Shown here in pieces: positions 1-64,000 of a stretch of 64,000 nucleotides of DNA. Origin of the DNA: Pomacea canaliculata. Its lineage: Eukaryota; Mollusca; Gastropoda; Architaenioglossa; Ampullariidae. A program made the position numbers and the translations under genes. The stretch's first letter is position 1. The number at the start of each line of letters is the position of its first letter. The notes under the pieces were generated by a model, which saw only the letters and a list, made by a program, of their open reading frames with translations, did no database searches and was not told where the DNA came from. The DNA is taken from the NCBI RefSeq assembly GCF_003073045.1, contig NC_037593.1, positions 15,694,735-15,758,734 of the forward strand, read 5' to 3'.

Positions 1-1763
1 TCCGTCAGTAGTAGTCACAGTGTGTTTAACAATCCTCGTCGTCTTGGCGACAAACGCCTCACCTTTGCGCAGCCGCGATCCGCTTCATGAAAGTGCACAA
101 GGAGTTCATGTCAAAGAAAAGCTAGCCTTGTCACAGGCATGACTGGGCGTGTTTCCCCCTCTCCCAGATCGTTTTCCATGTTCGCATGAACATTATCTTA
201 GACCTGTCAATGGCTATGTTTTGAAAATAAACCTTGGTGCGTACGGCCTTTATAATTTTTTTCCTGCCACAAGCATGGATGGTAGTTCTCCATCCTGAGA
301 GAATAGATGGACCAGGGATGGAAAATCAAATTCTGAATGACCTGGAGGTTACGGCAGAGAAAAAGCATGAGAAACTGGACTTGCTAAAACTGAAGAGGAA
401 CTACAGGAAGACAGTTCTAACAATCGTGGTAGAACAAGTTTTGAACTGATTTGCGAAATTGTCACCATGCAGAACAAGGAATGTCATGAGGTGGCTATTA
501 AGGCTTTGAAGTTCTGACAAGCAATCTCGGATGTTTCCGGAGGTTCACTTTTAACGAGAAGGCGAGATTAAAAGCTCCTGGTTAGCAGGTGAAAAGGTGG
601 GGGGTGGGGAGGGGGAAAACATGACAATAAAAAGAAGAATGAGACAGCTACATGGAAAACATCGGGGATACATATTTCATATTGTCTGTTGTCTATGTAT
701 TAGCATCATCTCCATGCTACAGCTAGTCATTTTGAATTAATTGAAGCCGTGTTTGTATTTCCTCCAGCAAATTATAAAATATGGTCTGCAGCTTGGGATA
801 GGAGCTCCTTCTTTCAAGACTTGTTATCAAGAACAATACCTAAAACTTTCTCTTTATGTTGGGATTTGTAAAGTGGAAATTTTTTAAAAAAGTGCTGCCG
901 TTGTTAAGAAATTTGGATGAAGGGAAATAAGAAGGGCGGAGCAAGAAAATCCCTCTTGCAAGACTGAAGAGAAAATAGCTGATACAACTGTATCCCAGGT
1001 TGTAGCTTCTGTCTTTAATCCTATAAATCTGTAATAAAATGAAATGTGAGTGACAGATGGCCTGCAGTTAATTTGTCTGCACATTACGTAAACGTCCTCA
1101 AAATACGTTTCCTATGTCCCTAGAAGGTCTTTATTTTAAGTGTAGTCATACCTGTGTGAACCCTGGTAATGGCTAAAATGAGGAACTGCTGGCAAAACAA
1201 AAGTGCTGGAGTCCGCAGTGAGGTCAAAAGTTGAGGAATAAAGGTTAAAAAGAGGACACGATGTCGGGCATGACAGATCGTCAGATCGTTCGAAATAAAC
1301 AGATTGGAACTGATATGCAGTCTCGCCCCTATAATAACACTAGAATACCTCACTATAATAAGTAATCCTAATATGATATTCATATAAAAAAATTCTCCCC
1401 TTGCGCCCACGCAGCGCCTTTACACATAAAAATACATGCGTGCGCACTTTCTTCATGTCGTGACTGGGCTTGCTTGTAGTTTGCTCCCTGAAATTATCTT
1501 GTTCGCACGAAGGGTTCCATGGAACCACGAACTTGCATTACTGGACTGCTGGCAGACGAATTTTTTCCAGTTAACCACTAAAATTAACTACTAAAACGAG
1601 GCAGGTGTGTACAAAGCTTCCGGTTTCGTCACATTCATTGGTTAGGCTCGCCGAGACTAACAGCGGAGAACTTCGCAAGAGGCTAAGCGTTGGTCTCGGC
1701 AGACAGCAGTCCACGGAGCTGTCGGTTGTTGTATTCTGAAAGGTTAATAGGCTCCTTGCAAAT

Positions 1764-2035
1764 GCGCAAGGAATCTACTCCACAGAAAGCTAGCTTGTTT
1801 GTGCTCGCCCTGTCTGTTGCTTACTTCCTTGTTGACACAAACAATCCCATAGAGCTCTTGGTTATTGCCTTTGAAATTCTATGGACTCTTTGTCATAAAG
1901 TGCAAGGAATCAAGGTGACTGAAACTTCTCTTGTCAAGGGCGTGTGTGTGCTCGTCTATGGGTTACTTCCTTGTTGACATGAATGGTGCCATAGAACTAT
2001 TGGTTACTTTGTCTGAAAGCCCAAGAACTGCTAAT
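1764..2035. repeat. Imperfect tandem duplication, about 140 bp unit
   Basis: Two successive blocks share GCAAGGAATC (about 1764 and 1900), TTACTTCCTTGTTGACA (1821 and 1963) and CCATAGA-CT-TTGGTTA, giving a period of about 137-142 bases with several small indels. The overlapping plus-strand open frame of 95 codons is a by-product of the repeat and shows no known domain. Confidence 0.6.
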
Positions 2036-3214
2036 AGGACACAGAATATTGGTCTCCAATGACGATGATGTAAACGACAAGATATGGACTCGATGTTGGG
2101 TATTGACGGAGATATTAAGACGTCTGGAACTGATATACGGCAGGGTATATATGGGGAGAGGAGTAGGTAGTAAAGGTAGTTAGGGATGCCTGCATGCTAT
2201 GAAGGCTTATTGCTTCTTCTTTGCTGTCACAATTTTACAATGGACACTTTCGAGTTTGCAACATTCAAAGTATAACTATTGCTGGATTTTTGACAAAACT
2301 ATCGACAGCAAAACATTCGTAGTCTTTCTTTCTTCCGAGTACAATGCAAAACGTTTTCTGCTTTTACGATAAACTTCAGAAAAGATGTTTATTTATTTTT
2401 TTAAATGTTTTTTTTTTTTTTTTGTAATTGGCTCACTCAAAGCTTGACACAGCCCTGACACTACCCTCAGGGTGTAAATTAAATCTGATGTAACTCACTG
2501 ATTCCTCCTGTTCTACTGTATTCATTTCAGTTCCTAATATTCTTGGAATATTTAAAAATATGACTAATGGTTTATAGTGTATCGTCCGTGTTGGCATTGT
2601 CCCTGGCAACATCCGTTACACCGGATTACTTTTTCTTTTCACTTTCAATATGATACTAAATTTGTTGTCCACTCAGCTATGAATTCGCTGATAATACCAG
2701 TTTCTTTGTAACCAGAGTTCGATACTGTGTGAGAGTAGACGGTTTCTCTCAACGCAAAACGATTACATCGCCGCTTACAAATTATTCTTTACATTTATTT
2801 ACTGTCAATACAACGCGCGCTCAAACCATCTCTCTCAACGTGTTTATAGTGGCGAGGACGATGTGGAGGGATCAATCGCTTTCTTGGCGACACCGACTCT
2901 GAGCCTCTTCCCTCCACCCAAAGCTTGTCTTCTCCTTAACCACTTATAACGACTGTTGATAAAAGCGGCATGGCAACCCGAAGATACACACGAGCGAGCT
3001 CTTCAAATAAGCGGTTGACTATCATTGAATAATCTAGCAAGCCCTAGAGACCAGTCACTTATCCATTAATCTTCACAGTCCGGCCTTGGTTAAATTCTTA
3101 TTAAATACATCTCTTTTCACCTGTTTCATACGAGTTCACTTTCATGGTTTTGGTTATTCACGAGTTTGCTATCAATAATAAAATGGGCATTTCTTAACTT
3201 TATTTAATTTAGCC

Positions 3215-3365
3215 AGCAACCAAGGCAAAGCAGACAGCCCTGCTAATGCCACATGCAGAGAAAGAATAGCGTGTCGGAGACGAGATCTGAACCCCGAGCA
3301 GCCAATCCTCACTGTATTGGTGAGAGACGCCAACCGTTGCGCCATCAGAATCGCTGTGCCGCTTC
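3215..3365 (-). repeat. tRNA-derived SINE copy
   Basis: On the minus strand a pol III A-box-like TGGCGCAACGG (3344-3334) is followed 41 bases later by a B-box-like GGTTCAGATCT (3293-3283), the spacing expected for a tRNA-derived head. The body after the B box (GTCTCC-GACACGCT-TTCTTTCTCTG) recurs at 19752-19850 and 39712-39830, so this is a dispersed family. It is not a tRNA gene, because the acceptor and anticodon arms do not pair. Confidence 0.55.
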
Positions 3366-5825
3366 ACACCCGCGGAAGGGGTTCAGTTCTTCAGAGATTA
3401 TGGTGTAAAAAAAAAGTGTACAGGGTGTTGGATTTTTGAATGAGATCGTAAAACTTTCTGAACTCAGAAGTCTGGCAGAGATACGTGCTACCACATGCAT
3501 TGCTCTCTCTCCGTCTGACCCGTGGCATGCCTGATACTCAGTCTTTTATGTCTGTTAATTCTGGAAAAGCGATTTTCAACCTTTTGTGAATATTCAGTCT
3601 GCTGTACCGTTTATGTTTTGCTGAAGATAAAAACTTGCCGTTACTTGCTCTCCTTTGAGAGCAACCTGTGAACGAATTGATTTAAAAAGGAGGAAACTCG
3701 GAGTTGTTACAGTCAACTATTTGAAATGTACCAGTTCGAATGCTTTGAACTCCCGTTACCTTCAAATCATTGTTTCCACAGAGGCTGTAAACATGTGGCT
3801 GTAATAAAAACAAGTGTTTCTATTGTCAGTTCTTATAAAGTAGCCTGCAATGTCTGTCCATCGTGAAATCGTTATTAATCAAACGTTAGTGCAGTTTCTT
3901 TGTGTAAAGATTGCTGGCTTTCATTACAATTGATGTTTTTTTTGAAAATATAATTTTGAGTTCATCACCTACATAGTTCTGATAGATTCTTGTGTTTCCA
4001 TGGGGACAAAACACTTTTGGTGTCCTTGTATCCAGTTACAGATCATGGACAATCTCTTTCCTGAGAAATGATTACTTTCACCACTTAAAAACAGGATATT
4101 CGTCTTTCCTTTTACTTAAAAGTGTGCCTCGTGCGACCGGCGCCAGCAAATGGACACACGAAGAGAAAAAGAGCGTTTTTTGCTTTTGCTTTTTTTTTTG
4201 TTTTTGCAGGTGTGACCAGGGGGAACGAATGGATTGATTTATTGATGACATTAGGATCCTGGTGGAAGAAAGTTCGAAGTCGACTTGCTCAGCTTTTTTT
4301 TTCGCTATCGCATCGGTGGTACCTGTGACCTAATGCCACGCACCTGACTAACCCCGGGAATTGTCATTAAGACGTAGGAGAGAGCACGTGGATGCGTGTA
4401 ACAGCGAGTGGACAGACTAGCGAACACTTTGTAAAGAAAAAAAAAAAGCTAAAAATGAAAGGGAAAACCGACCAAAGTTGTGATGATGATAACAATTAAT
4501 AATAAACACTGCAAGAACAATGGGAAAAGGAAAAAAGGAGATAATTTAAAGAAAGGCGTTAGCTAAGTAATGACTATACTGCAGATAAAGGTAAGAGAAA
4601 AGGCTGCAAATAAATGAACAATGTACATTCATGTCTATTAGTACAAGAAACGTTAGGGTTAGGCTAGCTGTTCTAATGAATGCTAGTCGCTGAACAATCG
4701 GTAAATAAAGCATTTCGCCTTGAAAAGCTGTCACGCGATGTAGATTGAATAGATATGCACAAAGAATTACAAAGCCAGGTAACTGTGGGGCGAATGGGTT
4801 ACCTGGTGCCTGGACACACCCTGTAAAAGCTCTGCTTGATATACAAACTAGATGACAAAGCCCTGGACACTTTGCAAACTCAGTGCAGGCGACAATGTAA
4901 AAAATCAGTTTTAGGCGAGGCAATACCCTCCTGAACAAAACTGCGATGAAGAAATTTGTATATCAGAGAATAATGACATCTCAGAAAAAAAAAAACTACT
5001 AAATTCACGTACATTCACACATACAATACTAATCAACACCAACCGCACGTTTATTTTTCTTTAGGTAAAATTTCATGAGTACGGGCGAAAAATGCAGCCA
5101 TTGGGACACTTCTTTCTTAAAAGAGAAATGATTTATGTTGGTCGCCATTGTTGTTGCCCAGCAATCTATGTTCTCCAGGATACCATGCGCTATGTAGAGA
5201 GAAAATAGACGCTTTTGATGTGATAGTTCTGAGCTTTCCACCACTTGTGACAGAAAGCCCTTCTTTGTGCATCGCACGTACAAGGGCTCCATGGTCCTCT
5301 CCAACTGGCGTATCCCGCCCTCCAAACTGCTCGAAAGTAGCATGACAATGGTTGCCTCTGTCCCACCTCACGCAGCATACAAACGACCTTACCCAGGCTG
5401 AACCAGGCCTGCTACTCTTGGTCTTAGGACTTGGTTTTTTGAAGATAACCAATCAAGGCAATTTATGGCATGAGCAAACATTTGAACATTCGCACATTTC
5501 AAACAGGACATATCGTGGACGACATGAAGCGCGTACTGGGGGAGGAAAGCAGATAGGGGCAAGTACAGGAGGATCAGGAGATGGCAGACGAAAGTGATTT
5601 TAAAACTTTTGTCAGTAGACTACAAGGACTGGAGCGTGTGTCACACTCAATACTTCTTTACTCTAGAACAGAAATCTGATAAGGTAATGTTGATGGTCTA
5701 TTACAGTGAGAAACACGCCAAACGAGCTTTTCACCATGAACGATCCTCCTCGCCTCAGGGTAATCTTTTGTGCATGAATACAGATTTTTCTAGATATGTA
5801 TGTGTGTGTCCCTATTTTCAGATTC

Positions 5826-6667
5826 AAATCCATCTTTGTCAAACTTCACAACATTATGAAATGCACCTTACTTTCGATGCCTTCAGCATGAAGACCTAAG
5901 ACAGATTCCCGCTGTTGAAAACCTTTTCTCTCACCAATTGTAAAACTTTCACCGTACCTTTCATCTGAGTTTACTGGACTGCTATCTTACAATTGTACTA
6001 AAAAAATATCCGGGAAGTTATTTGGTTTATTGCCAGTTGATAGGTTTCTTTCTATTTGATTGAAATGTTTGTTATAGGTTTACGCTTACTATGAATTTTA
6101 GATATCTATTTTCAAGCTGGCGTTGTTATTTAGTTCTACAAACGCTAAACGTCTGTCCATACTTCGCTATTGGTTTTAAATGCATCTCAAATTCGTACAT
6201 ATTTCTTAAATTATATTATTTTCTTTTTGGTTTGTCAGAGAGTGTGTTGGAATCGTGTGTTGGAATCGTTGTTAAATTGTATAAGTTTTTACTCGATCAC
6301 TGTCACCCACGCACACACGTTCGAATTCATGTAGGCAAGATTGTATATCTACAGCTTTTGTTTTAACTCTGCCGCGGAAATAAAAACAATTTGACTTCAC
6401 GTGACTTTCAACGCGCGCGCGACGTTTCTCCTCCACTAATGATTAAACTCATTCACGCCCTCGTGGCGGAGTCCGTCTCAATTCCTTTTGCGAGGATCAA
6501 TCGAAAATATTAGGAAAAGGCATGACAATTTTCGGTAAAGTAGTTTTCCGAAAAATATCTGTTATAATTTATTATCCTGAAGACTGTGAACTTGAGAGCA
6601 ATCCAGTAGATTGGAGTAAACATGTCTTGACACTACCCACCCATAGCCTGATCCACGAGTAGAGATC
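5826..6667. repeat. Array-upstream module, copy ahead of gene A
   Basis: This block contains two segments repeated through the array. The first has TTGTCA-ACTTCAC and CCTTCAGCATGAAGAC (5836-5912) and recurs, diverged, at about 12040-12170, 13200-13360, 17540-17710 and 34800-34955. The second has ATGTAGGCAAGATTGTATA (6330-6348) and recurs at about 12630, 18223, 20208, 26840 and 41860. A perfect E-box in a TCACGTGA context lies at 6398-6403, and the type III copies have the same CACGTG at 20301, 26931 and 41955, about 250-280 bases ahead of the promoter cassette. E-box binding by a bHLH-zip factor is inference. Confidence 0.55.
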
Positions 6668-6669
6668 GA

Positions 6670-6862
6670 TGTTTGTTGTGTTACCATGGACAACGTTCCT
6701 AGAGACAAATAAAAGCCTTGTGGATGATCTGACGAGCCGAAACGGGGATCCGAAAAGGGAGAGCCTGTGTGTCAAGTCTTTTCCCAACAAGACTGGTAAA
6801 AAAAATAATCCAGCAAAAACAAAAGAATTACCAACTTGCTTTACATCTTTTTTGCAAGGAAG
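6670..6862 (+). promoter_or_regulatory. Promoter cassette and leader exon of gene A
   Basis: An X-box GTTACC-ATG-GACAAC (6680-6694) fits the RFX consensus RYYRYY-N(1-3)-RRNRAC exactly. Thirteen bases later a TATA-like AATAAAAG (6708-6715) is followed by about 145 bases ending in the strong splice donor AAG|GTAAGT (exon end 6862). The same order recurs before B, C, D, F and G, and ahead of E. I read it as a core promoter plus an untranslated leader exon that joins either the small exon at 8345 or the coding exon at 9275. AATAAA could instead be a polyadenylation signal of an upstream unit, but its fixed place ahead of a strong donor favours a promoter. Confidence 0.5.
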
Positions 6863-8344
6863 GTAAGTTTGTTTTTTGAACGTTAAATGTAGGTACTGTT
6901 TCTTAAAAAGTTACTGTGATAGAAAAACGTTTTTAAAAAGGAATATTACCTTTATTCTACCTGCTTAATTTTTTGTGTTATTACTTTGCAGAGAAGACTG
7001 GTCTGTAAGACTTTGTAAGTGAAAAGTCAATGTTTACTTATCTTAACTGTCAATACTGAAGTCATAGATTAACTTCTCAATGTTAGAATTTATATTTTTT
7101 AATGCTCTGCCTCTTTTTTCTCTTTTAATATCTATTTATTTTTTCCTTTTAGTTCGTCCATCCATTAAGTCTCATTTTATTTCTTCCTTCCTTCATTCAT
7201 TCGTTCGCATTTTATTTCTTCGCTGTTTTCTGGCTTTCTATTTACCGTCCTATCACCTTTCATTAACAGAAAAAAACAGAAGATAAACGTAGCGATACAT
7301 ACACATTTATAAAGCATGGAAAACGATCTTTTTCAAGCTTCTCTGCTGTTCGAAATACGGACTCCAGGTTCTATAAAAGGTTTTAAAAGTTTATAATAGC
7401 CGTGTGCTGTTTTCTCTGTTATTGCTTTCTTTGCTTTCATTGTTCTGTTACTAAGGGTAACAACGCCCAGCTTTATTTCTAGTGTTCGATCAACCAGCCC
7501 TAAAGAGAGGCATAACCCGACATGGGAATTTTTTTTTTCAAGCTTTCCTCCACATGCGGACAATGCTGTTTACAGGATTGAGAGAGCGGGGTTTTTATCA
7601 TTAGAAGAAAAAAAAAGATCAGCTATAACAGTACAATCTACGGTTTAGGTTAAAAAAATATGTTCAAATTTGTGCGAATAGATTTTCAATCAACACTTTT
7701 TGTGTCTTTTTTTTTTTTTAGCTGCTATGTTAATCTGGATTCGTTCTTCGTTTGTCGTTCATTCTACTGTGTACGCCGTCGCCGTTAGTCAACGTTTATT
7801 TATCTCACATTCCTCTTCCTCCAGCACAAGCAGTTTTGAAACTTGTCCCCGGTCGACTCAGTTGTGGGATGGGTACCTGGCCACACCCACCCATTTTCCA
7901 ACGACTGTCAATTCACACAACAACATTTTTTGTTCTTTTCTCTTCACCAAGCTCTGCGACTTTTTCTTCCATCCCATTTTACAATCCACATGGAGTGTTC
8001 TGATCACAGTTTTTAGCTGAAAGTACAAGGGGGGTGTAAACTGCACGGACTACCCCTTTTAACTACCTGACCTCGACATCCTACCCGTTTTAAGAACCTT
8101 GTATCCACCTACCTGACTTGCCGACACGCACCCAGTCAGGCAATCCTTCAAACTCGCTCGTTTCCTCTCTGTGAGACATAACGGACATTGAAGGTCGAGG
8201 TGTTCCTTGGCCTCTTTTTTTGAGTCCCAGTCGTCAACAACTCTTTGTATGTGTTTGTTGTTTTTGTCATGTCCGTATTTTCATTGATTTTTGCATTCGC
8301 TCTCCGATGTTGTTTTTCTTTCTCGTTGTGGCGGGGTTCCCTAG

Positions 8345-8384
8345 GCGACGTATCCAGCACGCTGCCATCGATTGGTCTCACCAG
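8345..8384 (+). other. Candidate 40-nt untranslated exon of gene A
   Basis: A pyrimidine-rich tract ending in CCCTAG is followed by 40 bases ending in CACCAG|GTGAGG. The counterpart before gene C (22681-22716, 36 bases) keeps both the AG acceptor and the GT donor and shares GACGTA-C-AGCAC. It lies between the leader exon and the first coding exon. Genes D and F lack this segment, so it cannot be essential to the family. Confidence 0.35.
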
Positions 8385-9046
8385 GTGAGGTGGACAAACG
8401 ATTGTCAGGTGACACAACGACCGAGGATGTTGTCAGCCTTGGGGAACAGACTCGTGAAGTGGACGATTGTGTAGCTAACCCGTTGTCTCTGGCTAATTAC
8501 TCTTCTCCGCTACCCGCCTGGACATGTGGACGCCTACACTAAATTGCTAACTAATGATTTCACAATGGACTCCAATCCCCAGCGTACGTCCCCAGTAAAC
8601 ACAATTCAACGCAGTTCAGTGTAAAAATATAAAAGCTGGTATTGTATGCTCATTTACACAATGAAGCAAAACAGAATTACGTTTGGCTTTTTTTCTATGT
8701 TTTCCACAATCCTGCTGATGACTCCTACCCTTAATTAATTAACACACTAAGGCCCCACGAAACTAGGCACGTGGGTTAGAAGTATGAAGTAGCTATTATT
8801 ACTCACACGGCTTCTCCGATGGCTGTTTGTTTATCCGACTACACTGTTCATACACACTCAACAGGCACAGGCTGTGAACAATGTTACGTACGACCGCCAG
8901 TCGAGCACCGGCTTAATGAACCGTAAACTATTACCGCGACATACCGACAGTTGGAGAAAGGTGAAGACGTGTTGACTGCGCTTCCTTTGCACTGACATCG
9001 TCCAGAGAACTGATTGCCATATTCTAGTTCTCTGTCTTAGCTTCAT

Positions 9047-9160
9047 TCACACACGCACACACGCACACACGCACACACACACCGCCGACGCGAAGCCCTG
9101 TGAGCAGGTGTCACATACCACCCACAATAGGTATATGAACCCGCTGGAGTTTGTAAGTCG

Positions 9161-9191
<31 letters not shown>

Positions 9192-9246
9192 GGTCGTCGT
9201 CGTCGTCGTCGTCGGCGTCGGCGTCATCATCATCATCATCTGACGA
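9047..9246. repeat. ACAC tract and GTC/CAT trinucleotide array beside gene A exon 1
   Basis: An ACAC/GCAC tract (9047-9080) and a mixed trinucleotide array of CAT, GTC and GGC units (9156-9240) lie just before the splice acceptor of coding exon 1 at 9274. The array makes long histidine, arginine and aspartate runs in open frames on both strands. None is part of the gene A product, whose ATG is at 9297. Confidence 0.85.
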
Positions 9247-9296
9247 CAACAATTTCTTTTTGCCTCAGTTTCAGGAAAAAACGACCAGCAGCAAGC

Positions 9297-10671
9297 ATGG
9301 GTTTTAAGATGCCTCACATTGCCGTTATCATCGGACTCGTCGCCTCAGGCATCGCTCTGCTGTTTCAGATCATCGCTGTGGCGGCCGTTGGCTGGCTCAA
9401 AGCCAAGAATTATGACGTCTCTTATGGGCTCTGGAGATATTGTTCTTCTGATACATGCGTCGACTACCCCAGTACCATAGGTACGGAGCTTATTGTATAC
9501 ACACATTACACACATTATCACACACGCTGACACATACCCAATTTTTTGTTTGTGGTTTGTGCCGTGACAGCAGCTAAGCCTGTACAGTGGCGACAGAAAC
9601 ATTTTGAGATGTTTGAAAAAGATTTCAAGGTGATATAAAAATATAACCACTCCACAATCTCAAGGTAGATATGAACAATACAAAATAGTAAGTAGTGAGT
9701 TGTGGCGTCCCGGGTGGCAATTATTAAAACAAAGATGTGAATTATAATCTTAAATTTGATGGCACAGTTTTACCATCTTTGCAAATGAAAAAAATATCTT
9801 CCTGTCGAATGGACAAAAAAGAAAAGAAGACTGAGACCTGAGGTTAGCTCTACATCCCCATCACATAGCAACACAATATCTAGTATATCACACATTATAG
9901 TCATTAGAGGGGTGTGTGTGTGATTCTTTTTGTCCTATAGAGATATTGTATGACCCTCTTTTGTTCTGTAGAGATGTGTGTATGATTCCCTGTTCTGTAG
10001 AGATGTGTATGTAATTCTCACAGTCACAGACTGGCTCGACGCGACGAGGGCATTTGCTCTACTGGGACTTTTTTTCATCGCCGGGGCTCTCGCCGCTGGC
10101 ATTCTCATCATGTTCCTCGATAAGAAATTCCTGGGTCTCATCGCTGGCGCAGTGGCTCTCGTTGCAGGTAAAGGTTAGGGCTGTATGCATGGATACATGT
10201 TTGTGTGTATAGATATATAAATATAGGTAATTAATGATTTTTATAGGTATTAAAAATGATTGAAAAAATATTTTATTCTCTAATATTAAATTTTCTGCTA
10301 AATATTAAGTCATCCCTTATACAAGAAGGTACAGAGATGCAACATTAAAAAAAAACCAACAAAACAAAACAAAAAAAAAACCCAACAAAAAACAAAAACA
10401 AAAACAAAGTCCGAGACACGAAATGAAAAAAGGGGAGACAACTACAAGTAATTAACTGCATCAAAAATTATTTGTTTCAGCTCTGTTCGTGTTGATCTCG
10501 TTTGCCGTCTTCGCAGACAACAGAAAAGCTTCGTTTTCAGAGCAGACGTTCGAGCTGTCCTACTGCTTCGCTCTGTCAGTTGTCGCCTTCGTCTTGTGCA
10601 TCGCCTCTGGCGTCTGCTTCATCCTCTCTAACTTCCTCTCAGGAGCCTCGATTGTGTCTTCTACAGGTTAA
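9297..10671 (+). CDS. Gene A: claudin-like four-pass membrane protein, type I
   Basis: Three coding exons, 9297-9480, 10030-10167 and 10481-10671, all joined in phase 1, give 170 residues. The start MGFKMPHI follows the acceptor CTCAGTTTCAG (exon from 9275) and matches the start in C, D, F and G. Membrane segments lie at about residues 9-31, 70-90, 96-118 and 135-157. The first loop has the claudin/PMP22-superfamily pattern: Trp33, GLW at 44-46, Cys49 and Cys54, with an Arg (R68) just before segment 2. Cys-Cys spacing is shorter than in vertebrate claudins, so 'claudin-like' is a superfamily call, not orthology. Family members seal or adhere cell contacts; no specific role can be read here. 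An alternative in-frame acceptor six bases upstream (10023) would add two residues. A poly(A) signal AATAAA lies at 10770-10775. Confidence 0.85.
9905..10029 (+). repeat. Degenerate repeat of splice-acceptor-like units in intron 1 of gene A
   Basis: Units of about 30-37 bases, each like ATGTGTGTATGATTCT followed by a pyrimidine tract and TAG (CCTATAG, TTCTGTAG, TTCTGTAG), run up to the real acceptor TCACAG|AC at 10029. The same family fills much of intron 1 in C, D, F and G. Each unit resembles a 3' splice site. Confidence 0.55.
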
Positions 10672-10799
10672 TAGTCATCCTCTCGAAATTTTGGGAGGAT
10701 CGTAGGTAGTAAAGTGTTTAAGAAGAATGCACTCAGTAAGTCATAGTTGGAAGAACATTAAAGAGAAACAATAAAACGGAAAGATATGTTCCTACTATC

Positions 10800-12600
10800 A
10801 AGAGTGGTTAAATTATTTGTTCTAATCTCATTTCGTTTTTATCTCCTGTTTTCGTGAGTTTGTAGGGAAGAGAAGTGCTTTAATCGAGTTTACCCACCAC
10901 TGACCTACGTTTGTCTCTTTCTCTTTATAAATCAACATCAGGTAAGGACGAGTTGCACGAGTAGAATTACATGGATGATAGGCTGTATATCAAGACTGTT
11001 CTTATTTGCTCAACGGTGTTTATGTAAATGTACTAAATTGAGTTAAAACAAGAAAAACAAAACAGGAAATATGCAATCGTCTTGCTTTGTAAAAATCCGA
11101 TTTTCTACCATTTTGTTGTGTCATGTTTTGGCTTGTGGTTGAGGACGGCGATGTGTGTGTTAGTACTGTTGTTCTGATGGTGATGTTTGATATTTAGTAA
11201 CATGCTAGCATCTCTGATGTCAGTTCTAAAACTCAGCTGTCAACTAACAGTCAATAACAGAGAGACTGACAAAGACGTGGACATAGACATCTTTTATTGC
11301 TTTAAGCCCATTGGCTACAGCAGGGTGCGAGAACCTACTCAAATCTGGTTATATACCCAAATATATACAACTTTTATTCACAATTCACTTGTATTCTCAG
11401 ACACTGATATACACTTATACAAAGACATATTAGAAAATATTGTAAGGCTGGACACCCACTTCCATGCAACTAATACCTATCACCTCTATCCCACCACCCT
11501 AACCCGTATACCCACCCTGACCCAGCACTCTTCTTCTGCCTTCCTTATACACACATTCACCTCCACATCATCATCCACCATCATCCTTCAACCCATACTT
11601 TTTCTTGGTCCGTTACCACAGACAATTCATTATCAAGCGATGTTTTTCAATATTAGGAATATAAAAAGTCCAAATTGTCTAAATACCTACTCATAGTTGC
11701 CTGAAAACATAAGTTCCTTCCTTCAATATCTTACAATATTTATTTATTTAGATGTGTATACATAAACACACATGTGCGCCATTCAATACTAGGACGCTGT
11801 GAGTGCACAGTCGAAGCTGTGAGTGCACAGTAGAAGCTGTGAGTGCACAGTAGAAGCTGTGAGTACACAGTGGAAGCTTTGAGTGTGGGAGGTTCATTCT
11901 AGGAAGTCGCCATTGCTGAGAGAAACTTGTAAAGTGAGCCGCTCACCCGTGACGGGTGGCCTGGTTTCTGAGAAATGAATGGATCTTTCGTGTCACATGA
12001 ATAAAGCTCTTTATCATTTTTATGTGTCCACACCTCTATCATTATTTTATTATCAAATCTACAGTTCTCCTTTAGTCACACTACACAAGATGATGCAATA
12101 CATTTCCTTCCCAATGCATCTTAGTCCTCGCAGCCTTCCTCAATGATGCACTGCACCTTTCAAAAACATTCTTATTCGATAATGCACAGATGCACAAAAC
12201 ATAATGAAATACACACAAAGCACAGTGTTTAACAATACAAGAAAACATATAAACAGAAGGTAACAGTCATTAAGAGTTTATCTATGAGCAAAAACAAGCT
12301 AGCACCGTACTTGCGTAGCCGGCTACCTTTACTGTTTTAAACATTGTAAAAATAATTATGTCAATCAAGGCTTAAATCAAGGCTTAAATCAAGGCTTTCT
12401 CTTTGTTTTTAACCGTCTACTGATGTAATTGCTAATGAGAGTTTTCATTTACATTTATGTACGGTATCAGCCGTAACTCTTCATCTTAAAATTGTGTGAA
12501 TTGTGCTCAACTCCAGCATTTCGCTGACCACACAAATAATAAATCTGAATCATTTCAATATATGTCGGGGGCATAAGTGTCCACATTATTTATCGCTTGC
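10800..12600. other. Spacer between genes A and B
   Basis: The first 250 bases match the flank downstream of gene G (about 51780-52030). A 169-codon plus-strand open frame at 11187-11696 is rich in Thr, Ser, His and Ile, has no domain and no counterpart in the other spacers, so I do not call it. The rest holds the 20-bp tandem repeat (11796-11885) and two upstream-module copies (about 11905-12170 and 12400-12720), which recur at 17400-17950. Confidence 0.5.
11796..11885. repeat. 20-bp minisatellite, 4.5 copies
   Basis: The unit GCTGTGAGTGCACAGTAGAA occurs four times (11796, 11816, 11836, 11856) plus a half copy, with one to three differences. A related, unexpanded sequence of about 1.5 units (GAAGCTGTGAGTACAAAGT) sits in the spacers at about 16935, 39343 and 47855, so the array is a local expansion of a module shared across the cluster. 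Confidence 0.8.
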
Positions 12601-12763
12601 TCTCTCCCAAAAGCACTTCCGATCATGAAAGCATGTAGTCAAGATTGTATAACTTGTTAGAGAAATAAAAACCTTACGCGAGCGCTGGCATGTTACTCCA
12701 CCCGTGACCGAGAGAAAGCTCTCCACCCTCTCTGATACTACTCACGCTCTACTCGTGGACATC

Positions 12764-12975
12764 GGTGTTTGTTGCATTACCATGGAAACTACTCTAATGA
12801 CAAATAAAAGCCTTGCAGATGATCTTGCGAGCCCAAATAGGGATTCGATCAGGAAGAACAAACAAACTGAAGAGAAACTTTTGCCTCGAAGTATTTTCAA
12901 TAATGTTATTACAGTGGACGGTACCACTGCACCGGGACTACTTTCCAAGATACTGACTGCACGAAATATCTAGAG
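12764..12975 (+). promoter_or_regulatory. Orphan promoter cassette upstream of gene B
   Basis: A perfect X-box ATTACC-AT-GGAAAC (12776-12789) is followed by AATAAAAG (12803-12810) and the start of a type II leader (GCGAGCCCA at about 12828). After about 12860 the leader changes to an unrelated dispersed sequence (GAGAAACTTTTGCCTCGAAG) that also occurs at about 19900, 34470 and 39850. The leader's donor is missing, so this looks like a duplicated cassette that lost its splice donor. It could still start transcripts reading into the cassette of gene B 570 bases downstream. Confidence 0.4.
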
Positions 12976-13361
12976 ACCGGTTCACCCATTGCACCGGGAG
13001 AACGTACCTCTCTCACAGAATAGAAGGAAAGAAGAAAGACAGAGAGAATACGAAAAGAGTGTGACTGGGCATATCTCTATCCGGCATAATCCCATACCGA
13101 AAATAAAAGGGTCACGTGGCTTTGTTACAAGTAACGGGCCTCCTCGTTGTGGGACATGCATGTCTTTCTTTGTTACATGAATGCAGGTCTTTATTTCTCT
13201 CCATGTGTGCACGTCTCTCTATTTTAATAACTATCATTGTGAATCTTTATTGTAAGTTTTGAAATGCCTTTTTGTCATACTACACTAGATGACGAACAAC
13301 ACTTTCATTATCAATGCTCTGAGCATGGAAACTTAAAACATCGATGCCTGCCATTGGAAAT

Positions 13362-13551
13362 CGATGTTTGTTGCGTAACCATAGACAACAATCCTAGAGA
13401 CAAATAAAAGCCTTGCGGAATATCTGGCGAGCCCAGACGGGGATCGAATCAGGGAGAACCCGTGAGTCAGGGTTTCCCTCCCAGCAGAAGTGAAAAAAGA
13501 AACCAAAAGTACAAGTTTACTTTCTAGACGTTTAATCCTTTTATTAGGAAG
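13362..13551 (+). promoter_or_regulatory. Promoter cassette and leader exon of gene B
   Basis: X-box-like GTAACC-ATA-GACAAC (13375-13389, one mismatch) is followed by AATAAAAG (13403-13410) and a leader with GCGAGCCCAGACGGGG, ending in GGAAG|GTAAGT (exon end 13551). The intron to the coding exon is short, about 410 bases; the likely acceptor is CACTAG at 13965. The matching segment in front of gene E is deleted. Confidence 0.5.
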
Positions 13552-13971
13552 GTAAGTTTTGATTTTTTACTGCAGAAGTTTTATCTTCTGAACTTTGAAT
13601 ATCGACAATGTTTCTCTTTTAAAAAACACAATTACAAGAACGGAGTAAGCTTTCAGAAAAGTTTATTTTCTACTTGGCCTTTTCTTTGTGTTATTATTTT
13701 GCCGATGTCTGCAACACCTTGTTATTATTGATATGTAAATGTTAATGTTTACTGTTAAATTTAATTGCTTAAGATAAAGATCGTTCATATTTATTTTCTA
13801 CCAATTATCGAACAACGTCCTTTGTAAGCTTATTATGACTATGTTAATTAGTCGTAATGATAAATCCTGGCACCCTCGGTATGTATTATGTATAAAAAAA
13901 AAAAAAAAGAGGCATAAACAGCACTTTAAAAATTGTAACCTGCTCTTGACTGTCGAAGACACTAGGGGAGG

Positions 13972-15406
13972 ATGCCCGTGTACCAGCCCAAGGTTCCTGT
14001 CTGTGTGGCCATCGGATGTAGCGCGGTGGCCTTGGTGTGCCAGTTCGTGGCTGTAGTCGGAACCGGGTGGATGACATCGACCCTTTATGGTTCATCCCAG
14101 TCTGGGCTGTTCTGTGCTAAAGGCAGTTGTGATAATGATACTGGAGGTAAGTGTATGTCAACTCGATCTAACATTTGTTAGAGATTCGTCTTCAGTGTCC
14201 ATGATTGTCAATACGTAAATTTGCAGCCAATCTCTCAGAAGAATAAAAGAGAAAGACAGAGAAAGAATGTGGGATACAGATTAAAAACGAGACATAGAAG
14301 AGGAAATTAACAAAAAATAGGGAGCGAGAGAGAGCTGTCAAACCGTTAAGTACGAGAGGGTAATAGTAATGGTGTGAAGGCACTCCTGTCTAAAAAGCAA
14401 ATGAGACAATTTTTAAACTCCTTTTTCAAACTTCATAATTTTCTTCATATTACCTTTTGATGAAGGCTGTCAGTATTTGGTTATTTGATAAACTCTAGTG
14501 CCTACTGAGGTGTTTCTAGACCTCAACACGTGATTTGTTTAGATGGTGGCTGGATAAAAGCTTGCCAGGCCTTCTCCATTCTGGCACTGCTGACTATTAC
14601 CGCCAGTCTTGTTCTCGGAGTTGTCCACATCTTCAAAGAAGACACACAGAAGCTGACACTTCTTGCTCGGCTTTGCAGTCTTGCCGCGGGTAAGATGTGA
14701 GAGGTTTATCTTCCTTTTTCTTCTACCTCCTTCATATCTCTCTCTCTCTCTAACTACTCTTTATATATATTATTCAATTTATTCAGTCTTTTTTCTATGC
14801 CTTTCTTTCGCCTCATTGTCTTAACGTTTTGCTTTTATATGTAAACAGGATTGTCAGTTAATGCGACTGTATATTCGTGTGTCTATTGGGAGAAAATTTT
14901 CAGATGTTTATTATTTCTTTAAGTTATTTGGCAAGTGTATATTAGTGTATGTTTTGATGAGCTAGATTGGGTGCCTGCGTATGTGCGTGTGTATTAGAAG
15001 TAAAGGTGTTTATGACAGAAAGACTATGCTAGCTTGCTGTGTATTCATGCGTAGGTACATGTGCTCGTATTTTTGCACACTGTGTACTTTTGCTTGTGTG
15101 GGTGAGTGGGCAAGTAACCTACTTTTTGTCCTGTATTTTCGTTTTTTTCAAAACTCGATAAACAATCTATGTGATAAAGATATACAATATACAGAAAAGA
15201 GGCTTGAAGTCAGAGACTTGCTCAATATGTTGATCTCTGCTTCTTTTCCAGCCGTTTGCGTGGCAGTGGAAGTGGGAGTATACCTCGGTAAAACTTTATC
15301 GGGTGTCATTCAACTTTGGCCTGTGCTTTTTTACGGGTACTGCTTCTTCCTGTCAGTCGTTGCTGGTATCTTGATGATCGTGGCCGTCATCCTTCATAAG
15401 CCTTAA
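13972..15406 (+). CDS. Gene B: claudin-like four-pass membrane protein, type II
   Basis: Coding exons 13972-14146, 14543-14689 and 15252-15406, again all phase 1, encode 158 residues starting MPVYQPKVPV. Membrane segment 1 spans about residues 9-31. The loop motif is GLF-C (45-48) with the partner Cys at 53, so the usual GLW Trp is Phe and the first Cys sits directly after it. Exon 2 (GGWIKACQAF onward) gives segment 2 and the start of 3; exon 3 ends in ILHKP then TAA. The type differs in sequence from types I and III but keeps length, intron phases and positions, so it is an older paralogue. Poly(A) signal AATAAA is at 15892-15897. Gene E is its near copy. Confidence 0.82.
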
Positions 15407-15899
15407 TGGTGACAATGGTGCGGATGGCATGTGTCACATATGAGCACACTTGTACCACTCTGGCTTTTTAATTTATTCTGTTGATAAAAAATGTGGAAAG
15501 TTTTTGCCCAAGCCGGCATCCATGAGTTGTGATCAAGAAAGCCGCGAGTCTAGTAAAGTTAGCACTTAGATATAATTATTTAGTAATGCCGGACTTTGTT
15601 TCTCTCGGGCTCTCTCTCTCTGTAAACATATAGACACTCTTTTTTTTGGCTCTGGTTTTGCTTTTTCTTTGTTGCACATGTTGTGGCATCACACCCTTGT
15701 TCTATTAGATTGTGAATGTTAAGTGATTTTGAATGGAGAGGAGTTCTGTAGCTTTATCTTCCATGACCTGCACACCACTTTTCATTTTAGTGGACAGTTT
15801 AGGTAGGTGTAGCCTCCCGTGTGTGTTAAAGTGTGATGAATGTGTTGGCCACAGAGACTCATTTATATACCCATGTACATAAATATATTCAAATAAAAA

Positions 15900-18800
15900 T
15901 TAAGCTGTTTTTAATATGCACGTGTTGTTCAGATGTTTAGACTGGCTGCAGTCTCCAATGGTCCTTCTGTCTCTCCAACACACACACACTGATTCTCCTC
16001 TGCCTATCAGGCTGTACAGTGGCGAGTTATGTGAACAAATGTAAAGGTAATCACGTAAACTTTTCATTCTGTGGATGATGTTATTTCAGAAATGGTCAGC
16101 CACCCAGGGGACTTGATTACTGCATCTGAGCCGCCAAGGAATCTTGGAGAAGATGATTAGAAACTAAACTTATTGCCTCTCATTCGATCATAGACCACCG
16201 TATGTGACTTACCTTGTGATTAGCTTCGTACCTTGACTACCCTGTATAGACCCACTCAGCAAACAACTAGTCAAGCCTTGGACAGTGACCTTTCAGAGGC
16301 AGGAAGGTATAGACTTCAAATAATCTGAAGACCCCCCCCCCCCGACCTACCGTAACGGGAGAATGTACCTCCGTTACAGAAGACAAGGAAAGAATAAAAA
16401 GACAGAGAAAATAAGAAAAGAGTGTAACTGAGCAGTTCGCTAGCCCGTGTAGTTTTTCTACATAGCACAGAGTGGATAGCAGAGAAGATAAAGAATACAA
16501 GTTCATAATTAACAATTACAACACTACTTTATTATTGTTACTACAACAATTTCATACAAACTTCTACTACCTATCTTGTCCTCTAATCAGTTTCATCAAT
16601 CAAAAAACAAAACAATCAAAATGCCAATCTCTATCCTACCCTCAAAGAACCAATACTAAGAGTTCAGAATGGTTTATTCTCAGATTACCAATAACGCACA
16701 TCGTATGTTAAGACCAAAGTCAGCTCACTACAGTAATAGTGGATAAAAAAATAGTTTATTGTTAATGATCTATATTACAGTGGTTGCCGCCAGTGATGCC
16801 AACATCACTCAACGTGTAAAAGAATCAGCCCATGATGACTGGTGACTGGCTGTTAATTTTGTTTTACGACTTTAACAACCTTTTATGACAGTTACATTTG
16901 CACCATTGAACAGTAGGATGTTTGATAGACAACATGAAGCTGTGAGTACAAAGTGAAAGCAGTGAGTAGTGGAGGACAAGGGACGAGACAATAAGAATTA
17001 CAAGAATACTAATTTTCCACGAAAAGAAATCTTATTGTGTAATATTAACCACATCTTAGCGATGAGATATTCGCGAGAATGAACGTAATACGACCCTTTC
17101 TAGACGATCGGGTGGTCAAGTTTTGTTTTTTTTTTTACTTTGAATGTGCAAGAAATATGTAGCTACTACAAAGTCCATAGCTTGCAGGTTACGTAAAGCT
17201 CATTATTCATGCCGAGGAGGTGGAGAGAAACAACTTGTAAACACATTATACACAAGGTGCGCGTCGTATTCGGGGTAGGGGCAGACCGGGTGCTGTCTTT
17301 GTGAACTAGAATTACAGAAGTGTTGCAGTCTAAATGAACTTAACTGTGAAAGGTTACGATGAGTTCAACCTTTCTGTCAGAATGCACACCTGGCTAGATT
17401 GGTGTCGCAAACAAGGAAGTCGCCATTACCGTGAGAAACTTGTAAAGTGAGCCTTTGACTAGTGTCCTCCAGCCATGGAAATGACTAGATCTGTCTGGTT
17501 ACACGAATACAGTTTTTTTTTTGTTAATCTGTTTTGATGCGCGCACACCTCTCTCTCTCTATCTTCCAATGTCTCTAAGAGTATAACCCTATTGTCAGAT
17601 TTGCAATGTCCTTTTTGTCACACTGCACACTATGATCCAATGCACCTTCCTATCCAATGCCTTCAGCATGAAGACTTAGGACACAGATTTCTGCCATTGA
17701 AATATTTATCTCACCAATCTGACTTTACCCTCTCAGGTTTGCTCTATGATGCACCTTACCTTACCTGAGAAGCCACATATATCAACTGTTTTTAGACAAC
17801 GGAACACTGATTATGTCAGGAGTTAAGACAAGGCAAAGTTATCTTATTTTTTATTCGTTTACTGACGCCGTTGTTAGTGGAAACTTTTTTGACATTTATA
17901 TATGACATCAACTTTAACTGTTCATCTTAAAGTTGTGTGAGTTGTGTTTAACTCTCTAATTCCTGTGGCCACATCTCTTGAAATACTAATTTTTGTTTAG
18001 TTTTGTTTGTGTGCGTAATGGCGTGTGCAACGAGTGAACACTTTGTAGAATAAACGCAAAGTACTGGTGGAGAACCAGAAATACTATGATATAATAAACA
18101 AACGAGAAAATAGTGAATATTAATCATAAAAAAAATATCTGTATAACTTCTTCACTGACCTTCAGTGACAAGTATGCACAGAAAGAAGAGAAAGACAACT
18201 CTCAAGCACACTCACTCATGTATGTAGGCAAGACTGTATAGCTGACAGACACTCTATAAGAAACACATTCAAATGCTACTTTCAGCATTAAAATTGTCCT
18301 TTTTTCAGTTATTCTCAAAGAATCCTACATAGCATTTTAAGGAAAAGAGTAGAAAATATCCCTTAGATATTTAACAAGTAACTGTTTTTTACCTCGAGTA
18401 ATGGCAGTCTTTAAACATCTACTCGATTGTTGTAGTTTATCAGGGTCGGAAGATGTTTCCTATCACTTATCAAAGCCTCGACTTGGGCGAAATTAAATAA
18501 AACAATTACCTCGCCTGTTCATATCTCTATTTATTCATACGCTGAAGAAGCAAGAGGACTTTTAGTTGCTGTAAAAGCGTTTTCTTCCTCGGTCTATCCC
18601 TACATATAATTGATGGAATGTCTTGGTCGGGAGCATTTATGTCTTGAGTCCTGTCGGTGTTTAAATCGGAGACAACCGTTTCCCAGTGTCGTTTTATTTT
18701 TACAATTTGCTGTAGGTGTCTTAGACTTGATCTTTCCTAAGATTACCCATAAGACAGTGGGATCACATGCCCTTTGTTGGAATGGTAATAGGTCTGGGAA

Positions 18801-19850
18801 GGTCTGCACCACTTTGATTCATCGCAACTAATGTGTTTGTAAACACAAACCATTCAAAAACCTTCATTGCTATTTACCAGTGCTTTCCTGAGCTAAACAA
18901 AATACTCCTTTTTCTTAAATTTTCTTACTAATTGGTGCTAATTTGTCTTCTCGTTTGTAAATTCATTCACTAATGCAAGAAAAATATATTCTACCAGCCT
19001 ACAGCAATCTTTGATAGAAAAAGAAATTTTCTATGAAACTACTATCGGTAAGCTTGAAAAGAGGTAAGAAGTCTCGTGTCTAGCTCACAAATATTCTTTA
19101 CCACATTGTTGCAAGGTAGAACAAATCACAAAACGCACAAAATTACAAAACACACTCTAAAACAAGCACACGCAGGCGCACACACACACACACACAACTA
19201 CTAAACAACAAAATGTCACAAGTTCACATTAAAACGATGACAAAATCTTTAATTTAAAAATTGTTTAAAAGGAATCACATTTATTTGCCATGGTAAGATG
19301 CTTTTCTACATGCATATTGCCAAGCCGCCATTTTTATTTAGTAACATGAGGGCAAAACTTTTTCGCAAGGTTCTGTGTAAAATAGGCAGCTGAGTGTGCG
19401 TATCTATATTGTTCAAACTACTTCTGGCTCTTTTGGTAATATTTGTGTCCATAGCTACTTGTTTTATCGGTGATCGACTCGCCTTTGGAGTTGGGACGAT
19501 TTGACTTTGCAGTCTTGAGATGAAATGGACCTCCGTGGGACGAGTTGACTTTTGGTGTGGGACAAAATGGTGGGGGCGAAATGACTGGCCCCCGCTGAAG
19601 CCATAGAAGAGGACGTTGATGTGCAAATTATTTGAGTAATGATAATCTCAATTTAGCATTATACAAGCAAGTGTGTGTTTGTGTGTGTGTGTGTGGAGGG
19701 GGATTATGCTTTACTCCAAGCCAGGAACTAAGACTAAATCATGTCAAGGCAGCTAGCCCTGTGAACAGATGACACATTCAGAGAAAGAACAGCGTGCCCG
19801 AGACGAGAGCTGAACCTGCTACAAGCAGTCTCTCAGCAAGAACCGAGTTA
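15900..19850. other. Spacer between genes B and C: duplicated modules, no gene
   Basis: Bases 15910-16075 match the flank of gene E (37575-37735). Bases 16440-16740 match 25660-25920, 38180-38500 and 46720-46980. Bases 16740-17240 match 39150-39660 and 47645-48030. Bases 17400-18240 are another array-upstream module without promoter cassette. Bases 18240-18330 resemble 37790-37880. A pure C run lies at 16332-16343, CA runs near 19174-19198 and TG near 19673-19695. Open frames here lie in repeats and are not conserved in frame between copies. Confidence 0.55.
19752..19850 (-). repeat. SINE fragment
   Basis: The minus strand carries a B-box-like GGTTCAGCTCT and the same body as the SINE at 3215-3365. 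The copy at 39712-39830 is closer to this one. Only the part from about the B box through the body is recognisable. Confidence 0.45.
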
Positions 19851-20539
19851 GCAGTTACAAGCCTCTGCTAGAACTTCTGCTAAAGGCTAAAAGTTGAAGA
19901 CTGTTAGACTTTTGCCTCGAAGGTCTTTCCATTATGTTATAACGGTGCACAGTGCCACGGCACCACGATATCGGCTCCACACAATCTGAAGACCCTAACC
20001 CTTGACCTATCGCACCAAGAGTTTGGCATAATCGGTCACCCATACCCAATATACTGTCGACCACGTGGCTTTGCTACATATGACAGTGTGTGTGTTTGTG
20101 TGGAGGCATAATTTCTTCACTGAAGTGTGCACAGAAAGAAGATAAAGACTCGAAGATAAAGAAGATATAAGCTCGCTCTCTCACGCAAGAGCACAGGCAC
20201 TCTCGTATGTAGGCAAGACTGTATATCTGCAGTTTTTGCTTTGGTCTGCTAAAGAATTACAAACCTTTAAACGCGAGCGCCGACAGACGCAGGTAGTCAT
20301 CACGTGACCAGGTGAATGCTCACCTGTGTGGCAGGTGAATGTCGAAGGGATTTTTACGCGCGGAAGGGTGGGGGTGGTCAGTAGAAAACACATGATAGTT
20401 TTGGAGTAACTTAATTTGTTTTCTTTGAAAACACATTTAATTATATTTTACAAGATGGCGAGTTTTCTCTTTTGTAGCAATCCACTTAACTTGTCTGAAT
20501 ATTTCGCACGCATCGCATGCTCTACTTATGGAAGGTGAT

Positions 20540-20697
20540 GTTTGTTTATTGTGTTACCATGGACAGCTGTCCTAGAGACTGTTAAAAGGCTTGTGAATGA
20601 TCCGATTAGCCAGAAAGTAGGTGTGAACAAGAAGAGTCCGGGTGTCTGGTCTCCAGCAGTCGTTAAAAACGTAGATTACAAGTCTTTGATTAGGAAG
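20540..20697 (+). promoter_or_regulatory. Promoter cassette and leader exon of gene C
   Basis: X-box-like GTTACC-ATG-GACAGC (20553-20567, one mismatch), then GTTAAAAG (20581-20588) in the TATA position, then a leader ending in GGAAG|GTAAGT (exon end 20697). A YY1-like CAAGATGGCGAG lies 90 bases upstream and an E-box 250 bases upstream. Confidence 0.5.
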
Positions 20698-21432
20698 GTA
20701 AGTTTGATTTTATTTCAGTTTTTTGAACGTTGACCATAGACGTTTTTCATTAAACAGCAATTCTGTGGATAGAGAATTTTTTTCAAAAGGGAATATTAGT
20801 TGTTTATTTTTTACCCAGTTGTTTGTCTTTGTTGTTACTCTGCAGGACAACAGTGGTCTGCAGCATTTTAATATTACATGAAAAGTAAACGTCGTTAATT
20901 ACTTTGAAATCTTAAATGTCTTTTCAAATATTGCTAATTAAATTTATTACCATTCCTCTTTTCTTTGCTGGTTTCTCTTTTATTCCTACGTTTCATCCCT
21001 CCATCCATCGCTCCATCAATCCTTACAACCATAAAGGGGGTCGCTCCATCCGATACCGGGATTGGTCCCTAACATATCTACCTCCCCAAATATCTGTGGA
21101 CTGCTCGACCTGTCGTTCTGAGAGAACACCCCCGCTGCCGAGCAGAACGAAAAAAAAAATGAAAGAATGAAAGAAGGACAGAGAATTTGAAAAGAGTGTC
21201 ACCGTACACCTCACTACGTGGGTCCTCTTACTGACACACTGGGAGCTACGAGCCTTTGTTACATTAGATAGAGAGCAATGATAAGGACGAGAATAAATAA
21301 CACAGCATAATTCATGATCTGCAATACTACTTTATTAATTCTTCTACAACAATTAAATACAATCGTCAGCTGTCCATCCTTGAGTTAAACCTTAGGAGCT
21401 CAAAGTATGCTCCAGAGGAGTGTGAGTGAGCT

Positions 21433-21600
21433 TTCTTATTCTTATTCTTATTCTTATTCTTATTCTTATTCTTATTCTTATTCTTATTCTTATTCTTATT
21501 CTTATTCTTATTCTTATTCTTATTCTTATTCTTATTCTTATTCTTATTCTTATTCTTATTCTTATTCTTATTCTTATTCTTATTCTTATTCTTATTCTTA
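21433..21600. repeat. Hexanucleotide microsatellite (TTCTTA)n, about 28 units
   Basis: A nearly perfect 6-bp repeat. The same place holds (ATT)28 in the copy ahead of gene D (28121-28204) and a degenerate ATT/GTT tract ahead of gene F (43107-43172). All open frames across it are artefacts. Confidence 0.95.
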
Positions 21601-22246
21601 AACCTGCTTTTGTCAACTACGTTTCTTACTTCCCCAGCTGAACTCTCGGCCCTCCACAAGGCGTGTGACTACAAACAGCAAGCCACAAATTTTTTATTTA
21701 TATTTTCTTCTTCTTGTTAAACTTAACAATTTTCCTTTATCTGTCTTCGCTGCTACGTCGGTGTGGCTTCGTTGGCTCATTCTAGTGAAGCTGGCTTCTT
21801 TCATTTTGTAAATGACTTTTTGTTTTCGTTTTACATCACTGCTGCCACCCGTTTGAAACCGTCATGAAAAAAGCGTGTTTGCTCCCAGTTTCCTCCAACT
21901 GTGGAGTGGGTACCTGGTTTCATTGAAGTTTGGAGAAGACAAGGCAGCGAGGGACAGGAGATGGGTATCACCCACCCTTACAAAATAACTTGTCCCGATA
22001 GGGGCTTTAAGACGCCTTATCCCCTCGACTGTAAAGTCACAAAACACAAAATCTTTCTTCCAAACCATCCTCTCTCTGACCTTTGCTGCACAAACTTCCC
22101 ATCTCTACTTTTTGAAGCTGTGTTTGTGTGTGTTTGCATGCATACGTTTGTTTAATTTGTATGTAACTAAGAACACATCCGCGTTACTCTGACTTTATGT
22201 CCATCAGTCCACAAGCAATCAAAAAGACACGCTTTAATCCCTTAAC

Positions 22247-22345
22247 CTTCAACATCAACATCAACATCATCAACAACATCATCAACAACAATAACAAGAA
22301 CAACAATAATAACAAACAACAACAACAACAATAGTAGTAGTAGTA
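22247..22345. repeat. CAT/AAC/TAG trinucleotide tract
   Basis: Interrupted CAT, AAC, AAT and TAG units in the intron ahead of gene C. The equivalent region is very short ahead of gene D (28720-28733) and long and C-rich ahead of gene F (43728-43833). Confidence 0.8.
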
Positions 22346-22680
22346 GTTAAGGAGTAGTTCACACTTTATGCTGGCAAGTGTAAGTGGAGCAGGTTACCCC
22401 ACTTCTGTGTGAACTTCACTGATTACCATTTCACGCTAGTACTACCCTACTTTCAGAACCTTGTTTCCACCTACCTGACGTGCCAACACCCAAGCATTCA
22501 GTAACTTTCAATCTCTGCACTTGTTCACTCTCAGTACAATAGTATCGACAGTCTAGTGTATCGTTCCCTCTTTTGAGTCCAAGTCTTCTTTAAAAACCTT
22601 TTATATTTCATTATTCTTTGGGTCCTACTTAGTTTCATTGAGTCGCTTTCTTATGTTATTTTTGCCATGGGTGTCCCCAG

Positions 22681-22716
22681 GTGACGTACCAAGCACTACC
22701 GCTGATCGCGCGCCAG
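22681..22716 (+). other. Candidate 36-nt untranslated exon of gene C
   Basis: Flanked by the acceptor GTGTCCCCAG and the donor CAG|GTAAGAG. It matches 8345-8384 of gene A, and both splice borders are kept while the surrounding sequence has diverged. Absent from genes D and F. Confidence 0.35.
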
Positions 22717-23023
22717 GTAAGAGGACAAACGACTCAAGGGTTACAGGAATGACACAATGACAGAGAATGACAAAGTTTAATTGCAATAAGAAGAATAGGT
22801 TGGGCACCCTCAAATTAATGACAACACACAAGAAATAGGCGCGCAATAACCTGAATCAAGGGAAAAACGCAAGTAAAAGTAAATTAGAAAATCTTGGCCA
22901 CCCTAAAAATTACTAACACTAGACACAACTCACTGAGTGAATAATCATCCTCATTAACAACAAACAGTCCAATACTGATGACAGAATCCTACTTTTGCCT
23001 CAGGACAAGGACCAGCAGCTAAC

Positions 23024-24933
23024 ATGGGATTTAAGAAGCCTCACATCGCTGTTGTCTTGGGTCTCGTCGCCTTATTCGTCGCGCTCATATTTCAAATCAT
23101 CGCCGTGGCAGCTACAGGCTGGTACAAACAAAAATATAGTGAAACCACCTACGGGCTCTGGGGCATTTGTACTTCGGCTACTTGCGCTGACTACACGTCG
23201 GTGTCTGGTGCGTAGCTTGTGGCATACACACACATACACACATATATATATATACGAGCGCGACACACATTCACAATCCACTCAAACATGCGCGCGCATA
23301 CACATATTCTAACTGTACTGTAGAGGTTTGTACATGTTTGTCTTTTAGAGAAGTATTATGATCTTGGCTCTATAGATGCTATATTATCTTTCTTCTATAG
23401 CAGTGGTTCTTAACCAGGGTTCGATCGAACCCTAGGGTTTCGGTGAGTCGGTCTCAGGGGTTCGGCGGAGCCTCCGCCACGGAGGTCAAGACACACTGGC
23501 AATTCGTGATGACACTAAAGAAGGGTTCGGTGAATGTGCATATGAAACTTGTGGGTTCGGTACCTCAAACAAGGTTAAGAACCACTGTTCTACAGCCTGG
23601 TGTATTTTAGTATTTGTTTCAAAAAATATGCGGGCTTTTATTTTACAGACATATGCGATTTTTTGGTGTTGTATAGAGATGTGTAAGCAATTTGTGTTGT
23701 AGAGAAGTGAGTATGATTCTACAGAGATATGTGTATGATTTTCACTATATTATAAATATTGTTTATATAATTCTCTTAGTTTTATATAAGTTTGAGCCTT
23801 TTTGTTCGTTATAGACCTGTTCTCTTTATTTCATAGAAATATGTGTATGATTCTCTTTTTTTCCCAAGACTTGTTTGTAATTCTCTGTGTCACAGATACA
23901 ATCAAAGCTACTCGCGCCTTTGCCCTCCTCGGCCTTATTGTCATCATCTTTGCTCTCGCCGCTGGCATCCTCATCATGTTTATTGATAAGAAAGTGATGA
24001 ATATAATTGCTGGCGGAGTAGCTATCGCTGCAGGTATATATATCAATGTTCATCCGCCTAGATTTAGGTACCTATGTACGTACACATGTATGTCTGTATG
24101 TCTTCGGGCAGTCAATACTGTTTAACTATTATATTGAAATACAATACTATGTGACACTGTGACAAAATTTCCTCCCCTAAAAGGGGCCATGGGAGTAAAT
24201 AGACTTTATTTATTCTTGTTTCTCTGGCTATATTTGTTGAAATTATGTGGCAGGAAAACTGTAGCTAAAAAGTAAGCTGTCCCTCTGGTTCTTATGTAAT
24301 TACATAGGATATCATCCAGCCGTCCGATGGGCGTCATGCTAGGACAAACAAGTACAGCAGTTAGTACTGCTATCATAGAAAACCCACATGACTGGTTCAT
24401 TAATACTGTTTATTCATACATTTCAAAATGAAATACTTAGCATTGGAAGCTTATATTCGTCCCCGCGACAACCACAAGATACCATAATTTATATTTTTCT
24501 CTCAAGTCCTCCATTTTTCGCGTATACCAAAAAGACGTTGACAAAGAACACTGTTTGACAGTAATGTTACTTCAGTTCTGAACAGATTTTAATTGACTTT
24601 TATCTAATAAATATTTTCATCCATTATGTAAATGGACGTCTAGGAGTACAGTACACAATAGATATAAACAGAGATATAAAATAAGTTCTGTACGCTAAAT
24701 GAAAAAGGTGAAATAGAGACAATTACAACTAACAAATCACTACAACATTATTTGTTTCAGGTGTATTTGTGCTGATCGGTATTGGCATCTTTCTTGGCAC
24801 CTATCTTCACGATACAATTATTGCGAATACTCTGCAGTACTACCAGCTGTCCTACTGCTTCGCTTTGACAGTTGTCGCCTTTGTCTTATGCATCGCCTCT
24901 GGCATCGCCTTCATCCTCCCAAACATCCTTTGA
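23024..24933 (+). CDS. Gene C: claudin-like four-pass membrane protein, type III, short tail
   Basis: Exons 23024-23207, 23896-24033 and 24761-24933 (phase 1 throughout) encode 164 residues from MGFKKPHI. The acceptor of the first coding exon is GCCTCAG at 23003. The first loop holds GLW at 44-46, Cys49 and Cys54. Segments 2-4 are almost those of D and F. Relative to F the last exon has one extra A (CCCAAACATCC against CCCAACATCC), which shifts the frame right after membrane segment 4 and ends the protein about 20 residues early. The membrane core is intact, so the product may still work. Intron 1 carries a hAT-type MITE at 23401. Poly(A) signals AATAAA lie at 25087 and 25209. Confidence 0.83.
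23401..23587. mobile_element. hAT-type MITE, 187 bp
   Basis: Terminal inverted repeats CAGTGGTTCTTAACC and its exact reverse complement at the other end, flanked by an 8-bp target duplication with one mismatch (TTCTATAG 23393-23400, TTCTACAG 23588-23595). No coding capacity. The same intron position in D (about 29475) and F (about 44533) is an empty site, so the element arrived after these copies separated. Confidence 0.9.
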
Positions 24934-25214
24934 GGACCCTGGATTACGTATCCTACCTCATTCCCTCAAAATCTTAGCAAAGCATATAGCATAGAGCAAA
25001 TCGAGACATTCATTCTTTGAAAGAATTGAGAGAAGAGATATCCACCTTTTTGTTTTTACTCGGATGTTATTTTCTCGCTGTTGCACAATAAACTTGTTGT
25101 CTCACCTTTTTTTGTTTGATTAGATTGGGAATTTCACGAACCGAAATGAATGCGATTTAGTTTGACATCAGTTGAAGTTGTGGCTCCTTCAGAATTTTGC
25201 ATTTTGTAATAAAG

Positions 25215-25465
25215 CCGTCCAGTCAGTCCACACCAATCTTTTTCAGTTTAGTTGAGACTAGTTCAATACAGTTAAGTCCTTGGCTGTGTACCCAGTCAGC
25301 CCAATCCAGTTAAGACCTGTTCATTCCAGTTCACTTCAGTCCAGTTAGTACCCTCAGCCAAGTCCAGTAAGTCCGATTCAGTAAGTCTAGTCCCGTCAGT
25401 CTAGTCCACTCCATTTCAGACTAGTTCAATCCAGTTAAGTCTAGTCGAGTAAGTCAGGTCCAATC
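25215..25465. repeat. Degenerate AGTCC-rich simple repeat downstream of gene C
   Basis: Loose 5- and 10-bp period built on CAGTC, AGTCC and CAGTT words, beginning directly after the poly(A) signal AATAAA at 25209. Comparable tracts follow gene D (31720-31960) and gene F (46265-46570). Too diverged for a fixed unit count. Confidence 0.7.
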
Positions 25466-25549
25466 CAAAACTTGGTTCACACATAGCTGTTATACCTTGG
25501 GTACAACGTCTATAGTTCACACTCTCCACACTTGTCATCTCCCTAACTT

Positions 25550-26545
25550 TACGAGTGGACGTCTGTGCTGCATACACCCACGGGTAGCCAGAGGTTGAGC
25601 ACACAAACCAAGGAAACATGGCAAAGGTCCGATAAGACTGACTGAGAAGCGCCTGCACAGTGTGGATAGCAGAAACGATAAAGAATACAAGTTCATAATA
25701 TATAATCTGCAACACTACTTAATTTTTGTTATTACAACAATTTCATACAACCTTCTACTAGTATACAATCTTGTCCACTAATCAGTTTCGTTAATCAAAA
25801 AGCAAAACAATCAACATACCAATTTCTATCATACCCTCCAATAACCAATACTAAGAGTTAAAAATGGTTTATTCACAGTTTACCTATAAACCAGCATGTT
25901 AAGACCAAAGTCAGCTCACTACACTAACACAGTCGCCCAGCACCCTCAACCCAGGGCGACGCACTGCGGTAACCAGTGTGGAGTCTTCATGTGTAACCCT
26001 GTGCGTAAATGAATAAATACACAAGGGAGGCAACACTGGAACCCTTAGGATTTTTTGATTACTTCCCTTTAAAGGTTGCAAAGTTCAACCAATCAGGTAT
26101 TTTCTCGTGTTAATCCGCGTGAAAGTTTGTTTACTTGAGCGCCATATTGACATTCGTTGCGGGTTACTCGATTTGACGTGAATTTGTACTCAAACAACCA
26201 AAAATGAGAAGAAAAACAGTAGGTAATATTAAAATTCAAAGGTATATTCTTGTAAAATATATGTCTGTTTTGTACTTTTGTATATATATATATTTTTAAA
26301 ATATTTTTTTGTGATTGTCGAACTTTTGACCTGCATCCTGATTTGTGAGTTCTCCGTCCTATACATGTACATTCTTTCAGTTGATTTTTCTACAACACAA
26401 CAAAACGTTTTTTTTTTAAGTACACGATGTAAATCTATTTTAAATGATCTGTAAAACGGAGTGTCACAGATAGTTGTTTTTATTGTAGGATATTAAATAT
26501 AAATTTTAAAAAATACGGTCGAAATTTCATTCGCGGTCAGTCACC
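25550..26545. repeat. Spacer module with a YY1-like site and short frame, copy 1
   Basis: Recurs at 38180-39110 and 46600-47620. It contains AAGGGAGGCAACACTGG facing ATTACTTCCCTT (a hairpin-like pair at 26024-26072), a YY1-core GCGCCATATTG (26149-26159) and a short frame starting MRRKTVGNIKIQR at 26203. The first 13 codons persist in all three copies but the frame then ends in AT-rich DNA. It may be the 5' end of a lost gene or element; I do not call a gene. Confidence 0.5.
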
Positions 26546-27165
26546 GCTGCGCTTAGTTCCCAAGATATCGGATCCACACAATCTGAAGAGCCTAACCTTT
26601 GACCTATCGCGCCGAGAGCTCGGCACCTATTTTATATGGTCCAAATATTCTAAATGGTCCAATGCGGCATAATCGGTCACCCATACCCAATATACTGTCG
26701 GACACGTGGCTTTGCTACATATGACAGTGTGTGTGTGTGTTTGTATGGAGACATACTTTCTTCACTGAAGTGTGCACAGAAAGAAGATAAATATTTATGA
26801 GCTCGCTCTCTCACACAAGCATGCACGCATTCATGCATGTAAACAAGATTGTTTACCTGCAGCTTTTGCTTTGCTCTGCTATAGAATTACAAACCTTTAG
26901 ACGCGAGCGCCGACACACGCAGGTAGTCATCACGTGACCTTGTGCTTGCTCACCTGTGTGCCAGGTGATTGTCGAAGGTATTTTTGTGCGCGGAAGGGTG
27001 GGGTTTGTTCAGGAGAAAAGATATGATAGTTTTGGGGAAATTTAGTTTGTTTTCTTTCAAAACACATTGATTTATATGTTACAAGATGGCGAGTTTTCTC
27101 TTCTGGAACAATCAACTCAGCATGTCTGAATATTACCGACGCTTCGCATGCTCTACTTATGGAAG

Positions 27166-27337
27166 GTGATTTTTTTTTTTTTGATGTGTTACCATAGACA
27201 GGTGTCCTTGAGATTGTTAAAAGGCTTGTGAATAATCCGATTAGTCAGAACGAGGGTGTGAACAAGAAGAGTCCGGGTGTCAGGTCTTATCTCCAGCAGT
27301 CGTTAAAAACGTAGATTACAAGTCTTTTATAAGGAAG
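27166..27337 (+). promoter_or_regulatory. Promoter cassette and leader exon of gene D
   Basis: X-box-like GTTACC-ATA-GACAGG (27188-27202, degraded second half), GTTAAAAG (27216-27223), and a leader ending GGAAG|GTAAGT (exon end 27337). A T run replaces the GTTTGTT stretch seen upstream of the X-box in other copies. Confidence 0.45.
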
Positions 27338-28119
27338 GTAAGTTTGATTTTATTTCATATTTTTGAACGTTGACCATAGACTTTTTTCATTAAACAACAG
27401 TTCTGGAGACAGAGAAGTTTTTTTCAAAATGGAAAATTAGTTGTTTTATTTTTTACCCAGTTGTTTACTTACATTGCAAGAAAAAAATATCTGCAGCATT
27501 TTAATATTACATGAAAGGTAAACGTTGTTAATTACTGTGAAATCTTAAATGTCTTTTCAAACATTGCTCATTAAATTTATTACCATTCCTCTTTTCTTTG
27601 CTGGTGTCTCTTTTATTCCTACGCTACATCCCTCCATCCATCTCTCCATCAATCCTTACAACCATAAAGGGGGTCGCTCATCCGATACCGATATTGGTCC
27701 CTTACATATCTGCCTCCCCAAATATCTGTGGACTGCTCGACCTGTCGTTCTGAGAGAACACGCCCCGCTGCCAGAACAGAACGAAAAAAATATTTTAAAA
27801 AATGAAAGAATGAAAGAAGGATAGAGAAGGAAAAAAAGAGTGTCACCGTACACCTCACTACGTGGGTCCTCTTACCCGATACATTGGGAGGCACGTGCCT
27901 TTGTTACATTAGACTGAGAGCATAGATAAGGACGAGAAGATAGTAGCGAATAAATAACACAACATAATTCATCGTCTACAATACTACTTTATTAATACTT
28001 CTAGGATTAGTTACAATTAGTAACAATTAGTTACAAACGGCATATCTATCCTCGAGCTAAACTTTAAGCTCTAAAAGTATACTCCTGAGGAGCGTGAGTA
28101 CGCGCTTTATGAATTTCGC

Positions 28120-28120
<1 letters not shown>

Positions 28121-28204
<84 letters not shown>
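28121..28204. repeat. Trinucleotide microsatellite (ATT)28
   Basis: Perfect ATT repeat at the position that holds TTCTTA units ahead of gene C. The poly-asparagine frame on the minus strand is an artefact. Confidence 0.95.
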
Positions 28205-28205
<1 letters not shown>

Positions 28206-29103
28206 GTCTGCTTTTATGAGCTACATTTCTTACTTCCTCAGCTGAACTCTCGGCCCTACACAAGGGCCGACTACATCTCTGTCTCCACGAAGTGTCGTTT
28301 CATCCTAGTGAAGTTGCCTTTGTTTATTAAGTAAACGACTTTTTGTTATCGCTTTACATCACTGCTACCACCCTTGTGAAACCGCCATGAAAAAGCGTGT
28401 TTTCCCCCAGTTTCCTCCAGCTGTGGAGTGGGTTCCTGGTGTCATTGAGGGTTGGAGAAGACAAGGCAGCGAGGGACAGGAGATGGGTATCACCCACCCT
28501 TACAAAATAACTTGTCCCGATAGTGGGGCTTTAAGACGCCTTATCCCCTCGACTGTAAAGTCACAAAACGGCCGTTTGTTCTTTCCTCCAAACCATCCTC
28601 TACTTTTTCTGCACAAACCTCCCGTCTCTCCTTTTTGCAGCTGTTTGTGTGTGTTTGCATGCATACCTTTGTTTAGTTTGTAACTAAGAACACATCCGCC
28701 TAACTCTGACTTTTTGTTCAACAACAACAAACATTAAGGAGTAGCTCACACTTTCAGCTTTCAAATGTAAGGGGAGCAGGTTACCCCACTTCTCTGGGAA
28801 CTGCATTGATTACCTTTTCGCACTAGTGCCACCCTGTTTTGAAGACCTTGTTTCCTCCCACCTGACTTGCCAACACCCAACCAGTCAGGTAACCTTCAAG
28901 CGCTGAACTGAACTTCCCTCTCAGTACAGCAGCATTGACAGTCTAGTGTGTCGTTTTGAGTCCAGGTCTTAAAGATCCTTTTATATTTCATTACTCTTTG
29001 GGTCCTAACTAGTCATCATCAACAACAACAATAACAACAACAAACAGTCCATTGCTGATGACAGAATCCTACTTTTGCCTCAGGACAAGGACCAACAGCT
29101 AAC

Positions 29104-30893
29104 ATGGGATTTAAGAAGCCTCACATCGTTGTTGTCTTTGGTCTCGTCGCCTTAGTCGTCGCGCTCATATGTCAAATCATCGCCGTGGCGGCTACAGGCT
29201 GGTACACAGTAAAAAACACTGATGACACCTACGGGCTCTGGGGCATTTGTACTCAGGGTGTTTGCTTGGACTACATGTGGGCGGATGGTTCGTAGCTTGT
29301 GGCGTGCACACACATACACATAAAAAAATATATACTCGCGCGCGGACACACATTCACAATCCTCACAAACATGCGCGCGCATACACATATATTTACTGTA
29401 CTGTAGAGATTTGTACATGTTTGTCTTTTAGAGAAGTATTATGATCTTTGCTCTATAGATGCTTCAATATCTTTCTCCTATACTCTTGTGTATTTTAGTG
29501 TTTGTTTCACAAATATGCGGGCTTTTATTTTAGAGACATGCGATTTTTTGTTGTATAGAGATGTGTAAACAATTTGTGTTGTAGAAAAGTGAGTATGATT
29601 CTATAGAGATATGTGTATGATTTTGACTATGTTATGAATACTGTTTATATAATTTTCTTAGTTTTATATAAATGTGAGTCATTTTGTTCTTCATAGACCT
29701 TTTCTCGTTATTCCATACACATACGTGTATAATTCTCTTTTTTTCCATAAGATGTGTTTTTAATTTTCTGTGGAAAGATACAATAAAAGCAACTCGAGCC
29801 TTCGCCCTCCTCGGCATTTTTTTCATCATCTTTTCTCTCACTGCTGGCATCCTCATCATGTTTATTGAGAAGTATGTGATGAACCTAATTGCTGGCGGGG
29901 TAGCCATCGCTGCAGGTATATATATATAATGTTTATCTGCCTAGATTTAGGTACCTATGTATGTACATAAACATGTATGTCTGTGTGTATTCAGGAAGTC
30001 AATACTATTTAACTAATATATTAAAATGCAATACTATTTCACATTGTTACAAAAGTTCAACCCCTAAAATGGGCCATGGGGGTAAAATAACTTTCCTTAT
30101 TCTTGTTCTCTGGCTACATTTGTTGAAATTATGTGGCATGAAGTGTCCATAAATGCAGCTAAAAGTATAACTGCTTATTTGGTTCTTCTGTAATTACATT
30201 GTTAGTGTGACATCCAGCCGTCCGATGGGAGTCATGTTAGGACAAACAAGTACAGCAGTTAGTACTGCTATCAAAGAAAACCCACAGCACTGGTTCATTA
30301 ATACTGTTTATTTATACATTTCAAAATGAAATTTTTATCAGCGGATTATGGCATTGGAAGCATATTTAACGAAGAATCTTTCTTCGTCCACACGACAACC
30401 ATCAGATACCATAATTTATATTTTTCTCTCAAGTCCTCCATTTTTCGCGTATGCCAAAAAGACGTTGACGAAGAACACTGTTTGACAGTAATGTTACTTC
30501 AGTTCTGAACAAACAGACTTTATTTTGTTGGATTATCTTTTTCCTATTAAATATTGTCATCCATTATGCAAATGAACGTCTAGGATACAATAGATATAAA
30601 CAAAGATATAAATGTAGGCTTAATGAAAAAGGTGATATAGAGACAATTACAACTAACAAATTATTGCAAAATTATTTGTTTCAGGTGTATTTGTGGTGGT
30701 CGGTATTGCCATCTTTCTTGGCTACCATCTTCACGATAAAATTACTGCGGATACTCTGCACTACTTCCAGCTGTCCTACTGCTTCGCTCTTTCAATTGTC
30801 GCCTTTGTCTTGTGCCTCGCCTCTGGCATCGCCTTCTTCCTCGCAACATCCTTTGAGGACCCTGGATCCTACCTCATTCCTTCAAAATTCTAG
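29104..30893 (+). CDS. Gene D: claudin-like four-pass membrane protein, type III
   Basis: Exons 29104-29287, 29778-29915 and 30685-30893, phase 1, encode 176 residues from MGFKKPHI. GLW is at 44-46 with Cys49 and Cys54; the first loop is almost that of F and unlike C. Both borders of intron 1 are weaker than in C and F: donor GTTCGT instead of GTGCGT, and acceptor GGAAAG instead of TCACAG or TGACAG, so splicing may be inefficient. The tail ends SYLIPSKF because a small deletion altered the reading relative to F. A second copy of the last coding stretch follows at 30960. Poly(A) signal AATAAA at 31299-31304. Confidence 0.78.
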
Positions 30894-31117
30894 CAAAGCA
30901 TACAGCATACATTCAATCGAGACATTCATCCTTTCATTCCTTTGAAAGAATTGAAAGAAGCCTTTGTCTTGTGCATCGCTTCTGGCATCGCTTTCATCCT
31001 CGCAAGATCCTTTGAGGACCCTGGATTACGTATCCTACCTCATTCTCTCAAAATCCTGGCAAAGCATATAGCATAGAGCAAATCCAGACATTCATCCCTT
31101 GAAAGAATTGAAAGAAG
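30801..31117 (+). repeat. Tandem duplication of the 3' end of gene D exon 3
   Basis: Bases 30801-30959 and 30960-31117 are direct copies, offset 159 bases. Each holds the end of membrane segment 4, the tail and the start of the 3' UTR. The first copy is used by gene D. The second encodes a tail like that of F (SFEDPGLRILPHS then up to KHIA) but has no good acceptor and lies after the stop, so it is an untranslated relic. Confidence 0.8.
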
Positions 31118-31535
31118 AGATATTCACCTTTTTTTTTTTTTTTTTACTGGGATGTTACTTTCTCGCTGTTGCACAATAATCTTGTTGTCTCGCCACATTT
31201 TCTTGTTTTATTAGATTGGGAATTTCAAGGACTGAAACGAATGCGATTTGGTTTGACATCAGTTGAAGTTGTGGCTCCTTCAGAATTATGCATTTCGTAA
31301 TAAAGGTCTTTGAAAATCCGGTGTACATCTGTGTGCGTTTATGTCTGAGAACATTTTCCCATCTGTAACATCAGTATGAAGCAGCTGCTTATGTCAAACA
31401 CCAGACGGAGTGAGTATCGCTGATATCACACAGAGTTCTGTTAATATCCTCGAGCTACCTTGATTGAATGTAATAATCTAAATGGTGTGCATATATTTTT
31501 TTAGTGCTGACATCTCCAGGAGGAAGAGTATAAAA

Positions 31536-31719
31536 CAGTGGAGCCCAACCTTTTCTCTCCCGAGGGCCACACTGGACACGATGTAAAATCTGGAGGGTTA
31601 GAATAAGGAGGATATGCCAGAAGCAGGATGTTAAATATGAAATTGTGTTGTGCTCGTTAAAACTAGCGTGCCAGTTGAGGCACCTTCGTGGTATATGGCA
31701 TGCGGTTGGTGGACCCCTG
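31536..31719. mobile_element. hAT-like MITE remnant
   Basis: Starts CAGTGGAGCCCAACC and ends GGTTGGTGGACCCCTG, imperfect inverted ends of hAT type, with GAGGGCCACACTGGACA inside. I see no 8-bp target duplication, so boundaries may be eroded. A related end piece (CGGTTGGTGAACTCTGG) lies at 46269-46285 after gene F. Confidence 0.5.
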
Positions 31720-31960
31720 GTCTAGTCCCATTCAGTCCTGTCCAGTCCAATGCACTAAGTCCAATCTAGTTCAGTCTAGTTCAGACTAGCTCAATCCATC
31801 TCAGTCCAGTTAAGACCAGTTTAGTCCAATCGAGTTGAGTCCAGTTTAGTCTAATTCAGTTCCGCTCCGTCCTGTCCAATCTAGCTCCGTGAAGATTAGA
31901 CCAGATCTGTCCAGTTTCGTCCAGGCAGTAAACTCAGTCCAGTCAGTCTTGTTCCAATTG
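31720..31960. repeat. Degenerate AGTCC-rich simple repeat downstream of gene D
   Basis: Same loose CAGTCC/AGTTC word pattern as after genes C and F, here bounded by two hAT-like remnants. Confidence 0.7.
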
Positions 31961-32125
31961 TGCTCAACATTTTGTCGTCCGAGGGCCGCACTGGACATGA
32001 TATAAAATCACTCGGACTAGAACAGCGATTTTGACAGAATCTTGATGTTAAAAAAAAGAAATTATATTGTGTCTTGTTAAAAGAGCGGGCCGGTACGGAT
32101 GTAGCCCGTAGTTTGGGCATCACTG
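31957..32125. mobile_element. hAT-like remnant with one clear end
   Basis: Right end GTAGTTTGGGCATCACTG reads in reverse as CAGTGATGCCCAAAC, a typical hAT terminus. GAGGGCCGCACTGGACATG inside matches the element at 31536. The left end near 31957 is degraded. Contains no intact gene. Confidence 0.45.
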
Positions 32126-32594
32126 ATACAAAAGGTCTAGTGTGGTGCAGCTTATTTGTCTCCGGTTTCTCTTTGTTTATCTTGCTTATTTAGTTCGACA
32201 TGAGGTTCTTGGAGACGCCTTTCTTATCACATATTCATTATTGAAGAGTTTAGCTGAAACTCTATTTGGAACTATTTGTCTGCTAAACTCATTTCACACT
32301 CTCCATACTTGTCAGCTTCTACAATCTAATTTTAGGAGTGGACGTCTGTGCTGCATACACCCAGAGGTCCGATGTGACTGACTGAGAAGCGCATGCAGCC
32401 TTAAACTTAAACTTAGAAGTACTGGGCAAAGTCGACACACAGAATATCAAAAATACTCTCCATAAAAGGAAACATTCAAGATTCTTACGATATTCTTCAA
32501 TCTCTTGGTAGGAAGCAATACTTTCTTTTTTTGAAACTGCAGACAACGACACATTTACACGTGTAAACATTCACAAAAGTCTGCGCTGTTATGA

Positions 32595-34345
32595 CTGGTA
32601 ATGGTCTCATCGACACGGAGACAGACGGACAGACTGGGGATATCGAGAAAAAGACTAAGCTGCGAGAGAAACACAGAAACGCACACACACACACACGCAC
32701 AGACACAAGGTATCTCAAGTACCTGTGTGATTGCGATATCTGTGCTTGTACTTGCTTCATGCACCTATAAACAAAGACAAGTGACAGCGTGCAACCTAGT
32801 AACTCAGATGTCGGGATCCCGGCTGTTGCTCCTACGTGACTAACACCCTTTCATATACATCCAGGAGACCAGGATAAGATAGTTCAAATAGAGGAAAGCA
32901 TGAGATACGGGTATATCCACCCTCTATCCTAGCAGCCCTGTCATAGTACACGCTTTCACGCAAACTAAATTCCTAATAACTGTAAAGGAATTTAAAGCTG
33001 GTCAACTGCTTGCAAACGGCATTTCTTTTGTACAACAACCCAGTCTAATGAATGTTCTGGTTACTGTTACTCATTGAATATAATGTTGTGGAAACTCGTG
33101 GACATGCGCACTCGACTCACAGTGCGTGGGTCTGCTTTCTTACAAGGTTGTTTCGAGAAAAAGAAATAAATGTAATCGTGATATCGCTCGTTCCATAGCC
33201 TCGTCGTTATCACCAGGACACGTCAGCTCATGTCTACATTCTCATTCTCACTGACTTGTCCAAGGAGTTAAAGGATTACAGACAAGGGTTAACCTGAAAA
33301 AGAGGAGCTATGATTTTGATGTTAGTTTTCCTTAGACGACCGTGTGCAGGTGCCAAACTATCTTATCACAATCACAAAAACTTAAAACAAAGTAGTTATC
33401 GTCTAACACGTTGCCTTCCTGTTGCTTCACTGTGTTATGTTTGTTGATTGCGTTTCCATGGACATGTTTACTGAGACCAATAAAAGGCTTCACGGCGTTC
33501 TAGGAGAACAGAAGTTTTTCGGATTCATTTGGCTATCAGGTGTCAATTAAGTGCTTTTGATAGAAAGTTTTTTTAAGGTAAGTTACCCTACTTATTTAAG
33601 TTGATTTCTAGATTTCTTTTGTTTTTGTTTACAAGCTGGTTTTTTAAATTAATTTCTACGTCTAAGCTGGATCATGCTGTCTTTTTCTTTTTCTTCACCT
33701 TTACAGACTGAATAATAAATATTAAATAATTAATCCAGAAAAATTTAACGCTAGAAATATAAAGTGTATGACTGGCAGTCACAAAGTGAGTCCTAACTCG
33801 GAGATACATCGTACATCAAGATGGGAACTACGAGAGACTTGAACACTTTGGTAGAAGGGTTGCCTTTCTGGGTTCAAGATCGTTTCATCCATCTCTTTTC
33901 TATCTTGCTACACTTAAGCCAGAAAAGGTATTCCACTGGCCTACAGAAATCATTGATAGAAATTTTTTTATAAAAACAAACACACCTTAGAAGGGAAAAA
34001 AACTATAAATATTAACCCACACCTGGAATGGAATCATGAGTAGAGCAGGGAAGTGAAGACTGAGTCGGACACTCAAACAGCCCACTACGACTGGAGACAT
34101 CGACATGCCGCGACTGTTGACCTCTGACCTGCTACTCATGACCTCACACATGTGGACTCGCAACGTGGAGAGATTGATAGATCTCAAAGTACTAGGGAAT
34201 CAGTTACAACTGCCAGAGATAATTTTATGTGCGTATGTGAGAGTTAACAGCCCTGCAACATTTGGAAGTACGGATAGCAGTGGTAACCTTTGTTGTATTT
34301 TGCATCCGTTGTATGTTTAGTAAATCTCTTTTCGGTCATATTTAC
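32595..34345. repeat. Segmental duplicate of the region upstream of gene G
   Basis: About 1.7 kb is collinear with 48110-49815 and visibly very similar, including CACA tracts, the promoter cassette (33452) and the start of the leader intron. Similarity ends near 34345, before any coding exon of a type I gene, and the sequence then changes to type II upstream DNA. The cassette therefore now lies ahead of gene E. Confidence 0.8.
33438..33577 (+). promoter_or_regulatory. G-type promoter cassette and leader exon ahead of gene E
   Basis: Degenerate X-box GTTTCC-ATG-GACATG (33452-33466), AATAAAAG (33479-33486) and a leader ending TTAAG|GTAAGT (exon end 33577). It is the near twin of the cassette of gene G (48922). 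It is the closest upstream cassette to gene E, whose own type II cassette is deleted; the resulting leader intron would be about 1.9 kb to the acceptor at 35487. Confidence 0.45.
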
Positions 34346-35493
34346 TTTGTTCATGTGTTCCGACTTTTTTTTTGTCCTCCTGTCTCGCATTGGTCATTAA
34401 AAATATCCCTTGGCGTTAGATAAAACAAAATACAAACAAACAAACAAGCAAAAGAACCTCAAACAAACTGAAGAGAAACTTTTTACTCGAAGTACTTTCA
34501 ATAATGTTATTACAGTGGACGGCGCCACGCTACCGGGGTTCGTTTCCAAGATACTGACTGCACAAAATATCTAGAGACTGCTTGACCCATTGCACCGATC
34601 GAACGTACCTCTCTTTCAGAATAGAAGGAAAGAAGAAAGACAGAGAGAATAAGAAAAGAGTGTGACTGGGCATTTCTCTACCCGGCATAACCCCATACCC
34701 AAAATAAAGGAGTCACGTGACTTTGTTACAAGTAACGGGCCTCCTCGTTGGGGGACATGCATATCTTTCTTTGTTACATGAATGCAGGTCTTTATTTCTT
34801 TCCATGTGTGCACGTCTCTCTATTTTAATAACTCTATCATTGTGAATCTGTACTGTAAGTTTTGAACTAGGTTTTTGTCATACAATAATAGATGACGAAC
34901 AAAGCTTTCCTTATCAATGCCCTGAACATGGAAACTTAAGACATCGATTCCTGCTTTTTACTGAAGAATTATTTTCTGAACTTTGAATATCGGTAATGTT
35001 TTGTTTGTTTTTTTGTTTTTTTTTTTTAAAGAAAACACAATTACAAGAATGGAGAAAGCTTTGAAAAGAGTTTATTTTTTACCTGGCCTTTTCTTTGTGT
35101 TATTTTTCAAATGTTTGCAGCACCTTGTTATCATTGAAATATAAATGTTAATGTTTACTGTTAAATTTAATTGCTTAAGATATAGAAGAATAACTTCTAA
35201 AATATTACTTATTCTTATTTTGCTTTTTTACTCTTTAGTTGTTTTTTTTAAAATTTTATGTCCATACATCTGAACAATCTTATTTGCTTTAGTCATTTTT
35301 TCGTTTATATTTATTTTCTATGAACTATTGAAAAACTTCCTTTGTAAGTTTATTATGACTATGTTAATCAAGTCTTAATGATAAATCCTGGCACCCTCGG
35401 TATGTATGTATAACCCCCCCCCAAAAAAAAAAGGCATAAACAGCACTTTAAAAATTTTAACCGGCTCTTGATTGTCGAAGACACTAGGGGAGG

Positions 35494-36896
35494 ATGCCCG
35501 TGTACCAGCCAAAGGTTCCTGTCTGTGTGGCCATCGGATGTAGCGCGGTGGCGTTGGTGTGCCAGTTCGTGGCTATGGTCGGAACCGGGTGGATGAAAAT
35601 GTTGGGGTCATCCCAGTATGGGCTGTTCTGTACTAGCGACATTTGTAATTTTGGTACTGGAGGTAAGTGTACATCAACTCGATCTAACATTTGTTATAGA
35701 TTCGTCTTCAGTGTCCATGATTATCAATACGTAAATTTGCATCCAACCTCTCAAAAGAAAAAAAAACAACTAAGAGAGACAGACACGGGAAAGAATGTGG
35801 GATAGAGATTAAAAACGAAACATAGAAGAGGAAATTAACAAAAACTAGGGAGAGAGAGAGAGCTTTGAAACCGTTAAGTACGAGAGGGAAATAGTACTAT
35901 GGTGTGAAGGCACTCCTGTCTAAAAAGCAAATGAGACAATTTTTAAACTCCTTTTTTAGACTTCATAATTTTTTATATTACCTTTTGATGAAGGCTGTCA
36001 GTATTTGGTTATTTGATAAACTCTAGTGCCTACTGAGGAGTTTCTGGACCTCAACACGTGATTTGTTTAGATGGTGGCTGGATAAAAGCTTGTCAGGCCT
36101 TCTCCATTCTGGCATTGCTGACTATTACCGCCAGTCTTGTTCTCGGAGTTGTCCCCATCTTTAAAGAAGACACACAGAAGCTGACACTTCTTGCTCGGTT
36201 TTGCAGTCTTGCCGCGGGTAGGATGTGAGAGGCTGATTTTCCTTTTTTCTCCCTCATCCCTCTCTTTCACAACTCTTTCTATATATATTTTTTTCTCATG
36301 TTATTCAGTAGTTTTTTTTCCAATTCCTTTCTTATGCCTCATTGTCTTAACGTTTTGCTTGTCTGTAAACAGGCGTGTCAGTTAATGCGACTGTATATTC
36401 GTGTGTCTATTGGGAGAAAACTTTCAAATGTTTATCAATTCTTTACATTATTTAGCAAGTGTTTGCTTTTGTATGTCTTGAAGAAAGAGAGGTGTTTGTA
36501 ACAGAAAGACTATGCTCGTTTTTCTCTGTATTCATGCCTAGGTACGTGTGCTCGTAGTTTTGCACATTGTGCACATTTGCTTGTGTGTATGTGGGCAAGT
36601 AACCTACTTTTTGTCCTGTAATTCGCTTTTCTTTAGCACTTGACAAACAATCTATGTGATAACGATATACAATATGAAAGAGGGTTGAAATAAAAGACAT
36701 GCTCAGTATGTTGATCTCTGTTTCTTTTCCAGCCGGTTGCGTGGCAGTGGAAGTAGGCGTGTTCCTTGGTAAAACTGTAGGAGATGTCATTCAACTTTAT
36801 CCTCTGCAATTTTACGGGTATTGCTTCTTCCTGTCAATCGTTGTTGGTATCTTGATGGTCGTGACCTCCATCCTTCATAAGCCAGAAGCGACCTAA
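35494..36896 (+). CDS. Gene E: claudin-like four-pass membrane protein, type II
   Basis: Exons 35494-35662, 36071-36217 and 36733-36896, phase 1, encode 159 residues from MPVYQPKVPV. Membrane segment 1 matches gene B except Val28 to Met, and exon 2 differs in only two residues (H to P, L to F). The first loop (MKMLGSSQYGLFCTSDIC) and the second loop (VGDVIQLYPLQ) differ sharply. The tail has three extra residues (EAT). Donor of intron 2 is GTAGGA rather than GTAAGA. The B-type promoter cassette is missing. The 3' UTR holds about 165 bases (about 37000-37180) that B lacks. Poly(A) signals at 37544 and 37558. Confidence 0.8.
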
Positions 36897-37574
36897 TTAT
36901 TCGCTTTTGGGGGACAATAGTGCGGATGGCACGTGTCACACGTGAGCACACTTACATCACTCTGGCTTTTAAATTTATTCTGTTGATAAAAATGTGGAAC
37001 AAATCATGTACTACCAAGACTCATTCTGTATTGTTCATTGTATTAATGTCGGCGAAAGGGACATCAAAGTGATTTCTTCTTTCCTTTTGAAACCGGATAA
37101 GAAACTAAGGAATGACCTCAATTGCATCATCATGTCTTTGTATGACGTCACGAACAACTAACCAATGTAGCCGGAAGTGCCATGACGAGTTGTGATCAAG
37201 AAAGCCGCGAGTCTAGTAAGGTTTTGCACTTAGACATAATTATTTAGTTCTGCCGGACTTTGTTTCTCTCGGGCTCTCTCACTTTCTCTATATGTATACT
37301 CTTATTTGCTCTGATTTTGCTTTTTTCTTTGTTGCACAATAACCTAGTTGTGGCATCACATTCTCATTTTATTAGATTGTGAATGTTAAGTGATTTTGAG
37401 TGGAGAGGAGTGATGTAGCTTTATCTTCCATGATCTGCACACCACTTTTCACTTTAGTGGACAGTTGAGGTAGGTGGAGCCTCCCGTGTGTGTTAAAGTG
37501 TGATGAATGTGTTGGCCACAGATAATCATTTATATATCCATGTAATAAATATATTCAAATAAAAATTAAGCTGT

Positions 37575-40083
37575 TTTTAATGTGCACGTGTTGTTCAGAT
37601 GTTTAGACTGGCTGCAGTCTCCAATGGTCCTTCTCTCTCTCCAACACACACACACTGATTCTCCTCTGCCTATCAGGCAGTACAATGGCGAGTTATGTGA
37701 ACAAAGGCGATCACGTAAACTTTTAATTCTCATTGAGGCCAGAAGAGGCGGTTGACAGGACTGACGGACATTCTGACAGTCACTGATAGACTAACAGAGA
37801 CTCATCAAGAAACACATTCAAATGATGCCTTCAGCATTCAAACTACGTCTCCTTTCTTCGCGTTTTCTTAAAACATTCTACAGAACATTTTAAAGCAAAA
37901 AGCGTGATATAAACAGCTTGATGTCAAGATTACTTGTTCGTGTGGACTGACACACTGGCCCTCATCTTGCAACCGTCTTCCTATTCTCTCAAGTTTGCGT
38001 CCACGTGGTAAAATCCGGGAAACAGCTTCAGGTAAGACAACCGAAGATGATGAGGGTCAGGAAAGTATAGACTCCAAATAATCAAAGCCCCCACCCCCCG
38101 ACCACTGCAACGGGAAAATGTACCTCCGTTACAGAATACAAGGAAAGAATAAAAAGACAGAGAAAATAAGAAAAGAGTGTAACTGAGCAGTTCCCTATAC
38201 CCATGTAGTTTTGCTACATAGCAGTGAGGATAGCGGAGACGAGAAAGAATACAAGTTCATAACATACAATCTACAATACTACTTTAGTTTTGTTATTACA
38301 ACAATTTCATACAAACTTCTACTACCTAACATCAACTCTTGTCCACCAATCAGTTTCATCAATCAAAAAGCAAAACAATCAATACACCAATTTCTATCAT
38401 ACCCTCAAATAACCAATACTAACAGTTCAAAATGGTTTATTCACAGCCTACAGTAGCTCACATCGCATGTTAAGACCAAAGTCAGCTCACTACACTAACA
38501 CAATCGCCCAGCACCCACTGCGGTAACCAGTGTGATGTCTTAATGTGTAACCCTGTGCGTAAATGAATAAATACATAAGGGAAGTAACACTGGAACCCTT
38601 AGGACTTGTTCATCCATTGATTACTTCCCTTTGAATGCTGAGAACGTCAACTATTCAGGTATTTTCTCGTGTTAATACCACCTGAATGTTTGTTTACTTG
38701 AGCGCCATATTGACATTCTTTGCGGGTTACTCGATTTGACGTGGATTTGTACTCAAACAACAGAAAATGAGAAGAAAAACAGTGGTTAATATTAAAATTC
38801 AAAGGTATATTCTAATAAAATATATGTCTTTTTTGTACTTTTGTGTACATATATATTTTTTTTCATATTTTTTTGTGATTATCGAACTTTTGACTTGCAT
38901 CCCGATTTGTGAGTTCTCCGTCCTATACAGTTACAGTCTTTCAGTTGATTTTTCTACAAGACAACAAAACGTATTTTTTTTAAATGTACACCACGTAAAT
39001 ATATTTTAAATGGTCTGTAAAACGGAGTATCACAGATAGTTGTTTTTATTGTAGGATATTAAATATAAATTGTTAAAAATACCAGTCGAAATTTCATTCG
39101 CGGTCAGTCTCCGATGCACTGGCCGAGAGTGAACGGGCTACGCAACACCGGGTGGATAATAGTCAATGAAAAATAATTTATAGTTAATGATCCATATTAA
39201 AGTGATTGCCGCCAACGTGTAAATGAATCAACCCATGATGACTCTGGTGACTTGCTGTTAATTTTTATTTTACGACTTTAACAACCTTTTATGACAGTTA
39301 CATTTGCGCCGTTGAGCAGTAGGAAGTTTGATGGACAACATGAAGCTGTGAGTACAAAGTGGAAGCAGTGAGTAGTGGAGGACAAGGAAAGAAACAATAA
39401 AAATTACGAGAATACTAGTTTTTCAAGAAAAGTAATCTTATTGTGTAATATTAACCACCTCCTAGCGATGAGATCTTTGCGAGAATGAACGTAGTACCAC
39501 CCACCCTTTCTACACGATGGGGTGGTCAAGTTTTTTTTGTTTTCGTTTTTTTACTTTGAATGTGCAAGAAATATGTAGCTCTTCAAAGAACATTGCTTTT
39601 AGGTTACGTAAAGTTCATTATTGATGCCGAGAAGGTGGAGAGAAACTGCTGATGTCATGCTTCCGAAGTTTTTCAATTCACTGAGACGTTGACGAAAAAA
39701 AATCAGCGGCCAGGCAACTAGCCCTGTGAACAGATGCCGCATTCAGAGAAAGAACAGCGTGCCCGAGACGAGAGCTGAACCTACTACAAGCAGTCTCTCA
39801 CCAAGAACCTAGTTAGCAGATTTCTGTTAATGGCTAAAAGTTGAAGGCGGTTAGACTTTTGCCTGGAAGGTTATAACGGTGCACGGTGCCACGATTAGTC
39901 CCCAAGATATCGGCTCCACACAATCTGAAGACCCTTACCTTTGACCTATCACACCGAGAGCTCGGCACCTCGCTATCCGGCATAATCGGTCACCCATACC
40001 CATACTGTCAGCCACGTGGCTTTGCTACATATGACAGTGATTGTGTTTGTTTGTGTTTGTTTGGAGGCATACTTTCTTCACTG
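37575..40083. other. Spacer between genes E and F: duplicated modules
   Basis: Bases 37575-37735 match the flank of B. Bases 38180-39110 are the YY1/MRRKTV module, copy 2 (short frame at 38767). Bases 39150-39660 match 16740-17240 and 47645-48030. Bases 39712-39830 carry a SINE fragment, and 39840-40080 match 19890-20120 until cut off by a transposon at about 40084. No gene is recognisable. Confidence 0.55.
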
Positions 40084-41317
40084 TTTCGACCACTTGCTGA
40101 AGTGCAGTACAGTACGCTTTGTTATCACTGTCGCTTTCATAGGAGCAGATCCTTCACATGTTCAAGGATGCGATCGTTATCGTTGATAATCGTAGCGACA
40201 GTCGAAGGACTAAGTCCTAATGACCTGCCAGTTTCTGGTGCTGTTTCCCCTTCTCAGATTGCCTTATGACAGGGGTGGGCAAACTTTTTTGTTGTGAGGG
40301 CCGCATTGCTGGGTCATGACTAGTCCGAGGGCCGCACCTTGTAATTGAATACAAAAACGACGTAAAATCGCCAAATTGTAAACAAACTCATTTATTTAAT
40401 AATGAGCACATGAAATATGTAACACTGTAGGAATAAAATTTAAAACCAGAATGAACAATTAAGCACACACAATTTAATGAGAAAAATGTTTTTGAATACA
40501 ATTTTGCTGAACAATTCTTTTAAAATTTGGCTCAAAATTACTGGTAGATACTCTCATAACTGACTGCATGTTTGCATCTGAAAGCAATGACCTGTTCTTT
40601 GACTTGTTTATATTCATGCAGGAAAAACTTTGCTCACAGATGTAACTTGAACCAAATATTGAAAATAGCTGGGCAGCAAATACTCTTAAACAAGGAAATG
40701 ATTTGTTGGAGAGGCACTTATAAAACTCAACCAGTGACAGGCAATAAAACCTTTCCTTCAATGCATGATCTGATTGAAGGTTTATCAGTTCAAGTTGTAA
40801 TTCATCAGGTGCATCATCAACATGAACAGAAAAAGGACATGATAATATGTTGAATTTTGATTCCATCTCCTTAAAATCCACAAATCCATAAACGTCTGGT
40901 CACCTTACCTAACGGCGCGTCTACATCCCCCCTTCCGCACAGGTCATGACCTTCCTAAGTTGGTCAGGCCACTTCGTAACTCAGGTGTAACAAAGGGTCC
41001 ACTGGCTACCGGCGAGACAGTTCAAGGCCGGCCATTTCGTACGCAGCAGGAGTGGGAAGGGAATAAGCGTAACTTGTTTTCGGTAATTTTTTTTTTTTTT
41101 TTTTTTTTTTTTTCCAAAGGGCATCTGCGGGCCGCAGAGAACCACTTGGCGGGCCGCATGCGGCCCGCGGGCCGCTATTTGCCCACCCCTGCCTTATGAC
41201 CTCATCCGCACGTGGAATGTTCAGTTCGACTTACGACGCTACACCTCGTAAGTCGGAATGAGCGTCGTCACCACGAAACGACGTAACTCGAGACCGTCGT
41301 AACCCGAGGACTACCTG
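40084..41317 (-). mobile_element. Tigger/pogo-like (Tc1-mariner superfamily) remnant
   Basis: On the minus strand the element begins CAGGTAGTCCTCGGGTT at 41317 next to a TA dinucleotide (41318-41319), the target of this superfamily. Further in, at about 40235-40110, the minus strand reads TGRSLGLSPSTVATIINDND, which fits the helix-turn-helix of Tigger/CENP-B-type transposases. The other end is truncated where the spacer module breaks off. A hAT element is inserted inside (40270-41191). The element is a fragment and cannot be active. Confidence 0.6.
40270..41191 (-). mobile_element. hAT transposon, internally deleted, nested in the pogo-like remnant
   Basis: Inverted ends share 14 bases, CAGGGGTGGGCAAA, flanked by a perfect 8-bp target duplication CCTTATGA (40262-40269 and 41192-41199). 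Minus-strand frame 40881-40474 (135 codons) matches the C-terminal dimerisation region of hAT transposases (SSYICEQSFSCMNINKSK followed by a S-LLSD-M motif), of the ZBED/GTF2IRD2 type by my recollection. The catalytic part is missing. Bases 40895-41115, including a T run of about 33, look unrelated to the transposase. Confidence 0.85.
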
Positions 41318-42189
41318 TATATTTAAAATATTTTTTTCTGATTGTCGAACTTTTGACCTGCATCCTGATTTGTGTGTTCTCCGTCCTATACAGTTACAAT
41401 CTTTCAGTTGATTTTTCTACAAGAACAACAAAACGTATTTTTTTTAATGTACACCACGTAAACCTATTTTAAATGATCTGTAAAACGGAGTATCACAGTT
41501 GTTTTTATCGTAGGATATTAAATATAATTTTTTAAAAATACCTGTCGAAATTTCATTCGCGGTCATTCGCCGCTGCGCTTAGTTCCCAATATATCGGATC
41601 CACACAATCTGAAGAGCCTAACCTTTGACCTATCGCGCCGAGAGTTCGGCACCTATTTTAAATGGTCCAAATATTCTATATGGTCCAATTCGGCATAATC
41701 GGTCACCCATACCCAATATACTGTCGGCCTCGTGGCTTAACTACATATGACAGTGTGTGTGTGTGTTTGTGTGGAGGCATACTTTCTTCACTGAAGTGTG
41801 CACCGAAAGAAGATACACTTATAAGCTCGCTCTCTCACGCAAGCGCACACGCATTCATGCATGAAGCCAAGGCTGTTTACCTGCAACTTCTACTTTGCTC
41901 TGTTAAAGAATTACAAACCTTTAGACGCGAGCGCCGACACACGCAGGTAGTCATCACGTGACCTTGTGCATGCTCACCTGTGTGTCGGGTGATTGTCGAA
42001 GGTATTTTTGCGCGCGGAAGGTTGGGGTTTGTTCAGGAGAAAAGACATGATAGTTTTGTGGAAATTTAATTTGTTTCTTTCAAAACACATTGATTTATAT
42101 TTTACAAGATGGCGAGTTGTAACTTTTGGAACAATCGACTTAACATGTCTGAATATTACCGACGCTTCGCATGCTCTACTTTTGGAAGG

Positions 42190-42356
42190 TGATGTTTGTT
42201 AGTTGTGTTACCATGGACAGCTGTCCTAGAGACTGTTAAAAGGCTTGTGAATAATCCGATTAGTCAGAACGAGGGTGTGAACAAGAAGAGTCCGGGTGTC
42301 AGGTCTCATCTCCAGCAGTCGTTAAAAGCGTAGATTACAAGTCTTTTATATAGAAG
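42190..42356 (+). promoter_or_regulatory. Promoter cassette and leader exon of gene F
   Basis: X-box-like GTTACC-ATG-GACAGC (42207-42221, identical to gene C), GTTAAAAG (42235-42242), leader ending AGAAG|GTAAGT (exon end 42356). Confidence 0.5.
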
Positions 42357-43727
42357 GTAAGTTTGATTTTATTTCAATTTTTTTTGAACGTTGACCAAAG
42401 ACTTTTTTCATTAAACAGCAGTTCTGGGGATAGAGAAGTTTTTCAAAATGGAAAATTAGTTGTTTTATTTTTTACCCAGTTGTTTACTTACTTTGCAAGA
42501 AAAAATGACCTGCAGCATTTTAATATTACATGAAAGGTAAACGTCGTTAATTACTGTGAAATCTTAAATTTCTTTTCAATCATTGCTCATTAAATTTATT
42601 ACCATTCCTCTTTTCTTTGCTGGTGTCTCTTTTATTCCTACGTTACATCCCTCCATCGCTCCATCAATCCTTACAACTATAAAGGGGTCGCTCCATCAGA
42701 TACCGTGATTGGTCCTTAAGATATCCACCTCCCCAAATATCTGGGGACTGCTCGACCTGTCGATCTGAGAGAACACCCCCGCTGCCCGAACAGAACAAAA
42801 AAAAAAAAAAAAAAAGAAAGAATGAGAGAAGGATAGAGAAGAAGAAAAGAGTGTCACCGTACACCTCACTAAGTGGGTCCTCTTACCGATACATTGGGAG
42901 GCACGTGCCTTTGTTACATTAGACTGAGAACATAGATAAGGACGAGACGATAGCAGAGAATAAATAACACAACATAATTTATTGTCTACAATACTACTGT
43001 ATTAATCCTTCTACAACGGTTAAATACAACCGTCAGATCTCTATCCTCGAGCTAAACTTTAAGCTCTAAAAGTAAGAGTGTGAGTACGCGCTTTACAAAT
43101 TTCGCATTATTATCAATGTTGTTGTTGTTATTGTCATTATTATTGTTATTATTATTATTGTTGTTATTGTTAAGCCTGCTTTTATGAGCTACATTTCTTA
43201 CTTCCTCAGCTGAACTCTCGGCCCTACACACGGGCCGACTACATCTCTGTCTCCACGAAGTGTCGTTTCATCCTAGTGAAGTTGCCTTTGTTTAGTAAGT
43301 AAACGACTTTTTGTTATCGCTGTACATCACTGCTACCACCCTTGTGAAACCGTCATGAAAAAGCGTGTTTGTCCCCCAGTTGCCTCCAACTGTGGAGTGG
43401 GTACCTGGTTTCATTGAGGGTTGGAGAAGACAAAGCAGCGAGGGACAGGAGATGGGTATCACCCACCCTTACAAAATAACTTGTCCTGATAGGGCTTTAA
43501 GACGCCATATCCTCTCGACTGTAAAGTCACAAAACGGACGTTTGTTCGTTCTCCACAATATTCTCTACTTTTTCTGCACAAACCTCCCGTCTCTCCTTTT
43601 TGCAGCTGTGTGTGTGTTTGCATGCGTACGTTTGTTTAGTTTGTATGTAACTAAGAACACATCCGCGTAACTCTGACTTTTTGTCCATCAGTCCACATGC
43701 AATCAAAATGAAACGCTTTAATCCTTT

Positions 43728-43789
43728 AACCACCCCACCACCACCACCACACCACACCACCACCACCACCACCACAACACAACACCACC

Positions 43790-43833
<44 letters not shown>
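43728..43833. repeat. CCA/CAA trinucleotide tract
   Basis: CCA units followed by CAA units in the leader intron of gene F. The cysteine- and valine-rich minus-strand frame over it is not a gene. Confidence 0.85.
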
Positions 43834-44148
43834 CCAACAAACACTAAGGATTAGCTCACACTTCAAGCTGGCAAATGTAAGGGGAGCAGGTTACCCCACT
43901 TCTCTGTGATTTGCATTGATTACCTTTTCGCACTAGTGCCACCCTGTTTTGAAGACCCTGTTTCCACCCACCTCACTTGTCAACACCCAACCAGTCAGGT
44001 AACCTTCAAGCTCTGCACTGAACTTCCCTCTGAGTACAGCAGCATTGACAGTCTAGTGTGTCGTTTTGAGTCCAGAACCTTTTATATTTCATTATTCTGT
44101 GGGTTGACAGAATCCTATTTTGCCTCAGGTAAAGGACCAGCAGCTAAC

Positions 44149-45934
44149 ATGGGATTTAAGAAGCCTCACATCGTTGTTGTCTTGGGTCTCGTCGCCTTAG
44201 TCGTCGCGCTCATATTTCAAATCATCGCCGTGGCGGCTACAGGCTGGTACACAGTAAAAAACACTGATGACACCTACGGGCTCTGGGGTATTTGTACTCA
44301 GGGTATTTGCTTGGATTACATGTCTGCGGATGGTGCGTAGCTTGTGACGTATATACACACACACATAAAAAAATATATATACTCTCGCGAGGACACACAT
44401 TCACAATCCTCACAAACATGCGCACGCATACACACAGATATTTTAACTGTACTGTAGAGATTTGTACATGTTTGTCTTTTAGAGAAGTATTATGATCTTG
44501 GCTCTATGGATGCTTTATTATCTTTCTCCTATACTCTTGTGTATTTTAGTGTTTGTTTCAAAAATATGCGGACATGTGATTTTTTTGTTGTATAGAGATG
44601 TGTAAGCAATTTGTGTTGTAGAAAAGTGAATATGATTCTAGACAGATATGTGTATGATTTTCACTATGTTATAAATATTGTTTATATAATTCTCTTCGTT
44701 TTATATAAGTGTGAGTCATTTTTTTTATAGACCTCTTCTCGTTATTCAATAGACATATGTGTATGATTCTCTTTTTTTCCTATGATGTGTTTATAATTCT
44801 CTGTCTGACAGATACAATAAAAGCAACTCGAGCCTTTGCCCTCCTCGGCCTTTTTTTCATCATCTTTGCTCTCGCCGCTGGCATCCTCATCATGTTTATT
44901 GATAAGAAAGTGATGAACCTAATTGCTGGCGGAGTAGCCATCTCTGCAGGTATATATATATATAATGTTTATCTGCCTAGATTTAGGTACCTATGTATGT
45001 ACATAAACATGTATGTCTGTATGCATTCAAGCAGTCAATACTATTTAATTATGATATTGAAATACAATACTATGTGACACTGTAACAAAATTTCCTCCGC
45101 TAAAATGGGCCAAGGGGGGTAATATGACTTTCATTATTCTTGTTTCTCTGGCTACATTTATTGAAATTATGTGGCATGAAGTGTCCATAAATGTAGCTAA
45201 AAATATATCTGCTTATTTGTTTCTTATATAATTACATTGTTAGTGTGACATCCAGCCGTCCGATGGGAGTCATGTTAGGCCAAACAAGTACAGCAGTTAG
45301 TACTGCTATCAAAGAAAACCACAGCACTGGTTCATTAATACTTTTTATTCATACATTTCAAAATGAAATACTTAGCATTGGAAACATATTTAACGAAGGA
45401 TCTTTCTTTGTCCCCGCGACAACCATCAGATACCATAATTTATATTTTTCACTCAAGTCCTCCATTTTTCGCGTATACCAAAAATAGACGTTGACGAACA
45501 CTGTTTGACAGTAATGTTACTTCAGTTCTTAACAAACAGACTTTATTTTGTTGGATTCACTTTTTTCTATTAATTATTGTCATCCGTTATGCAAATGGAC
45601 GTCAAGGATACAATAGATATAAACAAAGATATAAATGTAGGGTAAATGAAGAAGGTGAGTCAATTACATCTAGCAAATCACTACAAAATTATTTGTTTCA
45701 GGTGTATTTGTGGTGATCGGTATTTTCATTTTTCTTGGCACCCATCTTCACGATAAAATTACTGCGGGTACTCTGCACTACTTCCAGCTGTCCTACTGCT
45801 TCGCTCTGTCAATTGTCGCCTTTCTCTTGTGCATTGCCTCTGGCATCGCCTTCATCCTCCCAACATCCTTTGAGGACCCTGGATTACGTATCCTACCTCA
45901 TTCCCTCAAAATCTTAGCAAAGCATATAGCATAA
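44149..45934 (+). CDS. Gene F: claudin-like four-pass membrane protein, type III, full tail
   Basis: Exons 44149-44332, 44812-44949 and 45702-45934, phase 1, encode 184 residues from MGFKKPHI. GLW at 44-46, Cys49, Cys54. The longest tail of the type III set (SFEDPGLRILPHS up to KHIA) is read without interruption; C and D deviate from it. The upstream in-frame sequence before 44149 is leader intron plus acceptor (GCCTCAG at 44128), so the ATG at 44149 is the start. Poly(A) signal AATAAA at 46138-46143. Exon sequences are closest to gene D. Confidence 0.85.
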
Positions 45935-46264
45935 AGCAAATCGAGACATTCATCCCTTGAAAGAATTGAACGAACAGATATTCACAATTTTTTTAATACT
46001 CGGATGTTACTTTCTCGCTGTTGCGCAATAATCTTGTTGTCTCACATTTTCTTGTTTTATTAGATTGGGAATTTCATGGAATGCGATTTGGTTTGACATC
46101 AGTTGAAGTGTGGCTCCTTCATAATTTTGTATTTTGTAATAAAGCTCTTTGAAAATCCGGTGTACATCTGTGTGCGTTTATGTCTGAGAACATTGTCCCG
46201 TCTGTAGCATCAGTATGAAGCTGCTGCGGTCAAACATAAATTTCATGTCCGCCAGAGTGCTGAG

Positions 46265-46570
46265 CAAACGGTTGGTGAACTCTGGTCTAGTCAGTCAGTC
46301 CATTCAATGAAGTACAGTCAGTCCAGACCAATCTATTTCAGTTTAGTTGAGACTACTTCAATCCAGTTAAGTCCTTGGCTATGTATCCAGTCAGCCCAAT
46401 CCAGTCAAGACCTGTTCATTCCAGTTCAGTTCAGTCCAGTTAGTCCCCTCAGCCAAGTCCAGTAAGTCCGATTCAGTGAGTCTAGTTCCGTCTGTCTAGT
46501 CCAGTCCAGTTCAGACTAGCTCAATCAAGTTAAGTCTAGTCAAAGTCAGTCAGATCCAATCCTAAACTCA
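46265..46570. repeat. Degenerate AGTCC-rich simple repeat downstream of gene F
   Basis: Aligns in places with the tract after gene C (shared CAGTTAAGTCCTTGGCT), so it was duplicated with the gene. Confidence 0.7.
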
Positions 46571-46599
46571 GTTCATACTCTCCACACTTGTCATCTCCT

Positions 46600-48030
46600 A
46601 CAACCTAACGAGTGGACGTCTGTGCTGTACACCCCCACGGGTAGCCAGAGGTTGAGTACACAAACCAAGGAAAAATGGCAAAGGCCTGATAAGACTGACT
46701 GAGAAGCGCCTGCACAGTGTGGATAGCAGAGAAGACAAAGAATACAAGTTTATAATATCCAATCTACAACGCTACTTTATTTTTGTTATTACAACAATTT
46801 CATACAAACTTCTACTACCTAACATAAAATCTTGAACACCAATCAGTTTCATTGATCAAAAAGCAAAACAATCAACATACTAATCTCTACCATACCCTCA
46901 AACAACCAAGACTAAGAGTTCAAAATGGTTTATTCACAGATTACTAATATACCAGCATGTTAAGACCAAAGTCAGCTGACTACAGTCACACAATCGCCCC
47001 GCACCCACTGCGGTAACCCGTGTGGTGTCTTAATGTGTAACCCTGTGCGTAAATGAATAATATATAAGGGAGGTAACACTGGAACCTTTAGGACTTGTTC
47101 CTCCATTTATTACTTCCCTTTGAGTTCTGAGAAAGTCAACTATTCAGGTATTTTCTCGTGTTAATCCATGTAAAAGTTTGTTTACTTGAGCGCCATATTG
47201 ACATTCGTTTCGGATTACTCGATTTGACGTGGATTTGTACTCAAACAACAGAAAATGAGAAGAAAAACAGTAGGTAATATTAAAATTCAAAGGTATATTC
47301 TAATGAAATACATGTCTGCTTTGTACTTTTGTGTACAAATAAAAAATATTTTTTCTGATTGTCGAACTTTTGACTTCCCGATTTGTGAGTTCTCCGTCCT
47401 ATACATTTACAGCCTTTCTGCTTGCTTTTTCTACAAGACAACAAAACGTATATTTGTTAAAATGTACACCACGTAAATCTATTTTAAATGATCTGTAAAA
47501 TGAAGTATATAAATATAAATTGATAAATGTAAAATTTTAAAAATATGAATGTAAATATAAATTAAAAAAAAATACCGGTCGAAATTTCATTCGCGGTCAT
47601 TCGCCACTGCGCTGGCCGAGAGTGAAGGGACAACGCAGCAACGGATGGATAATAGTGGATAAAAAATAGTTTATAGTTAATGATCTATATTACAGTGGTT
47701 GCCGCCAAAGATGCCAACATCACTCAACGTGTAAATGAATCAACCCATGATGACTCTGGTGACTGGCTGTTAATTTTTAGTTTACGACTTTAACAACCTT
47801 TTATGACAGTTACATTTGCGCCGTTGAACACTAGGATGTTTGATGGACAACATGAAGCTGTGAGTACAAAGTGGAAGCAGTGAGTAGTGGAGGACAAGGG
47901 AAGAAACAATAAAAATTACAAGAATACTAGTTTTCCAAGAAAAGTAATCTTATTGTGTGATATTAACCACCTCCTAGCGAGAATGAACGTAATACCACCC
48001 AGCCTTTCTACACGATGGGGTGGTCAAGTT
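46600..48030. repeat. Spacer modules downstream of gene F
   Basis: Bases 46600-47620 are the YY1/MRRKTV module, copy 3 (short frame at 47255). Bases 47645-48030 match 39150-39530. No gene is recognisable. Confidence 0.55.
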
Positions 48031-48109
48031 TTGGTGTGCGTTTATGCCTGAGAACATTTTTCCATCTGTAGCATTAGTATTAAGCTGCTCCGGTCAAACA
48101 TAAGTTTTA

Positions 48110-49815
48110 CGGGCGGACACAGAGACAGACGGACAGACTGCGGATATCGAGAAAAAGACTAAGCTGCAAGAGAAACACACAAACGCACACACACACACAC
48201 GCACAAACACAAGGTATCTCAAGTACCTGTGTGATTGCGATATCTGTGCTTGGATTTGCTTCATAACACCTGTAAACAAAGACAAGTGATAGATGTCGAG
48301 ATCCCTGCTGTTGCTGCTACGTGAATTTCACGACCACGCAGGAGACCAGGATAAGATAGTTCAAATTGAGGAAAGCATGAGATACGGGTATATCCACCCT
48401 CTATCCTAGCAGCCCTGTCATCACACACGCTTTCACGCAAACTAAGTTCTTAATAACTGTAAAGGAGTAAAGATGTTCAAGTGCTTGCAACGGACATTTC
48501 TTTTGTACAACACCCCAGTCTAATGAATGTTCTGGTTACTGTTACTCATTGAATATAATGTTGTGGAAACTCGTGGACATGCGCACTCGACTCATAATGC
48601 GTGGGTCTGCTTTCTTCAAAGGTTGTCTTGAGAAAGAGAAGAAAATGTGATCGCGATATCGCTCGTTCCATAGCCTCGTCGTTATCACCAGGACACGTCA
48701 GCTCCTGTCTACATTCTCATTCTCAGTGACTTGTCCCAAGGAGTTAAAGGATTACAGATAAGGGTTGACTTGAAAAAGAGGAGCTATGATTTTGATGTTA
48801 GTTTCCTTAGACGATCGTGTGCAGGTGCCAAACTATCTTATCACAAAAACTTTAAAAAAAAAACCAACAGAATAGTTATCGTTTGGCACCTTGCCTTCAC
48901 TGTGGGATGTTTGTTGATTGCGTTTCCATGGACACGTTTACTGAGACCAATAAAAGGCTTCACGGCGTTGTTGGAAAACAGAAGTTTTTCGGATTCATTT
49001 GGCTATCAGGTGTCAATTAAGTGCTTTTGAGAGAAAGTTTTTTAAGGTAAGTTACCCTACTTATTTAAGTTGATTTCTAGATTTCTTTTGTTTTTGTTTA
49101 CAAGCTGGTTTTTTAAATTAATTTCTACGTCTAAGCTGGATCATGCTGTTTTTTTCTTTTTCTTCACCATTACAGACTAAATAATAAATATTAAATAATT
49201 AATCCAGAAAAAATTAAAGCTAAAAATATATAGTTTGTGACTCACAATCACAAAGTGAGTCCTAACTCGGAGATACATCGTACATCAAGATGGGAACTAC
49301 GAGAGACTGGTACACTTTGGTAGAAGGGTTGCCTTTCTGGTTTCAAGATCGCCTCACCCATCTCTTTTCTATCTTGCTACACTTTAGCCAGAAAAAGGTA
49401 TTCCACTGGCCTACAGAAATCATTGATAGAAATTTTCTATAAAAACAAACACACCTTAGAAGGGAAAAAACTATAAATATTAACTGCTGCCCACACCAGG
49501 AATGGAACCATGGGTAGAGCAGGGAAGTGAAAACTGATAGTCGGACCCTCAAACAGCCCACTACGAGTGGAGTCATTGACGTGCCGCGACTGTTGACCTC
49601 TGACCTGCTACTCATGACCTCATTACACATGTGGACTCGCAACGTGGAGAAATTGATAGATATCAAAGTAGTAGGGAATCAGTTACAACTGCCAGAGATA
49701 ATATTATGTGTGTATGTGAGAGTTAACAACCCTGCAACTTTTGGAAGTACGGATAGCAGTAGTAACCTTTGTATCCGTTGTATGTTTATTAAATCTGTTT
49801 TCGGTCATATTTACT
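48110..49815. repeat. Region upstream of gene G, duplicated at 32595-34345
   Basis: Includes a CACA tract (48188-48206), the promoter cassette and the first 750 bases of the leader intron of gene G. Small frames on both strands are shared with the other copy but have no domain. Confidence 0.8.
48907..49046 (+). promoter_or_regulatory. Promoter cassette and leader exon of gene G
   Basis: Degenerate X-box GTTTCC-ATG-GACACG (48922-48936), AATAAAAG (48949-48956) preceded by GACC, leader ending TTAAG|GTAAGT (exon end 49046). The leader intron would run about 1 kb to the acceptor GTTTCAG at 50077. Confidence 0.45.
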
Positions 49816-50086
49816 TTGTTCGTGGAAGAGCAGGTGTAGGGACTCCTGAACTGCGTGTCGATGTTCGTACGTAACGTTTCCCGGTAGTATTATGTTAATG
49901 TGGGCGAAAAGAGCTACGTCACAACTGTCACCCACCTGCAATGTTTGACTTCCGACGAGAAAACGCGGAACAATACAACTAGGAGAGGGCAGAACATCTC
50001 CTCAACATCTTCATCGACATCAGTCATGAAACGGTACATGGAAAACAAAATCTTTTTTTGTTTTGCCTCGGTTTCAGGTAACAAAC

Positions 50087-51624
50087 ATGGGTTTTAAGAT
50101 GCCTCACATTACTGTTATCGGGGGACTCGTCGCCTCAGGCATCGCGCTCCTGTTTCAAGTCATCGCCGTGGCAGCCGCCGGCTGGATCAAGCAAACAAAT
50201 GCCGACATCACCGGCGGGCTATGGAAATACTGTATTTTGAATAGTTGTAAAGACATTTCGTCTGACTTAGAGGCTGGTGAGGAGATAATTGCGCTCACAC
50301 ACACACTCCAACAGCATACACAGACACTTCGTGTTTCTCTCCCTATATTTATATAATCCCGAAAGATATCAAAGAGGGTTAGTTAAGTAAAAAGATAGAT
50401 AAAGACAGAACAACGGAAATTTTGAGTGGTTGGGTAAGTGTAAAACAACTTTAACGACTTATGTCTTAAAAACCAGAAGGAAATCTCACGTGGACGTGCA
50501 TGAGGACCGTGTTACATGCAGTCAGTGCAGTGCTGTGACTAGTGTAGATATACTTTTACACACGTGTAAGCAGGACCATAACTAAAATTCCCATACTTCT
50601 TACTCTCTCTGTGTGTGATTCTATTTGTCCTATAGGGATGTGTGTAATTTTCTTCATGTTGTGATAATGTTTCTCAGTCTCTCTGTTTATACAGAAATGT
50701 GAATGATTCTCTTTGTCTTGTAGAAGTGTGGATAATTTTCTTCATTTTGCCATAATGTGTATCAGTATCTTTATGTGTTTTATTATTTTTGTCCCACATA
50801 TATGACTCTCTTTATTCTATACATTTATGCACATGATTCTCGTAATTTTATAGATATGTGTGTACATTTAAATGATTCTCACTATGCTGTAGACATATGT
50901 GCATGATTCTCTTAGTGCTATAGATATGTGTGTCTGGTTTTCTTTGCTGTATAGAGACGTGTGTGTGAGTTTGCTTGTTATATAGACACATTCAAATTAT
51001 TCTCACTATATTGTGGAGATGTGTGTATGATTCTCTGTTCTGTAGAGATGTGTGTATAATTCTCTCGGTCACAGACTGGCTCGACGCGACGAGGGCATTT
51101 GCACTACTGGGACTTTTTTTCATCGCCGGGGCTCTCGCCGCTGGCATTCTCATCATGGTCCTCGATAAGAAATTCCTGGCTCTCATCGCTGGTGCAGTGG
51201 CTCTCGTTGCAGGTAAAGGTTCATGGCTGTATGCATGCATGTGTGTGTGTGTATATATATAATGTATATAGGTAATTAATTATATTTATAGATATTAAAA
51301 ATGGTTGAAAAATATTTTATTGTCCAGTATTAAATTTCCGTTAAACAAAGACACAAAGTAAGTCCGAGACACGAAATGAAAAAAGTGGAGACAGCTACAA
51401 GTAATTAACTGCATCAAAAGTTATTTGTTTCAGCTCTGTTCGTGTTGATCTCGTTTGCCGTCTTCGCAGACAACAGAAAAGTTTCGTTTTCAGAGCAGAT
51501 GTTCAAGCTGTCCTACTGCTTCGCTCTGTCAGTTGTCACCTTCGTCTTGTGCATCGGCTCTGGCGCCTCCTTCATCCTCTCGAACTTCCTCCCAGGATCC
51601 TCGGTTGCGTCTTCTACTGGTTAA
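50087..51624 (+). CDS. Gene G: claudin-like four-pass membrane protein, type I
   Basis: Exons 50087-50276, 51075-51212 and 51434-51624, phase 1, encode 172 residues from MGFKMPHI. The first loop holds GLW at 44-46, Cys49 and Cys54 but is otherwise very different from gene A, with two extra residues. Exon 2 differs from A by four bases in 138, two of them changing a residue. Intron 1 is a run of acceptor-like units (about 50610-51074). The tail SSTG is shared with A. A possible poly(A) signal is at 52067-52072. Confidence 0.85.
50610..51074 (+). repeat. Array of acceptor-like units in intron 1 of gene G
   Basis: About a dozen degenerate units of ATGTGTGTATGATTCT plus pyrimidines plus ATAG or GTAG (for example CCTATAG, CTTGTAG, GCTGTAG, GCTATAG, TTCTGTAG), the last leading to the true acceptor GGTCACAG at 51074. 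Confidence 0.55.
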
Positions 51625-52074
51625 TAGTTATCCTCCCAAAATTGTAGGAGGATTCTAGGTAGAGGATAGCATGTAGAAAGAACCTTTGAAATACTTAAAG
51701 GAAGGCATATTAAAACTGAAAATTATTATTCTACAACCAAGGTATATTTTTTATACTTTAATTTTCCTTTTATCATTTATACACAATAATTTGTTATCGC
51801 ACTCTGTTTTGTGGGGGTTTAATAGGGGAGAGAATTGCTTTGACCGAATTTACCCCCACCACCCTGTTGACCAACGTTTGTCTCCCTTACTCTGTCTACA
51901 GTTTGTAGAGGTGAGTTAAAGGAATAGCTAGGTGCTGCATACCAAGACAGTAGATTAAAGTGTTATATATTACCACAGTTCTCATTTCGTTCGTTGCTTT
52001 CGTGTTTATCCTATGGTATTTATGAAAATCTACTAAATGTCATAAAATGCACATAAAGAACAAAACAATAAACA

Positions 52075-53640
52075 CGATTAGAGTGCGAAAACATGCCCAC
52101 ACAAATCACACACTCGCGAGTATACACACAGACATTAAAGTATATTAATACATACCAACACTCTAACATGTACGTACAAGTCTTCCATGTCTTTCTGATT
52201 TCATTCTTTATTCCGTACGAGGAATCTGTAGAATAAGTTATTTAATTTTCGAAGGAAAAATAAAAATAAAATTAACATGGTGAACTTTTTACAGAGTAAT
52301 GTACACACAGATTGTAAATCCACATCTGATCTTCAGTTTTTAATAGTAGTTCTAGAGATAGTAACCGACGATTACTACACAGCAGTTGGACAAAGCAGTT
52401 CTCTGATCGTTGTTTATCGTCGTTAATCAACGCTGCGGAGGGTAAGTCTTCTGTTTAATGACACTGAATCTCAAATATATTCACGAACACCACAAAGCAT
52501 CGTTCAGGATGTGCTGTCACTGCGGAAAAGCAAGTGTTTGGAAGAGAGAGAGAGATCTTTCTTGTATCTCACTGGTATGATCGTATGAACTGGTATGAAG
52601 AAAAACAATTGTGTCATCTCTTTTAAGTAAATGCAGGAGTTTGGACAGAGTCGATTGTTCGGGTGTTATTTGGTGAAATCTCTTTCTGTGCAAACAGTAA
52701 AGAAGAAGAAAGCAGATGAAGATAAACTCAGCGTGTCATTAGAAGCAGGCGCACAAATATATCCGACAGAATTTTTAGAGGCACACGAATGTTCACCTCC
52801 TTTTGATAAGAAATAAAAAGACATGTGATGTATCAAGTATCGAAGCAGCTTTGTTTTTATTAAAACAACAACAACAGAACACACACACACACACACACTG
52901 CCTATTTCTGCAAAACCGAGAAGTGCCTGTTAAGTGTTTATTGATCACCAAACACTCCGTTTCATTACATTTTATTAGTTGAAAAAAATTTAAATGCTTT
53001 TCAAATTTTAAAATATAGGTCTACCTCTGCTCGATTTTAACAGGAAGGTTGCCAACGTGGCAATTTTTTCCACTTATTTTCTATGCCTGGTTCTGCCTTT
53101 AGGTCGCTCTCAAAGGGTAAGGGAGACAGCTGTTGCAAGACTAAGCATTTTCCTTGTTCCAGTTGCTTCCCTTGCACTAGACAATCGTGTACCGCAGACA
53201 GCAACATACACACAACACCAAGTTTGCATTTTGTAGCAACTGCAGTCAAGATTAGTTGTTCACAGAAGAATAACAGATACACAAGTACACATAAATGCAC
53301 ACACTACACGACTGAGAACTAAACAAAACAGCTCGCACACAAACTCTCGCATACTTCATGAATTTAAATTCTTCTTTCAAGAGAACATCGATGAAAACTG
53401 AACTTGAAAAAAAAAAAAAAAACAAAAACAAAAAACGAACGACAATTAGCTGCACTTTTGTTGAAAGTGATTGTTTCCCTCCACATTTCAGCTTCCAGAG
53501 TAGTTTTCCTTAGTGTTCTATTTCCCCAGAGTTTTCTCCTTTTTCAGTAACTTTAATGTCTCTTAGACCGTTTCGTCGGCCGTTCCTCCTGTGAGACTGT
53601 CCAACGAGACATCTGATGCTGAGAACGACTCGACCTCAAA
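52075..53640. other. Intergenic region between gene G and the channel gene
   Basis: Tail-to-tail interval. The part nearest the channel gene should hold its 3' UTR; on the minus strand AATAAA-type signals lie near 52971 and 52861. A CA run at 52879-52900 and an A-rich stretch at 53408-53435 are present. No coding exon is recognisable. Confidence 0.45.
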
Positions 53641-62181
<8,541 letters not shown>

Positions 62182-62221
62182 CGCGACGATGATGACGAAA
62201 AGGAGTATATATATATATAGT

Positions 62222-62338
62222 GATGGAGGTGGCAAGACTTCCCGCTGTCCACAGCTGCTTGAAAGAGGTGGCAAGAATTCCCGCTGTCCACAGCTGCTTG
62301 ATGGAGGTTCCAAGACTTCCCGCTGTCCACAGCTGCTC
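62222..62338 (-). repeat. 39-bp tandem repeat, 3 copies, in the channel 5' leader
   Basis: Units begin at 62222, 62261 and 62300 and share CCCGCTGTCCACAGCTGCT. They lie 40-157 bases upstream of the channel ATG. The 13-codon period keeps the channel frame open upstream, but there is no in-frame ATG, so the repeat is most simply 5' UTR or promoter. Confidence 0.85.
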
Positions 62339-64000
62339 TACTCACCAGTTACATGAGCGCAAACAAATAGCCAGCCTCTGATCTTCACCCTTTACATCGA
62401 TCCAACGCCTCACCCGTTTGGCTGGATTTCCTTCTAAGACACTAGTTCCCACAAAGACGTTTGATTCTGCTTACTGGCCCCATCACTGAAAACTACTTTT
62501 TTTTCTTTTTCTCTCCCTCTCCCTATTTGCTTCTATGTTGGCTCCAGAGAGATTTGTTCTTCGTTCATTTCTCGATCTGCGCTCCGGCACCTCGAAATCA
62601 TGTGACATAAAAACAACCAAAGGACGAAAGCACACTCCGAGACCCAAAGCTGTGATAAAGGTGGTCTACACCATCGACAAGCGACCGGCTAGGTGGCGCT
62701 CGCTGCACACAGCTTAATGAAATATTTAGACGCTTGAGCCTGCTGGCGTCGCCTCTGTGCATCTAGATGGAAGTTTAGACGAGCATCTGGTGAAACGGGA
62801 GCACTTCGTCCATTGCTGCTCTTTGCTCATTAATCCTTTCTTGGAGGCATCTGGAACAAAAATGCAAATGTTGCTCGCAAAATGTCTGCTTGATGTGGGT
62901 CACACACAATGGCTGAGGCTGTAAAAAAGCATTAGCTAGTGCATAACCTACAGCGAATATTACTTATTTATAACCAGTTGACATGGAATCAGTATCTGCA
63001 AGTAATGCAGCGGCATTCATCGAAACTTGTGTCCACCATGATGCAAGCTGCTGTGCAGCAATTTCATCCCGATAATCATTCCTTTCATTACTATAACATT
63101 CAGCCAATTCTCATCCAGAAGAACAATTCTTTTCTTCCCTTCTGACAAATATTTAGGTAATGTTTACTAAACATGGCACCACTTTTTTTTTTCATCGTCT
63201 GTAAGCATGTCTGTACTCGAAAATGAAATTATGGGTTTATCACATGTGTTATCATTTAATAATATTTAATTACAATCATTTATTATGCACCTATATAACC
63301 GGTAAAAGGAACACTCATGCAACCAATGTAGACCATTCATAAAACACTAGGAACATTTTACCTTCAAGCTACGACAGTCATTGCACTTACTCCTTCAAAT
63401 AAAATGTATTTTTTCCATACAAAACATTTACCAGTTGTCATTTTCAAATTAGCAAGTTTTAAAGACATATTTGAAGAGTAAGACAAATAATGAGTGTTTA
63501 ATTTCGAATCCATACTTCACAGTTTTTAAAAACTGGAGTCTGTGCGAGTTATTCTTGACTAGACACAGACGATGTCTTTACCTGAAGAGCAGTGGGAGAA
63601 AGGGGAGAGGAGTGAGATTAGACTAGAAAGGTGGCTGGGAGCCAAGGCCAACCAACAATCTTGTATTTGATAAGCTTTGAAACTAATTCGTGCAGCAGAA
63701 CAAAAAAAAAAAAAAGACTCTCTGAACTGAGGAGCATAATCTACAAAACAATGATAATCGCGTTTTGTTTCATATTTCATAATAAATAATGAGAGGATCT
63801 GTTACGCATTTTTAATAAATATACGAATTTCGCAATATAAATAATTTATCTAATAAACCTAATGAATAATAATAATAATTATTATTTTTTTTAAAACAAC
63901 ACTTTTACAGACCGAGTCAGTCGTCCTCTCCTCTGCACGAAGGGATCCACGATCCATCGTAGGTATCGCATAATCTATTATCTACGAACGACAACAGACT
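62339..64000. other. Right flank, upstream of the channel gene
   Basis: Expected to hold the promoter of the channel gene. I see no clear TATA box or coding exon. A microsatellite-like AAT/ATT stretch lies near 63866-63892. Confidence 0.4.

Follow-up and report, generated by a model that had tools for sequence, protein, structure and literature searches.

Tandem duplication in Drosophila yakuba is described as a source of chimeric genes and of UTR and promoter shuffling, often with altered expression (Rogers et al. 2017, PMC5460883). The locus analyzed here, an array of tandem genes in the snail Pomacea canaliculata, is alike in that the 5' regulatory part of one tandem gene stands on the body of another and a change of expression is expected. 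It differs from the variants described in that report (PMC5460883), which are polymorphic, many of them very young, and tested by RNA-seq, whereas the parts of the snail locus are 6-9% diverged and come from two subfamilies, and the original cassette is deleted. The event itself is of a known kind, promoter capture or regulatory shuffling by tandem duplication; the two successive promoter replacements that appear to be readable in one gene lineage are unusual. A narrow search of the literature on P. canaliculata claudins and on gastropod RFX/X-box found no earlier description of the array.

On the evidence below, gene E of this array is probably a chimeric tandem duplicate driven by a G-type cassette and expressed in the pattern of gene G, not in that of its duplicate, gene B. 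The deletion, the structure and the direction of change, as read from the alignments, are the well-supported parts of this reading.

A tandem array of two claudin-like subfamilies

The window, that is, the whole stretch of 64,000 nucleotides that was analyzed (C4:15694735-15758734, read on the + strand), contains seven tandem three-exon genes, all on the + strand, with the following start codons.

9297, + strand, ATG of gene A
13972, + strand, ATG of gene B
23024, + strand, ATG of gene C
29104, + strand, ATG of gene D
35494, + strand, ATG of gene E
44149, + strand, ATG of gene F
50087, + strand, ATG of gene G

Genes A, C, D, F and G form the type I subfamily (MGFK...), and B and E belong to the P-type subfamily (MPVYQPK...), the remaining members of which lie west of the window. 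In a tree of 72 residues, B and E form a cluster (support 0.81) with the gene at window coordinate -57380, at a great distance from type I; specifically, the gene B protein is 83% identical to the product of that gene and 28-35% identical to the type I proteins. The array proteins are claudin-like membrane proteins and resemble the PMP22/EMP/MP20/claudin superfamily (PF00822) in size, about 160 aa. Measured against the curated PF00822 (PMP22_Claudin) cut-off of 26.7 bits, type I gene C scores 51.4 bits, gene B 24.3 bits, just under the cut-off, and gene E 13.8 bits, well below it. GLW is a claudin signature, and the P-type proteins have GLF where type I has GLW. The claudin-like protein of gene E is 159 aa long and is encoded by three exons.

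35494..35662, + strand, coding exon 1 of gene E
36071..36217, + strand, coding exon 2 of gene E
36733..36896, + strand, coding exon 3 of gene E, to the stop

The window and the western stretch together comprise 203,734 bases with no N among them, the genome searches covered 440,159,624 bases in 24 contigs, and Rfam gave zero matches within the window. Several further features were observed in and around the array. On the minus strand, two exons at 54674-56917 match Ion_trans_2 (ion channel) and are probably part of a two-pore potassium channel gene adjoining the array; additionally, an open frame at 61786-62337 resembles, as judged by eye, the start of that putative channel gene. Intron 1 of gene C contains a long six-base repeat (21430-21668) that reads FLFLFL/NKNKNK, and in the matching intron of gene D a single codon (N) is repeated at 28057-28299. 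In a western P-type gene (C4:15663059-15664700, window about -31675 to -30035), the promoter block and an exon 1-like stretch are shifted ~1.2 kb upstream and the exons, as joined here, are out of frame; this is possibly another rearranged or dead copy, or an exon border wrongly set here.

Promoter cassettes and the region upstream of gene E

Genes A, B, C, D, F and G have in common a block that consists of an X-box-like element and a AATAAAAG or TTAAAAG box, followed by a leader and the donor AAG/GTAAGT. The X-box consensus is GTNRCC N0-3 RGYAAC near the core promoter. A scan for this consensus together with A[AT]AAAAG found the cassettes of A, B and a truncated B copy and missed C, D, E, F and G, among which C, D and F escaped because their TATA-like box differs; the scan was replaced by a profile. 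The cassettes of A and B may be compared with RFX-type X-box promoters that have a TATA-like core, since a near-consensus X-box (11/12 consensus positions) stands ~29 bp before AATAAAAG; the truncated B copy agrees at 10/12 positions, and the cassettes of E and G differ from this type, with <10/12. The X-box label, which an earlier note on this DNA used for B, is weak for E and G.

The cassette profile, built from eight aligned cassette cores and run over the 203,734 bases, gave eight matches, at 6665, 12761 (truncated), 13360, 20538, 27177, 33437, 42192 and 48907, with the next best at an E-value of 0.4; west of the window there was no match with an E-value below 0.1. The match at 33437, upstream of gene E, kept an E-value of 1.3e-13 when E was left out of the profile and of 1.7e-8 when both E and G were left out, against 0.16 for the best non-cassette match in the 203,734 bases, and thus does not arise by chance. 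The gene B cassette and its truncated copy, when both were left out, scored 9.4e-13 and 2.5e-6. The features that bear on gene E are as follows.

12761..12857, + strand, second, truncated cassette upstream of B (cassette profile)
13352..13563, + strand, cassette of gene B with its leader exon and donor, absent from E (alignment and cassette profile)
32612..34355, + strand, copy of the gene G 5' region (upstream, cassette, leader exon, donor and first 0.77 kb of intron 1)
33437..33490, + strand, G-type cassette core, with X-box-like TTTCCATGGACA, and AATAAAAG at 33479-33486
33509..33577, + strand, predicted leader exon with an assumed start 28 bp past TAAAAG and the donor AAG/GTAAGTTA
34356..34459, + strand, junction stretch of 104 bases that separates the G copy from the B-like block, partly CAAA-repeat
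34460..34954, + strand, B-like upstream flank of E, 89.9% identical to 12859-13351
34954..34955, + strand, probable deletion point in E, join CCTGC/TTTTTACTG
34955..35236, + strand, relic of type I intron 1 in E (profile and alignment)
35427..35493, + strand, end of the old P-type 5'UTR in E (P-type profile), best acceptor AAG at 35480
48907..49046, + strand, cassette plus leader exon of gene G, matching the E-side copy (cassette profile)

B and E are duplicates and were aligned end to end. B 12862-13351 and E 34463-34954 are 90% identical; the next 212 bases of B (13352-13563) are absent in E, and the alignment restarts at B 13564 / E 34955. The missing piece includes the X-box-like element, the AATAAAAG box, the leader exon and the donor AAG/GTAAGT. 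This agrees with the earlier observation that the sequence upstream of E jumps at about 34955 and lacks the promoter and leader of B, and it corrects the extent given there, about 215 bases (13350-13565), to exactly 212. The join at 34954/34955 lies outside any long repeat and has no visible microhomology. The truncated cassette (12761-12862) stands 0.6 kb upstream of the B cassette and ends about where the B-E homology starts (12859/34460), so that a break lies at the same left edge in the B and E copies. The B/E upstream flank also carries a dispersed repeat at 12907-13129 (part 46-268 of the genome-search query 12862-13351), for which 18 of 20 genome matches fall outside the array; it is perhaps a SINE.

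Farther upstream of E, 32612-34355 (1.74 kb) is 89.7% identical to 48116-49824, the 5' region of gene G. The ATG of G lies 263 bp beyond the copied region, so the copy is without a G coding exon, just as the earlier note had described a 1.7-kb duplicate that stops before any type I coding exon. The same note had named a G-type cassette (33452) as the nearest one to E, and the profile, which places it at 33437-33490, bears this out: no cassette match occurs in 33578-35494 among the 16 best matches listed. When the genome was searched with the cassette part 33438-33590, the only matches were this stretch itself and G. The E-side cassette and leader differ from those of G at 5/139 aligned bases and by one 1-base indel, leaving boxes and donor intact, and are not significantly better conserved than the flanks (5/139 vs 100/1545, p=0.27). 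The junction stretch, searched as 34356-34480, matched itself and three short pieces of 30-52 bases. Gene E is in structure a chimeric tandem duplicate, in which the 5' regulatory part comes from G and the coding part from a B-like gene, and the 212-bp deletion together with the absence of a cassette match in 33578-35494 marks the loss of its own promoter. The non-coding difference between B and E (219/2412 columns) exceeds that between the G copies (105/1684; p=0.001, counts rebuilt from identities) and so suggests a younger age for the G 5' copy than for the B-E duplication; gene conversion may distort such a comparison, and we do not lean on this point.

Predicted transcript and coding sequence of gene E

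Transcription of E from the G-type cassette would start near 33509, and the leader 33509-33577 would be spliced over 1.9 kb to an acceptor at 35480/35481, just before the ATG. Scored with a weight matrix from the 44 internal acceptors of the array, the site 35487/35488, to which the earlier note had joined the leader at 35488, reaches only -11.5 bits and gives way to 35480/35481. The latter (AAG at 35480) scores 4.0 bits, compared with 4.5 for its B equivalent, and falls between the 10% and 25% quantiles of the 44 internal acceptors (median 11.5, 10% quantile 2.6, one left out at a time); a score this high is reached by 5.7% of 12,109 AGs. Stronger AGs stand in the E intron, at 35031, 33706 and 35292, and speak against clean splicing. 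The same matrix, however, gives no more than 0.24 bits to the visible acceptors of type I genes C and D, so a low score does not settle the matter. Once spliced, the predicted leader (33509-33577 plus 35481-35493) contains zero ATG, and use of the acceptor at 35292 would leave upstream ATGs in it. All 7 predicted spliced leaders, including that of E, are without ATG (0 vs 14.1 expected), a count that places the start 28 bp behind the box, takes a single acceptor before each ATG, excludes the truncated copy and treats leaders that are related, not independent. In this respect the leaders behave as 5'UTR.

The main alternative, which we consider unlikely, is that E has lost its promoter and is expressed little or not at all, as a recent pseudogene of still intact appearance. 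The earlier note had allowed for silence, and part of the evidence fits it: the own cassette of E is deleted, the acceptor is weak and stands among stronger decoy AGs, E scores under B on the family profile (13.8 vs 24.3 bits), and replacements occur at conserved sites, e.g. a Pro in E where B and three other aligned P genes have His. The coding sequence makes silence less likely. The frame of E is open over 159 codons in three exons with intact GT/AG splice sites, so that E carries no broken frame or splice site of a pseudogene. Frame-shifting indels between B and E number 29 in 2412 non-coding columns, from which 5.7 would be expected in 471 coding bases, and 0 were seen; the absence has p=0.003 for both lineages and only about 0.06 for E alone. 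Replacements between B and E are scarce in the first segment and exon 2 taken together (~4/187 sites) relative to the rest of exon 1 plus exon 3 (~31/166; p=1e-7), where the four coding parts were fixed before counting and pooled into two groups after the counts were seen; the first segment and exon 2 alone give p=0.017, with the grouping likewise chosen after the counts. The overall dN/dS is 0.57 (LWL85) or 0.76 (NG86) and not significantly <1 (p=0.38), and an outgroup assigns 7 changes to E and 5 to B, leaving 15 undecided (p=0.77). The intact frame and the concentration of replacements outside the first segment and exon 2 argue against a long silence of E. The B-E differences (35494-36896 vs 13972-15406) lie mostly in exon 3 and in the second part of exon 1, which would be the extracellular loop if the claudin topology holds.

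Less likely again is a local promoter directly before the E ATG with an unspliced 5'UTR. The 71 aligned bases before the ATG are 95.8% identical between B and E, compared with about 91% over 2412 other non-coding columns, and a GCATAAA element before the ATG is common to several P-type genes. This element was considered as a TATA box and demoted, for a better TATA-like element lies ~250 bp upstream in a block that is absent in E. Specifically, the alignment of several western P-type genes, judged by eye, shows a TATA-like element some 250 bp upstream of the start codon. A profile built from the 330 bp preceding the ATG in eight western genes finds its eight training genes, the shifted copy at -31675 (3e-45) and, as partial copies, -69622 and -74073; in B and E it finds only the last 66 positions, at 13905-13970 in B (E-value 0.021) and at 35427-35492 in E (positions 302-367, E-value 8.3e-4), so that the western ~300-bp promoter block is represented in both genes by its last 66 bp only. 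Just before the E ATG there is no cassette match either. An unspliced transcript from 35000 would carry 11 ATGs before that of E and one from 35400 still 2, which leaves 35410-35490 for such a start.

Direction of change and proposed successive promoter replacement

The sequence past the join argues that E lost a cassette, for it can be aligned with intron 1 of A, C, D and F. Besides these four genes, a profile of their intron starts finds at E<=1 only B 13567-13762 (7.7e-10) and E 35034-35166 (5.3e-5), and E 35070-35236 matches C at 20802-20980. A genome search with the B cassette gave, among the best candidates scored, two other matches, A (83% over 113/213 bases) and 12756 (79%). A recent insertion into B is unlikely, because this search brought up no close source when set against the 9% B-E divergence. 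Since E retains type I intron sequence past the join and the B cassette is without a close source in that search, E most likely lost an inherited cassette rather than B gaining one. The flank before the join matches the region upstream of A (5769-5912) and several other places in the array, 17489-17694 more strongly, and thus has little say on direction. That E keeps the old state and B gained its cassette by insertion is very improbable: the missing piece does coincide closely with the functional cassette and the join lacks microhomology, but the retained type I intron and a best source of 83% over about half the length, against a 9% B-E non-coding difference, speak against it. An assembly error in the tandem array, by collapse or uncollapsed haplotypes, is just as improbable, for although the genome is described as highly heterozygous (1-2%) and assembled from long reads (PMC6129957) and the junction stretch 34356-34459 has a CAAA repeat, the differences of 9% between B and E and 6% between the G copies exceed that reported heterozygosity, no N occurs in 203,734 bases and the deletion join is not in a long repeat.

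With loss from E as the favored direction, B itself becomes informative. Its cassette and the intron behind it match those of type I genes A, C, D and F. As the P-type block is reduced to 66 bp in both genes and no cassette match with an E-value below 0.1 lies to the west, the B/E ancestor would have swapped its P-type promoter for a type I one. B thus seems to combine a P-type gene with a captured type I cassette, and E would represent a second swap. Because the B cassette is itself type I-like, E would have exchanged one such promoter for another, the larger swap having preceded this in the ancestor that B and E share. The earlier proposal that E, compared with B, came under type I control is modified accordingly: the G-type cassette is the only recognized replacement, but B's own cassette is type I-like too.

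The proposed history runs as follows. The common ancestor of B and E would already have had a type I cassette (X-box-like and TATA-like boxes, non-coding leader exon and donor) in place of its own promoter, and the P-type claudin-like coding part of E would have been duplicated along with B. The 1.7-kb copy of the G 5' region would have come to lie just upstream of E, and the 212-bp deletion would have removed the inherited cassette of E. E would then be transcribed from the G-type cassette and follow the expression of G instead of that of B. More tentatively, and somewhat short of even confidence, the locus may be one of promoter exchange, in which cassette-plus-leader modules move between two old claudin-like subfamilies; one coding lineage would have been rewired twice, from P-type to type I in the B/E ancestor and to the G subtype in E, while coding sequences go on changing, fastest in exon 3 and in a loop part of exon 1.

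Should E follow G and not B, the array would hold two successive promoter replacements with the donor, the recipient and the deleted piece still readable, and the locus would directly test how much of the expression in a tandem membrane-protein family is set by the first intron and the leader cassette by themselves.
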